Assembly (NCBI RefSeq): GCF_024168485.1 | Contig: NZ_JALJVY010000004.1 | Coordinates: 124,001 to 188,000, forward strand | Direction: 5' to 3' | DNA: 64,000 nucleotides | Source of the DNA: Sphingobium sp. OAS761 | Lineage (GTDB): Bacteria; Pseudomonadota; Alphaproteobacteria; Sphingomonadales; Sphingomonadaceae | Shown: positions 1-64,000 of the stretch, piece after piece | Layout of the letters: every line of letters starts with the position of its first letter | How positions within the stretch are numbered: the first letter of the stretch is position 1 | Made by a program: the position numbers and the translations under genes | Notes under the pieces: model-generated | What the model was told of the DNA's origin: nothing | Databases searched by the model: none | The model's input: only the letters and a program-made list of their open reading frames with translations

Positions 1-2
1 CC

Positions 3-971
3 GCCGAGGGACGCGTGAGGCACGGGTCTTTCCTCGGGCTGCGCAACGACAAGGAAGCAGCGAATGTGAAACCGGAGAAAGCCGAAAAGGCGCCGTCGAA
101 GCAGGATTGCGCGCAGGTCACAATTACCAGCCGTGACCGCATGATCTTCCCGGACGGCAATCTTACCAAGGGCGACCTCGCCGATTATTACCAGGCCATC
201 GCACCGGTCATGCTTCGCCATGCCGCGCGCCGTCCGATCAGCCTCGTCCGCTGTCCGCAGGGCCGCGCGAAGAAATGCTTCTTCCAGAAACATGACAGCG
301 GCAGTTTCGGCGAGCATGTCATGCATGTGCCTATCCGCGATAAGGATGGCGGCGTTGAGGAGTATCTCTATGTCGAGAAAGCAGCCGGTCTGCTCGCTTG
401 TGTGCAGATGGGGACGATCGAATTTCACGGCTGGTGCGCGCATGTCGACGATGTCGAGGCGCCCGACCGGATGATCTTCGATCTCGATCCCGACGAAGGG
501 CTCGACTTCGAGGACGTAAAAAAGGCGGCCTTCGACCTGCGGCGGCATCTTGCGGATATCGGCCTTGTCAGCTTTGCCATGCTTTCGGGCGGCAAGGGCG
601 TGCATGTGATCGTACCGCTGACGCCGGGGCACGACTGGGAAGCCCACAAGGATTTCGCGCGCCGTTTCGCCGAAGCGTTGAGCTTGGCCGAACCCGACCG
701 CTTCGTCGCGACGATGAGCAAGGCCAAGCGCAAGGGCAAGATCTTCATCGACTGGCTGCGCAATCAGCGGGGCGCCACAGCTGTCGTCCCTTATTCGGCC
801 CGGGCCCGCGCCGATGCGCCCGTGGCTGCGCCGGTCGGCTGGGAAGAGTTGCGCGATATCGCAGCACCCACCCGCTTTACGATCCGCGATGGCGATGCGC
901 TGTCCGAACGTGCGTCAGGCAAGGCGCTCAAAGGCTGGGGCGTTGTCGAGCAGCCTTTGCCGGGTTTCTGA
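3..971 (+). CDS. ligD: DNA ligase D, C-terminal polymerase/primase domain (5' truncated by window edge)
   Basis: The reading frame is open to the left edge, so this is the 3' part of a longer gene and the GTG at 15 is probably internal. The first residues (RHGSFLGLRNDK) match the end of the ATP-dependent ligase OB domain. After a charged linker comes a LigD-type archaeo-eukaryotic primase fold: MIFPDGNLTKGDLADYY, the metal-binding FDLDPD near the centre, GGKGVHV, and RNQRGATAVVPYSARAR. LigD with Ku performs bacterial non-homologous end joining: the polymerase domain adds nucleotides or ribonucleotides at broken ends before ligation. The domain order ligase then polymerase is the usual Pseudomonas/Rhizobiales-type order. 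Ku and the phosphoesterase domain are not in view. Confidence 0.93.
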   Translation, partial: AEGRVRHGSFLGLRNDKEAANVKPEKAEKAPSKQDCAQVTITSRDRMIFPDGNLTKGDLADYYQAIAPVMLRHAARRPISLVRCPQGRAKKCFFQKHDSGSFGEHVMHVPIRDKDGGVEEYLYVEKAAGLLACVQMGTIEFHGWCAHVDDVEAPDRMIFDLDPDEGLDFEDVKKAAFDLRRHLADIGLVSFAMLSGGKGVHVIVPLTPGHDWEAHKDFARRFAEALSLAEPDRFVATMSKAKRKGKIFIDWLRNQRGATAVVPYSARARADAPVAAPVGWEELRDIAAPTRFTIRDGDALSERASGKALKGWGVVEQPLPGF

Positions 972-984
972 AGTTGTTCGCTAC

Positions 985-1252
985 CTAAGGGGTGGAGGCT
1001 GCGCCCGCGCAGGAACCGATATCCCTTCTCTTCGCTCTGATGATGGCGCTGGCGAAGTAGGCCTCGGCCGGGGTCACGTTGTTCAGGCTCTTGTGGTTCG
1101 ATAGCAGCCAGGGCTTGTGCAGCACGGTAGCATTGTCGCAACCCGAAGCCTTGAGCGAGATCCAGCGTATCGGTGAGTTGCTCGGCCCGTATGTTGGCGC
1201 ACAGCTTTCAGCGGATGATGTAGCGCGAATAATCGACCGGGAAACGTAACAA
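985..1252 (-). pseudogene. IS3-family transposase (OrfB) remnant
   Basis: The minus strand reads DYSRYIIR-stop-KLC and then RAEQLTDTLDLA, matching the rve-integrase core of IS3-type OrfB (family form: DDFSRYIIAWKLC, RAEDVTDTLDLA). The conserved Trp is replaced by TGA. A frameshift near 1140 leads into ATVLHKPWLLS, and then the frame jumps straight to NHKSLNNVTPAEAYF, the family's C-terminal block, with the catalytic-Glu region deleted between them. It ends at a TAG at 985-987. So it carries a stop, a frameshift and an internal deletion, and is dead. No inverted repeat ends were found. It fills most of the space between ligD and csaA. Confidence 0.75.
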
Positions 1253-1296
1253 CCAAAATCGGTCGAAAACGGAAACGGATGCGGCGCCTCCCGCTG

Positions 1297-1668
1297 TCAA
1301 AATAAGCGCGATCCGTTGGGAACAGCCTTGTCCGGCGCAAACAGGGTCACGGCTCCAGCGTCGTCTGCGAACCCCAGGGTCAGCACTTCCGACATGAATT
1401 TGCCGATCTGGCGCGGGGGAAAGTTGACCACGGCGGCCACCTGGCGGCCGGGCAGATCCGCTATCGCGTGGTTCTCGGTGATCTGGGCGCTGGATTTCCT
1501 GCGGCCGATGGTCGGGCCGAAATCTATCAGCAGCTTGTAGGCGGGCTTGCGTGCTTCTGGATATGGCTCGGCCGAAACGATCGTGCCTACGCGGATATCG
1601 ACCTTCAGGAAATCGTCGAAGGCGATCAGATCGGCGGCGGGCGCAGCGGGATCATGGAGCAGGTGCAT
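1297..1668 (-). CDS. csaA: CsaA-like tRNA-binding domain protein
   Basis: 123 residues, close to the family length of about 110, consisting of one OB-fold tRNA-binding domain of the CsaA/Trbp111 type. Diagnostic stretches are DFLKVDIRVGTIVSAEPYPE, then a KPAYKL..IDFGP.IG segment and the KSSAQIT motif. CsaA is a homodimer that binds tRNA structure and has been described as a secretion-related chaperone; the true cellular role is uncertain. The ATG lies 6 bp after the stop of the upstream DUF2490 gene, so the two are probably cotranscribed. Confidence 0.9.
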   Translation of the reverse strand: MHLLHDPAAPAADLIAFDDFLKVDIRVGTIVSAEPYPEARKPAYKLLIDFGPTIGRRKSSAQITENHAIADLPGRQVAAVVNFPPRQIGKFMSEVLTLGFADDAGAVTLFAPDKAVPNGSRLF

Positions 1669-1674
1669 TTTCCT

Positions 1675-2349
1675 TCAATGCCGCAATTGCAGCGTCAGGA
1701 GAAGCACATGATCCATATCATCGGCGCGCGCGCGCTGGCGCCCATACTGGTTGAGATAGCCGGCCTCCATGGTCGATCTGCCCGATAACGGCAGTTCCAG
1801 TCCCGCGAAGCTGCGCACACGGTCGAACCCCTTGCGCGCGCCCCAGCCCGTTTCGTTGAGCGCGAAAAAGGCTTCCGCATAGCCCAGCGCAGCCACGCCG
1901 CCATCGGACAGCGGCACGGCCAGCCGCAACATTTCGCGCATTCGCCAGCCTGTGCCGTCGCGACCCTCCACCCGGCGCTGTTCGAGCCGGGTGCGCGACG
2001 AAAGGCGGCTTCCACCGAAGCGGGCGAGCGACCAGTTGAGTTGTTGAAAGCTGCGATGCTCGCGCGTCTCCCCGACACTGGGCTGCGACGTGCGGACATG
2101 TGCATAGCCCTGATACAAGGTGATCGCGCCGTTCAGCCGAATGCCCAGCCCGGCGCGCAGCAGCATCTGGTCAAGACCGTTGGCGTCCGCGCCGAAGCGC
2201 GACTGTATTTCCGCGAAATAGACGACAGGGCCGTCGACGTCCCCCTGTGCTATCGCCTGTATCCAGAATTGTTCATCCTCTGCCGCGCTGGCGGGATGGG
2301 CCGCGACGGCGACGAACAGTGCACAGAGAGCGGAAAAGATGCGGCGCAT
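1675..2349 (-). CDS. DUF2490 family putative outer-membrane protein
   Basis: 224 residues with a cleavable N-terminal signal peptide (MRRIFSALCALFVAVAAHPASA). The mature part has alternating hydrophobic and polar beta segments and repeated aromatic girdle residues, and ends in LLLTLQLRH, consistent with a small beta-barrel. Recognisable DUF2490 features are the N-terminal EQFWIQAIAQG and the middle FQQLNWSLARFG.SRLSSRTRLEQR segment. Function is unknown for the family. It is the first gene of a two-gene unit with csaA; its promoter should lie in 2350-2491. Confidence 0.75.
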   Translation of the reverse strand: MRRIFSALCALFVAVAAHPASAAEDEQFWIQAIAQGDVDGPVVYFAEIQSRFGADANGLDQMLLRAGLGIRLNGAITLYQGYAHVRTSQPSVGETREHRSFQQLNWSLARFGGSRLSSRTRLEQRRVEGRDGTGWRMREMLRLAVPLSDGGVAALGYAEAFFALNETGWGARKGFDRVRSFAGLELPLSGRSTMEAGYLNQYGRQRARADDMDHVLLLTLQLRH

Positions 2350-2491
2350 GGACGGCGTTCCTGCATGTGGAAATTGCGCCGTCGGCTATGTCGCCCGTAC
2401 CGGCCACGCAAGCGCGCGGCCGGTCGGAAACAGGAAATTACAAGCGATTTACAGGGGTGGCGGGCAGATGTCCGGTCGGCCGCCCCTGCCC

Positions 2492-4489
2492 TCATTCCAG
2501 TTCCAGGATGATCGCGTCGACCGGCAGGCTTTCGCCCTGCTCGGCAGACACGCTCTTGACCGTGCCGGCCTTGCCGGCGCGCAGGATGTTTTCCATCTTC
2601 ATCGCCTCGATCACGGCGAGCGGTTGGCCGACCTCGACCTTGTCGCCTTCCTTGACGTTGAGCGCGACCAGCAGGCCGGGCATCGGGCAGATCAGGAACT
2701 TCGAAAGATCCGGCGGGATCTTCTCGATCATGTGCTTGGCGAAGGGCGCGGCGTGCGCCGGCAGGATGCGCAGCTTGTGGCTGGCACCATGGCAGGTCAG
2801 CACGAAGCCCGACCGGACCGGGGCCACCTTGACCGCCAGCACATCTTCGCCGAATTCCGCCTCTATCAGGCGGTCGCCGGGGGTATATTCCAGCGCCATG
2901 TCGATGGGATCGCCGTCCACGGTGACATCGTCGCCGTCGATCACGACATCATGCACCGCGTCGCCGATCTTCACCTGCCAGCCGGTCGGCGGCGACAGCC
3001 GCTTGCCGAGTTGGCCGTCGATGCGGCGGGCACGGTCGGCTTGCGCCATAGCCGCGAAAGCGCCGATGGCGGACAGGCGCTTGAGCAATAACGGCGAGGC
3101 GGGGGCGCCGTGGAAGCCCTCGGGATACTCCTCTGCGATGAAGCCGGTGGTGATGTTGCCCGAGCGGAAGCGCTCATGCTGCATCAGGGCGGAGACGAAA
3201 TCGATATTGTGGCCGGGGCCATCGATCTCGAACTTGTCCAGCGCCTCGATCTGCTTGTCGATGGCCTCCAGCCGCGTCGGCGCCCAGGTGATCAGCTTGG
3301 CGATCATCGGGTCGTAGAACATGGAGACCTCGCCCCCTTCCTGCACGCCGTCATCGACGCGGATCAGCGCGCCGGACTCGTCCGTACCGGTTTCGGGCGG
3401 ATTGTAGCGGATCAGGCGACCGGTCGAGGGCAGGAAGCCGCGATAGGGATCTTCGGCATAGACGCGGTTCTCGATCGACCAGCCGTTGATCTTGACGTCG
3501 GCCTGCGTGAAGCTAAGCTTCTCGCCATTGGCGACGCGGATCATCTGCTCGACCAGATCGACGCCGGTGATCTCCTCGGTGACGGGATGCTCGACCTGAA
3601 GCCGGGTGTTCATTTCCAGGAAGTAGAAGCCGTCGCCGGTCTTGTCCTCGCCGCTGACGATCAGTTCGACCGTCCCTGCGCTGAAATAGCCGACCGCGCG
3701 GGCGAGCGCGACGCACTGCTCGCCCATCTTCTTGCGCATTTCCGGCGACACGAAGGGCGACGGCGCTTCCTCGACCACCTTCTGGTGACGGCGCTGGATC
3801 GAACATTCGCGTTCGTTCAGGTAAACGATATTGCCATGCTGGTCGCCCAGCACCTGAATTTCGATGTGGCGCGGGCTCTCGATGAATTTCTCGATGAAGA
3901 CGCGGTCGTCGCCGAAGGAGGCCAGCCCCTCGCGCTTGGTCGCCTCGAACCCTTCGCGGACATCCTGCTCGCTATAGGCAAGGCGCATCCCCTTGCCGCC
4001 GCCGCCGGCCGACGCCTTCATCATCACCGGATAGCCGATCTCGTTGGAGATCTTCACGGCATGTTCGGTGTCGTCGATCACGCCGACGAAGCCGGGCACG
4101 ACGTTGACGCCCGCTTCCATCGCCAGTTTCTTGGACTCGATCTTGTCGCCCATCGCCGCGATCGCATTGGCGGGCGGCCCGACGAAGATGATCCCCTCCG
4201 CGTCCAGCGCCTTGCGGAAGCTCTCCCGCTCCGACAGGAAACCATAGCCCGGATGCACCGCGTCGGCGCCGGTCGCCTTGCAAGCCTCGATGATCTTGTC
4301 GGCGATCAGATAGGACTGGGCGGCGGGCGACGGGCCGATATGCACGGCTTCATCGGCCATCAGCACATGCGGCGCGCGGGCATCGGCATCGGAATAGACC
4401 GCGACGGTCGCGATCCCCATTTTCTTCGCCGTCCGCATGACACGGCACGCAATTTCGCCACGGTTCGCGATCAGGATTTTTTTGATCAT
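2492..4489 (-). CDS. pccA: Propionyl-CoA carboxylase alpha (biotin carboxylase/BCCP) subunit
   Basis: 665 residues. The N-terminal biotin carboxylase domain begins MIKKILIANRGEIACRV, carries the ATP-grasp glycine loop KASAGGGGKGMRL and the catalytic QVEHPVTEEITG. A BT-type linker follows, then a C-terminal biotinyl domain with VIEAMKMEN in which Lys631 is the biotin attachment site. The enzyme carboxylates biotin with bicarbonate and ATP for PccB to transfer to propionyl-CoA, giving (S)-methylmalonyl-CoA. It is the last gene of the propionate operon. Its ATG overlaps the stop of the 94-codon upstream gene (TAATG), so it is probably translationally coupled to it. Confidence 0.96.
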   Translation of the reverse strand: MIKKILIANRGEIACRVMRTAKKMGIATVAVYSDADARAPHVLMADEAVHIGPSPAAQSYLIADKIIEACKATGADAVHPGYGFLSERESFRKALDAEGIIFVGPPANAIAAMGDKIESKKLAMEAGVNVVPGFVGVIDDTEHAVKISNEIGYPVMMKASAGGGGKGMRLAYSEQDVREGFEATKREGLASFGDDRVFIEKFIESPRHIEIQVLGDQHGNIVYLNERECSIQRRHQKVVEEAPSPFVSPEMRKKMGEQCVALARAVGYFSAGTVELIVSGEDKTGDGFYFLEMNTRLQVEHPVTEEITGVDLVEQMIRVANGEKLSFTQADVKINGWSIENRVYAEDPYRGFLPSTGRLIRYNPPETGTDESGALIRVDDGVQEGGEVSMFYDPMIAKLITWAPTRLEAIDKQIEALDKFEIDGPGHNIDFVSALMQHERFRSGNITTGFIAEEYPEGFHGAPASPLLLKRLSAIGAFAAMAQADRARRIDGQLGKRLSPPTGWQVKIGDAVHDVVIDGDDVTVDGDPIDMALEYTPGDRLIEAEFGEDVLAVKVAPVRSGFVLTCHGASHKLRILPAHAAPFAKHMIEKIPPDLSKFLICPMPGLLVALNVKEGDKVEVGQPLAVIEAMKMENILRAGKAGTVKSVSAEQGESLPVDAIILELE

Positions 4490-4773
4490 TAGGCTACCTG
4501 CCCCCAGTTTTGAAAGGTTTGGCGCACAGCACGCACCATCAGAAATAATATTCGCCCCATGAAGATGAGTACCGGAAGTGGCAGCATAATCATCATGAGT
4601 AGAGCCGTTCCCGGCATGTCAGAGTCAGTGAGAGCAACCTGCGCAAATAGTGGGGCGGCAGCGGCCAGACACATCGACAGGGCACCGACCAAGAATTGCT
4701 GTCGATACAGCAGCCAGGGCCCAAGCATCAAATATGATGCCATCGAGATCAAGGTAACGGCGAGGAACATCAA
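4489..4773 (-). CDS. Small membrane protein inside the propionyl-CoA operon
   Basis: 94 residues. There are three hydrophobic stretches (about residues 3-20, 28-48 and 57-80) followed by a basic C-terminus (RAVRQTFQNWGQ), as in a small integral membrane protein. I do not recognise the family. Its stop overlaps the pccA start as TAATG, while a REP-like palindrome separates it from bioB upstream. Position suggests cotranscription with pccA, possibly as a coupling cistron, but a role in propionate metabolism is only inference. Confidence 0.6.
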   Translation of the reverse strand: MMFLAVTLISMASYLMLGPWLLYRQQFLVGALSMCLAAAAPLFAQVALTDSDMPGTALLMMIMLPLPVLIFMGRILFLMVRAVRQTFQNWGQVA

Positions 4774-4797
4774 GCCGGTTCAATCGCGCACTTCGCC

Positions 4798-4883
4798 GTC
4801 ATGCCGGACTTGATCCGGCATCCCGCTTTCTTGCCTCGCAGCGCCAGAGAATAAGCGGGACCCCCGATCAAGTCCGGGGTGAC
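4798..4883. repeat. REP-like palindromic element (sphingomonad type)
   Basis: Two arms face each other: GTCATGCCGGACTTGATCC at the left and its near-complement GATCAAGTCCGGGGTGAC at the right, with internal TCCCGCTT / AAGCGGGA arms. The result can fold into a long hairpin. It lies between bioB and the 94-aa gene. A half copy with the same right arm sits at 8112-8161 in the same operon. Such elements are scattered between genes in sphingomonad genomes. Confidence 0.8.
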
Positions 4884-4900
4884 GGAAGTGAGCGCGCGGA

Positions 4901-5896
4901 TCACTCCGCCGCCTCCAGATGGCCGTGCGGCTGGGCCATCATCGGCGTCAGTCCCAGCTTGCCCAGCAGCATCGCGTCCTTGTCGTCGCCCGCATTCGCC
5001 GCCGTCAGCAGCTTGTCGCCGGTGAAGATGCTGTTCGCGCCGGCCATGAAGCAGAGCGCCTGGCAGGCTTCCGACATGCTCTCGCGGCCTGCGCTCAGGC
5101 GCACCATCGACTGCGGCATCACGATCCGCGCGACGGCGACGGTGCGGACGAACTCCACCTCGTCGATCTTCGCGAGCGGCGTGTCTTTCAGCATGTCGCC
5201 CAGCACCGTGCCAGCGACCGGCACCAGCGCGTTGATCGGCACGCTTTCGGGGTGGGGCATGGTGGCGAGCGCGTGGAGGAAGCCGATGCGGTCGCTCCGC
5301 GTCTCGCCCATGCCGACGATGCCGCCGCAACAGACATTGATGCCGGCGTTGCGGACATTTTCCAGCGTTTCGATCCGGTCCTCGAAGGTCCGCGTCGTGA
5401 TGACGTTCGCGTAATTCTCCGGGGACGTATCGATATTGTGATTATAATAATCGAGCCCCGCGTCGGCCAACTGCTTCGCCTGTCTCTCATCCAGCATGCC
5501 CAGCGTCATGCAGGTTTCCATGCCCATTTCGCGCACGCCCTGGATCATCGCGACCAGCTTGGGCATGTCGCGCTGCTTGGGGTTGCGCCACGCCGCGCCC
5601 ATGCAGAAACGGCCCGATCCATGGTCCTTCGCCTGCGCGGCGGCTTGCAGCACGGCCTGCACATCCATCAGCTTGGTGGCTTTCAGGCCGCTGTCCGCCT
5701 CGGTCGATTGCGAGCAATAGCCGCAATCCTCGGGGCAGCCGCCGGTCTTGATCGACAGCAGGGTAGAGAGCTGCACCTCGTTGCGCGGATGATTGGCGCG
5801 GTGGATCGACTGAGCCTCGAACATCAGGTCGTTGAAGGGCATGTCGAACAGCGCGGCGATCTCGTCGCGGGTCCAGTCGGTGCGGGGGGTAGTCAT
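4901..5896 (-). CDS. bioB: Biotin synthase
   Basis: 331 residues from the ATG at 5896; the open frame extends 24 codons further upstream into the mutase gene, but the family homology starts at [13 protein letters not shown]. This radical-SAM enzyme inserts sulfur into dethiobiotin. The CxxxCxxC cluster motif is C54-C58-C61 (CPEDCGYC). Further marks are [21 protein letters not shown] and [10 protein letters not shown]. The start lies 2 bp after the mutase stop. Placing bioB among the propionyl-CoA genes makes sense because PccA needs biotin. bioA/bioD/bioF are not in the window. Confidence 0.96.
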
Positions 5897-5898
5897 GT

Positions 5899-8052
5899 TC
5901 AAGCGGCGTCCTCCAGCCCGGCAGGGGGCATGTTGTGGCCGAGGAGGCGCAGCACGTCGGCCGCGCACTCCACGACGTTGGAGCCAGGACCATAGATGCC
6001 CTGCACGCCCGCGTCACGGAGGTAGTCATAATCCTGCGGCGGGATGACACCGCCGGCGATCACCTTGATGTCGCTGCGCCCCTGTTCGCGCAGCTTCTGG
6101 ATCAGTTCGGGGATCAGCGTCTTGTGCCCCGCGGCAAGGCTCGACGCGCCGACCACGTCGACGCCGCTGTCCAGCGCCAGCACCACCGTTTCCTCCGGCG
6201 TCTGGAACAGCGGCCCGGACACGACGTCGAAGCCCATGTCGCCGAACGCGGATGCGATGATGTTGGCGCCCCGGTCGTGCCCGTCCTGCCCCATCTTTGC
6301 GACGAGGAGTTTGGGCTTGCGACCGAGGCGCCGTTCGACGGCCTGCACTCCGTCGAGAACCTGCTGCCAGCGGCTATCGCCTTCATAGGGCGCCGCATAG
6401 ACGCCCTTCACCGGCGTCGGCTGCGTGCCGTAGCGATCGAAACTGTCCTCCATCGCCGCGGAAATCTCGCCCAGCGTCGCACGCGCGCGGGCGGCTTCGA
6501 CCGCATGGGCAAGGAGGTTGGTTTCGATGGACTGCGGCGCGGCGGCGGCATCGCGCAACGCCTGCAATGCGGCCTGGCACGCATCCTCGTCGCGCTCGGC
6601 CTTCACCCGGTTGATGCGGGCGATCTGGGCTTCGCGCACCTTGCTGTTGTCGACCTCCAGCGTTTCGAGCAGGTCTTCGTTCGCAAGGCGATATTTGTTG
6701 ACCCCCACGATGACGTCCTCGCCCCGGTCGACGCGCGCCTGGCGGGCGGCGGCGGCGGTCTCGATCATCGCCTTGGGCCAGCCGGCCGCGACCGCCTTGG
6801 CCATGCCGCCTTCGCTCTCGACCCTGTCGATGATCTCCTGCGCGGCGTCGACCAGTTGCTGGGTCAGCGCCTCCACATAATAGCTGCCGCCCAGCGGGTC
6901 GACGACATTGCACATGCCGGTCTCTTCCTGGATCACGATCTGCGTATTGCGCGCGATTCGGGCGGAAAAGTCGGTGGGCAGCGCGATGGCTTCGTCGAGC
7001 GCGTTGGTGTGGAGCGACTGGGTGCCGCCCAGCATTGCCGCCATCGCCTCGATCGTGGTGCGCATGACGTTGTTGTAGGGGTCCTGCTCGGTCAGCGACA
7101 CGCCGCTGGTCTGGCAGTGGGTGCGCAGCATCTTGCTGCGCTCGTCCTGCGCCCCCAGCTTCGTCATGACGCGATGCCACAGCACGCGCGCGGCGCGCAG
7201 CTTGGCGATCTCCATGAAGAAGTTCATGCCGATGGCGAAGAAGAAGCTGAGGCGCCCGGCGAACTTGTCGATGTCGAGGCCCGAGGCGACGCCATAGCGC
7301 ACATATTCCGCGCCGTCGGCGATGGTGAAGGCCAGTTCCTGCACCTGCGTCGCGCCGGCTTCCTGCATATGATAGCCGGAAATGGAGATGCTGTTGAACT
7401 TGGGCATCTCGCGCGAGGTGTAGCCGAAGATGTCCGAAATGATCCGCATCGAGGGTTCGGGAGGGTAGATATAGGTGTTGCGGACCATGAACTCCTTGAG
7501 GATGTCGTTCTGGATGGTCCCGTCGAGCAGCTTCCTGTCGACCCCCTGCTCCTCGCCCGCGACGATGAAGAAGGCCAGGATCGGGATCACCGCGCCGTTC
7601 ATCGTCATGGAAACCGACATCTTGTCGAGCGGGATGCCGTCGAACAGGATTTTCATATCCTCGATCGTGTCGATCGCCACGCCCGCCTTGCCGACGTCGC
7701 CGGTGACGCGCGGATGGTCGCTGTCATAGCCGCGATGGGTGGCGAGGTCGAAGGCGACGCTCAGCCCCTTCTGCCCGGCGGCCAGGTTGCGGCGGTAGAA
7801 GGCGTTGGATTCCTCGGCCGTGGAGAAGCCCGCATATTGGCGGATGGTCCAGGGACGGCCCGCATACATGGACGCGCGCACGCCGCGCGTGAACGGGGCG
7901 AAGCCCGGCAGGCCCGGATCGACGGTCACGTCCTCGGGAGTATAGAGCGGCTTTACCGTGATACCCTCCGGAGTATCCCAGTTCAGGTCCTTGCCCTTCA
8001 CTTCCTTGGCGGCGGCGGCGGCCCATTGGTCCAGCGTCGGCTTGTCGGTCAT
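5899..8052 (-). CDS. scpA: Methylmalonyl-CoA mutase, single-chain type
   Basis: 717 residues, the length of the homodimeric MCM/Sbm type rather than the two-subunit MutAB. The N-terminal TIM barrel has the substrate-binding [13 protein letters not shown] and [11 protein letters not shown]. The C-terminal cobalamin-binding domain has the base-off motif DGHDRG (about residues 590-595; His592 is the lower ligand) with the GSSLAAGH loop after it. It converts (R)-methylmalonyl-CoA to succinyl-CoA using adenosylcobalamin. It lies between mce and bioB. No MeaB-type chaperone is visible in the window. Confidence 0.96.
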
Positions 8053-8111
8053 TGCAATCCCTACCCTACCCTTTCGGCACCCCGGGCTTGGCTCAGGAGG
8101 CCGTTTTCGTT

Positions 8112-8161
8112 CGTCCCGCTAAAAAGGGAAGCGGGATCCCCGGATGAAGTCCGGATTGACG
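8112..8161. repeat. Partial REP-like palindrome
   Basis: The segment has TCCCGCT / AGCGGGA arms followed by CCGGATGAAGTCCGGATTGA. It closely resembles the right arm of the complete element at 4798-4883. It lies in the gap between mce and the mutase gene. Confidence 0.65.
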
Positions 8162-8164
8162 GAG

Positions 8165-8608
8165 TCAGTGACCGGCTCCGTCCTTCGGCGTCTCCATGAT
8201 CTCCGTCAGCACCCCGTTCATGTCCTTTGGATGGACGAAGAATATCGGCGTGCCGTGGGCGCCGATGCGCGGCTCGCCCAGCACCCGGGCGCCCTTCGCC
8301 TCGAACCAGGCTTTGGCCTCAAGAATGTCCGGCACTTCGTAGCACATATGATGCTGCCCGCCGGCCGGGTTCTTGGCGATGAAGGCGGTGATCGGGCTGT
8401 TCTCGTCAAACGGCTCGATCAGCTCGATCTGCGTGCCCGCCGTGCCGTTTTCACCGGGCGTATCGACGAAACACACCTTCACCCCCTGCGCGGGCAGGTC
8501 GAACGGCTCGTGTATCTTGGTCGCGCCCATGATGTCGCGATAATAAGCGATGCTCTTTTCGAGCGACGGCGTGGCGACGCCGATATGGTTGAGACGGCCG
8601 AGTTTCAT
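8165..8608 (-). CDS. mce: Methylmalonyl-CoA epimerase
   Basis: 147 residues of the vicinal-oxygen-chelate fold, built of two beta-alpha-beta-beta-beta halves. It begins MKLGRLNHIGVATPS with the first metal-ligand His; later marks are GGQHHMCYEVPDI and the closing HPKDMNGVLTEIME containing the Glu ligand. The enzyme racemises (S)- to (R)-methylmalonyl-CoA, linking PccAB to the mutase. It lies 13 bp downstream of pccB. Confidence 0.95.
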   Translation of the reverse strand: MKLGRLNHIGVATPSLEKSIAYYRDIMGATKIHEPFDLPAQGVKVCFVDTPGENGTAGTQIELIEPFDENSPITAFIAKNPAGGQHHMCYEVPDILEAKAWFEAKGARVLGEPRIGAHGTPIFFVHPKDMNGVLTEIMETPKDGAGH

Positions 8609-8621
8609 GGCTGTCCTTTCT

Positions 8622-10154
8622 TCAAAGCGGAATATTGTCGTGCTTCTTCCACGGATTCTCCAGCGCCTTGTTACGCAGCTTGCGCAGGCCCAGCGCGATG
8701 CGCTTGCGGGTCGAATGCGGCTGGATCACCTCGTCGATGAAGCCCTTGCTCGCCGCCACGAACGGGTTGGCGAAGCGCGCTTCATATTCCGCGGTGCGCT
8801 CGGCGATCTCGTCCGCCGTCTTGCCGCGGAAGATGATCTCAACCGCGCCCTTGGCGCCCATCACCGCGATCTCGGCAGTCGGCCAGGCATAGTTCAAATC
8901 GCCGCGCAGATGCTTCGACGACATGACGTCATAGGCGCCGCCATAGGCCTTGCGGGTGATGACGGTGATCTTCGGCACGGTCGCTTCGGCATAGGCGAAG
9001 AGCAGCTTCGCGCCATGCTTGATGATGCCGCTATGCTCTTGAGCCGTCCCCGGAAGGAAGCCCGGCACGTCGACGAAGGTGACGATCGGGATTTCGAACG
9101 CATCGCAGAAGCGCACGAAGCGCCCGGCCTTCTTGGACGAGTTAATGTCGAGCACGCCCGCCAGCACCATCGGCTGGTTGGCGATGATGCCCACGGTCTT
9201 GCCCTCGATCCGGCCGAAACCGCACAGGATGTTGCCGGCATGGGCCGGCTGCACCTCAAAGAAATCGCCCTCGTCCACCACCTTGCGGATGACTTCGTGC
9301 ATGTCATAGGGCTGGTTGGCGTTGGCTGGGATCACCGTGTCCAGGCTCTCCTCGATCCGGTTCCACGGATCGGCGCTCGGACGCTCGGGCACCGGCTCGC
9401 GGTTGGAGGCTGGCAGGAAGTCAACAAAATCCCGGGTCGCCAGCAGCGCTTCGATATCATTCTCGAATGCGACGTCGGCCACGCCGGAGCGGGTCGTGTG
9501 CGTCACCGCGCCGCCCAGTTCCTCCTGCGTGACGATCTCGTTCGTGACGGTCTTTACCACGTCCGGGCCGGTCACGAACATGAAGCTGCTGTCCTTCACC
9601 ATGAAGATGAAGTCGGTCATCGCCGGCGAATAGACCGCGCCGCCCGCACACGGCCCCATGATGAGGCTGATCTGCGGCACCACGCCCGAGGCCAGGACGT
9701 TGCGCTGGAAAATCTCGGCATAGCCGCCCAACGATGCCACGCCTTCCTGGATGCGCGCACCGCCCGAGTCATTGAGGCCGATCACGGGCGCGCCGACCTT
9801 CATCGCCATGTCCATGATCTTGCAGATCTTCATCGCGTGCCGCTCCGACACCGCGCCGCCATAGACGGTGAAGTCCTGGCTGAACACGAACACCAGCCGG
9901 CCGTTGATCGTACCGGAGCCGGTGACGACGCCATCGCCCGGGATATGCTGTTCATCCATGCCGAAATCGACGCAATTATGTTCGACATACATGTCGACTT
10001 CTTCGAAGCTGCCTTCGTCGAGCAGCACGTCCAGCCGTTCGCGGGCGGTCAGCTTGCCCTTGGCATGCTGGGCGTCGATGCGGCGCTGCCCGCCGCCCAG
10101 ACGCGCGGCGTCCCGCTTTGCTTCCAGCTGTTCGATGATGGCGAGTTTCGACAT
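8622..10154 (-). CDS. pccB: Propionyl-CoA carboxylase beta (carboxyltransferase) subunit
   Basis: 510 residues, the usual PccB length, with crotonase-like N and C halves. Marks: [38 protein letters not shown], the oxyanion-hole [13 protein letters not shown] and, in the C half, [11 protein letters not shown] and [10 protein letters not shown]. It transfers the carboxyl group from PccA biotin to propionyl-CoA. First gene of the operon; its upstream region carries several sites resembling the PccR recognition sequence, and pccR is divergent from it. Confidence 0.96.
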
Positions 10155-10217
10155 AGTGAGGCATCTCTCCGAAATTGAGGCGGCCGACAGATTCCGCCTT
10201 TCCAGTCTTCCGCGCTT

Positions 10218-10262
10218 TTCGCAAATGCGAATTTGCCAATTTGCAAATCACGACTTCGCAAA
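10218..10262. promoter_or_regulatory. Cluster of PccR/ScfR-type operator motifs between pccB and pccR
   Basis: Seen directly: the perfect palindrome TTCGCAAATGCGAA (10218-10231), immediately TTTGCC, then the self-complementary TTTGCAAA (10240-10247), and TTCGCAAA (10255-10262). TTTGCAAA is the element reported for ScfR-family PccR in Rhodobacter (recalled literature). It lies in the 121-bp divergent region between pccB (start 10154) and pccR, with the last copy just before the pccR Shine-Dalgarno. Autoregulation plus control of the operon is the natural reading. Confidence 0.75.
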
Positions 10263-10275
10263 CTAAGGACGGATG

Positions 10276-11691
10276 ATGGCTCGCGGCAACCGCATCTTTG
10301 CAGGTCCACGCCTGCGCCAACTGCGTCTGGACCACCGGATGGACCAGGCGACCATGGCACAGGCGCTTGGCATTTCCGTGTCTTATCTGTCTCAGCTGGA
10401 AAATGACGATCGTCCGCTGACGGCCAAGGTCAAGGCGGCGGTGGCCAGCGCCTTTCCGACCGACTGGGCCAGTTTCGACAGCCGCCAGGACGAGCAATTG
10501 CTTGGTGCCTTCACGTTCGCGCTGACTCATCCCGAACTGCCGAGCGCGTCGATGGAGCCGGAGCGGATCGAGAAGCTGCACCTGCAATTCCCTGAATTCG
10601 CGGCCCGCTATGTCGACCTGTACAACGCCCATATGCGCGCCAACGAGCGGATCAACATGATCGAGGAGGCGATCGCCAACGATCATGCGGTGCAGGCACG
10701 CCTGCCCTGGGAAGCGGCGCGGGACTGGTTCCACGAGGCCGGCAATTACGTCCATGCCCTCGATTGCCTGGCCGAGGAAATGGCGGAAAGCTTCGCGCAG
10801 GGCCAGGTTCTGGACGAGGGTATGCTTGTCGAGGCGCTGGCAAGGCGGCACGGCATCGAAACGGTGATTGCGGAAACGCCCGACAGCGCCCTGCGCGCTT
10901 ATCGCGCCGCGGACCGGCGGCTGTTCATCAACGCCGCGCTTCCCACGGAAAGCCGCAAGTTCATGCTGGCGCATCAGTTGATGATGCTGGAAGGACAGAC
11001 GGTGATCGCAGATGTGGTCGCCCGCGCCGCCTTGCCCGTACCCGGCGCCGACCGGCTGCTGGCGATCGGCCTGGGCAATTATGCCGCAGGTGCATTGTTG
11101 CTGCCCTACGCCGCGTTCCGGGAGGCCGCGCGGGAGATGCGGCATGACATAGATCGGCTGGCGCGGACGTTCGGCGTCAGTTTCGAACAGGCTTGCCACC
11201 GGCTGTCGACGCTTCAGCGCCCGGGGCTGCGCGGCATCCCCTTCTTCTTCTGCCGGGTCGACATGGCGGGCAACATCACCAAGCGGCACAGTGCCACGCG
11301 GTTGCAGTTCGCCCGTTTCGGCGGGGCGTGTCCGCTGTGGAACGTGCATGAAGCGGTGGCGGTCCCTGACCGGATCAACGTACAACTGGGGGAAACACCC
11401 GATGGGGTTCGCTATGTTTCCATGGCCAAGGGGCTGGTGAAGCCGTCGGGCAGTTACAAGCGCACGCCCCGCCGCTATGCCGTGGTGCTGGGCTGCGAAA
11501 TCGCGCATGCGGCGAATTTCGTTTATGCCGACGGGCTGCAACTGGAGGTGGAGGGCGCGGCAACCCCCATAGGGATCACGTGTCGCCTGTGTCCGCGCCA
11601 GAGCTGCGACCAGCGTGCCTTTCCGCCGGCCGATCGCCCCATCCGCGTCGACCCCGACAATCGCCAGATCGTGCCCTACTGGATCGGCTGA
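10276..11691 (+). CDS. pccR: Propionyl-CoA pathway regulator PccR (ScfR family, XRE-type)
   Basis: 471 residues from the second of two adjacent ATGs (10273 and 10276); AAGGA at 10265-10269 is better placed for 10276. It has an XRE helix-turn-helix in the first 60 residues (RLRQLRLDHRMDQ and ISVSYLSQLEND), a middle domain of the ImmA/IrrE-like COG3800 type, and a C-terminal DUF2083 part rich in Cys (CRLCPRQSCDQRAFPP). ScfR regulators sense short-chain acyl-CoA state; PccR controls propionyl-CoA carboxylation. Divergent position next to pccB supports the PccR clade over RamB or MccR. Confidence 0.88.
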   Translation: MARGNRIFAGPRLRQLRLDHRMDQATMAQALGISVSYLSQLENDDRPLTAKVKAAVASAFPTDWASFDSRQDEQLLGAFTFALTHPELPSASMEPERIEKLHLQFPEFAARYVDLYNAHMRANERINMIEEAIANDHAVQARLPWEAARDWFHEAGNYVHALDCLAEEMAESFAQGQVLDEGMLVEALARRHGIETVIAETPDSALRAYRAADRRLFINAALPTESRKFMLAHQLMMLEGQTVIADVVARAALPVPGADRLLAIGLGNYAAGALLLPYAAFREAAREMRHDIDRLARTFGVSFEQACHRLSTLQRPGLRGIPFFFCRVDMAGNITKRHSATRLQFARFGGACPLWNVHEAVAVPDRINVQLGETPDGVRYVSMAKGLVKPSGSYKRTPRRYAVVLGCEIAHAANFVYADGLQLEVEGAATPIGITCRLCPRQSCDQRAFPPADRPIRVDPDNRQIVPYWIG

Positions 11692-11759
11692 CGGCTGGCC
11701 AAGCGGCGACGGACGCGCTATCGGCGCGGCCATTCACTTTTCATGGCAAGGCAGTCAAA

Positions 11760-12860
11760 ATGGGTTTTCGTTGTGGTATCGTCGGGCTTCCCAATGTGGG
11801 CAAGTCGACCCTCTTCAATGCGCTGACGGAAACGCAGGCGGCGCAGGCGGCGAACTATCCCTTTTGCACCATCGAACCGAACGAGGGCCGCGTCGCCGTC
11901 CCCGACGACCGGTTGCAGACCATCGCAAAGATCGGTGGGTCGGCGAAGATCATCGAAACGCAGCTTTCCTTCGTCGACATCGCCGGCCTGGTTCGGGGCG
12001 CGTCCAAGGGCGAAGGACTGGGCAACCAGTTCCTGGCCAATATCCGCGAGGTGGACGCGATCGTGCACGTCCTGCGCTGCTTCGAAGATGACGACATCAC
12101 CCATGTCGAGGGGAAGGTGGACCCCATCGCCGACGCCGAGACGGTCGAGACGGAATTGATGCTCGCGGACCTGGAAAGCCTGGAAAAGCGCGTGCCCAAC
12201 TTCGCCAAGAAAGCGGCGCAGGGCGACAAGGAGGCGAAAGCCGCTGCGTCCGTACTGGGACAGGCGCTCGACCTGCTGCGCGACGGCAAGCCCGCGCGGC
12301 TGACCCTGCCCCGCGACCCGGAGGAAGAGCGCATCTTCGCGCAGGCGCAGTTGCTGACCTCCAAGCCCGTCCTTTATGTCTGCAACGTCGAGGAGGATGC
12401 CGCATCCGACGGCAATGCCCATTCGGCCCGCGTGTTCGAGAAAGCGGCGGCGGAAGGCGCCAAGGCAGTGATCGTGTCGGCCGCGATCGAGGCGGAACTG
12501 ATCACCATGCCGGTCGAGGAACGCGCCGAATATCTGGATGCGCTGGGCCTGGCCGAGGCGGGCCTGGCCCGAATCATCCGCGCGGGATACGAACTGCTGG
12601 GCCTTATCACCTTCTTCACAGTCGGACCGAAGGAAGCCCGTGCCTGGACCGTGACCAAGGGCAGCAAGGCACCCCAGGCCGCAGGCGCCATTCACACCGA
12701 TTTCGAAAAGGGCTTCATTCGCGCCGAAACCATGGCCTATGCCGACTATGTCCAGTTCAACGGCGAAGCGGGTGCCAAGGAAGCGGGCAAGTGGCGGTCC
12801 GAAGGCAAGGATTACGTCACGCAGGATGGCGACATCATGCTTTTCCGCTTCAATGTCTGA
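11760..12860 (+). CDS. ychF: Redox-regulated ATPase YchF (Obg-like)
   Basis: 366 residues from the ATG at 11760, where homology begins MGFRCGIVGLPNVGKST (Walker A). The 60 upstream in-frame codons overlap pccR and lack similarity. Switch II is DIAGLVRGASKGEG, and the base-specificity position reads CNVEED rather than NKxD, consistent with the ATP preference of YchF. A coiled-coil arm occupies the centre and a TGS domain the C-terminus, ending GDIMLFRFNV. YchF binds ribosomes and negatively affects oxidative-stress responses. No clear operon partner. Confidence 0.95.
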   Translation: MGFRCGIVGLPNVGKSTLFNALTETQAAQAANYPFCTIEPNEGRVAVPDDRLQTIAKIGGSAKIIETQLSFVDIAGLVRGASKGEGLGNQFLANIREVDAIVHVLRCFEDDDITHVEGKVDPIADAETVETELMLADLESLEKRVPNFAKKAAQGDKEAKAAASVLGQALDLLRDGKPARLTLPRDPEEERIFAQAQLLTSKPVLYVCNVEEDAASDGNAHSARVFEKAAAEGAKAVIVSAAIEAELITMPVEERAEYLDALGLAEAGLARIIRAGYELLGLITFFTVGPKEARAWTVTKGSKAPQAAGAIHTDFEKGFIRAETMAYADYVQFNGEAGAKEAGKWRSEGKDYVTQDGDIMLFRFNV

Positions 12861-12911
12861 GACGGCACGCTCGGTATCCCTTGCAAAGGCGCAACGCATA
12901 GCCGGGCGGGC

Positions 12912-13406
12912 ATGGCACTGAAATTCGCGTTCCCGCCCAGCGTCGATGCCGGGACAAGGCTGCTGATACTGGGCAGCCTGCCGGGCGACGCCTCGATCCG
13001 GCAGGGCGAATATTATGCCCATCGCGGCAACGCCTTCTGGCATCTGGTCGGCGACATGCTGGAGGAAGATTTGCGTGGCCAGCCCTATGCCGTGCGGCTG
13101 AAGCGGCTGCGCGCGCGCGGTGTCGGCCTATGGGACGTGATGGAGAGCGCGCAACGACCCGGCAGTCTGGACAGCAGCATCAGAGCCGCCGAATTGCGGG
13201 ATCTGCGCCTCTTCATCCAGCACCTGCCGGCGCTGCGGGCCGTCGCTTTCAACGGCAGGACGGCCGCGACTCACGGGCGGCGGCAACTGGGGGATAGCCC
13301 GGACCTCGCGCTCATCGACCTGCCGTCGTCCAGTGGGGCTTATGCCAGCCTGCCGCGCGAGAAAAAGGCGCAGGTCTGGCGGACGCTGCGCGGCTGGATC
13401 GTCTGA
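12912..13406 (+). CDS. DNA-deoxyinosine/uracil glycosylase (UDG superfamily)
   Basis: 164 residues. The N-terminal TRLLILGSLPGDASI is the active-site loop of the family 6 hypoxanthine/uracil DNA glycosylase group, followed by YYAHRGNAFW and RLRARGVGLWDV, with the leucine-loop region LPSSSGAYASL near the C-terminus. The predicted role is base excision of deaminated adenine (deoxyinosine). It lies 51 bp after ychF in the same direction. Confidence 0.85.
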   Translation: MALKFAFPPSVDAGTRLLILGSLPGDASIRQGEYYAHRGNAFWHLVGDMLEEDLRGQPYAVRLKRLRARGVGLWDVMESAQRPGSLDSSIRAAELRDLRLFIQHLPALRAVAFNGRTAATHGRRQLGDSPDLALIDLPSSSGAYASLPREKKAQVWRTLRGWIV

Positions 13407-13420
13407 TCAAGCGCGTCATC

Positions 13421-13438
13421 CTGTCATATTGCGTCGAT
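13421..13438 (+). promoter_or_regulatory. Possible Pho box upstream of phoD
   Basis: CTGTCAT at 13421-13427 is a perfect PhoB half-site, with ATTG as the 4-bp spacer, but the second half-site CGTCGAT agrees at only 3 of 7 positions. A separate 6-bp inverted repeat, ACTGGC...GCCAGT (about 13442-13461), lies just downstream. The context (58 bp before a PhoD phosphatase) is the main support. Confidence 0.35.
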
Positions 13439-13495
13439 AGGACTGGCGGCTAATAGCCAGTTCTACAACAACCCGTTCACGAGGTCGCGTTCCGA

Positions 13496-15046
13496 ATGTT
13501 CACCCGTCGCCAAATCCTGACAACCGCCGCCGCCACGCCGCTGGTCGGTGCGCCGGCCATCGCAAAGGCACAAAGCTGGTTCGCCGGCTACCCCTTCGCC
13601 CTGGGCGTGACGTCTGGTGATCCCGCGCCGGACGGGTTCGTGATCTGGACGAAACTGGCGCCAAAGCCGTTCGAGCCGCACGGCGGGATGCCGATGGTGC
13701 CGCTGCCGGTAAAATGGGAAGTGGCAGGCGACGACCGGTTCAAGATCATTGTCGCCTCGGGCGAAGCGACCGCCCGGCCTGAACTGGGGCATAGCGTTCA
13801 TGTCGAAGTCGCGGGCCTGCAACCCGACCGGCCATATTGGTATCGCTTTTCGCTCGGCAGCGACCAGTCGGCGCGAGGCCGCGCGCGGACCTTGCCGCTG
13901 GCGTCAGCGAGCCCTGCTGCCCTGAAATTCGGCGTGGCCGGGTGCCAGAACTATGAAGACGGGCTGTTCACCGCCTTCCGCCATCTGGCGCGGGAAGAGG
14001 ACATCGCCTTCGTCTATCATTACGGCGATTTCATCTACGAATATAAGCAGCGCGGACCGGACTACGACAAGGATAGTCTGCCCGTCGATCAGGTTCGCCA
14101 TCATATCGGGCAAGATTGTTTCGATGTCGGCGACTATCGACTGCGCTACGCCCAGTATCTGAGCGATTACGACCTCCAGGCTGCCCGGGCCCAGCATACA
14201 TGGTTCCCGACCTTCGACGATCATGAGGTGGAAAATAACTGGGTCGGCGATTTTGACTGGAAAGACGTGCCGGCGGAGGTGTTCCGCCTCCGCCGGCAGG
14301 CCGGCCTTCAGGTCTGGTACGAATATATGCCCGTTCGCGCCGCCATGTTGCCGCGCAACGGCATCATCACCAATGCCTATCGCGAAGCGCGGTTCGGCGA
14401 CCTGCTGTCGATCGATTTCCTTGATACGCGCTCGTTCCGGTCGGACCAGCCGTGCGATGACGGTTTCAAACCCTATTGCCCCGGCATCGGCGACAGCAAG
14501 GCACAGGTCATCTCGGCGGAGGAGGAAAGCTGGCTGCTCCGTAATCTGGCGCGAAAGCAGACGAGTTGGAACTGCATCGCGCAGCAGGTGATGATGATGT
14601 CGCTCGACCGGCGGCGCTACGACGACGAAAAGGAAAAAATCTATAATCTCGATAGCTGGGCGGGCTATGACGTGCCCAGAGACCGCCTGCTGGCGCGGAT
14701 GCGCGGATTGACCAATGTCGTGGTGCTGACAGGCGACGAGCATCAGAATTTCGCGGGGCTGCTGGAGAGCCAGGGTAAACCCGTCGCAGTCGAATTCGTG
14801 TCCACCTCCATCTCCTCGGGTGGTGACGGATCGGACCTGCGCAAGGGCAGCGACGTGATGTTGAAGAATAATCCCGAACTGAAATTCGTGAACGACCAGC
14901 GGGGCTATCTGGTCTGTGAGATCACGCCCGATGCCTGGACCACCCATTTTCGCGTGGTGGATCAGGTATCCGTCGCAGGCGGCAGCATCAGCACCCGCGC
15001 CAGCATGACGGTGGCACGCGGCGAGCCCTCGCTTCAGATCGCCTGA
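13496..15046 (+). CDS. phoD: PhoD-type alkaline phosphatase, Tat-exported
   Basis: 516 residues. The twin-arginine signal is near the start (MFTRRQILTTAAATPLVGAP). The N-terminal Fn3-like PhoD domain begins at LGVTSGDPAPDGFVIWTKLA. The metallophosphatase core carries the family ligands in YHYGDFIYEY, FDDHEVENNW and LTGDEHQNF. PhoD enzymes are periplasmic Ca/Fe-dependent phosphodiesterases/monoesterases used under phosphate limitation. A possible Pho box precedes it. Monocistronic as far as can be seen. Confidence 0.93.
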   Translation: MFTRRQILTTAAATPLVGAPAIAKAQSWFAGYPFALGVTSGDPAPDGFVIWTKLAPKPFEPHGGMPMVPLPVKWEVAGDDRFKIIVASGEATARPELGHSVHVEVAGLQPDRPYWYRFSLGSDQSARGRARTLPLASASPAALKFGVAGCQNYEDGLFTAFRHLAREEDIAFVYHYGDFIYEYKQRGPDYDKDSLPVDQVRHHIGQDCFDVGDYRLRYAQYLSDYDLQAARAQHTWFPTFDDHEVENNWVGDFDWKDVPAEVFRLRRQAGLQVWYEYMPVRAAMLPRNGIITNAYREARFGDLLSIDFLDTRSFRSDQPCDDGFKPYCPGIGDSKAQVISAEEESWLLRNLARKQTSWNCIAQQVMMMSLDRRRYDDEKEKIYNLDSWAGYDVPRDRLLARMRGLTNVVVLTGDEHQNFAGLLESQGKPVAVEFVSTSISSGGDGSDLRKGSDVMLKNNPELKFVNDQRGYLVCEITPDAWTTHFRVVDQVSVAGGSISTRASMTVARGEPSLQIA

Positions 15047-15048
15047 CA

Positions 15049-15064
15049 TTGACGTAAACGTTAA
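15049..15064. promoter_or_regulatory. LiuR-like (MerR-type) operator upstream of maoC
   Basis: TTGACGTAAACGTTAA differs at one position from the self-complementary form TTGACGTAAACGTCAA and its reverse matches the consensus described for LiuR, the MerR-family regulator of branched-chain amino acid and fatty acid catabolism (recalled as TTTACGTTTACGTCAA). It starts 3 bp after the phoD stop and 62 bp before the MaoC gene, whose predicted acyl-CoA chemistry fits. Confidence 0.55.
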
Positions 15065-15076
15065 GTGCATCTACAT

Positions 15077-15112
15077 CGGTGCGGTGCGGTGCGGTGCGGT
15101 GCGGTGCGGTGC
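15077..15112 (+). repeat. GCGGT pentanucleotide tandem repeat in the maoC leader
   Basis: Six perfect copies of GCGGT follow a CGGT partial copy, directly before the AGGAG ribosome-binding site (15112-15116) of the MaoC gene. Because the unit is 5 bp and lies outside the reading frame, length changes would alter leader spacing between the LiuR-like site/promoter and the start codon rather than the frame. Confidence 0.9.
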
Positions 15113-15125
15113 AGGAGCTGTGGCG

Positions 15126-15590
15126 ATGAGCGATATAGTCTATTTCGAAGACATAAGGGTCGGCGACCGCTTCGACTTCGGTCCCGTGACGGTAGACCGC
15201 GAAGAGGTGATCGCCTTTGCCTCACGTTACGACCCCCAACCCTTTCACCTGTCCGACGATGCCGCTGCGACCACCCATTTCGGCACCGTCTCCGCCAGCG
15301 GATGGCACACGACCGCCCTGTTCATGAAGATGTTCGTAGCGGAAATGCAGAAGAATCCCGGTCATCAGGCAGCCAGCCTGGGCGCAATGGGCGTGGACGA
15401 ACTGCGCTGGCTCAGGCCCGTGCGGCCGGGCGACACGTTACGCGGCACCAGTGAGGTGATCGACAAGAAATCGTCGCAAAGCCGTCCGGAGATGGGGATC
15501 GTCCGCAACAGGGTTACCATCGTCAACCAGGAGGACAAACCGGTGCTGACGATGATCCCGATCGCCCTGTGGAGGACGCGACCGGACTGA
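15126..15590 (+). CDS. MaoC-family (R)-specific enoyl-CoA hydratase
   Basis: 154 residues from the ATG at 15126, behind AGGAG; upstream in-frame codons encode only the GCGGT repeat. Single hot-dog fold with the hydratase signature YDPQPFHLSDDAA (catalytic Asp and His) followed by HFGTVSASGWHT. The family hydrates trans-2-enoyl-CoA to (R)-3-hydroxyacyl-CoA or related acyl thioesters. The exact substrate cannot be read from the sequence. A LiuR-like site upstream suggests a place in branched-chain or fatty acyl-CoA catabolism. Confidence 0.85.
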   Translation: MSDIVYFEDIRVGDRFDFGPVTVDREEVIAFASRYDPQPFHLSDDAAATTHFGTVSASGWHTTALFMKMFVAEMQKNPGHQAASLGAMGVDELRWLRPVRPGDTLRGTSEVIDKKSSQSRPEMGIVRNRVTIVNQEDKPVLTMIPIALWRTRPD

Positions 15591-15597
15591 TCGCTTC

Positions 15598-16101
15598 CTA
15601 TTGCGCCGGTTGATTGGCTACGGCGTCCGCCGCCATCAGCCGGATTTCCGCGTCCGGCGACCCCGCGACCTGGACGATGTGCCGACCCGCCGTCATGTCG
15701 AACCAGACGATCTTGCGGATCCCGGAACATTGCGGGCCATGTCCGTGGTCGACCGAAGGCACAAGGTCCGCGCCGGCCACCACGTCGATCCATGCCCGAC
15801 CCGACAGCGCGATGCCCACGCGCGCGGCGGTCCTCAGCGACAGGGTGAAAATGCCGCCATGGCCAGACGCCGCGCCCTTGGCGGGGGGCAGAACATAATG
15901 GACATAGTCGGCTGGCGTCAGCGTCGCCGTGACTGGCTTCCCGAGGATCAGCGACGGCGCGCCGTCGGCCTGCGTGCCGGCACGGACCTGCCCGCTTTGC
16001 GTCCAGCTTGTCCAGGGTTCCGCCAATGGTGCGGGCGCGGCACAGCCCGCTTCGGCTGGTAAAGGTGCGGCGGCGAGCAGAAGCGCAGCAAAGATCGACA
16101 T
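15598..16101 (-). CDS. Exported protein of unknown function
   Basis: 167 residues with a typical signal peptide (MSIFAALLLAAAPLPAEAG). The mature part is beta-rich, with two Cys (after the signal and in GPQCSGIRK) and a closing stretch of the form WFDMTAGRHIVQVAGSP, typical of a jelly-roll or pre-peptidase-like periplasmic domain that stops hydrophobic sugar-binding-like folds. I do not recognise a characterised family. It converges on maoC with 7 bp between the stops. Confidence 0.65.
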   Translation of the reverse strand: MSIFAALLLAAAPLPAEAGCAAPAPLAEPWTSWTQSGQVRAGTQADGAPSLILGKPVTATLTPADYVHYVLPPAKGAASGHGGIFTLSLRTAARVGIALSGRAWIDVVAGADLVPSVDHGHGPQCSGIRKIVWFDMTAGRHIVQVAGSPDAEIRLMAADAVANQPAQ

Positions 16102-16173
16102 GTCGATGGTCCTTGTCCGGTTCTATCCCTCTATGTCGGGGCGATGGTCCCTTATCAACCGGGACGCGGCCGC

Positions 16174-17490
16174 CTAGGCGTCGCCGCGCTTGGCGAAGCG
16201 CGCAAACGCCGCGTCGGACAGGCGGACCTCGACACGGTTTTCTTCCCCGTCGACCTGGCTCGATAGCACTTCGCCATGTTCGTGCAACCAGGCTAGCGCC
16301 GCTCCGTCAGCCACCGGTAGACGCAAACCGTACAGCTTGGCGCCACGCGTCATGCTGTCGCTGATCGCGCGTTGAAGCCGGTCCACTCCCTCCCCCGTCA
16401 ATGCCGACAGGATCACGACATCGTCGCGGCGCGCGGCCTGTTCGCGCACAAGGACGCGCTCCTCGCCGTCCAGCAGGTCGAGCTTGTTCCACGCCTCGAT
16501 GATCGCAGGCGCGTCCTCCTCCGCCGCTTCGCCAACGACGCCCAGTTCCCCGAGCACGTCCAGAACATCGTCGCGCTGTGCGTCGCTGTCGGGATGCGCG
16601 ATGTCGCGTACATGAACGATGAGGTCGGCCGACAGCACTTCCTCCAGCGTCGCGCGAAAGGCGGCAATCAACTGCGTCGGCAAGTCGGACACAAAGCCGA
16701 CGGTGTCCGACAGGATCGCCTTGTCCAGCCCCGGCAGCGCGATCTGGCGCATGGTGGGATCCAGCGTTGCGAACAACAAATCCTGCGCCATGACGTCGGC
16801 GCCGGTCATGCGGTTGAACAGGGTCGATTTGCCCGCATTGGTATAACCGACCAGCGCGATCACCGGCCAGGGCGCACGCTGACGCCGCGCGCGATGCAGA
16901 CCGCGTGTGCGCGTCACCTGTTCCAGTTCGCGGCGAATGCGCGCCATGCGGTCGCGGATCATCCGCCGGTCGGCCTCGATCTGTGTTTCGCCCGGCCCGC
17001 CTAGAAAACCGAAGCCGCCACGCTGCCTTTCAAGGTGGGTCCAACTGCGAACCAGACGCCCTGCTTGATAGTCGAGATGAGCGAGTTCGACCTGGAGACG
17101 GCCCTCATTGGTCGCCGCACGTTCGCCGAAAATCTCGAGGATCAATCCGGTGCGGTCGATCACCTTGGTCTCGCACGCCTTTTCCAGATTGCTCTGCTGC
17201 ACCGGCGACAGGCTGTTGTCGACGATGATGAGTTCGGCCTCTTCCTGCCGGGCCAGGGTCGCCATCTGGTCCACCTGACCGCTGCCGAACAGCGTGGCGG
17301 GCTTGCGGTCGCGCACGCGAAAGGCCTGCGCCGCGCGCACGTCGATGCCGATCGCCAGCGCCAGACCGCGCGCTTCCTCCAGCCGGGCGTCGGAATCGCG
17401 GCGGTCGGCGCCGTGCGTTTCGGCATGAACGACGATGGCGCGGGCGCCCCGCGTCACCTCATCAGCGGAATCGCGATTGAATACGGCCAT
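16174..17490 (-). CDS. hflX: GTPase HflX
   Basis: 438 residues from the ATG at 17490 (MAVFNRDSADEV); the frame is open 19 codons further but family homology begins here. The N-terminal HflX domain carries GSGQVDQMATLA and the conserved ERQRGGFGFLGGPGETQIE; the GTPase domain has Walker A VGYTNAGKST, DTVGF for G3 and WNKLD for G4. HflX splits stalled or heat-damaged 70S ribosomes. It follows hfq by 127 bp in the same orientation, the usual alphaproteobacterial hfq-hflX pair at the end of the ntr locus. Confidence 0.95.
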   Translation of the reverse strand: MAVFNRDSADEVTRGARAIVVHAETHGADRRDSDARLEEARGLALAIGIDVRAAQAFRVRDRKPATLFGSGQVDQMATLARQEEAELIIVDNSLSPVQQSNLEKACETKVIDRTGLILEIFGERAATNEGRLQVELAHLDYQAGRLVRSWTHLERQRGGFGFLGGPGETQIEADRRMIRDRMARIRRELEQVTRTRGLHRARRQRAPWPVIALVGYTNAGKSTLFNRMTGADVMAQDLLFATLDPTMRQIALPGLDKAILSDTVGFVSDLPTQLIAAFRATLEEVLSADLIVHVRDIAHPDSDAQRDDVLDVLGELGVVGEAAEEDAPAIIEAWNKLDLLDGEERVLVREQAARRDDVVILSALTGEGVDRLQRAISDSMTRGAKLYGLRLPVADGAALAWLHEHGEVLSSQVDGEENRVEVRLSDAAFARFAKRGDA

Positions 17491-17617
17491 GGATATGCAA
17501 TGCCCTGTAACGGAAAATGCGCGTGCAAAACGGTGCCTCGCCCACATAAGGGTGAACGCTGTCGTGTCGGCAGGAGCATAGGACTATTAGCCCGACCCGG
17601 TCCAGGTCGGACCCGGG

Positions 17618-18100
17618 TCAATCCTCGCCTTCGCCTTCCCCGGTGAGATCGAGCGCGTGCAGCGGCTGAACCGTCGAAATAGCGTGCTTGTAGACCAGCT
17701 GAACCATGCCGTCCCGTTCCAACAGCATGCAGAACAGGTCGAATGCGGCGATTTCGCCCTGGAGCATCACGCCGTTCACGAGGAACATGGTGACCGGGCT
17801 GCCGGACTTGCGCACCGCCGACAGGAAGATTTCCTGCAACAGCTTTGCCTTGCCATTACCGTCCGATGCCTTGCGGAGGTCCGTCAGGTCCATCGGCTGT
17901 GCGGGCATGACCGTGGAAATGGCATGCTTGTAGACGAGCTGCGACTGACCGTCGCGCCGGAGCAGAACCGAAAAATTGTCGAACCAGGTAATGATGCCCT
18001 GAAGCTTCACGCCCTTGACCAGGAACATGGTCACCGGGGTCTTGCTCTTGCGCAGGCTATTGAGAAAAATGTCCTGAAGATTGTTGACTTTGTCGGCCAT
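17618..18100 (-). CDS. hfq: Tandem-domain RNA chaperone Hfq (two Sm domains in one chain)
   Basis: 160 residues from the ATG at 18100 (a TTG at 18112 is an alternative start). Two complete Hfq domains are joined with an exact offset of 80 residues: [19 protein letters not shown] and [10 protein letters not shown] (56-64) in the first, [19 protein letters not shown] and [10 protein letters not shown] (136-144) in the second. Usual Hfq is about 80-100 residues. The proximal-face YKHAIS is kept in both, but the position of E. coli Lys31 is Lys32 in repeat 1 and Met112 in repeat 2, and the rim patch RKSK becomes RKSG. A ring of three chains would thus have two kinds of face. Acidic C-terminus GEGEGED. 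Confidence 0.96.
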
Positions 18101-18248
18101 GATTGTCGCCAAGTCCTATATTCTTGGCGGGACGTTACCCGCTCTCGCATCCTTAAGCAGGATGTCTTGCCCGCTTCCGCTTATCGGGAGCATCGCTATT
18201 CTACCGCAATTGCGAAGGGACGTCCATGGGCTAGCGTGTCGCCTGCGG

Positions 18249-19619
18249 TCAATCTTTCCCGTCGGTAATGCCAAGCAACTTCAACTTCCGGTGCAGGGCA
18301 GACCGTTCCATGCCGATAAAAGTCGCGGTACGTGAAATATTGCCTGAAAACCGCCGGATCTGGATGCGCAGATATTCGCGCTCGAAACTTTCGCGCGCTT
18401 CGCGCAGCGGCGCGCCCATGATCGCGGACTGGCCGATCCCCTCGCCGCCGCCGCCGCTCGTCAGTTCGGCGGGCAGCATGTCAAGCTCGATCCGCCCGAT
18501 GCGGTCGCCCGGCGCGAGGATCATCGTGCGTTCGATCACATTGCGCAGCTGCCGGACATTTCCGGGCCATTCATTGGCCTGAAGCGCGGCCATCGCGTCG
18601 CTGGCGATCTCGGGCGGCGGCACGCGCCGTTCGGCGGCGAAGCGGGCGAGATAATGCTCCACCAGCGGCGGAATGTCGTCGCGCCGTTCCGAGAGAGGAG
18701 GAATTGACAAAGGCACGACATTCAAACGGTAGAACAGGTCCTCCCGAAAACGGCGTTCTTCTATTTCCTGTCCAAGTTCGCGCGCTGTCGAGGAAATGAC
18801 CCGCACGTCGACCTTCACCTGCCGCTGGCCGCCGACGCGGGTGAAACTCTGGTCGGTCAGAACGCGCAGGATCTTGCCCTGCGTGGTCAGTGGCATGTCG
18901 GCGATTTCGTCGAGATAGAGCGTGCCGCCGTGGGCCTGCTCCAGGAAACCGGGACGGACCAGTCCGCTCTGATCCTCGATCCCGAACAGTTCCTCTTCGA
19001 CGCGATCGGGGTCCATCCGCGCGGCCGTGACGATGATGAAGGGCGAATCGGCGCGGCCGCTCCAGCTATGAAGCATTCGCGCAGCGACTTCCTTGCCCAC
19101 GCCTGCCGGCCCGGAAATGAGCACGCGGCTACCTGTATTGGCGACCTTCTTGATGGTCGCGCGGACGCCATTGATCGCCGCAGACGTGCCGGTCAGCTCG
19201 TCGTCCTGCCCGAAACGGGCCCGCAGCGTCTGATTTTCGCGCCGCAGCCGTTCCGTTTCCGTGGCCCGGGACACGAGATGGATCAGCCGGTCGGCCTCGA
19301 ACGGCTTTTCGATGAAATCGGCAGCGCCCTTGCGGATCGCCGCGACCGCCGTGTCGATGTTGCCATGGCCCGAAATCATGAGGACGGGGATCGTCGGATC
19401 GCGCCGCTTGATCACGTCGAGCAGTTCGAGCCCGTCCATCCGCGACCCCTGAAGCCACACGTCGAGCAGGACGAGGGAAGGACGCCGCATGTCGAGCGCA
19501 TCGATGGCGCTGTCGCTGTTCGCGGCGGTACGGGTGGAAAAACCTTCATCCTCCAGAACACCCGCGACGAGATCGCGAATATCCTCTTCATCGTCGACTA
19601 TTAGAATATCAAGCGCCAT
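18249..19619 (-). CDS. ntrX: Response regulator NtrX
   Basis: 456 residues: receiver domain (phospho-acceptor Asp53, Lys in IEKPFEAD), AAA+ domain with Walker A GPAGVGKE and Walker B LYLDEIADM, and a Fis-type HTH (ISRTATFIGMERSALHRKLK). The GAFTGA loop that contacts sigma-54 is absent; the place reads FGIEDQSGLVRPG. NtrX of other alphaproteobacteria likewise lacks it and can act independently of sigma-54. Its start overlaps the 3' end of ntrY by 11 bp. Roles known in the family: nitrogen, respiration and envelope control. Confidence 0.95.
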   Translation of the reverse strand: MALDILIVDDEEDIRDLVAGVLEDEGFSTRTAANSDSAIDALDMRRPSLVLLDVWLQGSRMDGLELLDVIKRRDPTIPVLMISGHGNIDTAVAAIRKGAADFIEKPFEADRLIHLVSRATETERLRRENQTLRARFGQDDELTGTSAAINGVRATIKKVANTGSRVLISGPAGVGKEVAARMLHSWSGRADSPFIIVTAARMDPDRVEEELFGIEDQSGLVRPGFLEQAHGGTLYLDEIADMPLTTQGKILRVLTDQSFTRVGGQRQVKVDVRVISSTARELGQEIEERRFREDLFYRLNVVPLSIPPLSERRDDIPPLVEHYLARFAAERRVPPPEIASDAMAALQANEWPGNVRQLRNVIERTMILAPGDRIGRIELDMLPAELTSGGGGEGIGQSAIMGAPLREARESFEREYLRIQIRRFSGNISRTATFIGMERSALHRKLKLLGITDGKD

Positions 19620-21915
19620 TGACCGTCACTTTTCCTGTCACCTTGCCTTGGGGCAAGGCGATCACCTGCCCCTCTTCCATCCTGTCCAGCGCGCTCGTCG
19701 CGAACCGCAACGTCACGCAGGCCCCACCGCCCGGAGCATCATCGAAGCGTATTTCCCCGGCATGCTCCTCCACGATCTTCTTGACGATCGCCAGGCCCAG
19801 ACCCGTTCCCTTGGTCCGCGTCGTCATATAGGGTTCCAATATCCTGTCCCGCTCGGGCGGCAGGCCCACACCGTCGTCGCGCACTGTGATGACGATGTCG
19901 CCTTCATCCCTGGCGAGCGTCATGCGGACATGGCCGCGTGATCCGCCACCTTCCGGAACGGGTTTCGGTTCAATCGCTTCCACCGCATTCTTGACGATAT
20001 TCGTCAAGGCCTGCCCGAGTTGGCGACGATCGCACACCAGATCCGGTTCCTCTTCGCCCGCGCCATATTCGAAGCGTATGTCCGGATGCGCCACCTCATG
20101 CAGAAACAGGGCATGGCGCGCGATGTCACCGATCGCCTCGCGCCGGAACACGGGCTTGGGCATGCGCGCGAATGATGAGAATTCGTCGACGATCCGGCGC
20201 AAATCCCCTACTTGCCGCACGATTGTGCCGGTGAGGCGGGTGAAGGTGGCGCGGTCGCTCGTCACCTCCTCGGCATAGCGGCGCTGGAGCCGTTCCGCAG
20301 CAAGCTGGATCGGCGTGAGAGGATTCTTGATTTCGTGGGCGATGCGGCGTGCGACGTCTGACCAGGCTGCGCGGCGCTGGTCGGACAGCTGCTGCGTGAT
20401 GTCGTCAAAGGTCATGATCTGCCCGGAAGCGTCTTCCGATACCTTGACCGCCAGCGTGCGCAGATCGCCGTGGGAACGGACCTGGACGATTCCCGCATCA
20501 TCCTGCGACTCAATGAGTTCCGCCAGTTCGGGCGACACGTCGGCAAGCGGCCGCCCGACCGGGTCATCGCCTTCTTCGACCAGAATGGCGGCGGCCGAAC
20601 TGTTCAACAATTGGACCACGCCCTTGCCGTCGACCGACAGCACGCCGGCGCTCACGCCCGACAGGATCGCCTCGATAAAGGCGCGGCGTTCGTCCAGCTG
20701 GCCGTTGGCGGCGACCAGAGCGCCGGTCTGCGCCTCAAGACGCTGCGTCATGCGGTTGAAAGCGGATGCCAGAGTGCCGATTTCATCGCGACTTTGCGGG
20801 CTCGTCACCCGCGCGGACAGGTCGCCGGCGGTGATCCGCCGGGCAGCCGTCACCAATTCGTTGACGGGCCGGACCATCCAGTCTGCGACCGCAAGAGCGA
20901 TGTAGACCGCGATCCCCACCAGAAGAAGCGATCCGACGAACAACGCGATATTGAAGCGCAACTGCAGGGCGCGGGATTGGGCGGCGAACAGATCATAATC
21001 GGCAATGACCTTTTGCGCGCGTTCGACATTGCTGAAGGAGGAACTGCCCGCATTGCGCGTGGCATAGAGGTAGATCTTGGAAGCCGGGTAGAGCAGGGTT
21101 ACCGCCTCGACCTCGTTGGGACGTGCCCGGACGACGATGTTTTCCCCGGCCGACAAGCGCTTGATGACTTCGGGAGACAGCATCTCCGATGCCGGCCGAT
21201 TTTCAGGATCGACAGTCGCGGCCGTCCGGGCGATGCCGTCCTTCCCCACTTCGATGATGGCGGACCGGTTGAGCTTGCGGGTCACGACCTGATAAATATA
21301 GCCTTCCGCAAAACGCGGGCTCGATACCTCCGACTGCGTCAGATAATCGCGCAGGTCGCCCGCCATGGTCAGCGTTTCGTCCTGCACCTCGCGCAAATTC
21401 TGCTCGTAATAGCCGCGCGCCAGATCGCTTGCGTTCTGCAACATGCCCCGCGCGCTGTCCGAAAACCAGAATTGCACGCCATATTGGAACAGAAGCGACG
21501 CAAAGATCACCACAAGCAGCATCGGCACACTGGCAACGATCGAGAAGATGGCCACCAGCCGGACGTGCAACTGCCCGTCACTGCCGATCGCGGATTGCGC
21601 GGCCCGCCGCTTGGCAACGCGCCGACCCAGCAAAACCAGCAACGCGATCGCGGGCACAAGGTTCGCGACCAGCAGCAACGCGACGATAGGGGGCGTCAGT
21701 AGGGTGTAGGACTGGCCATTGCCCGAAAGCAGATGATAGGTGAGCCCCGCCATGCCGAGGAAGACGATCAGCGTCACGGCCTCGATCAGCGCGGCGAGCC
21801 TGCCGCGGCGCAGGATTCGCGGCGCGATCTTCCGCCATGCGGACACGCGTCTGCGAAGGGAAACCGCACCGGTCATAGTGGTATTCCTACAACAACGGCG
21901 TGCCTGATCAAACAC
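19609..21915 (-). CDS. ntrY: Sensor histidine kinase NtrY
   Basis: 768 residues. Several N-terminal membrane helices (about residues 35-130, then one near 320-345) enclose a periplasmic sensor region, followed by HAMP, a PAS domain and the kinase core with H-box IAHEIKNPLTPIQLAAERLQ, N-box LTNIVKNAVEA and GLGLAIVKKIVEEH. It is the partner of NtrX and overlaps ntrX by 11 bp. It lies 69 bp after ntrC, so it may be read from the ntrBC transcript as well as from its own promoter. Confidence 0.95.
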   Translation of the reverse strand: MFDQARRCCRNTTMTGAVSLRRRVSAWRKIAPRILRRGRLAALIEAVTLIVFLGMAGLTYHLLSGNGQSYTLLTPPIVALLLVANLVPAIALLVLLGRRVAKRRAAQSAIGSDGQLHVRLVAIFSIVASVPMLLVVIFASLLFQYGVQFWFSDSARGMLQNASDLARGYYEQNLREVQDETLTMAGDLRDYLTQSEVSSPRFAEGYIYQVVTRKLNRSAIIEVGKDGIARTAATVDPENRPASEMLSPEVIKRLSAGENIVVRARPNEVEAVTLLYPASKIYLYATRNAGSSSFSNVERAQKVIADYDLFAAQSRALQLRFNIALFVGSLLLVGIAVYIALAVADWMVRPVNELVTAARRITAGDLSARVTSPQSRDEIGTLASAFNRMTQRLEAQTGALVAANGQLDERRAFIEAILSGVSAGVLSVDGKGVVQLLNSSAAAILVEEGDDPVGRPLADVSPELAELIESQDDAGIVQVRSHGDLRTLAVKVSEDASGQIMTFDDITQQLSDQRRAAWSDVARRIAHEIKNPLTPIQLAAERLQRRYAEEVTSDRATFTRLTGTIVRQVGDLRRIVDEFSSFARMPKPVFRREAIGDIARHALFLHEVAHPDIRFEYGAGEEEPDLVCDRRQLGQALTNIVKNAVEAIEPKPVPEGGGSRGHVRMTLARDEGDIVITVRDDGVGLPPERDRILEPYMTTRTKGTGLGLAIVKKIVEEHAGEIRFDDAPGGGACVTLRFATSALDRMEEGQVIALPQGKVTGKVTVNGA

Positions 21916-21984
21916 AGTATTCGCAGGGCTGGCCGTCGCTGGTCGATAGAGGGCGTCGGTTCATCGGCATGGAATCGCGCCGGA

Positions 21985-23433
21985 TCAGTCTCCAAGCCGC
22001 AACTGGAGCGGATCGAGCCCGTAATCGGTCAACTTCTTGCGCAGGGTGTTGCGATTGATCCCCAGCAGCCCGGCAGCGCGAATCTGGTTGCCGTCCACGC
22101 TGCCAAGCACTTCCTCCAGCAATATCGGTTCGACGACTGCAAGCAGGTCGTCGTGCAGGCTGCGTTGGGGCGTGCCCAGGCCTACCCCCAACTGGCGCTT
22201 GGCCCAGTCCCGCACGGCGTGAACGAGCTGATCGGCCGGCATCACATGACCCGTCGGCGCATCGTCCAGGGGCAGAATATGGCGAAGCATGTCGGCGGTG
22301 ATGATATTTTCGCGGCTCAAAACGGCCAGGCGCTGCATCATGTTCTGCAATTCGCGCACATTGCCCGGCCAGTGCCACGCCATCAGCAATTGCGCCGCAT
22401 CGTCCGACAGCAACTTGCGCGGCAGGCCTTCCTGCGCGGCCCGTTCCATGAAATGACGGGCCAGCAATATTACGTCCTCGCGCCGGTCGCGCAGCGGCGG
22501 AAGCGCGATCGGCACGACATTCAGACGGTAATAGAGATCCTCGCGGAAACGCCCGTCCTCGATCAGGCGAGGCAGGTCCTTGTTGGTTGCCGCTATGATC
22601 CGGACATTGACGCGAACCGGCTTCGATCCGCCCACCGTCGTTACCTCGCCCGACTGGAGCACGCGCAGCAACCGGGTCTGGGCCTCCATCGGCATGTCGC
22701 CGATTTCGTCGAGAAACAGGGTGCCGCCCTGGGCCTGCTCGAACTTGCCCGCTGTCCTGACATGGGCTCCGGTGAAAGCCCCCTTTTCGTATCCGAACAG
22801 TTCCGCCTCGATCAGTTCGCGCGGAATGGCTGCCATGTTGATCGCCACGAACGGGCGGGTCCGCCGCTGACCCAGACTATGGATGGCTTCGGCCACCAGT
22901 TCCTTGCCGGTGCCCGATTCGCCCAGAACCAGGATCGACAGATCGTTGGAAAGCACGCGGGCGATGGTGCGGTACACTTCCTGCATCGCCGGCGACCTGC
23001 CGACCAGAGGCAGGCCGTCATGCGGCAGATCGCCACCGTCCTCGTTTGCCGGCATGGTTTGCCGCGTACTCAACGCGTCGGCGACGGCTCGCGTCAGTTC
23101 ATTGAGGTCGAACGGCTTTGGCAGATATTCGAACGCACCCTTTTCGGTCGCGCGAATGGCAGTGTTGAGCGTATTCTGCGCCGAAAGGACGATGACGTTA
23201 AGATCCGGCTTCCGGTCGATGATGTCAGCCACACCATCGAGCCCGTCGCCATCCGGCAGCATGACGTCGGTGATAAGGACATCAGGGGAAAAGCTTTCCA
23301 TCAATTCGCCGCGTTCGCGGATGGATGCAGCCGTTTTTACCCGGTAACCCTGGCGCCGCAGCGCCTCTCCCACCACTACGCAGATGGCCGGATCATCATC
23401 GACGACCAGGATCGCTCCGGTTGCGCCCATCAC
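21985..23433 (-). CDS. ntrC: Nitrogen regulator NtrC
   Basis: 482 residues. Receiver domain with Asp56 (LITDVMLPDG), AAA+ domain with Walker A GESGTGKE, the sigma-54-contacting GAFTGA (in YEKGAFTGAHV), Walker B LFLDEIGDM, and a C-terminal Fis-type HTH (IRAAGLLGINRNTLRKKL). It is the phosphorylated activator of sigma-54 promoters for nitrogen assimilation. Start overlaps ntrB by 4 bp (ATGA). Confidence 0.97.
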   Translation of the reverse strand: MMGATGAILVVDDDPAICVVVGEALRRQGYRVKTAASIRERGELMESFSPDVLITDVMLPDGDGLDGVADIIDRKPDLNVIVLSAQNTLNTAIRATEKGAFEYLPKPFDLNELTRAVADALSTRQTMPANEDGGDLPHDGLPLVGRSPAMQEVYRTIARVLSNDLSILVLGESGTGKELVAEAIHSLGQRRTRPFVAINMAAIPRELIEAELFGYEKGAFTGAHVRTAGKFEQAQGGTLFLDEIGDMPMEAQTRLLRVLQSGEVTTVGGSKPVRVNVRIIAATNKDLPRLIEDGRFREDLYYRLNVVPIALPPLRDRREDVILLARHFMERAAQEGLPRKLLSDDAAQLLMAWHWPGNVRELQNMMQRLAVLSRENIITADMLRHILPLDDAPTGHVMPADQLVHAVRDWAKRQLGVGLGTPQRSLHDDLLAVVEPILLEEVLGSVDGNQIRAAGLLGINRNTLRKKLTDYGLDPLQLRLGD

Positions 23434-24539
23434 GCGATGCCCATCGGCAGCAGGACGCGGAATGTCGATTCGCCCGCGTCGGCATCGCGCGAATATTGGA
23501 CGAAGCCGTTCATGTCGCGCACCAGCTTGTCGACCAGCGCAAGGCCAAGCCCCTGCCCATCGCGCTTGCCGGTGATGAACGGGTTGAAGAGATGATCAAG
23601 GATATGGTCGGGCACGCCCGGGCCGTTATCGACGATCAATATCTCGATCGGCAGGACCGCACTGCCCTTGCCGTCCCCGATCATCACCGAAACACCATGA
23701 CGAAACGCGGTTTCGACGCGGATACGCGGGTTCGCAACATGCTCAAGCGCCTCCGAGGCATTTTTGAGCAGGTTTATCATCACTTGGACCAGCGCATCGT
23801 CATTGATGTGAGCAAATGGCAAAGATGGGTCATAGTGTTTTGTTATCTTTATATTTCTCGCAAATCCTGCTGACGCGATCCCGGTGGCGCGGTCGATCAG
23901 CGGGTAGATGTTGCCGGGCTGGCATTCCAGCGTTCGGTCGGTCGTGAAATCCTGCATCCGGTCGATCAGGGCAGCGATCCGATCCACCTCGTTGCAGATG
24001 AGTTGGGTGAGGGCCGAGTCGCGCCCGCCATTGGACGATTCCAGCAATTGCGCCGCGCCCCGGATGCCGGACAGGGGATTCTTGATCTCGTGCGCCAGGA
24101 TCGCGGCCGCGCCCATGGCCGATCGCGCGCCCCCGGATGTCCCGCGATGTCCGATCTTGCGCGCCTGGCTCTGGGGATGGAGCGAAACCATCCGCCAGCC
24201 GTCATGATCGACGATCGGGGCGATCATAAGGTCCACTTCCGTTTCGGCGGTGCGACCGGCGTGAACCTTGATGTCGTATGCGGCGATCGGCTTGTCGCTG
24301 TGCCAGATGTCGAACCGCGCCCCCGCCTCGGCAATGCGAATGGTGCGCGACACGTCACTGCCCACGATCGCCGACCGAGCCATGTTGAGCAGCGTTTCCG
24401 CCCGGACATTGGCGTCGGCAATACTATTGTCGGGACGGACAAGCAGGCTGGCAACCGGCAGGGCCGTCAGCCGCTCCCCGAGAGATGGCCCGTCCTGCGG
24501 CATGCGGAGCGGCGGGACGGACGCCATGGCCATCGTCAT
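23430..24539 (-). CDS. ntrB: Nitrogen sensor kinase/phosphatase NtrB
   Basis: 369 residues, soluble. An N-terminal PAS-like sensor domain is followed by the H-box AAILAHEIKNPLSGIRGAAQ (His150), N-box VQVMINLLKNASEAL, and the ATP lid DNGPGVPDHI plus GQGLGLALVDKLV. It phosphorylates or dephosphorylates NtrC, under PII control in related bacteria. Start overlaps the dusB stop by 4 bp, stop overlaps the ntrC start by 4 bp: strongly coupled dusB-ntrB-ntrC. Confidence 0.96.
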   Translation of the reverse strand: MTMAMASVPPLRMPQDGPSLGERLTALPVASLLVRPDNSIADANVRAETLLNMARSAIVGSDVSRTIRIAEAGARFDIWHSDKPIAAYDIKVHAGRTAETEVDLMIAPIVDHDGWRMVSLHPQSQARKIGHRGTSGGARSAMGAAAILAHEIKNPLSGIRGAAQLLESSNGGRDSALTQLICNEVDRIAALIDRMQDFTTDRTLECQPGNIYPLIDRATGIASAGFARNIKITKHYDPSLPFAHINDDALVQVMINLLKNASEALEHVANPRIRVETAFRHGVSVMIGDGKGSAVLPIEILIVDNGPGVPDHILDHLFNPFITGKRDGQGLGLALVDKLVRDMNGFVQYSRDADAGESTFRVLLPMGIA

Positions 24540-25558
24540 GCCGCCTTGCGCAAATCGGCCGGGTCGGCGCCGCTGGCGATCAGCGGCTCGAAAAATCGCG
24601 CGAGCATGTCGAGGACCGTCGCCGCGTCCGGTTCCTGGTTGACGCTGTTGCGGAACTCGGCTGATCCGGGCAGCCCTTTGGTATACCAGCCGATATGCTT
24701 GCGCGCCATATTGACGCCGGTATGCCTGTCATAATGATCGAGCATTGCATGATAATGCTCTATTATTACACTATATTGCTCTGCCAGCGACGGATCGGAA
24801 AGCCGCGTTCCATCGGTCAGCCATGCCATCACCTGCCCGATCAGCCACGGCCGGCCATAGGCGCCCCGTCCGATCATGACGCCGTCCGCGCCGCTCTGGT
24901 CCAGCGCCGTGTCGGCATCCTCGATCGAGCAGATGTCGCCATTCACGATAACGGGCAACGTCACTGCGTCCTTGACCTTGCGCACGAACGCCCAGTCGGC
25001 GCTGCCCTTGTACATCTGGCACCGGGTGCGGCCATGGACGGTTATGAGCCGGGCACCCAGATCCTCTGCGATATGGGCGAGCTCCGGAGCGTTCAGGCTG
25101 GCATGATCCCACCCCATGCGCATTTTCACGGTAACCGGCACGTCTACAGCCTTCACTGTCGCCTCTATCAGCCGGGCGGCAAGCGGCAGGTCTCGCATCA
25201 GGGCGCTGCCCGCATCGCCGTTCACGACTTTCTTTACCGGGCAACCCATGTTGATGTCGATGATGGCGGCGCCACGATCGGCATTGAGTTTGGCGGCGTC
25301 GGCCATTTCCGCCGGCGAGCAGCCTGCAAGCTGCATCGACACCGGTTCCTCCAGGGGATGCCACGCAGCCTTTTGCAAAGACTGGCGGGTTTCGCGGATC
25401 ATGGCGGCCGACGCGATCATCTCCGTCACGTTCAGACCCGATCCGTAACGACGTACCAGCGTGCGGAACGGCATGTCCGTAACGCCGGTCATGGGCGCCA
25501 GGACGACCGGCATGTCGATGGTCACCGGACCGATGGAAATGGGAGAAAGCCTGCGCAT
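24536..25558 (-). CDS. dusB: tRNA-dihydrouridine synthase (NifR3/DusB family)
   Basis: 340 residues from the ATG at 25558 (MRRLSPISIGPVTI). The frame is open 78 codons further upstream but would run antisense into ispDF and has no similarity. FMN-binding TIM barrel with VLAPMTGVTDMPFR, the catalytic-Cys motif DINMGCPVKKV, and VHGRTRCQMYKGSADW. It reduces specific uridines of the tRNA D-loop. First gene of the ntr operon, as in Rhodobacter (nifR3) and rhizobia. Confidence 0.95.
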   Translation of the reverse strand: MRRLSPISIGPVTIDMPVVLAPMTGVTDMPFRTLVRRYGSGLNVTEMIASAAMIRETRQSLQKAAWHPLEEPVSMQLAGCSPAEMADAAKLNADRGAAIIDINMGCPVKKVVNGDAGSALMRDLPLAARLIEATVKAVDVPVTVKMRMGWDHASLNAPELAHIAEDLGARLITVHGRTRCQMYKGSADWAFVRKVKDAVTLPVIVNGDICSIEDADTALDQSGADGVMIGRGAYGRPWLIGQVMAWLTDGTRLSDPSLAEQYSVIIEHYHAMLDHYDRHTGVNMARKHIGWYTKGLPGSAEFRNSVNQEPDAATVLDMLARFFEPLIASGADPADLRKAA

Positions 25559-25657
25559 GAAAATCGCCAAAAACCTGCCTAAAAAACAGGCAGCCCATAG
25601 CGGGAAAAGGTATGCAGAGCAAGGTGACGGGTCTGGCGGGCGACCCCGCCCTCGTCT

Positions 25658-26845
25658 ATGGCGCGCTCCATGACCTTGGCATGCGACAACAAGACCATCG
25701 CTCTCATCGTCGCCGCCGGACAGGGAAGCCGGGCAGGTGGCGATGTCCCGAAGCAGTTTCGCATGATCGGGGGCCGGGCGGTGATTGCCCATGCGGTGGA
25801 TGCATTGGACCGGTCACCCATTGACCGGATATGGATTGTAACGGGTGCGGGACAGGTCGACATGGCCCGCGCGCTGGTTGGCGACCGCCTCCACATAAGC
25901 TTCATCGAAGGGGCGGACAGCCGGCGCGGGTCCGTTCGGGCAGGATTGGAAGCGATCGCCGCCGCTGGCGGCGCGGCGCGGGTGCTGATCCACGACGCCG
26001 CCCGTCCTTTCCTTTCGGCAGATGTGACCCACCGCCTGCTGCAAGCCCTCGATGACGCGTCCGGAGCCGTCCCCGTCCTGCCGGTGGCCGATACGCTGGT
26101 ACGGGATGTGGGCGGGCGGATGGGCGACGGCGTGTCCCGCGAACGACTGATGCGTGTCCAGACGCCCCAGGCGTTCCGCCTCGATACGATATTGGCGGCG
26201 CACCGCGCATGGGACCCGGCGCGCGAGGCAACCGACGATGCCGGAATCCTGCGGGCATGGGGCCATGACGTCACTTTGGTGCAAGGCGATGAAAAATTGG
26301 AAAAATTGACCTACCCACAGGATTTTGCCCGGGCCGAGGCGATGCTCGCCGCGCGGCGCAGCACCCGGGTCGGCATGGGCTATGACGTGCATCGGCTGGC
26401 ACCGGACGAGGAATTATGGCTCGGCGGTGTCCGCATCGATCATGACCGGGGGCTGGCCGGCCACAGCGATGCCGACGTGGCGCTTCACGCCATTGTAGAC
26501 GCGATTTTGGGCGCGCTGGCGGACGGCGACATCGGAAGCCATTTCCCGCCATCCGATCCGCAGTGGCGCGGGGCATCTTCGGATCGTTTCCTGGCCCATG
26601 CATGCGAACGCGTCGCAGCGCGGGGCGGCGTCATCGACCATGTCGACCTGACCATCATCTGCGAGGCCCCGAAGATCGGGCCGCACCGGGAAGCCATGCA
26701 AGCCCGCATCGCCGCCATCGCTGCACTCCCCATGGACCGGGTCAGCGTGAAGGCCACGACGACTGAGAGGCTGGGATTCGCAGGCCGCCGCGAAGGTATT
26801 GCGGCACAGGCGGTTGCCACCCTCTCCCTCCCCGCGCTATCCTGA
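25658..26845 (+). CDS. ispDF: Bifunctional IspD/IspF (MEP pathway)
   Basis: 395 residues. The first half is the CDP-ME synthase with IALIVAAGQGSRAG and the ARPF motif in LIHDAARPFLSADV; the second half, from GMGYDVHRLAPDE, is the 2-C-methyl-erythritol 2,4-cyclodiphosphate synthase with its zinc-site HSDADVALHA and FPPSDPQWRGASS. Such fusions are common in alphaproteobacteria. Start may be 25658 or 25670 (no clear Shine-Dalgarno for either). Divergent from dusB. Confidence 0.95.
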   Translation: MARSMTLACDNKTIALIVAAGQGSRAGGDVPKQFRMIGGRAVIAHAVDALDRSPIDRIWIVTGAGQVDMARALVGDRLHISFIEGADSRRGSVRAGLEAIAAAGGAARVLIHDAARPFLSADVTHRLLQALDDASGAVPVLPVADTLVRDVGGRMGDGVSRERLMRVQTPQAFRLDTILAAHRAWDPAREATDDAGILRAWGHDVTLVQGDEKLEKLTYPQDFARAEAMLAARRSTRVGMGYDVHRLAPDEELWLGGVRIDHDRGLAGHSDADVALHAIVDAILGALADGDIGSHFPPSDPQWRGASSDRFLAHACERVAARGGVIDHVDLTIICEAPKIGPHREAMQARIAAIAALPMDRVSVKATTTERLGFAGRREGIAAQAVATLSLPALS

Positions 26846-26849
26846 CATC

Positions 26850-27368
26850 ATGCCCGATACCATCCTCCCGCCCGAACTGCTCGCGCTGGCCGAGCGAGTC
26901 GTCGCAGCCAATCGCCGCGCAGGCCGCACCGTCGCCGTGGCCGAAAGCTGCACCGGTGGTCTCGTATCGGCTGCCATCACCGAGATTCCGGGCTCGTCCG
27001 AAATGTTCGAAGCGGGTTTCGTTACCTATTCCAACGATATGAAGGCGGAAGTTCTTAAAGTTTCGCAGGATGTTCTGGAAACATTTGGTGCCGTTTCCAT
27101 CGCTACCGCCTGGGCCATGGCGCAGGGTGCGATGAAGATAAGCCGTGCGCATGTCGCGGTGGCGATCACCGGTATCGCCGGCCCGGGCGGCGGTAGCGAG
27201 CAGAAGCCGGTCGGTACCGTCGTGTTCGCGCGAGCCGAACGTGGCGCCAGCCCGGACAAGGTCGTCGCCGACCTGCGCACGTTCGAAGATAATGGCCGGG
27301 GCGGCGTGCGCCTTCAGGCCGCGCTATGTGCGCTGGAACTGCTGTTGCCGGACGGGCCGACGCCGTAG
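26850..27368 (+). CDS. pncC: CinA C-terminal domain protein (nicotinamide-nucleotide amidase)
   Basis: 172 residues from the ATG at 26850. Stand-alone CinA-C domain: VAESCTGGLVSAAITEIPGS, FVTYSNDMKAEVL and the ITGIAGPGGGSEQKPVGTV block. The family deamidates NMN to NaMN, recycling pyridine nucleotide. It begins 4 bp after ispDF and probably shares its transcript. Its last 55 bp overlap the 3' end of the convergent ratA-like gene. Confidence 0.92.
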   Translation: MPDTILPPELLALAERVVAANRRAGRTVAVAESCTGGLVSAAITEIPGSSEMFEAGFVTYSNDMKAEVLKVSQDVLETFGAVSIATAWAMAQGAMKISRAHVAVAITGIAGPGGGSEQKPVGTVVFARAERGASPDKVVADLRTFEDNGRGGVRLQAALCALELLLPDGPTP

Positions 27369-27790
27369 AGCGCCGCGGCCCTTTCCTCGAAGGCGCCGAT
27401 CATCTTGCGCAGCGCCTTGTCGAACATCTGACCCGCGAGCATTTCGAACAGGCGGTTCTTGAATTCGAAGTCGACCTCGAAATCGACCAGCACCCCGCCT
27501 TTCCCGTCGTCGCGAAACCCCCACTGATTGTGGAGATATTTCAGCGGTCCATCGAGATAATCGACCACAACGCTGTCGGGACAATGCTTTACCACGCGAG
27601 AGGTGAAGCTTTCGCGCAATCCCTTGAAGCCCACGATCATGTCCGCGACGGTTTCAGACTCGCTGTCCGACCGCACCCGCATCGCCGTCACCCAGGGCAG
27701 GAACTGGGGATAGGCGGGAACGTCGGCCACCAGGTCGAACATCTGTCGCGGGCTGTAGGGAAGGCGTCTTGTTTCGGTGTGCCGGGGCAT
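27314..27790 (-). CDS. RatA/Coq10-type START-domain protein
   Basis: 158 residues. Begins MPRHTETRRLPYSPRQMFDL and continues with VPAYPQFLPWV, DMIVGFKGLRESFTSRV and VDFEVDFEFKNRLFEMLAGQ, the SRPBCC fold of the Coq10/RatA family. These bind ubiquinone or support respiration in eukaryotes and proteobacteria; in E. coli RatA was reported as an anti-70S-association factor. Ser-rich C-terminal tail. Overlaps pncC tail-to-tail by 55 bp. Followed after 8 bp upstream by lipA in the same direction. Confidence 0.88.
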   Translation of the reverse strand: MPRHTETRRLPYSPRQMFDLVADVPAYPQFLPWVTAMRVRSDSESETVADMIVGFKGLRESFTSRVVKHCPDSVVVDYLDGPLKYLHNQWGFRDDGKGGVLVDFEVDFEFKNRLFEMLAGQMFDKALRKMIGAFEERAAALYGVGPSGNSSSSAHSAA

Positions 27791-27798
27791 TCGTCGGA

Positions 27799-28743
27799 TC
27801 AGCCCTTTGCCGCTGCCTTGGCAAGCTGAGCCTCTCGCGCCGCGCGCATTTCGGCGAAATCCTGCCCGGCATGATAGCTTGAGCGCGTCAGTGGGCTGGA
27901 GGCGACCTGAAGGAAGCCCTTCGCCCGCGCGATGGCCGCATAGGCATTGAACGCCGCCGGCGTCACGAACTCGATCACCTTCGCATGTTTGGGCGTCGGT
28001 TGAAGATATTGCCCCATGGTCAGGAAATCGATGTCGGCCGACCGCATGTCATCCATGACCTGGTGCACCTCCAACCGCTCCTCACCCAGGCCCAGCATAA
28101 TGCCCGACTTGGTGAAGATGGACGGATCGAGCCGCTTCACCGACTCCAGCAGGCGGAGCGAAGCATAATAGCGGGCGCCCGGTCGGATGGTCGGGTAAAG
28201 GCGTGGCACGGTTTCGAGATTGTGGTTGTAGACGTCCGGTCGAGCCGCGACGATCATCTCCACCGCGCGCTCATGCTTGTTGCGGAAATCGGGCGTCAGA
28301 ATCTCGATCGTGGTGTTGGGCGTGGTCCGGCGCAACGCCTCTATGACCTTCACGAATTGTGATGCGCCGCCATCGGGCAGGTCGTCGCGGTCGACCGACG
28401 TGATGACGATATGCTCCAGCCCCATCTCGGCGCACGCATCGGCCAGATTCTGCGGCTCCGCGGGATCGACCCGGCGCGGCATTCCCGTCTTCACGTTGCA
28501 GAAGGCGCACGCGCGGGTGCACACATCCCCCAGGATCATCACCGTGGCGTGCTTTTTGGTCCAGCATTCCCCGATATTCGGGCAGGCGGCCTCTTCGCAT
28601 ACCGTGGCCAGCCCCTTGTCGCGCATCAGTTGCCGGGTCTCATTATATCCCTTGCTGGTCGGCGCCTTCACGCGGATCCAGTCGGGCTTGCGGACACGTT
28701 CGGGACGCGGTGCCGGTGCAGCGATGGGAGTAATCTCGTTCAT
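27799..28743 (-). CDS. lipA: Lipoyl synthase
   Basis: 314 residues from the ATG at 28743; 28 in-frame upstream codons overlap the divergent carbonic anhydrase start and lack similarity. It carries the auxiliary cluster [12 protein letters not shown] (C49, C54, C60) and the radical-SAM CTRACAFC (C75, C79, C82). Substrate-region marks: [17 protein letters not shown] and MLGLGEE, with the C-terminal Ser ligand in [13 protein letters not shown]. It inserts two sulfurs into octanoyl groups on lipoyl domains. It precedes the ratA-like gene by 8 bp. Confidence 0.97.
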
Positions 28744-28807
28744 GGCCTCCAGATAGCGATGCGCGACCGCTCTTGCCAGCCCCGACTTTGTGCGGCACAT
28801 CGCCCGC

Positions 28808-29461
28808 ATGACCGACTTTGCCGACATGATCGAAGGCTATCGCCGATTCCGCAGCACCGGATGGAGCCAGCAGCGCGAGCGCTGGGACGAACTCAATGAA
28901 GGGCAGAGCCCGCGGGTGATGGTGATCGCCTGTTCCGACAGCAGAGTCGACCCGGCACAGATATTCGACACCAGCCCGGGCGAGATCTTCGTGGTGCGCA
29001 ACGTCGCTGCGCTGGTCCCGCCGTTCGAAACGACACCGGGCCGTCATGGCGTCTCTGCCGCGCTCGAGTTTGCTGTGCAGGTCCTCAAGGTCGGTGAAAT
29101 CGTGGTGATGGGTCACGGCAAATGCGGGGGGTGCAAGGCCGCGCTGAGCCATGATCTGAAAGACATGCCGCCGGGAGAAGGCGGTTTCATTCACAGCTGG
29201 ATCGAATTGCTGGATAGCGCGCGCGAACGGGTCGTGGCCGAATATGGCGAGCGCCGCGACCGCGACGCGGAACGCGCGATGGAACAGGAAGGAGTGAGGG
29301 TCAGCCTGGACAATCTGCGCACCTTCCCCTGCGTTCGCGCCAAGGAAAAGGCAGGCGAACTCAAGCTCATCGGCAGTTTCTTTGCGATCGCGGACGGGCA
29401 ACTGCACATTCTGGACGAGGCGACGGGCAGCTTCGGTCCGGCGGCGCTGGACGCCGGCTGA
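28808..29461 (+). CDS. Beta-class carbonic anhydrase
   Basis: 217 residues from the ATG at 28808 ([11 protein letters not shown]). Zinc ligands Cys42 (in ACSDSRVDP with the Asp44-Arg46 dyad), His103 and Cys106 ([12 protein letters not shown]). The enzyme interconverts CO2 and bicarbonate; supply of bicarbonate for carboxylases is a typical role. Its stop overlaps the start of the NYN gene (TGATG), giving a coupled set with the NYN protein and acylphosphatase. Confidence 0.94.
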
Positions 29462-30201
29462 TGGCATCGGAAGTGCAGAGCGGCAATGTCGCGCTGCTGA
29501 TCGACGCGGACAATGTGTCCGCCGTCCATTTCGACGCGGTCCTGACGGTGCTGGCGGAATTCGGCACTGTCAACATTCGCCGCGCCTATGGCAACTGGAA
29601 GAAGCCCGCGCTCAAGCGGTGGGAGGCGATCGCCGTTGAACAGGCGATCATGACCCAGCAGCAGTTCGACCTGACCAAGGGCAAGAACGCTACCGACATG
29701 AAGATGACCATCGACGCCATGGACCTGATGGCGACGGGCCGGATCACAGGCTTCGGCCTCATGTCTAGCGACAGCGATTTCACGCCGCTTGTCACGCGCA
29801 TCAGGCAGGATGGCATTCCCGTCTACGGCTTCGGATCGGCCAAGACCCCGCTTGCCTTCCAGAATGCCTGCACACGCTTCATCGATTTGGAGCAGTTGGA
29901 AAAGACGCAGAAGAAGTCGAGCGCGGCACTGGACGAACCTGCCGTCCCGGGGGCCGATCCACAGTCCGATACGCCCGTTGGACCGGAACTCAAGACCTTG
30001 CTGATCGACGCCTATGGATCGGTGAAGCGGGACGAGAAGGGTTTCGCGCGGCTCGCGGATGTCGGCCGCCTGGCCGGAAACCGGTCGAGCTTTGACGTGC
30101 GCAACTACGGATTCAAGAGACTGTCCGACCTCGCCCGGACGCTCGATTATTTCAAGGTCGAGACGCGCGACGGCGAGAGCTGGATCAAGCGCATCCGCTA
30201 A
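29461..30201 (+). CDS. NYN-domain ribonuclease-like protein with LOTUS/OST-HTH domain
   Basis: 246 residues. The N-terminal PIN-like NYN domain (limkain/LabA type) shows [30 protein letters not shown] and [11 protein letters not shown] with conserved acidic residues for metal binding. After a linker the C-terminal part (about 175-246) is an OST-HTH/LOTUS RNA-binding domain with [18 protein letters not shown] and [11 protein letters not shown]. Predicted RNA endonuclease. Overlaps both neighbours by 1-4 bp. Confidence 0.85.
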
Positions 30202-30482
30202 TGGCGCGCGTCGCCCGCCATCTGATGATCCATGGTCGCGTGCAGGGCGTATGGTACCGCGCCTGGACGGTAGAGACCGCCCGCGCACTCCATGTGTCCG
30301 GCTGGGTCCGCAACCGGCTCGATGGCAGCGTGGAAGCGCATGTGGAAGGCGATGCAGCGGCGGTGGACGCCTTCCTCGTGCATGCGCGGCAAGGGCCGCC
30401 GGCTGCGCAGGTCGACCGGATCGATGTCGATGACATCGCGCCGTCGGGACTGACCGGCTTCGAAAAGCACCCCACTGGCTGA
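30201..30482 (+). CDS. acyP: Acylphosphatase
   Basis: 93 residues. Signature [13 protein letters not shown] with the phosphate-binding Arg, and [17 protein letters not shown] with the catalytic Asn. It hydrolyses acyl phosphates. The ATG overlaps the NYN stop (TAATG). Third gene of the carbonic anhydrase unit. Confidence 0.92.
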
Positions 30483-30581
30483 CGCGCTTGGCGCGATGAG
30501 CAGTCGTTTGACGAGCCCCTGCGGATTCGTCACGCTCCACCGTTATCACACGCGGGGACGGACAATGGGGGGATCGTGACC

Positions 30582-31616
30582 ATGGTTGTGCCGTTGCGTT
30601 TCGTCACATGCTTGACCGGCGGCCTTCTGGCGCTCGGCGCATCCGTCGGGATAACCGGCCTGCCCGCCTGGCGGTGGCAGGGACTGCCCGGCACCGTCTC
30701 GGCGCCAGCCGTTCCCGCGGACAATCCCATGAGCGCGGTCAAGGTCGCCCTGGGCCGCCGCTTGTTCTACGATCGCGCCCTGTCCCGCGACGGCAGCATG
30801 GCCTGCGCCGACTGTCATCAACAGGCACGCGGATTCAGCGACGGGCAAACGACCCATATGGGGGTTTCGGGCGAAATCGGCATTCGCAACGTGCCCGGCC
30901 TTGCCAATGTCGCATGGCGCCCCGCGCTCACCTGGACGGAAGCCGGCATATCCAGCCTGGAGGAACAGGCCCTCATTCCCATGACCGGAACGGCGCCCGT
31001 CGAGATGGGCATGGACGGACGGGAAGCGGAACTGGTTCGCCGCATCAATGCCGATCCCTGTTACCGCCGACTTTTCGCACTGGCCTTCCCGAGAAATGGC
31101 GCGGACGCGAGCGCGGGCAAGGTCGCCATGGCGCTGGGCGCGTTTCAGCGGACGATGATCAGCTTCGATTCGCGGGCCGATAGGTACATCGGCGGCGATC
31201 GCAGCGCGCTGTCACCCATGGCGGTCAGGGGGCTGGCACAGTTCCGGACCGCCGGTTGCGCGCAGTGCCATCAGGGCCGGGATTTCACCGACGCAAAGCT
31301 CCACTATGTCGGCACCGCCGCGCCGAGCGAGGCCGACGGCAGCGGCTATGGCGGCAAGCCACCGCCTCCCGGTTTCGTGCCGCCGCCCGATAGTTTCCGG
31401 ACGCCATCGCTTCGTAACGTCGCCGTGACCGGCCCCTGGCTGCATGACGGCAAGGCGTCGACGTTGGATGAAGCCATCAGGCGGCACGCGGCGAGTCATC
31501 TGCCAGGGATCGACATGGATGCGTTGCTCGCCTTTCTCGACAGCCTGACGGATCGCGCATTTCTGACCGCCGGCCATTTGACCAAACCGTCCGCCGCCTG
31601 CCCCGTCGCGATATAA
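30582..31616 (+). CDS. Di-haem cytochrome c peroxidase/MauG-family protein
   Basis: 344 residues from the ATG at 30582, preceded by GGGGGGAT (a GTG at 30576 is an alternative). Membrane-anchor or signal helix at residues 5-28. Two haem c sites: CADCH (75-79) near the N-terminus and CAQCH in the second half, and a FRTPSLRNVAVTGPWLHDGK stretch typical of bacterial CCP/MauG. It sits in the periplasm and reduces hydrogen peroxide or oxidises protein residues. The stop codon lies inside a minus-strand terminator. Confidence 0.88.
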   Translation: MVVPLRFVTCLTGGLLALGASVGITGLPAWRWQGLPGTVSAPAVPADNPMSAVKVALGRRLFYDRALSRDGSMACADCHQQARGFSDGQTTHMGVSGEIGIRNVPGLANVAWRPALTWTEAGISSLEEQALIPMTGTAPVEMGMDGREAELVRRINADPCYRRLFALAFPRNGADASAGKVAMALGAFQRTMISFDSRADRYIGGDRSALSPMAVRGLAQFRTAGCAQCHQGRDFTDAKLHYVGTAAPSEADGSGYGGKPPPPGFVPPPDSFRTPSLRNVAVTGPWLHDGKASTLDEAIRRHAASHLPGIDMDALLAFLDSLTDRAFLTAGHLTKPSAACPVAI

Positions 31617-31643
31617 AAAAAGGCCGGTCGCATGGACCGGCCC
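31614..31643 (-). terminator. Intrinsic terminator of a minus-strand transcript
   Basis: Stem GGCCGGTC / GACCGGCC (31622-31629 with 31635-31642), 5-nt loop, followed on the minus strand by seven T. It overlaps the stop codon of the peroxidase gene on the plus strand. It could end ettA read-through or the candidate sRNA at 31614-31675. Confidence 0.85.
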
Positions 31644-31675
31644 TGAAAGTTTATAGGAGAGGATGCCTGAAAGGC
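31614..31675 (-). ncRNA. Candidate Hfq-dependent small RNA (about 62 nt)
   Basis: On the minus strand a promoter-like pair TTGCGA (31710-31705), 17 bp, CATATG (31687-31682) predicts a start near 31675. The RNA would have a small hairpin (GCCUUUCAGGC), an unpaired UCCUCUCCU (complement of a Shine-Dalgarno), and a GC stem with seven U at 31643-31614. This is the layout of an sRNA that masks ribosome-binding sites. The -35 lies within a palindrome close to that of the pccB operator. No expression data; an overlapping 22-codon plus-strand ORF is an alternative. Confidence 0.35.
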
Positions 31676-31703
31676 TCTTTCCATATGCTATGACAACGCT
31701 GCC

Positions 31704-31748
31704 TTCGCAAGTGCGAAAAGATCGCCGTTGATTGCAAAATTTGCAATC
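31704..31748. promoter_or_regulatory. Two palindromes resembling the pccB-pccR operators
   Basis: TTCGCAAGTGCGAA (31704-31717) differs by one base from TTCGCAAATGCGAA in the pccB-pccR region, and GATTGCAAAATTTGCAATC (31730-31748) shares AATTTGCAA with it. They lie in a convergent gap downstream of two genes, where an operator for a protein gene is not expected; the first overlaps the -35 of the candidate sRNA. Confidence 0.5.
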
Positions 31749-31757
31749 CGATTGAGC

Positions 31758-31778
31758 GAGGGGCGTATCCCCTCTTTT
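31758..31778 (+). terminator. Intrinsic terminator for the plus strand
   Basis: GAGGGG / CCCCTC stem with CGTAT loop followed by TTTT, 2 bp before the ettA stop codon. It ends plus-strand transcription coming from the peroxidase direction. Confidence 0.75.
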
Positions 31779-31780
31779 CG

Positions 31781-33466
31781 TCAGCGGGTCAGTTTCTTGT
31801 ATGCCAGGCGTGTCGGGCGGTCGGCCGCGTCGCCCAGCCGGCGACGCTTGTCCTCTTCATAGGCTTCGAAATTCCCTTCGAACCATTCGACATGGCTGTC
31901 GCCTTCAAACGCCAGGATGTGCGTCGCCAGACGATCCAGGAAAAAGCGATCGTGGCTGATGACCACGGCGCAACCGGCGAAATTCTCGATCGCCTCTTCG
32001 AGAGCCGCCAGCGTTTCGACGTCAAGGTCGTTGGTCGGCTCGTCGAGCAGCAGCACGTTGCCGCCGCGCTTCAGCATCTTGGCGATGTGGACGCGATTGC
32101 GCTCACCGCCGGACAGCTTGCCGACATTCTTCTGCTGGTCCTGCCCCTTGAAGTTGAAGGCGCCCACATAGGCCCGGGTCGACATGTCGTGGCCGTTGAC
32201 CTTGACGTAATCGAGGCCGTCCGAAACTTCCTCCCAGACGTTCTTCGACGCATCCAGATGGTCGCGACTCTGGTCGACATAGCCCAGGCGGACCGTCGAC
32301 CCGATGTCGATTTCACCCGAATCCGGTGTTTCCTGACCCGTTATGAGGCGAAACAGGGTCGACTTACCCGCGCCGTTGGGGCCGATGACGCCGACGATGC
32401 CGCCGGGCGGCAGCATGAAGGACAGGTCCTCGAACAGCAGCTTGTCGCCATAGGCCTTGGAAATTCCCTTGGCTTCGATCACCTTGCCGCCCAGACGCTC
32501 CGGCACCTGAATGACGATCTGCGCCTTGCCTGGCGCGCGATTTTCCTGGGACTGAACCAACTGCTCGAACTTGGCGATACGCGCCTTGGACTTGGTCTGG
32601 CGGCCCTTGGGGCCCTGTCGGATCCATTCCAGCTCGTCATTGATCGCCTTTTGCCGGCCGGTCGCTTCGCGATCTTCCTGCTCCAGACGCTTGGCCTTCT
32701 TCTCCAGATAGGTGGAGTAATTGCCTTCGTAGGGGAAATATTTGCCGCGATCGATTTCGAGGATCCAGCCCACTACATTGTCGAGGAAATAGCGGTCGTG
32801 GGTGATCATCAGCACCGCGCCGACATATTCCTTGAGGTGACTTTCCAGCCAGGTGACGCTTTCGGCGTCGAGATGGTTGGTCGGTTCGTCGAGCAGCAGG
32901 ATGTCCGGCTTCTGGATCAACAGGCGGGTCAGCGCGATACGCCGCTTTTCACCGCCCGACAGATTTTCGACCGACCAGTCCGACGGCGGACAGCGCAGCG
33001 CTTCCATCGCGATTTCCAGCTGGTTGTCGAGCGTCCAGCCATCGGCAGCGTCGATCTGTTCCTGAAGCGTGCCCATTTCCTCCATCAGCGCGTCGAAATC
33101 GACGTCTTCCGGCGGATCGGCCATGATCATGCTGATTTCGTTGAAGCGGTCCAGCTTGTCAGCCATCTCGCGCGCGCCGTCCTTGACGTTTTCAAGGACG
33201 GTCTTGGTCGGATCGAGCTGCGGTTCCTGCGGCAGGTAGCCAACGGCGATGTTCTCGCCCGGCCAGGCTTCACCGCTGAAATCCGTGTCGATGCCGGCCA
33301 TGATCTTCATCAGGGTCGACTTGCCCGCGCCGTTCGGGCCGACGATGCCGATCTTGGCACCGCGATAGAATTGCAGGTTGATCTGGTTGAGCACCGGCTT
33401 CGCCGCGCCGGGGAAGCTCTTGGTCATGCTCTTCATGACATAGGCATATTGGGATGAGGCGGACAT
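31781..33466 (-). CDS. ettA: Energy-dependent translational throttle protein EttA (ABC-F)
   Basis: 561 residues, two ABC ATPase domains without membrane segments. Walker A GPNGAGKST twice; signatures LSGGEKRR and LSGGERNR; Walker B ILLLDEPTNHLDA and VLLLDEPTNDLDV. The ABC-F P-site linker lies between them (KKAKRLEQEDREATGRQKA and QTKSKARIAKFEQL). EttA binds the ribosomal E site and gates entry into elongation with the ATP/ADP ratio. Monocistronic, with its own upstream gap of 97 bp to the divergent peptidase. Confidence 0.95.
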   Translation of the reverse strand: MSASSQYAYVMKSMTKSFPGAAKPVLNQINLQFYRGAKIGIVGPNGAGKSTLMKIMAGIDTDFSGEAWPGENIAVGYLPQEPQLDPTKTVLENVKDGAREMADKLDRFNEISMIMADPPEDVDFDALMEEMGTLQEQIDAADGWTLDNQLEIAMEALRCPPSDWSVENLSGGEKRRIALTRLLIQKPDILLLDEPTNHLDAESVTWLESHLKEYVGAVLMITHDRYFLDNVVGWILEIDRGKYFPYEGNYSTYLEKKAKRLEQEDREATGRQKAINDELEWIRQGPKGRQTKSKARIAKFEQLVQSQENRAPGKAQIVIQVPERLGGKVIEAKGISKAYGDKLLFEDLSFMLPPGGIVGVIGPNGAGKSTLFRLITGQETPDSGEIDIGSTVRLGYVDQSRDHLDASKNVWEEVSDGLDYVKVNGHDMSTRAYVGAFNFKGQDQQKNVGKLSGGERNRVHIAKMLKRGGNVLLLDEPTNDLDVETLAALEEAIENFAGCAVVISHDRFFLDRLATHILAFEGDSHVEWFEGNFEAYEEDKRRRLGDAADRPTRLAYKKLTR

Positions 33467-33563
33467 GGTCGCTCGGCTCCGAAGGTAGTCAGGAAAGTCC
33501 CGGCGGCGTTAGCGAAGCCGGAACGCATTGGCAAATGGGGTATGCCGGGCTAAGCCGTCACCC

Positions 33564-34937
33564 ATGCAGAAAATCCGTTCAGCCATGCTTTCCGCCCTGC
33601 TCCTTGGTGCCGCCCTGGCACCTGCCCCCGCCGTTGCCGCGCCAGCGGACGAGGCCGCGATTCGGGTCGCCGCTTTGCAGGACGATGTCGCATGGGATTT
33701 TGCCGAAGGACTGACGACCGAGGTCGGACCGCGCCCCGCCGGTACGCCGCAGGAGGCACGGGCGCGGGATTGGGCGGTGGCGCGACTGACGGCGCTCGGC
33801 TTCAAGAACGTCCGCGCCGAACCCTATACCATGCCGGTGTGGGTCCGCGGACGCGACCAGGCAAATATCCTGGCGCCTTTCCCCCAGGCCCTCGTGGTCG
33901 CGGCACTTGGCAACAGCGGGTCTACCGGTGAGAGCGGCATCGAGGGCGAGGTCGCCTATTTTTCCAGCCTCGCTGCGCTGGAGGCGGCGCCGGAAGATCA
34001 GGTCCGTGGCAAGATCGCCTTTGTCGACCATGGCATGAAGGCAACGCAGGACGGCTCGTCCTACGGCTATTTCGGGGCCGCTCGGAGACAGGGGCCGAGC
34101 GTCGCGTCGAAGAAAGGCGCCATCGCCATCCTGATTCGGTCGATCGGCACCGACAATCACCGCGTGCCGCACACGGGTGTGCAGATGTGGGCCGAAGGTG
34201 CCAGGCCGATCCCCGCCGGCGCGCTGACCGTGCCCGACGCGGAACAGCTTGTCCGGGTGCTGCATCGCGGACAGCCGGTCAAGCTGCACCTGGTGCTGAC
34301 CTCCCGGATGTTGAAGGACCAGCCGTCCGGCAACGTGATTGCCGAGATTCCCGGCACCGATCCGGCCGCGGGGATCATCGTCGCGGCGTGCCATCTGGAT
34401 AGCTGGGACCAGGGCACAGGGGCGATTGACGACGCCACGGGATGCGGCATCGTCGCGGCCGCCGCTTTGCAGGCCGCGAAGGCCGGGCAGCCCCGGCGGA
34501 CAATTCGCGTGCTGATGGCGGGTGCGGAGGAAGTGGGCGGCGATGGCGCCCGCGCCTATTTCAAGGCACATGGGTCGGAACGGCACGCGCTCGCCATGGA
34601 ATCCGATTTCGGCGCCGACAGGGTCTGGCGCGTCGACTTCAAACTGCCCGAAGGCCATGGCATGCTCTCCGACCGGATCGGGCAAGCCCTTGCACCACTG
34701 GGCGTCGGCGCCAGCACGCAGCAAGCCGGTGGCGGCGCGGACATCGCGCCGCTGGTCAAGGCCGGCGTCCCGGTGATCGACCTCCAGCAGGACGGTACGC
34801 GCTATTTCGACATCCATCACACCCCGGATGACACGCTCGACAAGGTCGATCCCCTCCAGCTCAGGCAGAATGTCGCGGCGTGGGCCGTCACGCTCCATCT
34901 CGCCGCCAACGCCGAGGAAAGTCTGGCCGATAACTGA
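33564..34937 (+). CDS. M28-family zinc aminopeptidase/carboxypeptidase, exported
   Basis: 457 residues from the ATG at 33564, which is the start of a clear signal peptide (MQKIRSAMLSALLLGAALAP, cleavage after AVAAPA). A PA domain insertion (about 120-230) is followed by the M28 core: zinc-site HLDSWDQGTGAIDDATGC, AGAEEVGGDGA with the catalytic Glu, ESDFGADR, and HHTPDDTLDKVD with the last His. Domain order resembles PM20D-unrelated glutamate carboxypeptidase-like Q enzymes. Function: periplasmic or secreted dipeptide/peptide hydrolysis. Confidence 0.9.
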   Translation: MQKIRSAMLSALLLGAALAPAPAVAAPADEAAIRVAALQDDVAWDFAEGLTTEVGPRPAGTPQEARARDWAVARLTALGFKNVRAEPYTMPVWVRGRDQANILAPFPQALVVAALGNSGSTGESGIEGEVAYFSSLAALEAAPEDQVRGKIAFVDHGMKATQDGSSYGYFGAARRQGPSVASKKGAIAILIRSIGTDNHRVPHTGVQMWAEGARPIPAGALTVPDAEQLVRVLHRGQPVKLHLVLTSRMLKDQPSGNVIAEIPGTDPAAGIIVAACHLDSWDQGTGAIDDATGCGIVAAAALQAAKAGQPRRTIRVLMAGAEEVGGDGARAYFKAHGSERHALAMESDFGADRVWRVDFKLPEGHGMLSDRIGQALAPLGVGASTQQAGGGADIAPLVKAGVPVIDLQQDGTRYFDIHHTPDDTLDKVDPLQLRQNVAAWAVTLHLAANAEESLADN

Positions 34938-35094
34938 ACTTTTATAGTAGACAACATCCTGTCGCGTGATTCGGTCATTTCACCGACGCAGAAAAGCATT
35001 GATTTGTGCAGCGCACAGGTTAATGCGGGTCGCTCGCGTAGGGCCACATCCGTAACGTGCCAGACGCGGCATAATGCTATGGGAGCCGTACACA

Positions 35095-35295
35095 ATGAAG
35101 AAGATCGCTGTTGTTTTCGCTTCGGCCAGCCTGATGGCCCTCGCCGCTTGCGGTGAGAAGCCGGCCAACGAGACCGCGAACGCTTCGAACGCCGTCGTCG
35201 AAAACGTCGTCGAGAACGCCATGAATGCATCGGACAACGCGATGAACGCTGCGAACGTCGCGGAGAACGCCGCGAACGCTGCGAACGCGATGTAA
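35095..35295 (+). CDS. Small Asn/Ala-repeat lipoprotein
   Basis: 66 residues from the ATG at 35095 (MKKIAVVFASASLMALAACG). Lipobox LAAC gives a lipidated Cys at 19-20. The mature part is a low-complexity string of NxxxNA units: NASNAVVENVVENAMNASDN and continuing, probably a helical, coiled-coil-forming spacer as in Lpp-like small lipoproteins. No family recognised beyond that. It is followed by a good intrinsic terminator at 35320-35346, so the unit is monocistronic. Confidence 0.75.
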   Translation: MKKIAVVFASASLMALAACGEKPANETANASNAVVENVVENAMNASDNAMNAANVAENAANAANAM

Positions 35296-35319
35296 TCTTC
35301 GCACAAGCGAGATTTCAGG

Positions 35320-35346
35320 GGGCGGGCCGCCATGCGGCTCGCCCTT
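35320..35346 (+). terminator. Intrinsic terminator of the small lipoprotein gene
   Basis: GGGCGGGCCGC pairs with GCGGCTCGCCC across a CAT-type loop (one G-U pair), followed by five T at 35345-35349. Confidence 0.85.
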
Positions 35347-35422
35347 TTTCATGCCTGTCGCACAATTGCCGGAACCCCAGTCCCGATCAGGGATTTTACC
35401 GCCGGACGATCAGGAGGACAGG

Positions 35423-35500
35423 ATGGGCAAGGGCATCTTATTGTGGCTGCTGGGCGTTCCGATCCCCGTGATCCTGCTCCTGTGGCTTTTCTTCCACTGA
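35423..35500 (+). CDS. 25-residue membrane peptide (conserved small ORF)
   Basis: ATG at 35423 behind a strong AGGAGGACAGG Shine-Dalgarno. Translation: MGKGILLWLLGVPIPVILLL followed by WLFFH. It has a positively charged N-terminus and one transmembrane span with a central Pro-x-Pro; very similar short proteins occur widely in proteobacteria (recalled: MGRGILLWLLGIPIPIII-type). Function unknown. It lies between the lipoprotein terminator and tRNA-Pro and is too short for normal gene callers. Confidence 0.7.
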   Translation: MGKGILLWLLGVPIPVILLLWLFFH

Positions 35501-35546
35501 TCTTTCATTGACGATCGGCGCGCATCCCCGCTAAGGCCGCAGCGTT

Positions 35547-35623
<77 letters not shown>

Positions 35624-35709
35624 CACCCCCTTTCCAGGGGTTGTCATGGCTTATCGTTCATCGTCATACATGTGCATGTGTCGGGGAGTCATCCAAGGGG
35701 CATCGCTTG

Positions 35710-35942
35710 GCGGTGCGGGACTAGGCCCGGCGGCTGCTCGCCCGCGACGTCGATCCGGCCGTCGACAAGCAGCAGCGCAAGGCCGCGTCCCTCGCCGCCA
35801 CACAGACCACCGTCGAACCGGTGGCCCGCGCCTGGTACCAGGAGCGGTCGGCGATGTGGAGCCGGTCGCATTCGGACCGTATGCTCAACATGCTGGAACG
35901 CGAACCGTTCACGCCGATCGGCGCGCTGCCGATGGGGCGATC
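35710..35942 (+). pseudogene. P4-type tyrosine integrase remnant
   Basis: After tRNA-Pro the plus strand reads LAVRD-stop-ARRLLARDVDPAVDKQQR and continues with VEPVARAWYQERSAMWSRSH and LNMLEREPFTPIG. This matches the N-terminal arm/core-binding part of P4-type phage integrases (EARxLLAxGIDPxxxKK..., FEAVAREWxxxxxxxWxxSH, RRLERDIFPxIG). There is an in-frame TAG in the first block and the catalytic domain is missing; the fragment ends where the pseudoazurin gene begins. With the tRNA, it marks the left edge of an integrated element. Confidence 0.8.
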
Positions 35943-35946
35943 GGGC

Positions 35947-36393
35947 TTATTTCACCTTGGCGAGATAGGCGGTCATGCGCTTGGCGGCGAAGGGCGGCAG
36001 CTTCACCGCCTTGGCGGCGGCCAGATCGGCAGGGCTGATCTTGCCGACCTGCACCAGTGCGACCATACCCATCGAATAGTGCGGCATGCACTTCACGCCA
36101 TAAAGGCCGGGCTTCGACACGGTCAGCTTCATTTCCTGGTTCATCGCGCCCTTGGTCGGCGTGGCGCCGGTGGGCAGCATGGTCGCAATCGTCTCGGCAT
36201 TGTGGCTGGGGTTGGTCGGCATGAAGCGGATCGTGTCGCCGACCGCCGCCTTCACATATCCGGGCTCGAACACCATGGCGCCTTCCGCGCCTTGATTCTT
36301 CATATGGACGATAATCTCCTTGGCGGCACAAGGAAGCGGCGCGGCGAGCAGGCCAGCGGCCATCAGCGAGGCGAAGATCGAGGGGCGGTTCAC
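35947..36393 (-). CDS. Pseudoazurin (type I copper protein)
   Basis: 148 residues with signal peptide (MNRPSIFASLMAAGLLAAPL). Copper ligands follow the pseudoazurin pattern: His64 (SHNAET), Cys102, His105 and Met110 in KCMPHYSMGM (C-x2-H-x4-M). C-terminal helices (DLAAAKAVKLPPFAAK) are typical of pseudoazurins. A periplasmic electron carrier; here a candidate electron acceptor for the quinoprotein system or a donor to an oxidase/reductase. Preceded by a degenerate copy of the island operator. Confidence 0.92.
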   Translation of the reverse strand: MNRPSIFASLMAAGLLAAPLPCAAKEIIVHMKNQGAEGAMVFEPGYVKAAVGDTIRFMPTNPSHNAETIATMLPTGATPTKGAMNQEMKLTVSKPGLYGVKCMPHYSMGMVALVQVGKISPADLAAAKAVKLPPFAAKRMTAYLAKVK

Positions 36394-36480
36394 GTCACTC
36401 TCCAGAACATGGTTTGAATGCGGCGTCAGGCACCGGATTAGGAAGGGAAATGCCGCTTTCCCGATACAGCCCGCAATGGG

Positions 36481-36497
36481 CCATTGGTCCTACTCCC
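36481..36497 (-). promoter_or_regulatory. Island operator copy A (pseudoazurin)
   Basis: Minus strand GGGAGTAGGACCAATGG: right part AGGACCAATGG matches the island element GACCNAAGGTCCAATKG, left part degenerate. 87 bp before the pseudoazurin start, same orientation. Adjacent inverted repeat CAATGG-G-CCATTG on the plus strand. Confidence 0.4.
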
Positions 36498-36526
36498 CTC
36501 ATTCATATCCGGGTGCAGCAAGATCC

Positions 36527-37069
36527 TCAGCGTGCGATTCCGCCCTCGGGAATGGCGACGCTGAGCGGCAACCCCAGATCGCGCCAGCCGTCTGTTCCTT
36601 CCGCCAGCCACCAGACGGTATCATAGCCCATGGCTCGCAGCCGCTTCGCGGCGTTCCAGCTCATCCAGCAATCGGCACGGCAAAAGACGATGAGCGGCTT
36701 GCCTCGCCGCCCCCGCGTCAGCCGCGCCAAGCCGCGCGAGAAACCCGCAACGATCTCCGGGTCCGGTTCACCCCGCCCACTCTCGGGAAACCAGTGCGCG
36801 CCGGGAATACTCTCCCGCACCGCCGTCAGCCGCCAGCGCCCGTCCGAATCGCGCCGCCCGCCCTCGGCGGGCATCACGTCGATAAACAGCGCGTCCCGAT
36901 CTGGCTGCAACTGCGCGGCAGCGGCCGGGGCGATCCGCGTCACCCCACCGGGCGGCCGCAACGTTGGCCCGCGATAATGGGCGGCGCGATAGCCCTGCGC
37001 ATTGAATAACGGCTCTTCCGCCTGCGCTTGGGACGCCGGCAACAGCAACGCAAGCATCCATGTCCGCAT
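36527..37069 (-). CDS. PQQ-dependent catabolism-associated CXXCW-motif protein (rhodanese-like)
   Basis: 180 residues from the ATG at 37069, the start of a signal peptide (MRTWMLALLLPASQAQAEE). Rhodanese fold with HWFPESGRGEPD and the active-site loop VFCRADCWMSWNAAKRL, carrying the CxxCW diagnostic of the family found only beside quinoprotein dehydrogenases. Periplasmic; exact reaction unknown, possibly sulfur handling or dehydrogenase maturation. Divergent from the SoxYZ-like gene, sharing a 79-bp promoter region with operator copy B. Confidence 0.9.
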   Translation of the reverse strand: MRTWMLALLLPASQAQAEEPLFNAQGYRAAHYRGPTLRPPGGVTRIAPAAAAQLQPDRDALFIDVMPAEGGRRDSDGRWRLTAVRESIPGAHWFPESGRGEPDPEIVAGFSRGLARLTRGRRGKPLIVFCRADCWMSWNAAKRLRAMGYDTVWWLAEGTDGWRDLGLPLSVAIPEGGIAR

Positions 37070-37085
37070 GACCTCTCCCCCCTCG

Positions 37086-37102
37086 GACCCAAGGTGTAAT
37101 GG
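37086..37102 (+). promoter_or_regulatory. Island operator copy B (SoxYZ-like)
   Basis: GACCCAAGGTGTAATGG, 14 of 16 defined positions of GACCNAAGGTCCAATKG. 46 bp before the GTG of the SoxYZ-like gene and in its orientation; the divergent rhodanese gene starts 16 bp to its left. Confidence 0.65.
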
Positions 37103-37148
37103 TAGCAGGTGCCGCGCTCGGGTAGATCCCATTCCTAGGGAGAAGGAT

Positions 37149-37952
37149 GTGATCGCAAGGACAAGCCTGTCCGCCGCGCTGCTGCTGTCGCTGATGGTCG
37201 CTTCGACTGACCAGGCGCGCGCCGGCCCTCCGGCCGATCCGCTGGGATCGCCGATGTGGACCGCCCATGCCCGAACCCTGTTCGGCGACGATCCGGTCCG
37301 CTTCGATCGCCGCGTGAAGGTCGATTTTCCGCCGATCGCCGAAGATCAGCGCGTCTTCCCGGTCTCGATCGACGCCCGCGCCGTCCCTGGCGTCGCGCGC
37401 ATGATCCTGTTCGCGGATCTCAACCCCATTCCCGTGGCGATTGATTACCGCCCCGAACGGGCCGCCGCCTATCTCGCCACGCGGATCAAGCTCGACCAGC
37501 GCACTCCGGTGCGCGGCGCGGTGCAGTTGGCCGATGGACAATGGCTCGTCTCGGGCGGCTGGATAGACGCGACGGGCGGCGGCTGCTCGGCCCCGCCGGC
37601 CAGCCGGGTGAAGGGCGACTGGGCGCAGCATCTGGGCGAGATACGGGGCGAAGCCTGGCCGCTCGCCGGTGGCGGCAACCGCCTGCGCCTCAGCTTCCGC
37701 CATCCGATGGATACCGGCCTGGTCGCCAATATCCCCACCTATCATCTGGAGACGCTGGCGGTGAAGGATGCCGCCGGCGCGACGCTCGCCAGCATGGAGA
37801 TCTGGGCGAGCGTCGCCGAAGACCCCGCCTTCACCATCCTGCCTCTGGCCGCTCCCGGCGACACCCTGACCGTGGAGGCCCGCGATACGAACGGGCGCGA
37901 CTATCGGGCCGAGGTCGCCGTGGCGAAGCAATCGCCGATGCCGCCCAGATGA
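37149..37952 (+). CDS. Quinoprotein dehydrogenase-associated SoxYZ-like carrier protein
   Basis: 267 residues from the GTG at 37149, behind GGGAGAAGG and beginning a signal peptide (VIARTSLSAALLLSLMVAST). The N half is SoxY-like (PVSIDARAVPGVARMILFAD and the carrier-type Cys in DATGGGCSAPPA); the C half is SoxZ-like (RHPMDTGLVANIPTYHLET). Family members sit next to PQQ alcohol dehydrogenases; the cargo is not established. Stop overlaps the metallo-hydrolase start (ATGA). Confidence 0.9.
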   Translation: MIARTSLSAALLLSLMVASTDQARAGPPADPLGSPMWTAHARTLFGDDPVRFDRRVKVDFPPIAEDQRVFPVSIDARAVPGVARMILFADLNPIPVAIDYRPERAAAYLATRIKLDQRTPVRGAVQLADGQWLVSGGWIDATGGGCSAPPASRVKGDWAQHLGEIRGEAWPLAGGGNRLRLSFRHPMDTGLVANIPTYHLETLAVKDAAGATLASMEIWASVAEDPAFTILPLAAPGDTLTVEARDTNGRDYRAEVAVAKQSPMPPR

Positions 37953-38893
37953 TCCTTTCACGCCGCACCCTGATCGCCGGTGTCGCCGCACTGCCGGTCG
38001 CCGCCCTCGCCGCGCCCGATTATGCGATCCTCCCGGTCCCGCTCGCCGACGGCGTCTGGATGATCCGCGGCGCCGACGGCCCGATCGAACCGGCCAATGG
38101 CGGCGCCATCGCCAACATCGCGATCATCGCGACGCCGGCCGGCACGGTTCTCATCGATTGCGGCCCCTCCGTCCGCTATGCCCGAGCATTGAAGGCCGTC
38201 GCGGAAAAGCTGACCGGCATGCCCGTCATCCGCGTCTACCTGACGCATCTCCATCCCGATCATGGCCTGGGCGCCGCGGCGTTCGACCCCGCCATCGTCT
38301 CGGCCCTGCCGGGCACGATCGACGCGTTGCGGGCGGCGGGCCAGGGCTATGCCGATGCCATGTACCGCATCCTCAATGACTGGATGAGGGGCACCGATGT
38401 CGTCCTGCCAGGCAAGCCGATCACCACCGATGCCGAGCTTTTCGGCGGCCGGTCCCTGAAACTGCTCGCTCTCTCGGGCCACAGCGGCGCAGACCTCGCG
38501 ATCCTGGACGAGCGGTCCGGGTTGCTGATCGGCGGTGACCTCGTCTTTCACGACCCTGCGCCGAGCACGCCGACCGCAGATCTGCCGCGATGGCGCGCCA
38601 GCCTCGACCGGCTGCGGACGCTGCCGCATGGCGGCCTCGTTCCCGGCCATGGCCCGTTCGACGCCGGCGGCACAGCATCGATCGCCCAAACGCGCGACTG
38701 GCTAAACTGGCTCGACGGCGCGCTGACGCAGGCCGTGGCAGAAGGCCTCGATATGGTCGAAGCCGGCGAACTGCCGATCCCCGATCATTTCGCCACAATG
38801 ACTGCCGCCCGCTACGAACTGCAGCGCAGCGTCTCGCATCTCTATCCGGTTATCGAGGCGCGACTGCTCCCACGCATCGACATGCCGGACTGA
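37949..38893 (+). CDS. Quinoprotein relay system zinc metallo-hydrolase
   Basis: 314 residues from the ATG at 37949, overlapping the SoxYZ-like stop. Tat-like N-terminus (MILSRRTLIAGVAALPVAAL). Metallo-beta-lactamase fold with the zinc motif HLHPDH (His100, His102, Asp104, His105), LSGHSGADLAI, LIGGDLVFHD and LVPGHGPFD. The family occurs with SoxYZ-like carriers in PQQ-alcohol clusters. Substrate unknown. Confidence 0.9.
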   Translation: MILSRRTLIAGVAALPVAALAAPDYAILPVPLADGVWMIRGADGPIEPANGGAIANIAIIATPAGTVLIDCGPSVRYARALKAVAEKLTGMPVIRVYLTHLHPDHGLGAAAFDPAIVSALPGTIDALRAAGQGYADAMYRILNDWMRGTDVVLPGKPITTDAELFGGRSLKLLALSGHSGADLAILDERSGLLIGGDLVFHDPAPSTPTADLPRWRASLDRLRTLPHGGLVPGHGPFDAGGTASIAQTRDWLNWLDGALTQAVAEGLDMVEAGELPIPDHFATMTAARYELQRSVSHLYPVIEARLLPRIDMPD

Positions 38894-38937
38894 CCGCCCC
38901 GGTCCAGCCGATGAAAGCAGGGCGCCTCGGCGGCCCG

Positions 38938-41238
38938 TCAGAACACCGCCTTGACGCCGACATACCAGCGGCGCGGACTGCCCGGGCCGTACGCGCGCGG
39001 GTCGGATGCGTCGGGTGCCTCCGCCAGTGCGACCTCGCCCACGTCGCTGAACGTGCCGAAGGTCGCATAATGCCGGTCGAAGGCGTTGCGCAACTCGCCG
39101 AACAGGCTCACGCCCCTGATGATCCGGACGCTGGCGCGCAGATTGACCACTGAATAGCCCGGCAATTTGGCATTGTCGTTGCCTTCATCGCCGACCAGAT
39201 ATTGGCCCGATCGCGCGAGAATGTCGCCGCCGACTGACCAGTCGCCTGCGGCATAGTTCAGGCTCAGCGTCGCGCTGTGCCGGGGAATACCCGGCAGGCG
39301 ATCGCCGCGCGCCACCGCGATCGTGCCTTCATCCCCGGCGTCGGGATTGGCCGGACTGGACAGCGTCAGCGGCGCGCGATAGGTCGCGTCGGTGAAGGCA
39401 TAGCTCAGGCTCGCCGTGAAGCCGCCGCGAACCGCCTTGACGCTCGCCTCCACACCCTGCCGCCGTGTGCTGCCGATATTGCGGAAATAGGCCCGGCCGC
39501 GAACGGCGGACGCGACATATTGGATGTCGTCGCGATCGCGCGTGCGCCATGCGGACAACAGCCATTGCACGCGCGCCCCCCCGGCCTCGGCCTGGCCGCT
39601 CGCCCCCAGTTCCCAGCTTTTCGCGACAACCTGCTTCAGCGCCGGGTCGGCAATGAAGAAATTGGTGAGGCTGCACGGCGCATCCTCGTCCGCGCAGCTG
39701 AGTTCCGCCGGAGTGGGCGCGCGATTGCTCTGCGCATAGCCAGCGCGCAGCGACAGGCCCTCGCTCGCGACATAGTCCAGCTCGATGCCGGGATTGAGCC
39801 GGTTATAGCCATGCCGCCCGTTCAGCGCCGCGCCGATCTGGTCCCGCAACACTATCCGCGCATGATTGTAGCGCAGGCCGATCTCTGCCGACAGGCCGGG
39901 CGCGATGGGCAGCCGGTCCTGCACGAAGACCCCCAGATAATCGGCACGGGCAACGAGGCCGACCGGCGTTATCGCGCCGTCGGATTGGACGATGAAGGAT
40001 CCGAGGCCGTCCACGCTGCGATCGTCTGTCAGCGCGCCCAGCTCGACCGATGTGCCGAAGCGCGTCCGGCTATTGTCATAGCTCATGCCCAGCGCGAGAT
40101 GATTGTCGCCCGCCGGCAGCGGTCGCTCATCGATGATCTGGAACAGCGCACCCATCGCGTCAGTGCGGGTGCGCCCCCGATTCAGGACACCGTAATGGCC
40201 GCCATCCAGCATATCGGCAATGGCGCTGTTACCGGCATCGGTCAGGATCGATTGCGCCGCATCGTCGCCAACGGCGGTCAGGCAAAGCACGCCCGATCCG
40301 TCATTACATGCCTCGATATCGGCCGCATCGCCATTGATCGTCCGCAGCGTCAATCGCTGCGCATAGAGCGTCCCCTCGATCCGCGTAGGGTCGGTCAGCC
40401 GGACCCAGGGATGCAGGCTTACGCGCGCATATTTCGCCTTGCTATTGTCCGGCCAGGTGAAGACGGCGCTGCGGTTCGCCCTCATCAGCTCCACCGGCGC
40501 CACGCCATTGCCGGTGAGGTCCGTGTCCGCGCCGATCAGCTTCAGATGCAGGCCGCCGCTCGCCGCGTCGAAGCCGACATCCAGATAGCCATTATAAAGG
40601 GTCGAGGGCGAATGCGCCCGCCAACCGCCGTCATGGCTGTACTGGAACGCGCCATAGGCGTTCCAGTCACCCTTGGCGAAACCGCCGGCGATGCTGGCCT
40701 CATGATAATCGAAGCGCCCCCCGGTATAGCTCGCCTCCAGCCCCGGATCGGACCGCCCGGTCTTGGTGCTGACGACCATCGCGCCGCCCAGCGCGTTGAG
40801 TCCGTAGACAGGACTGGCGTCCAGCAGCTTGACGTCCGCGACCGCCGCCTCCGGCAGCAGGTCGAAGGCGACGGTGTCGCCGAACGGCTGGTTGAAGCGC
40901 GCCCCGTCCAGATAGACGGCGATCCCCTGCGCCTGCCCCTGCAAGGGCGAGGCGGTGAAGCCGCGATAGACCAGATTGGGCTGCCACGGATTGCCCTGCG
41001 CATCCTGTAGTGAGACGCCCGCGAAGCTGCGGGTCAGCGCTGACAGCAGATCGGGCGTGCCGCCACGCGCGATATCCGCGCTCGACAGGCTCAGCGCGTC
41101 GTCGATATCGATCGCTCCGCCCGGCGCCGTGACGACGATCGCGCGGCGCGCATCATCATCTTCGTCCGCTTGCCGTGCCTCCCCCTGCGCGGCCCACAAC
41201 ATCGCCGTGCCCGCCAGCAGCGCACCCATGCCCTTCAC
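38938..41238 (-). CDS. TonB-dependent receptor 1 of the alcohol-oxidation island
   Basis: 766 residues. N-terminal signal (GTG at 41238 or ATG at 41229), plug domain with DLLSALTRSFAGVSLQDAQG, YLDGARFNQPFGD and NALGGAMVVSTKTG, then a 22-strand barrel ending GPGSPRRWYVGVKAVF with the terminal Phe. Contains a Cys pair region (SCADEDAPCSL) in an extracellular loop. Imports a chelate or cofactor by proton motive force; the island context suggests lanthanide chelate or PQQ, but the ligand is not readable. A perfect copy of the island operator lies 54 bp upstream. Confidence 0.93.
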   Translation of the reverse strand: MKGMGALLAGTAMLWAAQGEARQADEDDDARRAIVVTAPGGAIDIDDALSLSSADIARGGTPDLLSALTRSFAGVSLQDAQGNPWQPNLVYRGFTASPLQGQAQGIAVYLDGARFNQPFGDTVAFDLLPEAAVADVKLLDASPVYGLNALGGAMVVSTKTGRSDPGLEASYTGGRFDYHEASIAGGFAKGDWNAYGAFQYSHDGGWRAHSPSTLYNGYLDVGFDAASGGLHLKLIGADTDLTGNGVAPVELMRANRSAVFTWPDNSKAKYARVSLHPWVRLTDPTRIEGTLYAQRLTLRTINGDAADIEACNDGSGVLCLTAVGDDAAQSILTDAGNSAIADMLDGGHYGVLNRGRTRTDAMGALFQIIDERPLPAGDNHLALGMSYDNSRTRFGTSVELGALTDDRSVDGLGSFIVQSDGAITPVGLVARADYLGVFVQDRLPIAPGLSAEIGLRYNHARIVLRDQIGAALNGRHGYNRLNPGIELDYVASEGLSLRAGYAQSNRAPTPAELSCADEDAPCSLTNFFIADPALKQVVAKSWELGASGQAEAGGARVQWLLSAWRTRDRDDIQYVASAVRGRAYFRNIGSTRRQGVEASVKAVRGGFTASLSYAFTDATYRAPLTLSSPANPDAGDEGTIAVARGDRLPGIPRHSATLSLNYAAGDWSVGGDILARSGQYLVGDEGNDNAKLPGYSVVNLRASVRIIRGVSLFGELRNAFDRHYATFGTFSDVGEVALAEAPDASDPRAYGPGSPRRWYVGVKAVF

Positions 41239-41292
41239 GACCCTCTCCCCCGATGCTTCGGGAACAGGGCTATGGGGACGAACCGCCGCGCT

Positions 41293-41309
41293 CCATTGGA
41301 CCTTCGGTC
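41293..41309 (-). promoter_or_regulatory. Island operator copy C (TonB receptor 1), best copy
   Basis: Minus strand GACCGAAGGTCCAATGG. The GACC-N3-GGTC core is an 11-bp inverted repeat, a shape used by LuxR/NarL-type regulators. It overlaps the stop of TonB receptor 2 and lies 54 bp before TonB receptor 1. Confidence 0.7.
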
Positions 41310-43329
41310 AGCGCGAGACGCTGACCCCGATCCAGAATGTGCGTGGCGTGCCCAGGTCCATCGATCCTCCGGCGCTGCGCGTGACGATCGTTTCATCGAA
41401 CAGATTTTCGCCGCGCGCCGTCAGCGTCACGCCATGGCCGACCGGCAACCGCGCCACCGCGTCCAGTGTCAGCGCGTGCGGCAAAATATCGGTCTGCAGG
41501 TCATCCTCATATTGTTTGGACACATAACGCAATGTGGTGGACAGCGAGGGGCCGGCCGCCGGCGCCCATGCGACCGTCGCGCTCGCCGCATGGCGCGGCG
41601 TCTGCGCCGGCCGCAGCCCGTCAAACGCCATGCCGGGGGCATCCACTTCGCTATGGCTATAGGCGTAGGACGCCGAGAGCAGGAAATCCCCTGCGCGCGC
41701 ACTGGCGGTCAGTTCCAGTCCCTTGGCGACGATGCGGTTCACATTCCGCCGCTCGCGCGTATTGGCGGCGACCGTGACGTTGGCGATGGCATCGTCCAGC
41801 CGGTTGTAGAAGGCGGTCGCGCCAATGGTGACACCGGACAGGGGCGTCAGGTCGATCCCTGCTTCCACGCCCTTCAGCCGCTCGGGCGTCAGATTCGGAT
41901 TGGCTCTGGTCATGATGGGAAAGACCACGAACGGCCGATATAACTCGTTCAGCGTCGGCAGGCGGAAGCCGGAATACGCCGCGCCGCGCAGCGCGACCGC
42001 TTCATTCACATGCAGGATCGCGCCCGCCCGGCCGGAAAACTGCCAGTCCGACCGATCGGCATAGACGCTGTTCGTCATGGCGCCGGTGGTGGCGTTGACC
42101 TGCCGGTAAAAACCGTCGCTGATCGACCAGCGATCCGCCCGCGCCCCCCCGGTCAGCACCAGCGACCCCAGCGTCCAATCATCTTCGGCGAAAAGGCCGG
42201 TCGTCACCTGCTGGCCCCCGGCATGACGGCGGAAGGTCACCGGATTAGCCGGGATATTGGCGTTATAGGCATCCTCATACATGTCGCCGCTGGCAAAGCG
42301 CGTATCCGCGCCGATCCGCAGCACATGGCTCTCCCCCACCGGCGGTCGCAGCTCGATCTTGCCGCCGATGCCGGTGGACGGCGTGTTTCTCTGGTCTAGC
42401 GACTTGCGGAAGGCCGAGGCGGAGATCACGGTGTTGGAGAAGTTGCGCGCCTGAATATAGGCGAGCGCATCCACCTGCCACCGGCCGCGCGACACGAAGC
42501 GAACGCTGGCGTCCTGCCCTTCGCTCATCGAATCCCCGCCCCGGAAGCGCAGCGTTCGTTCATCGTGAAAGATCGTGCCGCGAAACTGGATTTCCGCGGT
42601 GGCGGTGACCGGCGCGACCACGCGCAAATTGGTCGACCAGCCGTCATAGGCGGCTGGCACGGTGGCGGCGACGCGCTGGTCGCTGGGCGTGGTCTGGAAC
42701 CCGTCGCCCCGATCCCACCGGCCTGACAGCGATACATAGCCGCCGGCCAGATCGGGCGTCACGCTGGCTGACAGTTCGGTCGCGTCCCTGCTGCCATGGT
42801 AGGCACTCGCCGAAAAGCCCGGCAACTGATCGCGTGTCGCGCTGGCCAGTTCGATCGTCCCCGCCACCGCGCCTGCGCCGAACGCCCCCGCGCCCCCGCC
42901 GCGCGTCACCCGCACAACGGACAGACGGTCGGGGACCAGCGCGGAAAAGGGGATATAGCCGAAAAAGGGATCGGCCACCGGCACGCCGTCGAGCAGCACC
43001 AGCGTCCGGCTCGACGCATTGCCGCCCAGCGCCCGCAGGGTCGCACCTTGATTGGAGGGGTTGGACGAGCGGCTGTCCGACCGGCGGAACTGCTGGAAGC
43101 CCGCGACATCGCCCAGCACATTCTCGATCCGTCCCGATGCGCTGTCGAGCAGCCTTTGCCGGTCGATCATCACCGATCCATAGGCCGGCGTCCCCGGCGG
43201 CAGCGCCAGCCCCGTCCCGGTGACGATAATCGCCGCGCCTTCGCCGGCCTCATCGGGCGCCTGATCGGGTGTTTCCGCAACGGCGGCCGCCGGCGCGACC
43301 AACAGAACGAACGGCAGCAGAATCTTCAT
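41308..43329 (-). CDS. TonB-dependent receptor 2 of the alcohol-oxidation island
   Basis: 673 residues from the ATG at 43329, start of a signal peptide (MKILLPFVLLVAPAAAVAET) with GGGACG upstream. BtuB-like short receptor: plug with ENVLGDVAGFQQFRR, SRTLVLLDGVPVADPFFG and GAGAVAGTIELAS; barrel end LGTPRTFWIGVSVSR. The tail lacks the usual terminal Phe (ends Val-Ser-Arg). Ligand unknown; candidates are PQQ or a lanthanide chelate, by context only. Preceded by operator copy D and a hairpin. Confidence 0.92.
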   Translation of the reverse strand: MKILLPFVLLVAPAAAVAETPDQAPDEAGEGAAIIVTGTGLALPPGTPAYGSVMIDRQRLLDSASGRIENVLGDVAGFQQFRRSDSRSSNPSNQGATLRALGGNASSRTLVLLDGVPVADPFFGYIPFSALVPDRLSVVRVTRGGGAGAFGAGAVAGTIELASATRDQLPGFSASAYHGSRDATELSASVTPDLAGGYVSLSGRWDRGDGFQTTPSDQRVAATVPAAYDGWSTNLRVVAPVTATAEIQFRGTIFHDERTLRFRGGDSMSEGQDASVRFVSRGRWQVDALAYIQARNFSNTVISASAFRKSLDQRNTPSTGIGGKIELRPPVGESHVLRIGADTRFASGDMYEDAYNANIPANPVTFRRHAGGQQVTTGLFAEDDWTLGSLVLTGGARADRWSISDGFYRQVNATTGAMTNSVYADRSDWQFSGRAGAILHVNEAVALRGAAYSGFRLPTLNELYRPFVVFPIMTRANPNLTPERLKGVEAGIDLTPLSGVTIGATAFYNRLDDAIANVTVAANTRERRNVNRIVAKGLELTASARAGDFLLSASYAYSHSEVDAPGMAFDGLRPAQTPRHAASATVAWAPAAGPSLSTTLRYVSKQYEDDLQTDILPHALTLDAVARLPVGHGVTLTARGENLFDETIVTRSAGGSMDLGTPRTFWIGVSVSR

Positions 43330-43378
43330 GATGCGTCCCTTATCCTCTCCCCCCTTCTCTCTCTTTGCCAAGACGGAA

Positions 43379-43408
43379 AGGGCCGCATCCCGATTAGAAT
43401 GCAGCCCT
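43379..43408 (-). terminator. Hairpin between porin and TonB receptor 2 (weak terminator)
   Basis: AGGGCTGCAT pairs with ATGCGGCCCT (one G-U pair) across a 10-nt loop, followed on the minus strand by TTTCC. It lies between operator copy D and the receptor start, so it may end porin transcripts or belong to the receptor leader. Confidence 0.45.
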
Positions 43409-43416
43409 GCCCCGTG

Positions 43417-43433
43417 ACATTGGTCCTTCGGTC
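43417..43433 (-). promoter_or_regulatory. Island operator copy D (TonB receptor 2)
   Basis: Minus strand GACCGAAGGACCAATGT, two departures from the best copy. A TCTAAT hexamer follows 18 bp downstream, a possible -10. 87 bp before the receptor start. Confidence 0.65.
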
Positions 43434-43436
43434 GGA

Positions 43437-44822
43437 TCAGAAGAACAGGATCGCCCCCGCCGCCAGCGCGTCGCTGCCGGCGTCGTTGCCGTTATGCGCC
43501 CGGGACGTGGTATGGACATATTCGCCCAGCAACGTGACCCAGCTGGTCAGGCCATAGCGCAGCTGCCCGACCCAGCTGGCATTCCTGTCGACCAGTGTCG
43601 GATTGGCGAGCGCATCGGCGGCGTTGGCGTAATCCAGCCGGCTCTCGCCATAGCTCGCACCCACCGAAATCTTGCCGAATGTGGCCAAGCCCTGGACATA
43701 GAAGCCGTGGCTGTCGCGCTTGTTACCCAGCCCATCGGTATCGAACAGGTTGAGCGCGGTCGTGCCCAGGCCTGACGCGTCATAATAATAGCCGACAAGG
43801 CTGACCGGCCCGAATCCGACCTTCGCACCCGCATCCCAGCCCCAGCCTGTATAGTCGGGTCCGGCATCGACATTATGCTTCTGGGTGATGCCCGACGCCC
43901 AGATGCGCGTCGATACGTCGCCGAACTTGCCGTCGTAGACGAGCTTCGCCTGGAAGCCGGGCTGCTTGTTGGACTCGCTCGGCCCCGTCAGCGACGACAA
44001 GGGCTCGAAAATCCCTACGCTCGCGGTGAAGCCGCTGAAAGACGGCGTTGTATAGGTGATCTGGGGCTGGAAGTCGGTGTAGATGTAGCCGATGCCGATC
44101 CGGCCCAGCGTCGTGTTGGACGGCGCCACATTGCCCGCCGGCGTGCCCGACGACAGCAGGGTGATGTCGTTCAATATTCCTTCCGAGCCGAACAAGCCGA
44201 TGTCGCGGCCGATCTTGACCTCGCCGAACCCGGCCCGGCCGAAGGTCAGATAGGTCTGGCGAAAGTCGATGCCGCTGGTCTGCAGCGCGCGCGGATTGCC
44301 GCCGCTGTTCGCCCCGCCACCGACATAGCTGACCGAGTTGATGCCCGGATACATGCCGAAATGCGCGCCGACATCCCACCCTGCCTGGCGGGTCGTGACT
44401 TCGACCTTCAGGAAGCCGGGCAGAAGGCCGTTGCGGATCGCCGAGCTGTTGCCGCCCACGGTCGCCACGCCGCCGGTGACCGCATTGTTTGCGCTGGGCG
44501 CCTCGCCATTGTCATGCACGTAGAATCCGTTGACGGAACCGGAGAATTTCAGCGTCACGTCGCCCACTTCCAGCCCCACGCCGCTGTCGGCCACGCGCAC
44601 CGCCGGCTTGCCGCCGCCTGAAGCGCCGTCGGCCACGGCGGGCGCGGCCGCCTTCTCCTCGCTGTCTCCCTTCAACAGCTGCGCATATTCCTCGTCGGAG
44701 AGGATGCCCTTTTCATGCAGCCGTTTCAGCAGGTCGGCGGTCGTCCCCGCCACCGCCGGCGTCGCGCTCGCAAACAGGGCCAGCGCGCATGCGGCGCTCC
44801 CCAGGAGCCCCTTTCGTCCCAT
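43437..44822 (-). CDS. OprP/OprO-like porin
   Basis: 461 residues from the ATG at 44822 behind GGGAGGATGTT. Signal peptide (MGRKGLLGSAACALALFASA), then a coiled segment with LLKRLHEKGILSDEEYAQLL, typical of phosphate/alcohol-type porins in sphingomonads, and a 16-strand barrel ending DALAAGAILFF with terminal Phe. Key barrel marks: GSVNGFYVHDNGE and TSGIDFRQTYLTFGRAGFGEV. Probably allows alcohol or other substrate diffusion; porins are usual partners of PQQ alcohol dehydrogenase clusters. Confidence 0.88.
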   Translation of the reverse strand: MGRKGLLGSAACALALFASATPAVAGTTADLLKRLHEKGILSDEEYAQLLKGDSEEKAAAPAVADGASGGGKPAVRVADSGVGLEVGDVTLKFSGSVNGFYVHDNGEAPSANNAVTGGVATVGGNSSAIRNGLLPGFLKVEVTTRQAGWDVGAHFGMYPGINSVSYVGGGANSGGNPRALQTSGIDFRQTYLTFGRAGFGEVKIGRDIGLFGSEGILNDITLLSSGTPAGNVAPSNTTLGRIGIGYIYTDFQPQITYTTPSFSGFTASVGIFEPLSSLTGPSESNKQPGFQAKLVYDGKFGDVSTRIWASGITQKHNVDAGPDYTGWGWDAGAKVGFGPVSLVGYYYDASGLGTTALNLFDTDGLGNKRDSHGFYVQGLATFGKISVGASYGESRLDYANAADALANPTLVDRNASWVGQLRYGLTSWVTLLGEYVHTTSRAHNGNDAGSDALAAGAILFF

Positions 44823-44892
44823 AACATCCTCCCGTTGTTGCTGCCGGTCGTGCCGGCGCGGACGAGACACTGCTGTGCCGTGAAGAGGTGCG

Positions 44893-44909
44893 AAATTGGA
44901 CTAAGGTTC
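44893..44909 (-). promoter_or_regulatory. Island operator copy E (porin), degenerate
   Basis: Minus strand GAACCTTAGTCCAATTT: the right part AGTCCAATT is kept, the left part is altered. 70 bp before the porin start and in its orientation. Confidence 0.4.
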
Positions 44910-44941
44910 TCGTTCCAACGGCGTAATACCCTCTGCGCCGT

Positions 44942-45898
44942 TCAGGGCGCGGCCACGATTCCCCAGGGCGCGCTTCCCACCGGCACCGTGTCGATCACTC
45001 TGGCGCCGGCCAGATCGATCACGGAAACATCGTTCGACAGGCCATTGGCGCTATAGGCTCTGGTGCCATCGGCGTTGATCGCGACATGCCAGACCCGCTT
45101 GCCCGTCGCGACATAAGCCCGCACCTTGCGCGTCTCGACGTCGATCAGCGCGACATGATCGGCCCGCCCCAGAGCGACCACCGCCGTCTTGCCGTCGGGC
45201 GTGAAGCGGATGCCGCATGGCAGGATGCGATAGGCGGCGACGCCGGGGATATCGAAATGCAGGGTGTCGACGACCTTGCGGGTCGCGACTTCGATGATCT
45301 CCACCGTCCCGCCCGTCTCCGCCGCGACCCATAAATTCTTGCCGTCGGCCGTGAACTCGACATGACGCGGCCGCAGATCGACGGGTGTGGCATCAGTCAT
45401 CGCCTTGGTCGAAAGGTCGATCCAGTTGACGACATTCTCGTCCTCGGATGTGACGACGACCCATCGGCCGTCGGGGCTCTGCGCGACGCCCTCCGGCTCC
45501 TTGCCGACATCGACCTGGAAGGCGACGCTCCTGCTGGCGAGGTCGATCGCGGTCAGCGCGGCATTATCCTCATTGGCGACGAAAAGTGTCTTGCCGTCGC
45601 GCGACAGGAAGAATTGTTCGGGATCTTCGCCCGAGGGCAGATCCGCGACGATCTTGCCCGTGGCCCGCTCGATCACCTGCACCGCATGATCGGCACTGGC
45701 GCAAAGGTAGATATATCGGCCGTCCTTCGACAAGGTGATGCCGCGCGGCCGCCCGCCGACGGGCCAGGTCGCGATCGGCCGCAACGTCGCGGCGTCGATG
45801 ACGCTCACCGTATTGCCGCGCTCGTTGGAAACATAGAGCGTCTGCGCGCCCGCCGGAACCGGCAACAGCATCAGCCCCGCGAAAACCAGGTTCCTCAT
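44942..45898 (-). CDS. PQQ-dependent catabolism-associated beta-propeller protein (YVTN type)
   Basis: 318 residues from the ATG at 45898 behind GAGGACGAG; signal peptide MRNLVFAGLMLLPVPAGAQ. Seven-blade YVTN propeller with repeats such as LYVSNERGNTVSVIDAATL, LFVANEDNAALTAIDLAS and AYSANGLSNDVSVIDLAG. The family is restricted to PQQ-alcohol clusters; function unknown, possibly a periplasmic accessory. Divergent from pedF. Confidence 0.92.
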   Translation of the reverse strand: MRNLVFAGLMLLPVPAGAQTLYVSNERGNTVSVIDAATLRPIATWPVGGRPRGITLSKDGRYIYLCASADHAVQVIERATGKIVADLPSGEDPEQFFLSRDGKTLFVANEDNAALTAIDLASRSVAFQVDVGKEPEGVAQSPDGRWVVVTSEDENVVNWIDLSTKAMTDATPVDLRPRHVEFTADGKNLWVAAETGGTVEIIEVATRKVVDTLHFDIPGVAAYRILPCGIRFTPDGKTAVVALGRADHVALIDVETRKVRAYVATGKRVWHVAINADGTRAYSANGLSNDVSVIDLAGARVIDTVPVGSAPWGIVAAP

Positions 45899-45963
45899 CG
45901 CGCTCGTCCTCTCCCACGCCTCTTCTCCCAGGGGCTTAGGCGTGCGGCTCGGGCCAAGGGATA

Positions 45964-45980
45964 GTACCAAAGGCCAATGG
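45964..45980 (+). promoter_or_regulatory. Island operator copy F (pedF)
   Basis: GTACCAAAGGCCAATGG: matches ACCNAAGG and CCAATGG, with the one base between the two blocks missing. A TACACT hexamer follows about 19 bp later as a possible -10. 67 bp before the pedF ATG, in its orientation. Confidence 0.55.
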
Positions 45981-46047
45981 GCGCGCGCGATCCCGTCCCT
46001 ACACTCGACCCCGACAGAAAAATCTACGGGTGAGGATTGGAAGGCTC

Positions 46048-46473
46048 ATGAATTCGGGACGCATCTTGCTGCTGGGCGCCTTGGCGATCTTCGGCGGCGC
46101 CACCACAACCAGCCTCCTGGCGCACGGCAATGTCACGCCGCAGGCGGTCGATACTTCCGCCCTGCCCGACATCGGCACCGAATGGCTGCAGAAAAACCCC
46201 TATAGCGGCAACGCTACCGCGATCGCGATCGGCGAATCCGCTTATGGCCAGAATTGCGCCCGCTGCCACGGTCTGGATGCGGAGTCAGGGGGCATCGCGC
46301 CAGACCTCCGGTATCTGGAAACCGGCGAGTCGGGCGACCAGTGGTTCGCCGAACGCTTCCGGCACGGTTCCAGCCATGACGGGAAAGTATATATGCCTCC
46401 CTTCGGCGAAGTGCTGGGGCAAAAGGCCGGCTGGGCCATCCGCTCCTGGCTCGAAACCAGGCATCAGGAGTAA
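46048..46473 (+). CDS. pedF: Cytochrome c-550 PedF
   Basis: 141 residues from the ATG at 46048 behind GGAAGG (a GTG at 46030 is an alternative). Signal peptide to LLAHG, then the PedF-specific NVTPQAVDTSALPDIGTEWL and a single haem site CARCH (Cys70-His74) with a candidate axial Met in KVYMPPFGEVL. In Pseudomonas PedF accepts electrons from the quinoprotein ethanol dehydrogenase. It is followed 5 bp later by the substrate-binding-type gene. Confidence 0.95.
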   Translation: MNSGRILLLGALAIFGGATTTSLLAHGNVTPQAVDTSALPDIGTEWLQKNPYSGNATAIAIGESAYGQNCARCHGLDAESGGIAPDLRYLETGESGDQWFAERFRHGSSHDGKVYMPPFGEVLGQKAGWAIRSWLETRHQE

Positions 46474-46478
46474 GTCTG

Positions 46479-47336
46479 GTGCTAAGCCGTCGCGAGCTTC
46501 TCCAGGGCGCCGCCGCCATGGCGACCGGATCCTTCCTGTCGCCGCCGGCCGATGCCGCGCCTCTTGCCAAGGTCAAGGACCTGGGAGTGCTTCGGGTCGC
46601 AGTCTATAAGGACAACCGGCCCTGGTCCTGGGAGAAAAAAGGTGAATTGATCGGGATCGACGTCGATCTCGCCCAATTGCTTGCGAAGAAGCTGGGCGTG
46701 CGCGCGGACATCGCGCAGATCACCGCTGACGAAGGCGTGGAGGACGATCTGCGCAACGCGGTGTGGAAAGGCGGCCTGCTGGGCTTCATGCCCGCCGATA
46801 TCATGCTGCATGTGCCGTTCGACCGAGCCTTCATGGCGCGGGTGGACCGATGCGCCTTCGTCGCACCCTATTATCGCGAGAGCTTTCAGTTCGCGGGGAA
46901 GCGCGACGAAATCGATTGCGATGCGCCGCCGGTCCAATGGACGGGCCGGAAGCTCGCGGCCGAACTGGACTCCATCCCCGATTTCTACCTCATCGGTTTG
47001 TCCGGCGGAGCCTTGGCCAGGGATGTCACCCATTATCCGACCGGCGCGCAGGCGGTCACCGCCATGCTGGACGGCAAGGCCGCCGGCGTCCTCGCCAGCC
47101 GCGCCCAGATCGAGGCAGTGCTGCATGACCGGGCCGCCGCCGACATCGACCGCCGCAAGATGCCCCTGCCCGCCTTCGCCTCGTCTGGCTGGGACATCGG
47201 CATGGCGGTCAAGGAAAACAGCCGCACGCTCGGCGACGCGGTGGAAACGATCATGGCGGACGCCGCCACATCCGGCGAACTGGCCGCGCTGTTCGCAGCG
47301 CATGGCGTGACCTATGTGAAGGCGTCGGCGGGGTAG
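46479..47336 (+). CDS. Quinoprotein dehydrogenase-associated substrate-binding protein (MxaJ/XoxJ type)
   Basis: 285 residues from the GTG at 46479. Twin-Arg-like N-terminus (LSRRELLQGAAAMATGSFLS). Periplasmic binding-protein type II fold with LRVAVYKDNRPWSWEKKGEL, GFMPADIMLHVPFDRAFMAR and FVAPYYRESFQ. The XoxJ/MxaJ group interacts with and may activate PQQ dehydrogenases rather than feeding an ABC transporter; no permease genes are present. Cotranscribed with pedF. Confidence 0.92.
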   Translation: MLSRRELLQGAAAMATGSFLSPPADAAPLAKVKDLGVLRVAVYKDNRPWSWEKKGELIGIDVDLAQLLAKKLGVRADIAQITADEGVEDDLRNAVWKGGLLGFMPADIMLHVPFDRAFMARVDRCAFVAPYYRESFQFAGKRDEIDCDAPPVQWTGRKLAAELDSIPDFYLIGLSGGALARDVTHYPTGAQAVTAMLDGKAAGVLASRAQIEAVLHDRAAADIDRRKMPLPAFASSGWDIGMAVKENSRTLGDAVETIMADAATSGELAALFAAHGVTYVKASAG

Positions 47337-47440
47337 GCGAACGCGGCTATTTATACTCAGTCGTGTGGCCAGCCAATTCGGCTATCGACCAGCTTTTACC
47401 GTTTGAAGGGAGTTTAACGTCGCCGAAAAGCAGACTCGTT

Positions 47441-48301
47441 TTAGCTCCTCGTCAATATGCTCTCCAAAAGGACGACCAGCGCATTTCCCATATCTTTTGG
47501 AGATTCGACGTAGCTTGATTGGGGGTAAAAATCATGCGGTCGAAAACCAATCCCTAATGACGCGATGGATATTTTAGAGTCTGATATAATATGTCTAACC
47601 ACGTCATACAGATGATCGGCCAGATACGTCGGCCCGTTTTCTAAGATCGTAGAGTCATCCACTGGCGCTCCGTCAGATAGGACGATCAATATCTTACGAT
47701 TTGCTGGATGGTCGATGAGGCGACTGGCCGCCCACTGGATTGCTTCACCGTCAATATTTTCCTTCGTCAGATCATGACGCAGCATTTGCCTGTAAACCCA
47801 CCCGCCTGTGCTAGCACGGTTGTCCGTGGCGCTACGATATATGATGTGCAACAGGTCATTCAAACGCCCAGGGTTGCGAGGCCGAAAGCGCCATTTCCAA
47901 CGTTTGCGGGAGCGACCGCCCTTCCAGCGCGAAGTGGTAAATCCCAGCACTTCGCACGAAATACCAAGGGTAATCAGGAACTCTTGAATGATGTCTGCGG
48001 TTGCGGCCGAAAATAGCATTTTCTGGCCTCTCATCGATCCTGACTGATCGAATAAGAGCGTGACCACTGTGCCGGTAAGTTGATCTTTGCTCAACTGGCT
48101 TTTGATACGGACATCAGCGTCGGCGGCCATTAGATGAAGCTCTGTTCTCCAAGCAAGGAGACCCGTCTGAACTACGTCCCAAGCATCAGCCACGGCCTTG
48201 GCATTCGTGGTCGTTAATGGACCAAGAACCTGATCAAGATGATTGGCATCGATCTCAATATCGAACTTGGTCGTGTAAGGGTGATAGACGGGAACAGACA
48301 T
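47441..48301 (-). CDS. CobT-like VWA-domain protein (low-GC insert)
   Basis: 286 residues from the ATG at 48301; a GTG at 48436 would add 45 residues in frame. It corresponds to the C-terminal third of aerobic cobaltochelatase subunit CobT: VYHPYTTKFDIEI (CobT: YKVFTTRFDEE), a VWA MIDAS DQSGSMRG (Asp85-Ser87-Ser89), EVLGFTTSRWKGG, PGRLNDLLHIIYRSA and ILIVLSDGAPVDDSTI. The acidic N-terminal part of CobT and CobN/CobS are absent. Base composition is clearly more AT-rich than all neighbours. Probably foreign; stand-alone CobT-like proteins also occur in phages. Role here unknown. Confidence 0.8.
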   Translation of the reverse strand: MSVPVYHPYTTKFDIEIDANHLDQVLGPLTTTNAKAVADAWDVVQTGLLAWRTELHLMAADADVRIKSQLSKDQLTGTVVTLLFDQSGSMRGQKMLFSAATADIIQEFLITLGISCEVLGFTTSRWKGGRSRKRWKWRFRPRNPGRLNDLLHIIYRSATDNRASTGGWVYRQMLRHDLTKENIDGEAIQWAASRLIDHPANRKILIVLSDGAPVDDSTILENGPTYLADHLYDVVRHIISDSKISIASLGIGFRPHDFYPQSSYVESPKDMGNALVVLLESILTRS

Positions 48302-48777
48302 AGCAGTAGGTCTAACGTGGATCAGCCCGCGTCGCCAGTAGCCCGACTTCTGCTTTGCAGGAGGTGCGGCCCAAAATCGGTCATTCCGCTTCCCACCCAA
48401 AAATCCTCTGTCCCAATAGGATTTGATCTGCTTCACCCTGGGCGATGGGACAGCCCGACGCCTCGACCCCCATGCCCCCTCCCCGCCGCGCCCCCGTCGC
48501 GTTGGCGATGCGCCGCCGTGACCTAACCGTAGCGCTATTGTCGCGTCCGCGGCGCGCCGCTGCGGCAAACCTGTCTCATCCCTGTATCTTTTGCCCGGAT
48601 TCGCCCGACGACGGTGTGAACTTCGCCCTGTGGCCTCGCCGTCGCCTGCGCGCGGTCCCGACAACTCGCCCCGCCACCGCCCCGACCCAAGGTCCAATTG
48701 CCGCCCCCGCCTGCGGGAATAGGGTTCGTATCCGCAGGGGGACGCTGTGCAGCGCCCCGAATATGGGAGGATGATAG
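48302..48777. other. 476-bp intergenic region before the alcohol dehydrogenase
   Basis: The left 140 bp continue the AT-richer insert and remain open in the CobT-like frame. From about 48440 the DNA turns very C-rich. Operator copy G (48684-48700) lies in the right part, with GGGAGG as the Shine-Dalgarno 7 bp before the dehydrogenase ATG. I see no further gene. Confidence 0.6.
48684..48700 (+). promoter_or_regulatory. Island operator copy G (PQQ alcohol dehydrogenase)
   Basis: GACCCAAGGTCCAATTG, matching every defined position of GACCNAAGGTCCAATKG. 77 bp before the dehydrogenase start; GAATAG follows 17 bp later as a possible -10. Confidence 0.7.
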
Positions 48778-50529
48778 ATGAAGGGACGTTTCATGCGTTC
48801 GCTCTGCGGGGCTGCCGCGCTTTCGCTCGTCGCGGCGGGGGCGCCGCTGCTGGCGCAGAATGCTACCGGCCCGACCGACGCCGACCTGATGGCCGACGCC
48901 AGCTCGCCCGGCGACGTGCTGACCTATGGCATGGGTCCGCAGGCGCAGCGGTTCAGCCAATTGAAGCAGATCGACGCCTCCAACGTGTCGAAGCTGGTCC
49001 CGGCCTTCGCCGCCTCGCTCGGCGGCGAGAAGCAGCGCGGCCAGGAATCGCAGCCGATCGTCTATGACGGCACCATCTACGTCACCGGCAGCTATTCGCG
49101 CCTCTTCGCCTTCGACGCGCGCACCGGCGAGGAAAAGTGGGAATATGACGCCCGCCTGCCCGACGCGATCATGCCATGCTGCGACGTCGTCAATCGCGGC
49201 GCGGCGATCTACGGCGACAAGATCCTCTTCGCGACCCTGGACGCGCATATGGTGGCGCTCAACCGCCACACCGGCAAGGTCGTCTGGAACAAGCAGATCG
49301 CCGATTATCAGGCCGGCTATTCCGCTACCGCCGCACCCATGGTGGTGAAGGGTAAGGTGATCTACGGCAACTCCGGCGGCGAATTCGGCATTACCGGAGC
49401 GGTCGAGGCGCGCGACGTCAACACCGGGGAGCTGATATGGCGGCGCCCGACGATCGAGGGCAATATGGGCACCCTCAACGGCAAGGATAACGGCATCACC
49501 GGAAAGACCAATGCCAGTTGGCCGGGCGACCTTTGGAAGACCGGCGGCGGCGCGACCTGGCTCGGCGGCACCTATGATCCGGAAACCAACCTCCTCTTCT
49601 TCGGCACCGGCAACCCCGCGCCGTGGAACAGCCACCTGCGCCCCGGCGACAATCTCTACACCTCGTCCACGCTCGCCATCGACCCGGACACCGGCGTCAT
49701 CAAATGGCATTACCAGACCACGCCGCATGACGGCTGGGACTTCGACGGCGTGAACGAATTCATCCCGTTCGACGCCACGATCAACGGGAAGCCGATGAAG
49801 CTGGGCGCGAAGGCGGACCGCAACGGCTATTTCTACGTGCTGGACCGCACCAACGGCAAGCTGGTCAGCGCGTCGAAATTCGTCATGCAGACGACATGGG
49901 CGAACGGCATCAACCTCAAGACCGGCCGCCCCAACTATATCGACGCCAACCGCCCGGGGGCGCCGACGACCGCCAAGGGCACGTCGGTCTTCGCCAGCCC
50001 CTCTTTCCTCGGCGGCAAGAACTGGATGCCGATGGCCTACAGCCAGGATACCGGCCTGTTCTACATCCCGTCGAACGACTGGGGCATGGACATCTGGAAC
50101 GAGCCGATCGCCTACAAGAAGGGCGCGGCCTATCTGGGCGCGGGATTCACCATCAAGCCGATCGCCGACGACCATATCGGCGCGCTGCGCGCCATGGACC
50201 CGAAAACCGGCAAGATCCTGTGGGAATATAAGAACAAGGCACCGCTGTGGGGCGGGGTGCTGACGACCGCCGGCAACCTGGTCTTCACCGGCACGCCCGA
50301 AGGCTATCTCAAGGCTTTCGACGCCAGGACCGGGCAGGAACTGTGGAAGTTCCAGACCGGCTCCGGCGTGGTTGGCTCGCCCGTCACCTGGGAACAGGAT
50401 GGCGAGCAATATGTGGCGGTGATGTCCGGCTGGGGCGGCGCGGTGCCGCTGTGGGGCGGCGAGGTGGCCAAGACTTTCAAGGACATAAACCAGGGCGGCG
50501 CGCTCTGGGTGTTCAAGCTGCCGAAATAA
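48778..50529 (+). CDS. PQQ-dependent alcohol dehydrogenase, lanthanide type (ExaF/PedH-like)
   Basis: 583 residues, signal peptide to APLLAQ, eight-blade quinoprotein propeller. PQQ-site vicinal disulfide Cys134-Cys135 ([10 protein letters not shown]). Metal site: catalytic Asp321 in GWDFDGVNE followed two residues later by Asp323, the extra acid ligand that distinguishes lanthanide-dependent XoxF/ExaF/PedH from calcium enzymes. Early blades read [14 protein letters not shown] and [14 protein letters not shown], close to ExaF/PedH rather than XoxF. It oxidises primary alcohols and aldehydes in the periplasm, passing electrons to PedF. Downstream LuxR regulator follows after 12 bp. Confidence 0.95.
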
Positions 50530-50541
50530 GGAACGAGAGCG

Positions 50542-51333
50542 ATGATCGTCATGGGACGGGGCAATTATGGGCAGACCAATCCGGCCATTCCGCGGGGTGC
50601 GATGATGCAGCTTGCCTCGTCCCATGGCTTGCACGATCATGCTGCACGGGGGCGAGGAATGAATCACGATATCGGCGCGGACGCGATCATGGAGCGGGTG
50701 CTCATCATCGACGACCATCCGCTGGTCCGCGACGGGTTGCGCAGCGTCATCGCGATCAGCTTCGACAGTTGCGAAATCTTCGAGGCCGCGAGCCTGGAGG
50801 AAGCGATCGGGCTGCTGGAGAAGCAGGATAATTTCGACCTCATCCTGCTCGATCTCAACATTCCCGACGTTCGTCGGCTGGACGGCCTGAAACTGCTGCG
50901 CGCCCGCTTCCCGATCCTGCCGGTCGTCATGGTCTCGGGCGCGTTCGACCGCCCGATCGTGCAGGAGGCGCTGGCCGCCGGGGCGGCCGGCTTCATTCCA
51001 AAATCCTTGAAACGCAGCGGGATCGTCGATGCACTGCATCGCATCGTCGCGGGTGAAATCTACCTGCCCGAAACAATGGGCGACGCCGCCACGCCCTCGG
51101 TCGAGGAGGAGGATATCGTCCGTCGCATCGACAGCCTGACGCCGCAGCAGCGCACCGTCCTGGCCCATCTGGTACGCGGCCGCCTCAACAAGCAGATCGC
51201 CCACGATCTGGGTGTCTCGATGACCACCATCAAGGCGCATGTCTCCGCAATCCTGCAGAAACTCGGCGTCTTCAGCCGCACGCAGGCGGTGATCAAGGCC
51301 AACCGCGTGAGGTTCACGGCGGACGACGAATAA
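50542..51333 (+). CDS. LuxR-type response regulator (ExaE/AgmR-like)
   Basis: 263 residues from the ATG at 50542 (AAGGA upstream); shorter starts at 50659 or 50689 would give the usual 214-224 residues. Receiver: VLIIDDHPLVRDGL, phospho-Asp in LILLDLNIPD, Lys in FIPKSLKRS. LuxR/NarL HTH: LTPQQRTVLAHLVRGRLNKQ then SMTTIKAHVSAIL. Such regulators (ExaE/ErbR, AgmR, PedR1) drive quinoprotein ethanol dehydrogenase genes. Best candidate to bind the GACC-N3-GGTC operator. Convergent with the hybrid kinase, 9 bp apart. Confidence 0.88.
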   Translation: MIVMGRGNYGQTNPAIPRGAMMQLASSHGLHDHAARGRGMNHDIGADAIMERVLIIDDHPLVRDGLRSVIAISFDSCEIFEAASLEEAIGLLEKQDNFDLILLDLNIPDVRRLDGLKLLRARFPILPVVMVSGAFDRPIVQEALAAGAAGFIPKSLKRSGIVDALHRIVAGEIYLPETMGDAATPSVEEEDIVRRIDSLTPQQRTVLAHLVRGRLNKQIAHDLGVSMTTIKAHVSAILQKLGVFSRTQAVIKANRVRFTADDE

Positions 51334-51342
51334 GCCGCTGTC

Positions 51343-53589
51343 CTATCGCACCATCGTGCGCAACAAGGCCCGAAGCTGGGCGGGCTTCACCGGCTTGTTG
51401 AGTACCGGAATCCCACGCTCGTCGAGCAGCATCTTGAGCGGCTCGCCCCGGTCGGCGGAAATGATGATCGCGGGTACCGCGTCCCCAAAATGATCGTTCA
51501 GCCGGCGGATCGCCACATCGCCGGTCTCGCCATCGTTCAGATGATAATCGACCAGCATCACGTCCGGCGCCGTGCCGTCCGGAAACCGCGGCGCCGCATC
51601 GTCGAACCCGGTCGCCGTCGACACAGCGCACCCCCAGCCTTCCAGCAAGGTCCGCATCCCGCTCTGGATCGACTTCTCATTGTCCACGATCAGCACCTTC
51701 AGGCCGCGCATGCCCCGGTCCCGGCCCGGGCCGTCGGTCTGCGCCGCCTCGTCCATCACCACCGCCCCGCGCGGCAGGTCGATGGAGAAGGTCGATCCCT
51801 GACCGGGCGTGGACTCCACCGTCACCGCATGCCCCAGCATGACGCTCGCCCGGCGGACGATGGCGAGGCCAAGGCCCTTGCCGCCCTGCCGGTTGTCGAA
51901 CCGGCGAAACTCCTCGAAGATCAGCGGCTGCTTGTCGGCGGCGATGCCGGGGCCGGTATCGGATACGCTGACCCGGACCCCCGTCGCGCTTTCCAGACAG
52001 CGCAACGTCACCGATCCGCGCTGGGTATAGCGCAACGCGTTGGACAGGAAATTCTGCAAGATCCGTCGCAGCAGGCGAATGTCGGAGCGGACCCAGACCG
52101 GTTCCGCTTCGAAGCTGAGCGTCAGCCCCGAGGATCGGGCCATCGGCGCAAACTCCACCCGCAAGGCTTCAAGCATCCGATCCAGCCGGAAATCGCTGAT
52201 TTCAGGCTGGATTGCGCCGGCGTCAAGCCGGCTGATTTCCAGCAATGCTTCCAGCAGATCCTCAACCGAATCCAGCGCCGTCGATGTCTGGCTGACCAGC
52301 GCCCGCGTCGGCAGCGCCAGCCGCCGGTCGCCCAACGCCGCGACGAACAGCCGCGCCGCGTTGAGCGGCTGCAGCAGATCATGGCTGGCGGCGGCAAGGA
52401 AACTGGTCTTGGACAGGTTGGCTTTCTCCGCGGCGGTCTTCGCATCCATCAATTGCGCCTCGATCTCGCGCCGCTCCGCCACCTCGGCGGCCAACTGGTG
52501 GTTGACCGCGACCAGTTCGCCCGTGCGCTCGGCGACCCGCCGCTCCAGCGATTCGGCCGTCTCCCGCAGCGCGCTCTGAGCCCGCAGCATGTCAGTGACG
52601 TCGGTGAAGCCGATCACCTGCCCACCCTGCTCCATGGCATTGCTGCGCACCTCGAAGCTGCGCGCGCCGCACCGAACCAGCCGATGTACCCGCTCGCCAC
52701 ACAGACTTTCGCCCCGCCAGTCAAGGCAACCGTCATCCTCCATACCCAGCGTCTCCCGGCACCAGCCGATCAACGCCTGATGGGTGGCGAGACCCATGCT
52801 CCAGTCTTCCGGCAGGGTCAGCAGGCGCTGCAATGCTTCGTTCCAGGCCGCCAGCCGCCCCTGCGCGTCGAACAGGCAAACGCCTTCCGACAGATTGTCG
52901 AGCGTCGATTGCAGGACGATGTTGCGCTCGGCCAGTTCCCGCGCCCGCTCCCGCGCGTCCTCCGCCTTCGCCTCGGTGATGTCGGTATAGATGCCGACGA
53001 TGCCGCCTTCGCTGGTGCGCAATTCGTTGATCTGAACCCATCGCCCGTCGGCCAGCGCCTGCACATGACCGCCGTCCGCGACGCTATGCCGGGCGAGCCG
53101 ATCGGACACCCAGCGGTCCCGCCCCACCAGCGTGCCGCGCGGCTGATTATGGCTGGCGGCCAGCTTGGCGATCTGGTCGAAGGACATGCCTTCCCGCACC
53201 TGATCGGCGATCTCGGGCCAGAAGCCCAGATAGGCTTCGTTGAACAGCACGAGCCGGTCCTCGGCGTCGAACAACACGAAACCCTCATTGATGGAATCGA
53301 TCGCGTCTCGCAGGCGCATCCGGTTGGCGTCGGCGGCGGCGTGGGCTTCGGCGAGGTCGGCATTGGCCTTGGCCAGCCGCCGCAGCGCGTCCTCCAGTTC
53401 CATCGTCCGCTCGCGCACCATGGCTTCGAGCGATATAGCAGTCTCGAACATCGAAAAGGCGTTGCCGGCCATGTCGCTGGACCGCTCCACCCTGTCCATC
53501 AGCGCGGCGTTGATCTTCCTCAGCTTGCGCACCTCGTTGCGCAGGTCCTCGGCGTCCGGGTTTCCAAAGCCAGGGGCGAGGTCGTTCAT
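51343..53589 (-). CDS. PAS-containing hybrid histidine kinase (NahK/ErcS'-like)
   Basis: 748 residues without membrane spans. N-terminal coiled coil (about 12-95), PAS-7 type domain (about 98-207: INEGFVLFDAEDRLVLFNEA), second PAS (about 228-335), coiled coil, HisKA with His403 (AASHDLLQPLNA), ATPase with NFLSNALRYT, SDTGPGIA and GKGLGLAIV, and a C-terminal receiver with MLVDYHLNDG. Family members ErcS' and relatives control ethanol oxidation in Pseudomonas with a FIST partner. Its ATG overlaps the FIST stop (ATGA). Confidence 0.9.
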   Translation of the reverse strand: MNDLAPGFGNPDAEDLRNEVRKLRKINAALMDRVERSSDMAGNAFSMFETAISLEAMVRERTMELEDALRRLAKANADLAEAHAAADANRMRLRDAIDSINEGFVLFDAEDRLVLFNEAYLGFWPEIADQVREGMSFDQIAKLAASHNQPRGTLVGRDRWVSDRLARHSVADGGHVQALADGRWVQINELRTSEGGIVGIYTDITEAKAEDARERARELAERNIVLQSTLDNLSEGVCLFDAQGRLAAWNEALQRLLTLPEDWSMGLATHQALIGWCRETLGMEDDGCLDWRGESLCGERVHRLVRCGARSFEVRSNAMEQGGQVIGFTDVTDMLRAQSALRETAESLERRVAERTGELVAVNHQLAAEVAERREIEAQLMDAKTAAEKANLSKTSFLAAASHDLLQPLNAARLFVAALGDRRLALPTRALVSQTSTALDSVEDLLEALLEISRLDAGAIQPEISDFRLDRMLEALRVEFAPMARSSGLTLSFEAEPVWVRSDIRLLRRILQNFLSNALRYTQRGSVTLRCLESATGVRVSVSDTGPGIAADKQPLIFEEFRRFDNRQGGKGLGLAIVRRASVMLGHAVTVESTPGQGSTFSIDLPRGAVVMDEAAQTDGPGRDRGMRGLKVLIVDNEKSIQSGMRTLLEGWGCAVSTATGFDDAAPRFPDGTAPDVMLVDYHLNDGETGDVAIRRLNDHFGDAVPAIIISADRGEPLKMLLDERGIPVLNKPVKPAQLRALLRTMVR

Positions 53590-54728
53590 CGCCCGATCGC
53601 AAGGCCGCTGAAGGTCTGGTTCACGTGCAGCGCATGATATTGCTCGCCATAGGTGTTGAAGCCGATGACGCGGTTACGCGCATACAGCTCCGACACCTGC
53701 CGGCCGATCTGCCGCTGCTCGGCATCGATGCGATTAAGCACGCAGTCGAACGCCAGGATGCGATCGATCTGGCCGACCTTGTCACGCAGATCCCCGAACA
53801 GCGCCTCCATGCCGGCGATGCGATCGATCGGCTCGCCGACCGCGAGCACGATCCCCTTGTCAATCGCGCAGTAGAAGGTCAGGCTGCCGTCATCATTGGC
53901 GCTCTGGATCGATCGTACATGATAGTCGCCGCCGGCTCGCACCATCGGCGGATGTGCGGCAAAGAATTCGACGCCCAGCGCCTCACCGGCATGGCCGGCA
54001 AGCCTCAGATATTCACGCGCCGCTGGCTCCGCGTCGATCTCCGTCACGACCCGTGCCTGCGGATCGGCGCCGGTCACCACCATCCGTTCGACGCTCGGCC
54101 GATAATGCTGCGCCTTGAAAACATGCATAGGGCGCGGCGTGGAGAGGATCGCGACCACCGCGCCCTGACCATGGAAACGCCCGCCCTCGAAGATGGCCGT
54201 TTCGCGAAAGGCCAGGCCATCGCCGGACGAGCCGCCGATCAGCGGTATGTCGCCCAGCGCATCCTGGATAGTCATCGTCAGCAATTCTTCCCGATGGGAC
54301 ATGCCATCGACCAGGAACAGCGCGACATGATTGACCATGTCGCCCAGACGCCGACTGTCGCGATCGGCCACGGCGGCGAGATGCCGTACCGTCTGTCGCG
54401 CGGCGACTGGATCGAAATGGTCGATATCTTCGAAGCAGTGCGACGTCAGATGGAAGCCGGACGCGGGAAAGCCTATTACGCTGATGCTGTCTTGGTCATA
54501 ACCTCGCTCGGTCAGTTCGCCAGAACTGGTGCAGCCGATCGTCACGATCCCATCGCTATGCCGATTGATTGCCCGCGCCAGCCCTGCCCGGTCGAAGCGG
54601 TGCGAGCAGAAGATCAGCATGCCCGCCAGCGGTTCGTTGCCGACACGCGCGGCGATCTCGGCCATGGCTCGCTCCGGTTCCGTCGCGTGGCTCGATGCGA
54701 AGCCGATTTCCGATGCCAGAACAGCCAT
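53586..54728 (-). CDS. FIST-domain sensory protein
   Basis: 380 residues: FIST N domain (about 35-220; GMLIFCSHRFDRAGLA, GCTSSGELTERGYD, IGGSSGDGLAF) followed by FIST C (about 225-365; GVEFFAAHPPMVRAGGDYHVRS, GEPIDRIAGME). FIST proteins are predicted ligand sensors, probably for small molecules such as amino acids, that feed histidine kinases. Stop overlaps the start of the hybrid kinase, indicating a sensor-kinase pair. 33 bp after the DUF3422 gene. Confidence 0.9.
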   Translation of the reverse strand: MAVLASEIGFASSHATEPERAMAEIAARVGNEPLAGMLIFCSHRFDRAGLARAINRHSDGIVTIGCTSSGELTERGYDQDSISVIGFPASGFHLTSHCFEDIDHFDPVAARQTVRHLAAVADRDSRRLGDMVNHVALFLVDGMSHREELLTMTIQDALGDIPLIGGSSGDGLAFRETAIFEGGRFHGQGAVVAILSTPRPMHVFKAQHYRPSVERMVVTGADPQARVVTEIDAEPAAREYLRLAGHAGEALGVEFFAAHPPMVRAGGDYHVRSIQSANDDGSLTFYCAIDKGIVLAVGEPIDRIAGMEALFGDLRDKVGQIDRILAFDCVLNRIDAEQRQIGRQVSELYARNRVIGFNTYGEQYHALHVNQTFSGLAIGR

Positions 54729-54761
54729 CCCCCGATCCCATTCTATTGTGTTTGCTTCAGC

Positions 54762-56057
54762 TTATGCGCCTTTTTCCGCGCCTTTGTCATCCCGGGAAAT
54801 GACTCGCCTTCGCAGCCGTCCCATGGCGACAAACATCAGCGCGGGCAGCACCGGCGCCGCGACGCCCAGCGCCAGCGTCGCGGGGAAGCGATGATCGACC
54901 TTCTCCACGGCCTTGAGCATGTATGAAAGCAGGCCCAGGGCATAATAGCCGATCGCGACCGCCGACAATCCCTCGACCAGATGCTGCAACCGCAGCTGCA
55001 TACGGGCGCTGCGATCCATGGAAACCAGCAACCGCGCATTCTGATTTTCGATATGCGTTTCGATCCGGGTGCGAAGCAGCGCGGTGAACTGCGCCATCCG
55101 CTCCCCGACCAGGCGCAGCCGCGCGGAAAAAGCGGAGCAGGTCCGCATCGCCGGATGGAAGCGGCGACCGATGAAATCGGGCAGCGACGGAAAGCCGGCG
55201 ATGGGGTGAGCGTCCAGTTCCATCAGTCGGTCAGCGACGATCTGTGCATAGGCGGCAGTCGCACTCAAGCGGAAATCGCAGTCCCCGGCCAGCGCCAGCC
55301 TGGTCGCGGTCAGTGCCGACAGGTCCGCCAGCATATCATCGTCGCGTTGCTCGCCGCCATGCAGACGCCTCGCCGTATCCTCCAGCCGCCGCTCGATCAC
55401 ATCGATCGCCGCCCACCCCGCCTGCGCTACCGGCAGCCCCAGCAACGCCATGTTGCGGTAATTGCCCAGTTCCTGCAGCCGTTGCACGCATCGGGCAAGG
55501 TCGCCCGGCTCCAGCCCGTTTGCGGCGATAACCAGCCGGCCATAGCCGTCGTCGTGAATGCGAAAGTCGCTCCACATCCGGGCTCCGCCCGCAACATGGC
55601 AGGAGACGAGATGCGACGCGCGGAATTCGGCCTGTTCGACCAGCGGCGCGGCGGCGGCCTCGTCCGCCACGAGCATGACGTGGGTCGCACGGATGACGCG
55701 GCCCGGCAGCGTCTCCACCCAAGCGATGGCGCGGCCGCGCTCCTGATCGTCCGGATGCGTCCAGAGCAGCGGCAAGGCCGCTTCCCCCTTCAGCGTGAGC
55801 GTCGCGGTGCTGGCTTCGCTGTGGCGCTCCCAGGACATGCGGACATCGTCGGACCAGCGGCTTTCCCGATGTCGCGCGTCATCGACCAGCCATTCCGCCG
55901 GCGAATCCGCCAGCGCCCGCGCTTCGGCCCGCCGCTCCTCATCGTCCAGCAGCCGCGCGAACTGGATCGCCTGCGCCGGCAGGGCCAGGCGCGGGAAGCG
56001 GCGTAGATGCATCTCGCCGACAACATGGCGCCGCTCGGGATGTTCGGCAAAGCGCAT
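54762..56057 (-). CDS. DUF3422 membrane protein
   Basis: 431 residues from the ATG at 56057, which overlaps the stop of the DUF779 gene. It begins MRFAEHPERRHVVGEMHLRR, matching the N-terminus of DUF3422. The middle has SHLVSCHVAGGARMWSDFRI and RCVQRLQELGNYRNMALLGL; the C-terminus has two predicted membrane helices (GYYALGLLSYMLKAVEK and LALGVAAPVLPALMFVAMG) after a long coiled-coil arm. Function not characterised; often seen beside aldehyde or alcohol metabolism genes in proteobacteria. Confidence 0.85.
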   Translation of the reverse strand: MRFAEHPERRHVVGEMHLRRFPRLALPAQAIQFARLLDDEERRAEARALADSPAEWLVDDARHRESRWSDDVRMSWERHSEASTATLTLKGEAALPLLWTHPDDQERGRAIAWVETLPGRVIRATHVMLVADEAAAAPLVEQAEFRASHLVSCHVAGGARMWSDFRIHDDGYGRLVIAANGLEPGDLARCVQRLQELGNYRNMALLGLPVAQAGWAAIDVIERRLEDTARRLHGGEQRDDDMLADLSALTATRLALAGDCDFRLSATAAYAQIVADRLMELDAHPIAGFPSLPDFIGRRFHPAMRTCSAFSARLRLVGERMAQFTALLRTRIETHIENQNARLLVSMDRSARMQLRLQHLVEGLSAVAIGYYALGLLSYMLKAVEKVDHRFPATLALGVAAPVLPALMFVAMGRLRRRVISRDDKGAEKGA

Positions 56058-56449
56058 CACCTCCCGCGTGGCGGCTGGCCCGCCGCCGCCAGACGCTTGT
56101 CCTCTTCGTCGGTGAAGATTCGCGACCGCACGATGAAACGTACGCCTTCGGGACTTTCCAGCGACATGCCCGCGCCCCGACCCCGCACGACGTCGATGGT
56201 GATCTGGGTGTGTCGCCAATAATCGAACTGCGCCGCGCCGATCCACACCGGCACGTCGCCCGCAACATGCCCCAGCAGCACGTCCTGCGCCCCGACCCTG
56301 AACTCACCGCGCGGAAAGCACATCGGCGCGGAACCATCGCAGCAGCCGCCCGACTGATGGAACATCAGCGGCCCGTGGACGGCCGTCAGACCCGCAATAA
56401 GAGCGTCGGCCACGGAAGTGGTCAGGATGCGCGGGGGAATGTCAATCAT
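56057..56449 (-). CDS. DUF779 protein (acetaldehyde dehydrogenase-associated)
   Basis: 130 residues from the ATG at 56449 behind CGGAGG. Family mark: FHQSGGCCDGSAPMCFPRGE with clustered Cys, then VGAQDVLLGHV and QTTIDVVRGRG-like core. DUF779 genes typically lie next to the ExaC/AldB-type aldehyde dehydrogenase. Cys pattern suggests metal or redox binding. Overlaps DUF3422 by 1-4 bp. Confidence 0.9.
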   Translation of the reverse strand: MIDIPPRILTTSVADALIAGLTAVHGPLMFHQSGGCCDGSAPMCFPRGEFRVGAQDVLLGHVAGDVPVWIGAAQFDYWRHTQITIDVVRGRGAGMSLESPEGVRFIVRSRIFTDEEDKRLAAAGQPPRGR

Positions 56450-56566
56450 GCCCAACCTCCGTTCACCTCTCCCTCGCGGACGAAGGTTTAACGGGAAAGG
56501 CGGATGCCCAAGGGCACCCGCCGGCGGCAAAGGCGTCAGGAAAAACGCGCCTACGCCACGATTGCA

Positions 56567-58087
56567 TCAGAAGAAGCCCAGCGCCTTGGGACTGTAGCTC
56601 ACCAGCAGATTCTTGGTCTGCTGATAATGGTCCAGCATCATCTTATGGGTTTCGCGGCCGATACCGGACTGCTTGTAACCGCCGAATGCCGCATGGGCAG
56701 GATAGGCATGATAGCAGTTGGTCCACACGCGCCCCGCCTGGATGCCGCGGCCCATGCGATAGGCGCGCGCGCCGTCTCGCGTCCAAACGCCCGCGCCCAG
56801 GCCATAGAGCGTGTCATTGGCAATGGCGAGCGCTTCGGCTTCGTCCTTGAAGGTCGTGACGGCCAGGACAGGGCCGAAAATCTCCTCCTGAAAGATGCGC
56901 ATCTTGTTGTGACCCTTCAGCACGGTGGGCGTCACATAATAGCCCTCGGACAGTTCACCGTCATGCACCGCGCGGTCGCCGCCGGTCAGCACCTCGGCGC
57001 CCTCATCCCTGCCGATAGCGATATAGGAAAGAATCTTCTCCAGTTGATCGTTCGATGCCTGCGCGCCGATCATGGTCGACGGGTCCAGCGGGCTGCCCTG
57101 CTTGATCGCCTTCACCCTGGCGATGGCGCGCTCGATGAACCTTTCGTAGATGCTTTCCTGGATCAGCGCGCGGCTCGGGCAGGTGCAGACCTCGCCCTGG
57201 TTCAGCGCGAACATGGCGAAGCCCTCGAGGCATTTGTCGAAATAATCGTCGTCGGCGTCCATCACATCCTCGAAAAAGATGTTCGGCGACTTGCCGCCAA
57301 GCTCCAGCGTGACAGGAATTAGATTTTCCGACGCATATTGCATGATCAGGCGACCGGTGGTGGTTTCGCCGGTGAAGGCGATCTTGCTGATCCGCTTATT
57401 GCTGGCGAGCGGCTTGCCCGCTTCGACGCCAAATCCGTTGACGACGTTCAGCACGCCGGCGGGCAGCAGGTCGCCGATGATCTCCATCAGGACCAGCACT
57501 GACATCGGCGTCTGCTCGGCAGGCTTCAGCACCACGCAATTTCCGGCGGCGAGCGCGGGGGCCAGCTTCCACACGGCCATCAGGATAGGGAAGTTCCACG
57601 GAATGATCTGGCCGACGACGCCGAGTGGTTCGTGAAAATGATAGGCGATCGTGTCATGGTCGATCTCGCTGATCGATCCTTCCTGCGCGCGCAGGCAGCC
57701 GGCGAAATAGCGGAAATGATCGATGGCGAGCGGGATATCAGCATGCGTCGTCTCGCGGATCGGCTTGCCGTTGTCGACGGTCTCGGCCAGCGCGATCAGA
57801 TCCAGATTGGCCTCCATCCGGTCGGCCATCTTGAGGAGGATATTGGCGCGTTCGGTCGAGCTGGCCTTGCCCCAGGCGTCCTTCGCCGCGTGCGCGGCAT
57901 CCAGCGCCAGCTCGATATCCTCGGCCGTGCCGCGCGCGATCTGGCACACGACTTGGCCCGTCACTGGCGAAATATTGTCGAAATAGGCGCCCTTGGCCGG
58001 AGCGACCCACCCGCCGCCGATATAATTGTCGTAGCGCTCGCGGATCAGCGTTTTGCCCGCGTACTTTTCCATTGCCTGTTCCAGCAT
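56567..58087 (-). CDS. Acetaldehyde/aldehyde dehydrogenase (ExaC/AldB type)
   Basis: 506 residues from the ATG at 58087: GGGAG lies 6 bp upstream, whereas the ATGs at 58093 and 58147 are badly spaced and the longer frame would include the operator. Marks: [31 protein letters not shown], catalytic Glu in [12 protein letters not shown] and catalytic Cys in [15 protein letters not shown], closing [12 protein letters not shown]. It oxidises the aldehyde produced by the quinoprotein dehydrogenase. Operator copy H lies 57 bp upstream. Followed by DUF779, DUF3422, FIST and kinase genes. Confidence 0.95.
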
Positions 58088-58144
58088 GTCCATCTCCCGA
58101 GAAAGTTTGAGTTGGACGAATGGTGGCACAGACGGGATATCGGG

Positions 58145-58161
58145 CAATTAGACCTTAGGTC
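58145..58161 (-). promoter_or_regulatory. Island operator copy H (aldehyde dehydrogenase)
   Basis: Minus strand GACCTAAGGTCTAATTG, 15 of the 16 defined positions of GACCNAAGGTCCAATKG. 57 bp before the aldehyde dehydrogenase start and in its orientation. Confidence 0.65.
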
Positions 58162-58192
58162 GCCGAGGCGCCGTCAAAGCAACGGGCGGCGC

Positions 58193-58261
58193 GCAAGCGC
58201 CCATCACCGGGCTCGCACGCTTGCCGCGATGGGCCACGAAGTTCGCCTGATCCCGCATTAA
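58193..58261 (+). pseudogene. IS110-family transposase fragment
   Basis: Reads ASAHHRARTLAAMGHEVRLI then PH-stop. IS110-type transposases have (G)SAHHWARxLxxLGHEVRLIPP at this place. Only about 22 residues remain, with a stop where the family continues into YVKPYVK; the DEDD catalytic residues are gone. It lies at the right edge of the alcohol-oxidation block. Confidence 0.65.
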
Positions 58262-58339
58262 CTTGCCCGGCTACAAACACATGTTGCCGGGCATGGCGAT
58301 TGTCGGCTTTATGGACGGACGCATGGGCGGGAGGATATT

Positions 58340-58846
58340 ATGGCGTCGCCGCAGGAGAGGATGCTCAGCGACCTCTACGACGAGTTGCGCGCCGCCGCAG
58401 CGCGGATGTTGCGGCGTGATGCCCCGATCCTGTCGCTGCAGCCAACCGAACTTGTCAACGAGGCTGCGCTGCGGATCGTCCGACTTGAGGCAATGAGCTA
58501 TAACGACCGCCAGCACTTCTTCGCCACTGGTGCGCGGATCATGCGCCAGGCGATGCTTGATGCCGTCCGCAGCCGAAGGCGTGCCAAGCGGCAAGCGCCG
58601 GATATCTGGATCGAAGTGGCTGAAGCGCCTGACCGGATCGACATAGTCCTGCTCGACCGTGCGCTTGAGCGTCTCGAGGGTATTTCATCAGAACTCGCAA
58701 AGATCGTCGAACTGCGCTTCTTCGTAGGTTTGACGGTCAGCGAGATCGCGCAGGTGCTCGACTGTTCAGAACCCACCGTGAAACGCAAATGGAAGACCGC
58801 AAGGCTTTGGCTCGCTGAGGAACTCGGCGGCGCCTATCGGCAATAG
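58340..58846 (+). CDS. ECF sigma factor (ECF43-like / TIGR02999 type)
   Basis: 168 residues from the ATG at 58340 behind GGGAGG. Sigma-2: LYDELRAAAARMLRRD, SLQPTELVNEAALRIVRLEA, RQHFFATGARIMRQAMLDAV; sigma-4: LAKIVELRFFVGLTVSEIAQ and SEPTVKRKWKTARLWLAEEL. This ECF branch typically works without an anti-sigma factor and is coupled to Ser/Thr kinases. Its end overlaps the kinase gene tail-to-tail by 13 bp. A 7-bp inverted repeat GCCCGGC...GCCGGGC lies at about 58265-58292 upstream. Confidence 0.88.
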   Translation: MASPQERMLSDLYDELRAAAARMLRRDAPILSLQPTELVNEAALRIVRLEAMSYNDRQHFFATGARIMRQAMLDAVRSRRRAKRQAPDIWIEVAEAPDRIDIVLLDRALERLEGISSELAKIVELRFFVGLTVSEIAQVLDCSEPTVKRKWKTARLWLAEELGGAYRQ

Positions 58847-61221
58847 CGATCGCGCACGGCCTCTAGTTTGGGATATTCGAGCCTGTTGTCGCGGGCGGCG
58901 AGGTCGCCGTTCTTCGCCAGCGCGTCCAGCAACGCGAGCCCGCGTAGGGCAGCCGCGCAGGCTTGGGCCTTGCGACCGACCCCGGCCTGCATCTCTCCGT
59001 GGGCCGCGAGCACTACTGCAAGGTCACGCATGCGGGTCACATCGCCCGTCTGTGCGGCAAGGCGCGCTTCGCGCATGGCGATCTGTTCGCTGGAAACGGC
59101 GACCGCCTCATGCTTGCGTCCCATCGCTTGAAGCAACATCGATTTCTCGTCCAGCAACATCAGCATGCCGAAATCCAGCGCCGCATCCCCGCCGGTTGCC
59201 CGAACCGAGTTGAGCCGGTCGATTGCGTGCTGGGTCAGCGCCATTGCCTCGCCCTCTTTCGCCAGGTCATCCGCCAATGTGCTCGCGACATCGTAGCTGG
59301 CCTGTGCCAATCGTCCTTCCCAGCGCACCGAAGGGCCCTGCGCCAGTTGTGCCCGAACCAGCGCCTCGCCTTCGCGATAGGTCGCCAGCGCGCCCGGCAG
59401 GTCCCCCGCGTAATAGCTTGCATCGCCAACCTGGCGAAGCAACGTGAACTCCAGAATTTTCGCCTCGGTCAGCCAGCGTGCCGGGAAAACGTGCTTGCGC
59501 AGGCCCGACAGGGTCTCCCGCGACAGCGCGATCGACCGGGCATGCTGGTCGGCCGTTTCCAGATCGAAGGCGCGATTGCGCATCGCCACGAACTGGCCGA
59601 GCAAGGCTTCGGCATCGCCGGGCCGCAACGCAAGCGCTTGGGCAAAGGCGTGGGCAGCCCTGTCATTGTCAGCGCCGCCCGCAGTGTCAGAATAGAGCGA
59701 CCAGCGCGCAAGCCAGATCCAGCCCTGTTCCGTCAGTATCGCGGGATCGTTGGGATGGGCCTTTGCCAGCGGCGCCAGCAAGGCCTCGGCCTTGCGCAGC
59801 GACACGATCGCGTCCCGAGGCCGACCAAGATTGGCGGTGCTGCTCAGTCCCTGGATCGTCGCCAGGCGGCGATAGCTGCGGGCAAGGTCGAGTTGCAAGT
59901 CCGGCGGAGAACCGGGGACCGTGCGCAGGCGATCGAGATAAGTCCGTGCGGTATCCGCCATGCGGGCGCGAACCTCCACGGTGCCGGGCGCGTCGGCCAA
60001 CCGGTCGTAGGCATCGAACAGCAGAAATCGCGCGAGCGACCTGACCTCGACAAAGCGGGCATCGGCCTGTGCGCGAGCGCGTTCGGCTCGCCAGTATTGC
60101 ACCGTCGTCACAACGCTGGTTCCCAAGAGCAACACCGCAGCGGCAGAGCCTATGACCAGAGCACGACGATTGCGGTACGCGAAACGGCTCGCGAGATAGC
60201 GCCAGCCCGCATCGCCTTGTGCGCGCACCGGACGATAGTCGCGATGCCGCCGGATGTCTTCGAGCAGTTCGGGAACGTCGGAGTAGCGATCCTCGGGCCG
60301 TTCGGCGAGGGCGCGTCCGGCTATCGCTGCCAGGTCGCCCTGCAATATGCCTTGCGGCAGGCGGGTGCCTTCGACCAGTCCCGTCCCGTCGCGCGGCACC
60401 GGCTTGTCCAATATCGCCAGCAGCAGCATGCCCAGGCTGAACACGTCGCTTGCCACCGTTGGCATGGTTCCCACCGCACGTTCCGGTGCTGCGTAGCCCT
60501 TGGTCAGCGGATAGGGATCACCTGCTTCGTCAGTATCGAGCGCGGCGATCAGACGGGCTATGCCGAAATCGAGCAGGTGGACTCGCCCTTCACCATCGAA
60601 CAGGACATTCGAAGGCTTGATGTCCGCATGGACCACGAGCTGGCGGTGGGCGAATGCAACAGCCTCGCACACCGCCTCGAATGCGGAGAGCCGATCTTCC
60701 AAGCTTGCACTTTTGGCGTGCAGCGCTTGGTCGATGGGAGCGCCTTCGATGAAGTCCATTGCCAGCCAGGGGCGGTTGTCGGCATCGCCGCCATCGACGA
60801 TCCGCACGATGCCGGGGTGGCGTAGTCGGGCGAGGATACGCCGCTCTTCGGCAAAGCGCGCCTTGGCGCGCGGGCTGGCGATATCGCCGCGGATCAGTTT
60901 GATCGCGACGACCTGCTGGAACAAACCGTCGTCTCGTTCGGCACGGACCACAGCCCCCATGCCGCCTCGCGCGATCTCGCCGGTCACCCGAAATGGGCCG
61001 ATGCGTTGGGGGATATCATCGATAACCGAGAGCGGCCGCGCGAAGCTGTCGGTCGGCAGCAGCCGAAAATCGGTATCATCGCGGGCGAGCAGGGTCTCGA
61101 CGCGCGCCTGAAGCGCGGCATCTCCGCCGCAGCGCTCACATACCAAGGCGGCACGCGCGGCCTGGTCCTCCAGCGCCAGCGCGGCTTCGACGATCTTCAG
61201 GACATCGGCTTCGCTCGCCAT
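58834..61221 (-). CDS. Membrane Ser/Thr protein kinase with C-terminal TPR-like region
   Basis: 795 residues. Cytoplasmic kinase domain (about 75-330): glycine loop GEIARGGMGAVV, Lys108 (VVAIKLIRG), catalytic loop HADIKPSNVL (His198-Ala-Asp200, Asn205) where the usual HRD Arg is Ala, DFG at 218. One membrane helix near residues 350-375 (ALVIGSAAAVLLLGTSVV), then a periplasmic helical repeat region with ALALRPGDAEALLGQF. The kinase-TPR layout and the adjacent ECF sigma factor match systems where the kinase phosphorylates the sigma factor. 16 bp after the autotransporter stop. Confidence 0.9.
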   Translation of the reverse strand: MASEADVLKIVEAALALEDQAARAALVCERCGGDAALQARVETLLARDDTDFRLLPTDSFARPLSVIDDIPQRIGPFRVTGEIARGGMGAVVRAERDDGLFQQVVAIKLIRGDIASPRAKARFAEERRILARLRHPGIVRIVDGGDADNRPWLAMDFIEGAPIDQALHAKSASLEDRLSAFEAVCEAVAFAHRQLVVHADIKPSNVLFDGEGRVHLLDFGIARLIAALDTDEAGDPYPLTKGYAAPERAVGTMPTVASDVFSLGMLLLAILDKPVPRDGTGLVEGTRLPQGILQGDLAAIAGRALAERPEDRYSDVPELLEDIRRHRDYRPVRAQGDAGWRYLASRFAYRNRRALVIGSAAAVLLLGTSVVTTVQYWRAERARAQADARFVEVRSLARFLLFDAYDRLADAPGTVEVRARMADTARTYLDRLRTVPGSPPDLQLDLARSYRRLATIQGLSSTANLGRPRDAIVSLRKAEALLAPLAKAHPNDPAILTEQGWIWLARWSLYSDTAGGADNDRAAHAFAQALALRPGDAEALLGQFVAMRNRAFDLETADQHARSIALSRETLSGLRKHVFPARWLTEAKILEFTLLRQVGDASYYAGDLPGALATYREGEALVRAQLAQGPSVRWEGRLAQASYDVASTLADDLAKEGEAMALTQHAIDRLNSVRATGGDAALDFGMLMLLDEKSMLLQAMGRKHEAVAVSSEQIAMREARLAAQTGDVTRMRDLAVVLAAHGEMQAGVGRKAQACAAALRGLALLDALAKNGDLAARDNRLEYPKLEAVRDRYCR

Positions 61222-61237
61222 CGCTCAAGCCTAGCGG

Positions 61238-63067
61238 TCAAAAGGTGAAGCGCAAGCTGGCCTGGCCGCCATAGGTCAGCGCCTGCCGCCCGAACCGCGC
61301 GTCGCCCGAAAGCGCCGCCGTCACGCCGGGTGCGAATCGGTAGCCGATCACTGCGCCCATCTCTGCCTCGGTGCGGTTGGCGGAGGGTCCCTCGATGCCA
61401 AAGCGCCCGGGCGCACTGGCACCGTCACTGGCCATGACGAGGCCGGTGCGGTCACCGGTGACATAGGTCCCGGTCACATGCGCGCCCACCAGCCAGTGCT
61501 CGCCTCCATGATCGGCGGCGAGCCCGGCGTGAAGCCGCCACTGTTCGCGGCTGGCCCTAGCGACCGCAAGTGGGGCCAGGCCGCCGCTCTCGGTCGCCGC
61601 CGGGCTGTGCCAGCCGAGCCAGTCGGCACCAAGGCTGGGCGTGAGGGTGAAGGCGCCAACCGGAAGGGCATAGCCCGCCTGCACGCCCGCGCCGTAAGTG
61701 CTGGCGCGGTAGCGCGCGGTGGATGTGCCGCCGCCCAGTGTCGAGCTGGCGACCGACCGCACCGTCTGCCGCCCGCCGAAGCCTGCCGCGCCAATCCGCC
61801 ATGGCCCGCCGCTCCACGCCGCGAAGCCGCCCGCCCGCCAGCTTGGCGCGCTGTCGGCGCGTTCGGGGAGGACGGGATCGTCCAGGTGCCAGCGCCAGCG
61901 CCCGCCCTCGCCCGCCAGCCCCAGCGTCAGCGCGTCGCTGGCGCGCCAGGCAAGGCCGCCCGTCACGCCGGAGAACGTGCCCGAAGACGATGCGACCCCG
62001 CCGCGTGCGTCGAAGTTCGAGCGGCTGGCGATGCCGGCAAGATACATCGAAAGCCGCGAATCCGCGCGCCCCAGTGGCCGCGCCGCCGCCATGTCGCCGC
62101 CCGGCAGCAGGCGCGCAAGGAACCGACCGGACTGCTGGAAGCCCATCGCCTGCGCTGCGGGATGGACCCGGCCATAGGCGGCGAAGGGAATGTCGATGGT
62201 GATCGTGCCAGTGGAAGTGACCGTGCGGTTCACCGTGTGGGTGACGTAGACGTCTTCAAGAAAGAACGTGCTGAAGTTGGTCTCGTCGTCGCCGACTGCG
62301 TAGGTAAGCCCGCCTTCGCAAGTCGTCAGGAATTCGTCGCAGCGGCCACGCTTGCCCACGATAATGTTCGCCGGACCGAAGGTAATGATGGTGACGACGT
62401 AGGTGTCGCGCGCCGTGATCGCCGACACGCGGAATTCGGTGATGTCCTCGACGATACCGGCGCGTGTCACAACCGCTGACAGGCGGCGACCGGGGAGCGA
62501 GAGCGCGCCAATCTGATCAAGCGCTGCGGCCTGCGCCGAGACGGAATCCGGTGCCGACGCGCTGGAACGTATGACCCCGCCCGCGCGCACATTCGCAGTG
62601 ATGCCGCCGCCGATATTGCTTGTGATTGTCCGTGTCGTTTCGAACAACCGATATGCCGCCGATCCGCCGAATACGTCCGTAGTGGAATTTTCCTGACCGG
62701 GCGTACTGCCGGCATCGCCCGTCTCGAATCCGTAACGCGAAGTCGCCGAACCCAAGAACACGATGCCGCCAGGGGCAGAAATTTGTGTGCGCGGGAAGAA
62801 GTCCGGATCGACATCGCGCAAGTCGGTGAAGACGATGTTGAGGCCGCGCTCCGAACTGACGACGGTGGCCCGCAGCGTCTCGGTGCCGTTGCCGATATTC
62901 ATCGTATAGGGCCGTCCGTCCGGGCCATAGATCACCGGCCCCACCGATCCGACCACCAGCGGCGGCGGATCGGTGTCGGCGGCTTCCTGCGCGGCGGCGG
63001 GGAGCGAGCAGGTCAGGGCGGCAAGGGCGGTTGCGGACGCCAATGCGGCGCGGGACAGGCGGATCAT
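61238..63067 (-). CDS. Autotransporter (type V secretion) 1
   Basis: 609 residues. Signal peptide (MIRLSRAALASATALAALTC), beta-rich passenger (about 30-300) with Thr/Ser-rich repeats such as RTITSNIGGGITANVRAGG, and a C-terminal autotransporter barrel (about 330-609) ending LTYGGQASLRFTF. Passenger function unknown; CEGGLTYAVGDDE and a Cys pair are present. Preceded by GGGAGATG Shine-Dalgarno. In an operon: partial autotransporter 2, this gene, kinase. Confidence 0.85.
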   Translation of the reverse strand: MIRLSRAALASATALAALTCSLPAAAQEAADTDPPPLVVGSVGPVIYGPDGRPYTMNIGNGTETLRATVVSSERGLNIVFTDLRDVDPDFFPRTQISAPGGIVFLGSATSRYGFETGDAGSTPGQENSTTDVFGGSAAYRLFETTRTITSNIGGGITANVRAGGVIRSSASAPDSVSAQAAALDQIGALSLPGRRLSAVVTRAGIVEDITEFRVSAITARDTYVVTIITFGPANIIVGKRGRCDEFLTTCEGGLTYAVGDDETNFSTFFLEDVYVTHTVNRTVTSTGTITIDIPFAAYGRVHPAAQAMGFQQSGRFLARLLPGGDMAAARPLGRADSRLSMYLAGIASRSNFDARGGVASSSGTFSGVTGGLAWRASDALTLGLAGEGGRWRWHLDDPVLPERADSAPSWRAGGFAAWSGGPWRIGAAGFGGRQTVRSVASSTLGGGTSTARYRASTYGAGVQAGYALPVGAFTLTPSLGADWLGWHSPAATESGGLAPLAVARASREQWRLHAGLAADHGGEHWLVGAHVTGTYVTGDRTGLVMASDGASAPGRFGIEGPSANRTEAEMGAVIGYRFAPGVTAALSGDARFGRQALTYGGQASLRFTF

Positions 63068-63137
63068 GGGACATCTCCCTTCATGTCTGGAAAAGGTGCC
63101 GGGGCGTCTCGTGCCGCGCCCCGGCGGGCACTGCGCC

Positions 63138-64000
63138 TCACCAGCGGATGGCGAGGCCGATCAGGCCGGCATGGCTGGTGTAGCCGCTGCCGAACTGGCC
63201 ATCGTAGCGCAGCATGAGGCTGGCGTGGGCGGACAGGTCCACCACGGCCCGTGCTCCGATCAGGGCGCTGTCGGGCTCTGAGGGTGCGTTCATGGCGAGC
63301 GTGCGCGCAGGCGCGAGGGCGAAGGCGACCGGGACCGAGCGGTCGTCTCCGCTCAGGACCGCCTGGTAGCGCGCCGAGGCGGCGAGTTCGAAGCCCTTGC
63401 CCTTGCGGACCACCTCCAGCCCCGCCGATCCGCGCCAGCGGTGCGCCTTCTGCGCACCGACGACGAGCCCCAGCGTATCGCTTTCGGTAAAACCGTCCGA
63501 ATGGACCGAGACCAGATCGATCCCTGCCACCGGGCGCAGCGTCCACGGCCCGCTCTCAAAGCCGTAGCCCACCTCCAGCGCCGCCCCGGACACGCGAATG
63601 CCGTAGCGCGCGGCGGAGGAACCGACGATAGTGCGCGTGGTCTCGGCATGGCCCTTGCCGTAACTTGCCGCAAGCGCCGCGGTGAAGCCGCCGCTCTCGA
63701 CCTGCAGCGCGGCCGCGCCCTCGGTCAGGGTGACGTCGCCGTTCTCCAGCGCGCCGGGCACATCAATGTCGAGCTTGCCGTGGTCCGCGCCCAGCGCCAG
63801 CGATATACCCGGCGCCAGTTGCAGGTTCACGCCAGCCGCGAAGCCATAGGCATCGCGCCGCCCGCGCTGGCGGACCTGGAAGCCATAACCTTCGGCCCAG
63901 CCCGCATTCACCGGCCTTGGCGCCGCGATCCGCGAGAGCATGCGCCCGCCAAGGTCGAACAGTCCCGATTGCACCTCGGCATGGATCTCGCCCACCGCAG
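63138..64000 (-). CDS. Autotransporter 2, C-terminal barrel (5' end beyond window)
   Basis: Open frame to the right edge, so the passenger lies outside the window; the GTG at 63995 is probably internal. Visible part is an autotransporter barrel: GWAEGYGFQVRQRGRRDAYG, ALGADHGKLDIDVPGALENG, YGFESGPWTLRPVAGIDLVS and terminal SHAGLIGLAIRW. Ends 70 bp before autotransporter 1, same strand. Confidence 0.85.
   Translation of the reverse strand, partial: AVGEIHAEVQSGLFDLGGRMLSRIAAPRPVNAGWAEGYGFQVRQRGRRDAYGFAAGVNLQLAPGISLALGADHGKLDIDVPGALENGDVTLTEGAAALQVESGGFTAALAASYGKGHAETTRTIVGSSAARYGIRVSGAALEVGYGFESGPWTLRPVAGIDLVSVHSDGFTESDTLGLVVGAQKAHRWRGSAGLEVVRKGKGFELAASARYQAVLSGDDRSVPVAFALAPARTLAMNAPSEPDSALIGARAVVDLSAHASLMLRYDGQFGSGYTSHAGLIGLAIRW

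Follow-up and report, generated by a model that had tools for sequence, protein, structure and literature searches.

The 164-bp gap between two convergent genes of the window, by which we mean the whole 64,000-nucleotide stretch of DNA analysed, carries one of five SuhB-type small RNAs (sRNAs) of this Sphingobium genome. As read from sequence, the RNA has a promoter of its own and lies under a two-box operator that a GcvA-like LysR regulator most likely controls in trans, a reading that we consider quite probable as a whole. The gap runs from the end of a di-haem cytochrome c peroxidase gene (CCP_MauG by Pfam; 30576-31616, plus strand), which is convergent with the sRNA, to the end of an ettA-like ABC-F gene (31781-33466, minus strand), which shares its strand with the sRNA and has its 3′ end shortly before it. 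The name ettA was taken over from an earlier sequence-only reading of this DNA; Pfam gives the ABC-F domains ABC_tran and ABC_tran_Xtn.

The sRNA, its terminator and its promoter

The Rfam model RF00519 (suhB/mmgR, alpha-r8) matched positions 31606-31682 of the minus strand with 47.9 bits against a cut-off of 41. Based on this match, on the fold and on the 61-nt SuhB of Sphingopyxis granuli TFA, which was seen by dRNA-seq and Northern blotting (PMC6563040), we place an sRNA of about 61 nt at 31615-31675 (minus strand), with a predicted 5′ end at G31675, 7 nt past the -10 element. For a 62-nt RNA the predicted fold has -23.1 kcal/mol (z = -4.86) and leaves UCCUCUCCU unpaired, and the sphingomonad-type anti-Shine-Dalgarno core GCAUCCUCUCCU (31655-31666, minus strand) is unpaired save for its first two bases. 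Fold and terminator scan together give the RF00519 architecture of a weak 5′ hairpin, an unpaired C/U-rich core and an intrinsic terminator with a T run (31620-31644, minus strand). Unlike the alpha-r8 standard with its ten-nucleotide core UUUCCUCCCU (PMC12559287), the window copy has the core AUCCUCUCCU; we nevertheless file it as a variant of the RF00519 alpha-r8 family because it reaches the score of the curated model. The identity of the sRNA is well supported. The sequence-only reading had proposed an sRNA on the minus strand that has a terminator of its own and leaves an anti-Shine-Dalgarno stretch unpaired, and the family match, the fold and the terminator scan bear this out.

The site at 31620-31644 is the sole minus-strand terminator-like site that the scan gave within 31500-31900, and therefore it probably serves ettA also. 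The same scan placed the intrinsic terminator of the peroxidase gene at 31758-31774 on the plus strand, so that the two terminators first described for this gap (minus, 31644-31620; plus, 31758-31774) were both recovered. Read-through from the peroxidase gene to its terminator (31617-31774, plus strand) would give an antisense RNA over the entire sRNA, and, as the terminator scan suggests, the tail of the peroxidase transcript is a possible sponge of the sRNA.

The core promoter (31682-31710, minus strand) consists of a -35 element TTGCGA (31705-31710) and a -10 element CATATG (31682-31687) separated by 17 bp. Its position fits the register of the sRNA family consensus, and the promoter proposed earlier at 31710-31682 stands on that register; a strict sigma-70 scan of the gap reported no promoter at 31682-31710.

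A two-box operator in fixed register

Upstream of and overlapping this promoter are two palindromic elements. Box A (31730-31748, minus strand) is the dyad GATTGCA-N5-TGCAATC, read as GATTGCAAA-A-TTTGCAATC, with a 15-bp TTGCA-N5-TGCAA of the LysR type T-N11-A and a centre at about -64. Box B, TTCGCACTTGCGAA (31704-31717, minus strand; consensus TYGCANTTG), overlaps the -35 element and is centred at about -36.

We compared the boxes across sRNA copies from several collections. The Sphingobium set comprised 105 copies of distinct sequence having the core with at most three mismatches; 30 of these rows were best BLAST hits to a query with the operator in it, and could therefore lean towards the operator. 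By neighbouring gene names, assigned by eye, the 105 copies fall into eight named locus classes and others, with ettA beside 21, the LysR gene beside 21, phosphomannomutase beside 20 and ftsK beside 14. The second set, of 106 named copies among the matches listed, was chosen by the exact sRNA core and not by the operator (of 119 copies parsed, 116 offered 160 bp of upstream sequence and a C preceding the core, and 10 duplicated members of the 105). Two copies from genomes without PccR, L303 and L318, stood outside the 106 and were scored separately. Other members of the Sphingobium set came from an RF00519 listing down to E ~1.5e-7, covering part of the genomes with 80 regions, one of them from the BLAST list; weak copies, including some of the canonical type such as L036 (described below), are therefore missing from the 105.

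Of the 105 Sphingobium copies, 103 scored at least 7/8 for box A (TTGC-N7-GCAA), with a register within 1 bp, 101 did so for box B (TYGCANTTG), and 99 for both boxes. The corresponding figures for the named copies, among the matches listed, were 96/106, 102/106 and 95/106, which leaves 6 of 105 Sphingobium and 11 of 106 named copies short on one or both boxes. Distances between the boxes were 29 or 30 bp in the Sphingobium copies and 29-31 bp in the named copies, again among the matches listed. Off-register controls gave 0-3 and shuffles at most 0.3 percent. Loci chosen by RF00519 alone behaved alike (box A 94/96, box B 92/96, both 90/96), and four hup-linked copies (E_hup) kept box A and not box B. 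A register slack of 1 bp was allowed for the sets of 105 and 106, and of 3 bp for copies from other genera and families.

Beyond these sets, we read 24 copies belonging to other genera of the same bacterial family, of which 22 reached 7/8 or better on both boxes. The two misses were L471, which has a different, canonical core TTTCCTCCCT, and L472, from genome G139, in which box B is kept and box A lost. Canonical-core copies from other families reached 7/8 on neither box, be it in L492-L495 (0/4, one box A scoring 6/8) or among L392-L421 (0/25); the remaining five of L392-L421 were four boxed copies from the same family with a GCATCC core and one locus in which no core could be located. The UUUCCUCCCU core type was found in other families, and across these genera and families it is the sphingomonad core type that accompanies both boxes, whereas the UUUCCUCCCU type does not.

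In the genome itself, five RF00519 copies score above the cut-off and all five reach at least 7/8 on both boxes. The palindromes are a trait of the sRNA family and form a two-part operator common to all five siblings; the gap is therefore expected to hold an operator although it offers no protein gene to control, since the operator belongs to the sRNA. Recurrence of the boxes at fixed register in nearly every copy, with an RF00519 score above the cut-off, confirms that the match goes beyond chance, and in this respect the original proposal of an sRNA sitting under an operator holds. A sixth RF00519 match of the genome (L036; C9:2461-2539, minus strand) scores 36.2 bits, has the core TCTCCTCCCTGAACC and, judged by eye, lacks the boxes altogether, which sets it apart from the five boxed siblings of its own genome. 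The most RF00519 matches at E 1e-4 among the 31 genomes searched, 11, were seen in the Sphingobium relative G015.

Searching the genome for the two boxes returned two further places with one mismatch (L201, C11:24179; L202, C16:76588) and three weaker places with three mismatches. The search missed two of the five siblings and is therefore not exhaustive. L201 precedes a protein of 92 residues that looks exported, and L201 and L202 are possible protein-coding targets of the same regulator.

Further elements differ from copy to copy. The spacer between -35 and -10 of the window copy holds a degenerate dyad, AGGCAGCGTTGTCA (31691-31704, minus strand; offset -31), and at the same offset the ettA-linked orthologues L002 and L012 have TGGTGGCGCTACCA and TGATACCGCTATCA, near-perfect or perfect dyads. 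The dyad may be described as LacI-like. In six Sphingomonas copies (L282, L292, L322, L329, L339 and L377), a dyad like TGATACCGGTAACA was seen by eye between box A and box B, and suggests yet another local input.

A GcvA-like LysR regulator and other candidates

At 49 of 120 named loci, among the matches listed, a LysR gene lies beside the sRNA, and it is divergent from it in 49 of 49, its start being 95-245 bp (median 163) from the sRNA core at these loci, Zymomonas among them. The other 71 of 120 showed no LysR match within the stretch examined, and in several genera the LysR gene is unlinked to the sRNA copies that were read. The Sphingobium class-B copies all have it divergent (21/21) at 176-206 bp. 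The genome analysed here has its LysR gene divergent beside the sibling on contig C3 and not at the window copy.

Co-occurrence was surveyed in 80 chosen genomes, mostly with an sRNA hit. At E 1e-50 the LysR protein was found in 30/30 Sphingobium genomes, 18/19 other genomes of the same family and 12/12 named genomes, the last including all 11 without PccR, and in 0/19 genomes from other families of the order, in 10 of which an sRNA copy was read. The survey stopped short of G089, G119, G130 and G141, four genomes of the family in which no sRNA hit was seen. The pattern follows one clade and therefore comes close to a single evolutionary event. The one tested same-family genome without the LysR gene is G139, whose copy has lost box A and kept box B; loss of box A without LysR is thus one case, and the persistence of box B there means that box B may belong to the promoter as such or be bound by another protein.

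The best named relatives of the LysR protein are GcvA proteins, and its best solved relative is GcvA 8y6u. Against the NCBIfam model for GcvA (NF008352) it scored 196.5 bits, below the cut-off of 288, and we therefore label it GcvA-like rather than file it as GcvA. Over 62 sequences, the mean share of the commonest residue was 0.88 in the first 65 residues and 0.73 in the rest; in this protein family the better conserved first 65 residues correspond to the DNA-binding part. Two features expected of a LysR-type target are present: box A is a T-N11-A dyad near -65 of the promoter, counted from the predicted start site, and at the sibling locus the regulator gene is divergent from its target. Among the titles listed in a literature search, with subscription journals mostly outside its range, none concerned a LysR regulator of SuhB, and the parts of PMC6970203 and PMC4741004 available had nothing on one.

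Alternatively, the siblings could be under some other conserved transcription factor, or under two separate ones, one per box and with, for instance, a PhaR-type repressor among them, which would make the LysR neighbour incidental. The survival of box B where LysR and box A are lost (L472) fits such an arrangement. So does a PhaR-like element, YGC-N3-GCA, which occurs at a fixed -21 in 38/105 Sphingobium copies and, among the matches listed, in 54/106 named copies, against averages of 1.3 and 6, respectively, in control stretches; at -26 it adds one Sphingobium copy and, among the matches listed, three named ones, and it is present in 19/21 LysR-linked copies of the genus. In Sinorhizobium meliloti, PhaR binds the mmgR promoter, and YGC-N3-GCA fits its motif (PMC12542648). 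However, the window copy has no such element, and neither have four of this genome's five copies or 66/105 copies of the genus, while box A is nearly universal and the divergent LysR linkage holds in 49/49. We regard control by such other factors as unlikely, if still worth keeping in mind, and prefer the GcvA-like LysR protein as the regulator.

The sequence-only reading had assigned the operator to PccR, a regulator of the ScfR family encoded in the window (PF09856; 10273-11691, plus strand), and had taken the RNA to be propionyl-CoA-responsive. Binding of the palindromes by PccR or another ScfR acyl-CoA sensor was also our first choice, as PccR is nearly universal in the genus (30/31 Sphingobium genomes, the contig of the 31st ending just past the pccB-pccR promoter) and MccR occurs in 2/31. 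The half-sites of PccR, RamB and PrpR, TTTGC(A/G)AA, are like those of the boxes, and the spacing of box A resembles the Mycobacterium tuberculosis PrpR site TTTGCAAA-N-TTTGCgAA (PMC6765138). Locally, TTCGCAAGTGCGAA at 31704-31717 differs at one position from TTCGCAAATGCGAA at 10218-10231 in the pccB-pccR gap, AATTTGCAA occurs in both regions, and of six exact places of TTYGCAHTTGCGA in the genome three are sRNA promoters and one is the pccR promoter. The near identity to the pccB-pccR palindromes is therefore real in this genome, as first noticed, but the shared 14-mer recurs in just 2/30 Sphingobium pccR promoters; conversely, A[AG]TTTGCAAA is found in 25 of those 30 promoters and in 0/105 sRNA upstream regions.

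Distribution across genomes speaks against a general role for PccR, RamB or PrpR. A site of the PccR regulon should be present only where the regulator is, yet in 11 of 37 chosen named genomes a PccR orthologue was not found, and in each of these the sRNA copy read has both boxes at 7/8 or better. PccR-like matches of 488 bits or more occur in 26 of the 37, and 9 have only weaker ScfR matches, none above 282 bits; Zymomonas mobilis and Sphingomonas aerophila gave no ScfR match at E 1e-20. The 37 are a chosen sample of unstated completeness in which two of the 11 PccR-less genomes are MAGs by title, and any single absence could therefore be a gap; the eleven absences together are hard to explain in that way. 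With both boxes kept in 11/11 PccR-less genomes and the operator tracking the LysR gene, we dropped the ScfR assignment, and with it the propionyl-CoA response: PccR is very unlikely as the general regulator, and an ScfR sensor of any kind has little chance of filling the role. By eye, the promoters of the genome's RamB-type gene and of its fourth ScfR gene have other motifs. An apparent truncated aconitase fragment was also seen by eye on contig C3 (L078:6700-7000), between prpB and the MccR-type ScfR gene.

The RNA might also be a mere 3′ untranslated tail of ettA, or a terminator by-product, with no promoter of its own. It does sit downstream of the ettA stop and ahead of the single terminator-like site found on that strand in the region, and the sigma-70 scan is silent; however, promoter region and boxes are conserved at other locus classes that have no ettA, and SuhB was detected as an RNA in Sphingopyxis (PMC6563040), so we give this explanation scarcely any credence. 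A plus-strand ORF of 22 codons, whose translation the sequence-only reading had named as grounds against an sRNA, has a good AGGAGAGG ahead of an ATG present in 104/105 Sphingobium copies, but AGGAGAGG is the complement of the sRNA core, the frame opened by that ATG varies in length between 9 codons and no stop in the 300 bp read, its peptide is not conserved across copies, and we dropped a small protein gene here as next to impossible.

Probable mode of action and relation to known systems

In model score, weak 5′ hairpin, unpaired C/U core, terminator and length of about 61 nt, the window sRNA is like the alpha-r8, SuhB and MmgR RNAs, the SuhB of Sphingopyxis granuli TFA included. Several copies per genome are also found for Caulobacter SisA-D, which, in the parts of PMC12559287 available, have no conserved upstream motif, whereas the siblings here share an operator. 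A close parallel in arrangement comes from Escherichia coli, where in the presence of glycine GcvA increases the transcription of gcvB, a divergent sRNA gene; 15-bp GcvA sites, ATTAG-n5-CTAAT, are predicted at -65 and -43 relative to the start of gcvB (PMC5002191). Here too a GcvA-like LysR gene is divergent from an sRNA with a 15-bp n5 dyad centred near -65; the half-site is TTGCA rather than ATTAG, the second box lies at about -36 rather than -43, the sRNA belongs to a different family, and one regulator probably serves many dispersed siblings. OxyR and OxyS likewise pair a LysR-type regulator with a divergent sRNA that it drives (PMC5002191); OxyR responds to oxidation, of which the sphingomonad LysR shows no sign.

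From these features we infer the following course of events. The sRNA would be transcribed leftwards from its own promoter and end at the terminator that it probably has in common with ettA. The GcvA-like LysR protein, made from its gene on contig C3, would act on the window copy in trans, probably as an activator, by binding box A and making contact with RNA polymerase via box B or beside it, and would thereby switch all siblings together. Through its unpaired UCCUCUCC, the sRNA may pair with the ribosome-binding sites of target mRNAs with the aid of Hfq and would then block them, by analogy with SuhB on thnR (PMC6563040) and with SisA (PMC12559287). Studied relatives of RF00519 act with Hfq (PMC6563040, PMC12559287). 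The window encodes a tandem Hfq, as had been said of it, in the form of two Hfq motifs that share a frame of the minus strand at about 17.6-18.1 kb (17618-18112), and this protein is a likely RNA chaperone partner of the sRNA.

In Sphingopyxis, SuhB is involved in the catabolite repression that acts on tetralin genes, and for strain TFA a review states that none of the transcriptional regulators behind carbon catabolite repression had been found (PMC6563040). The PccR case illustrates that a motif match can mislead until it is checked in genomes without the protein. If the proposal is right, SuhB-linked catabolite repression gains a candidate regulator gene, its site and the siblings that it regulates in trans, in contrast to Caulobacter, whose siblings share no promoter motif. 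It is on balance probable that one GcvA-like LysR protein, whose gene neighbours one sibling in many genera, coordinates a dispersed family of anti-Shine-Dalgarno sRNAs across the Sphingomonadaceae, with dyads that vary by copy, the PhaR-like one at -21 and the one at -31, adding local inputs between -35 and -10, which would explain the switching of SuhB-dependent repression and amount to a GcvA-GcvB-like hub with multiple siblings.
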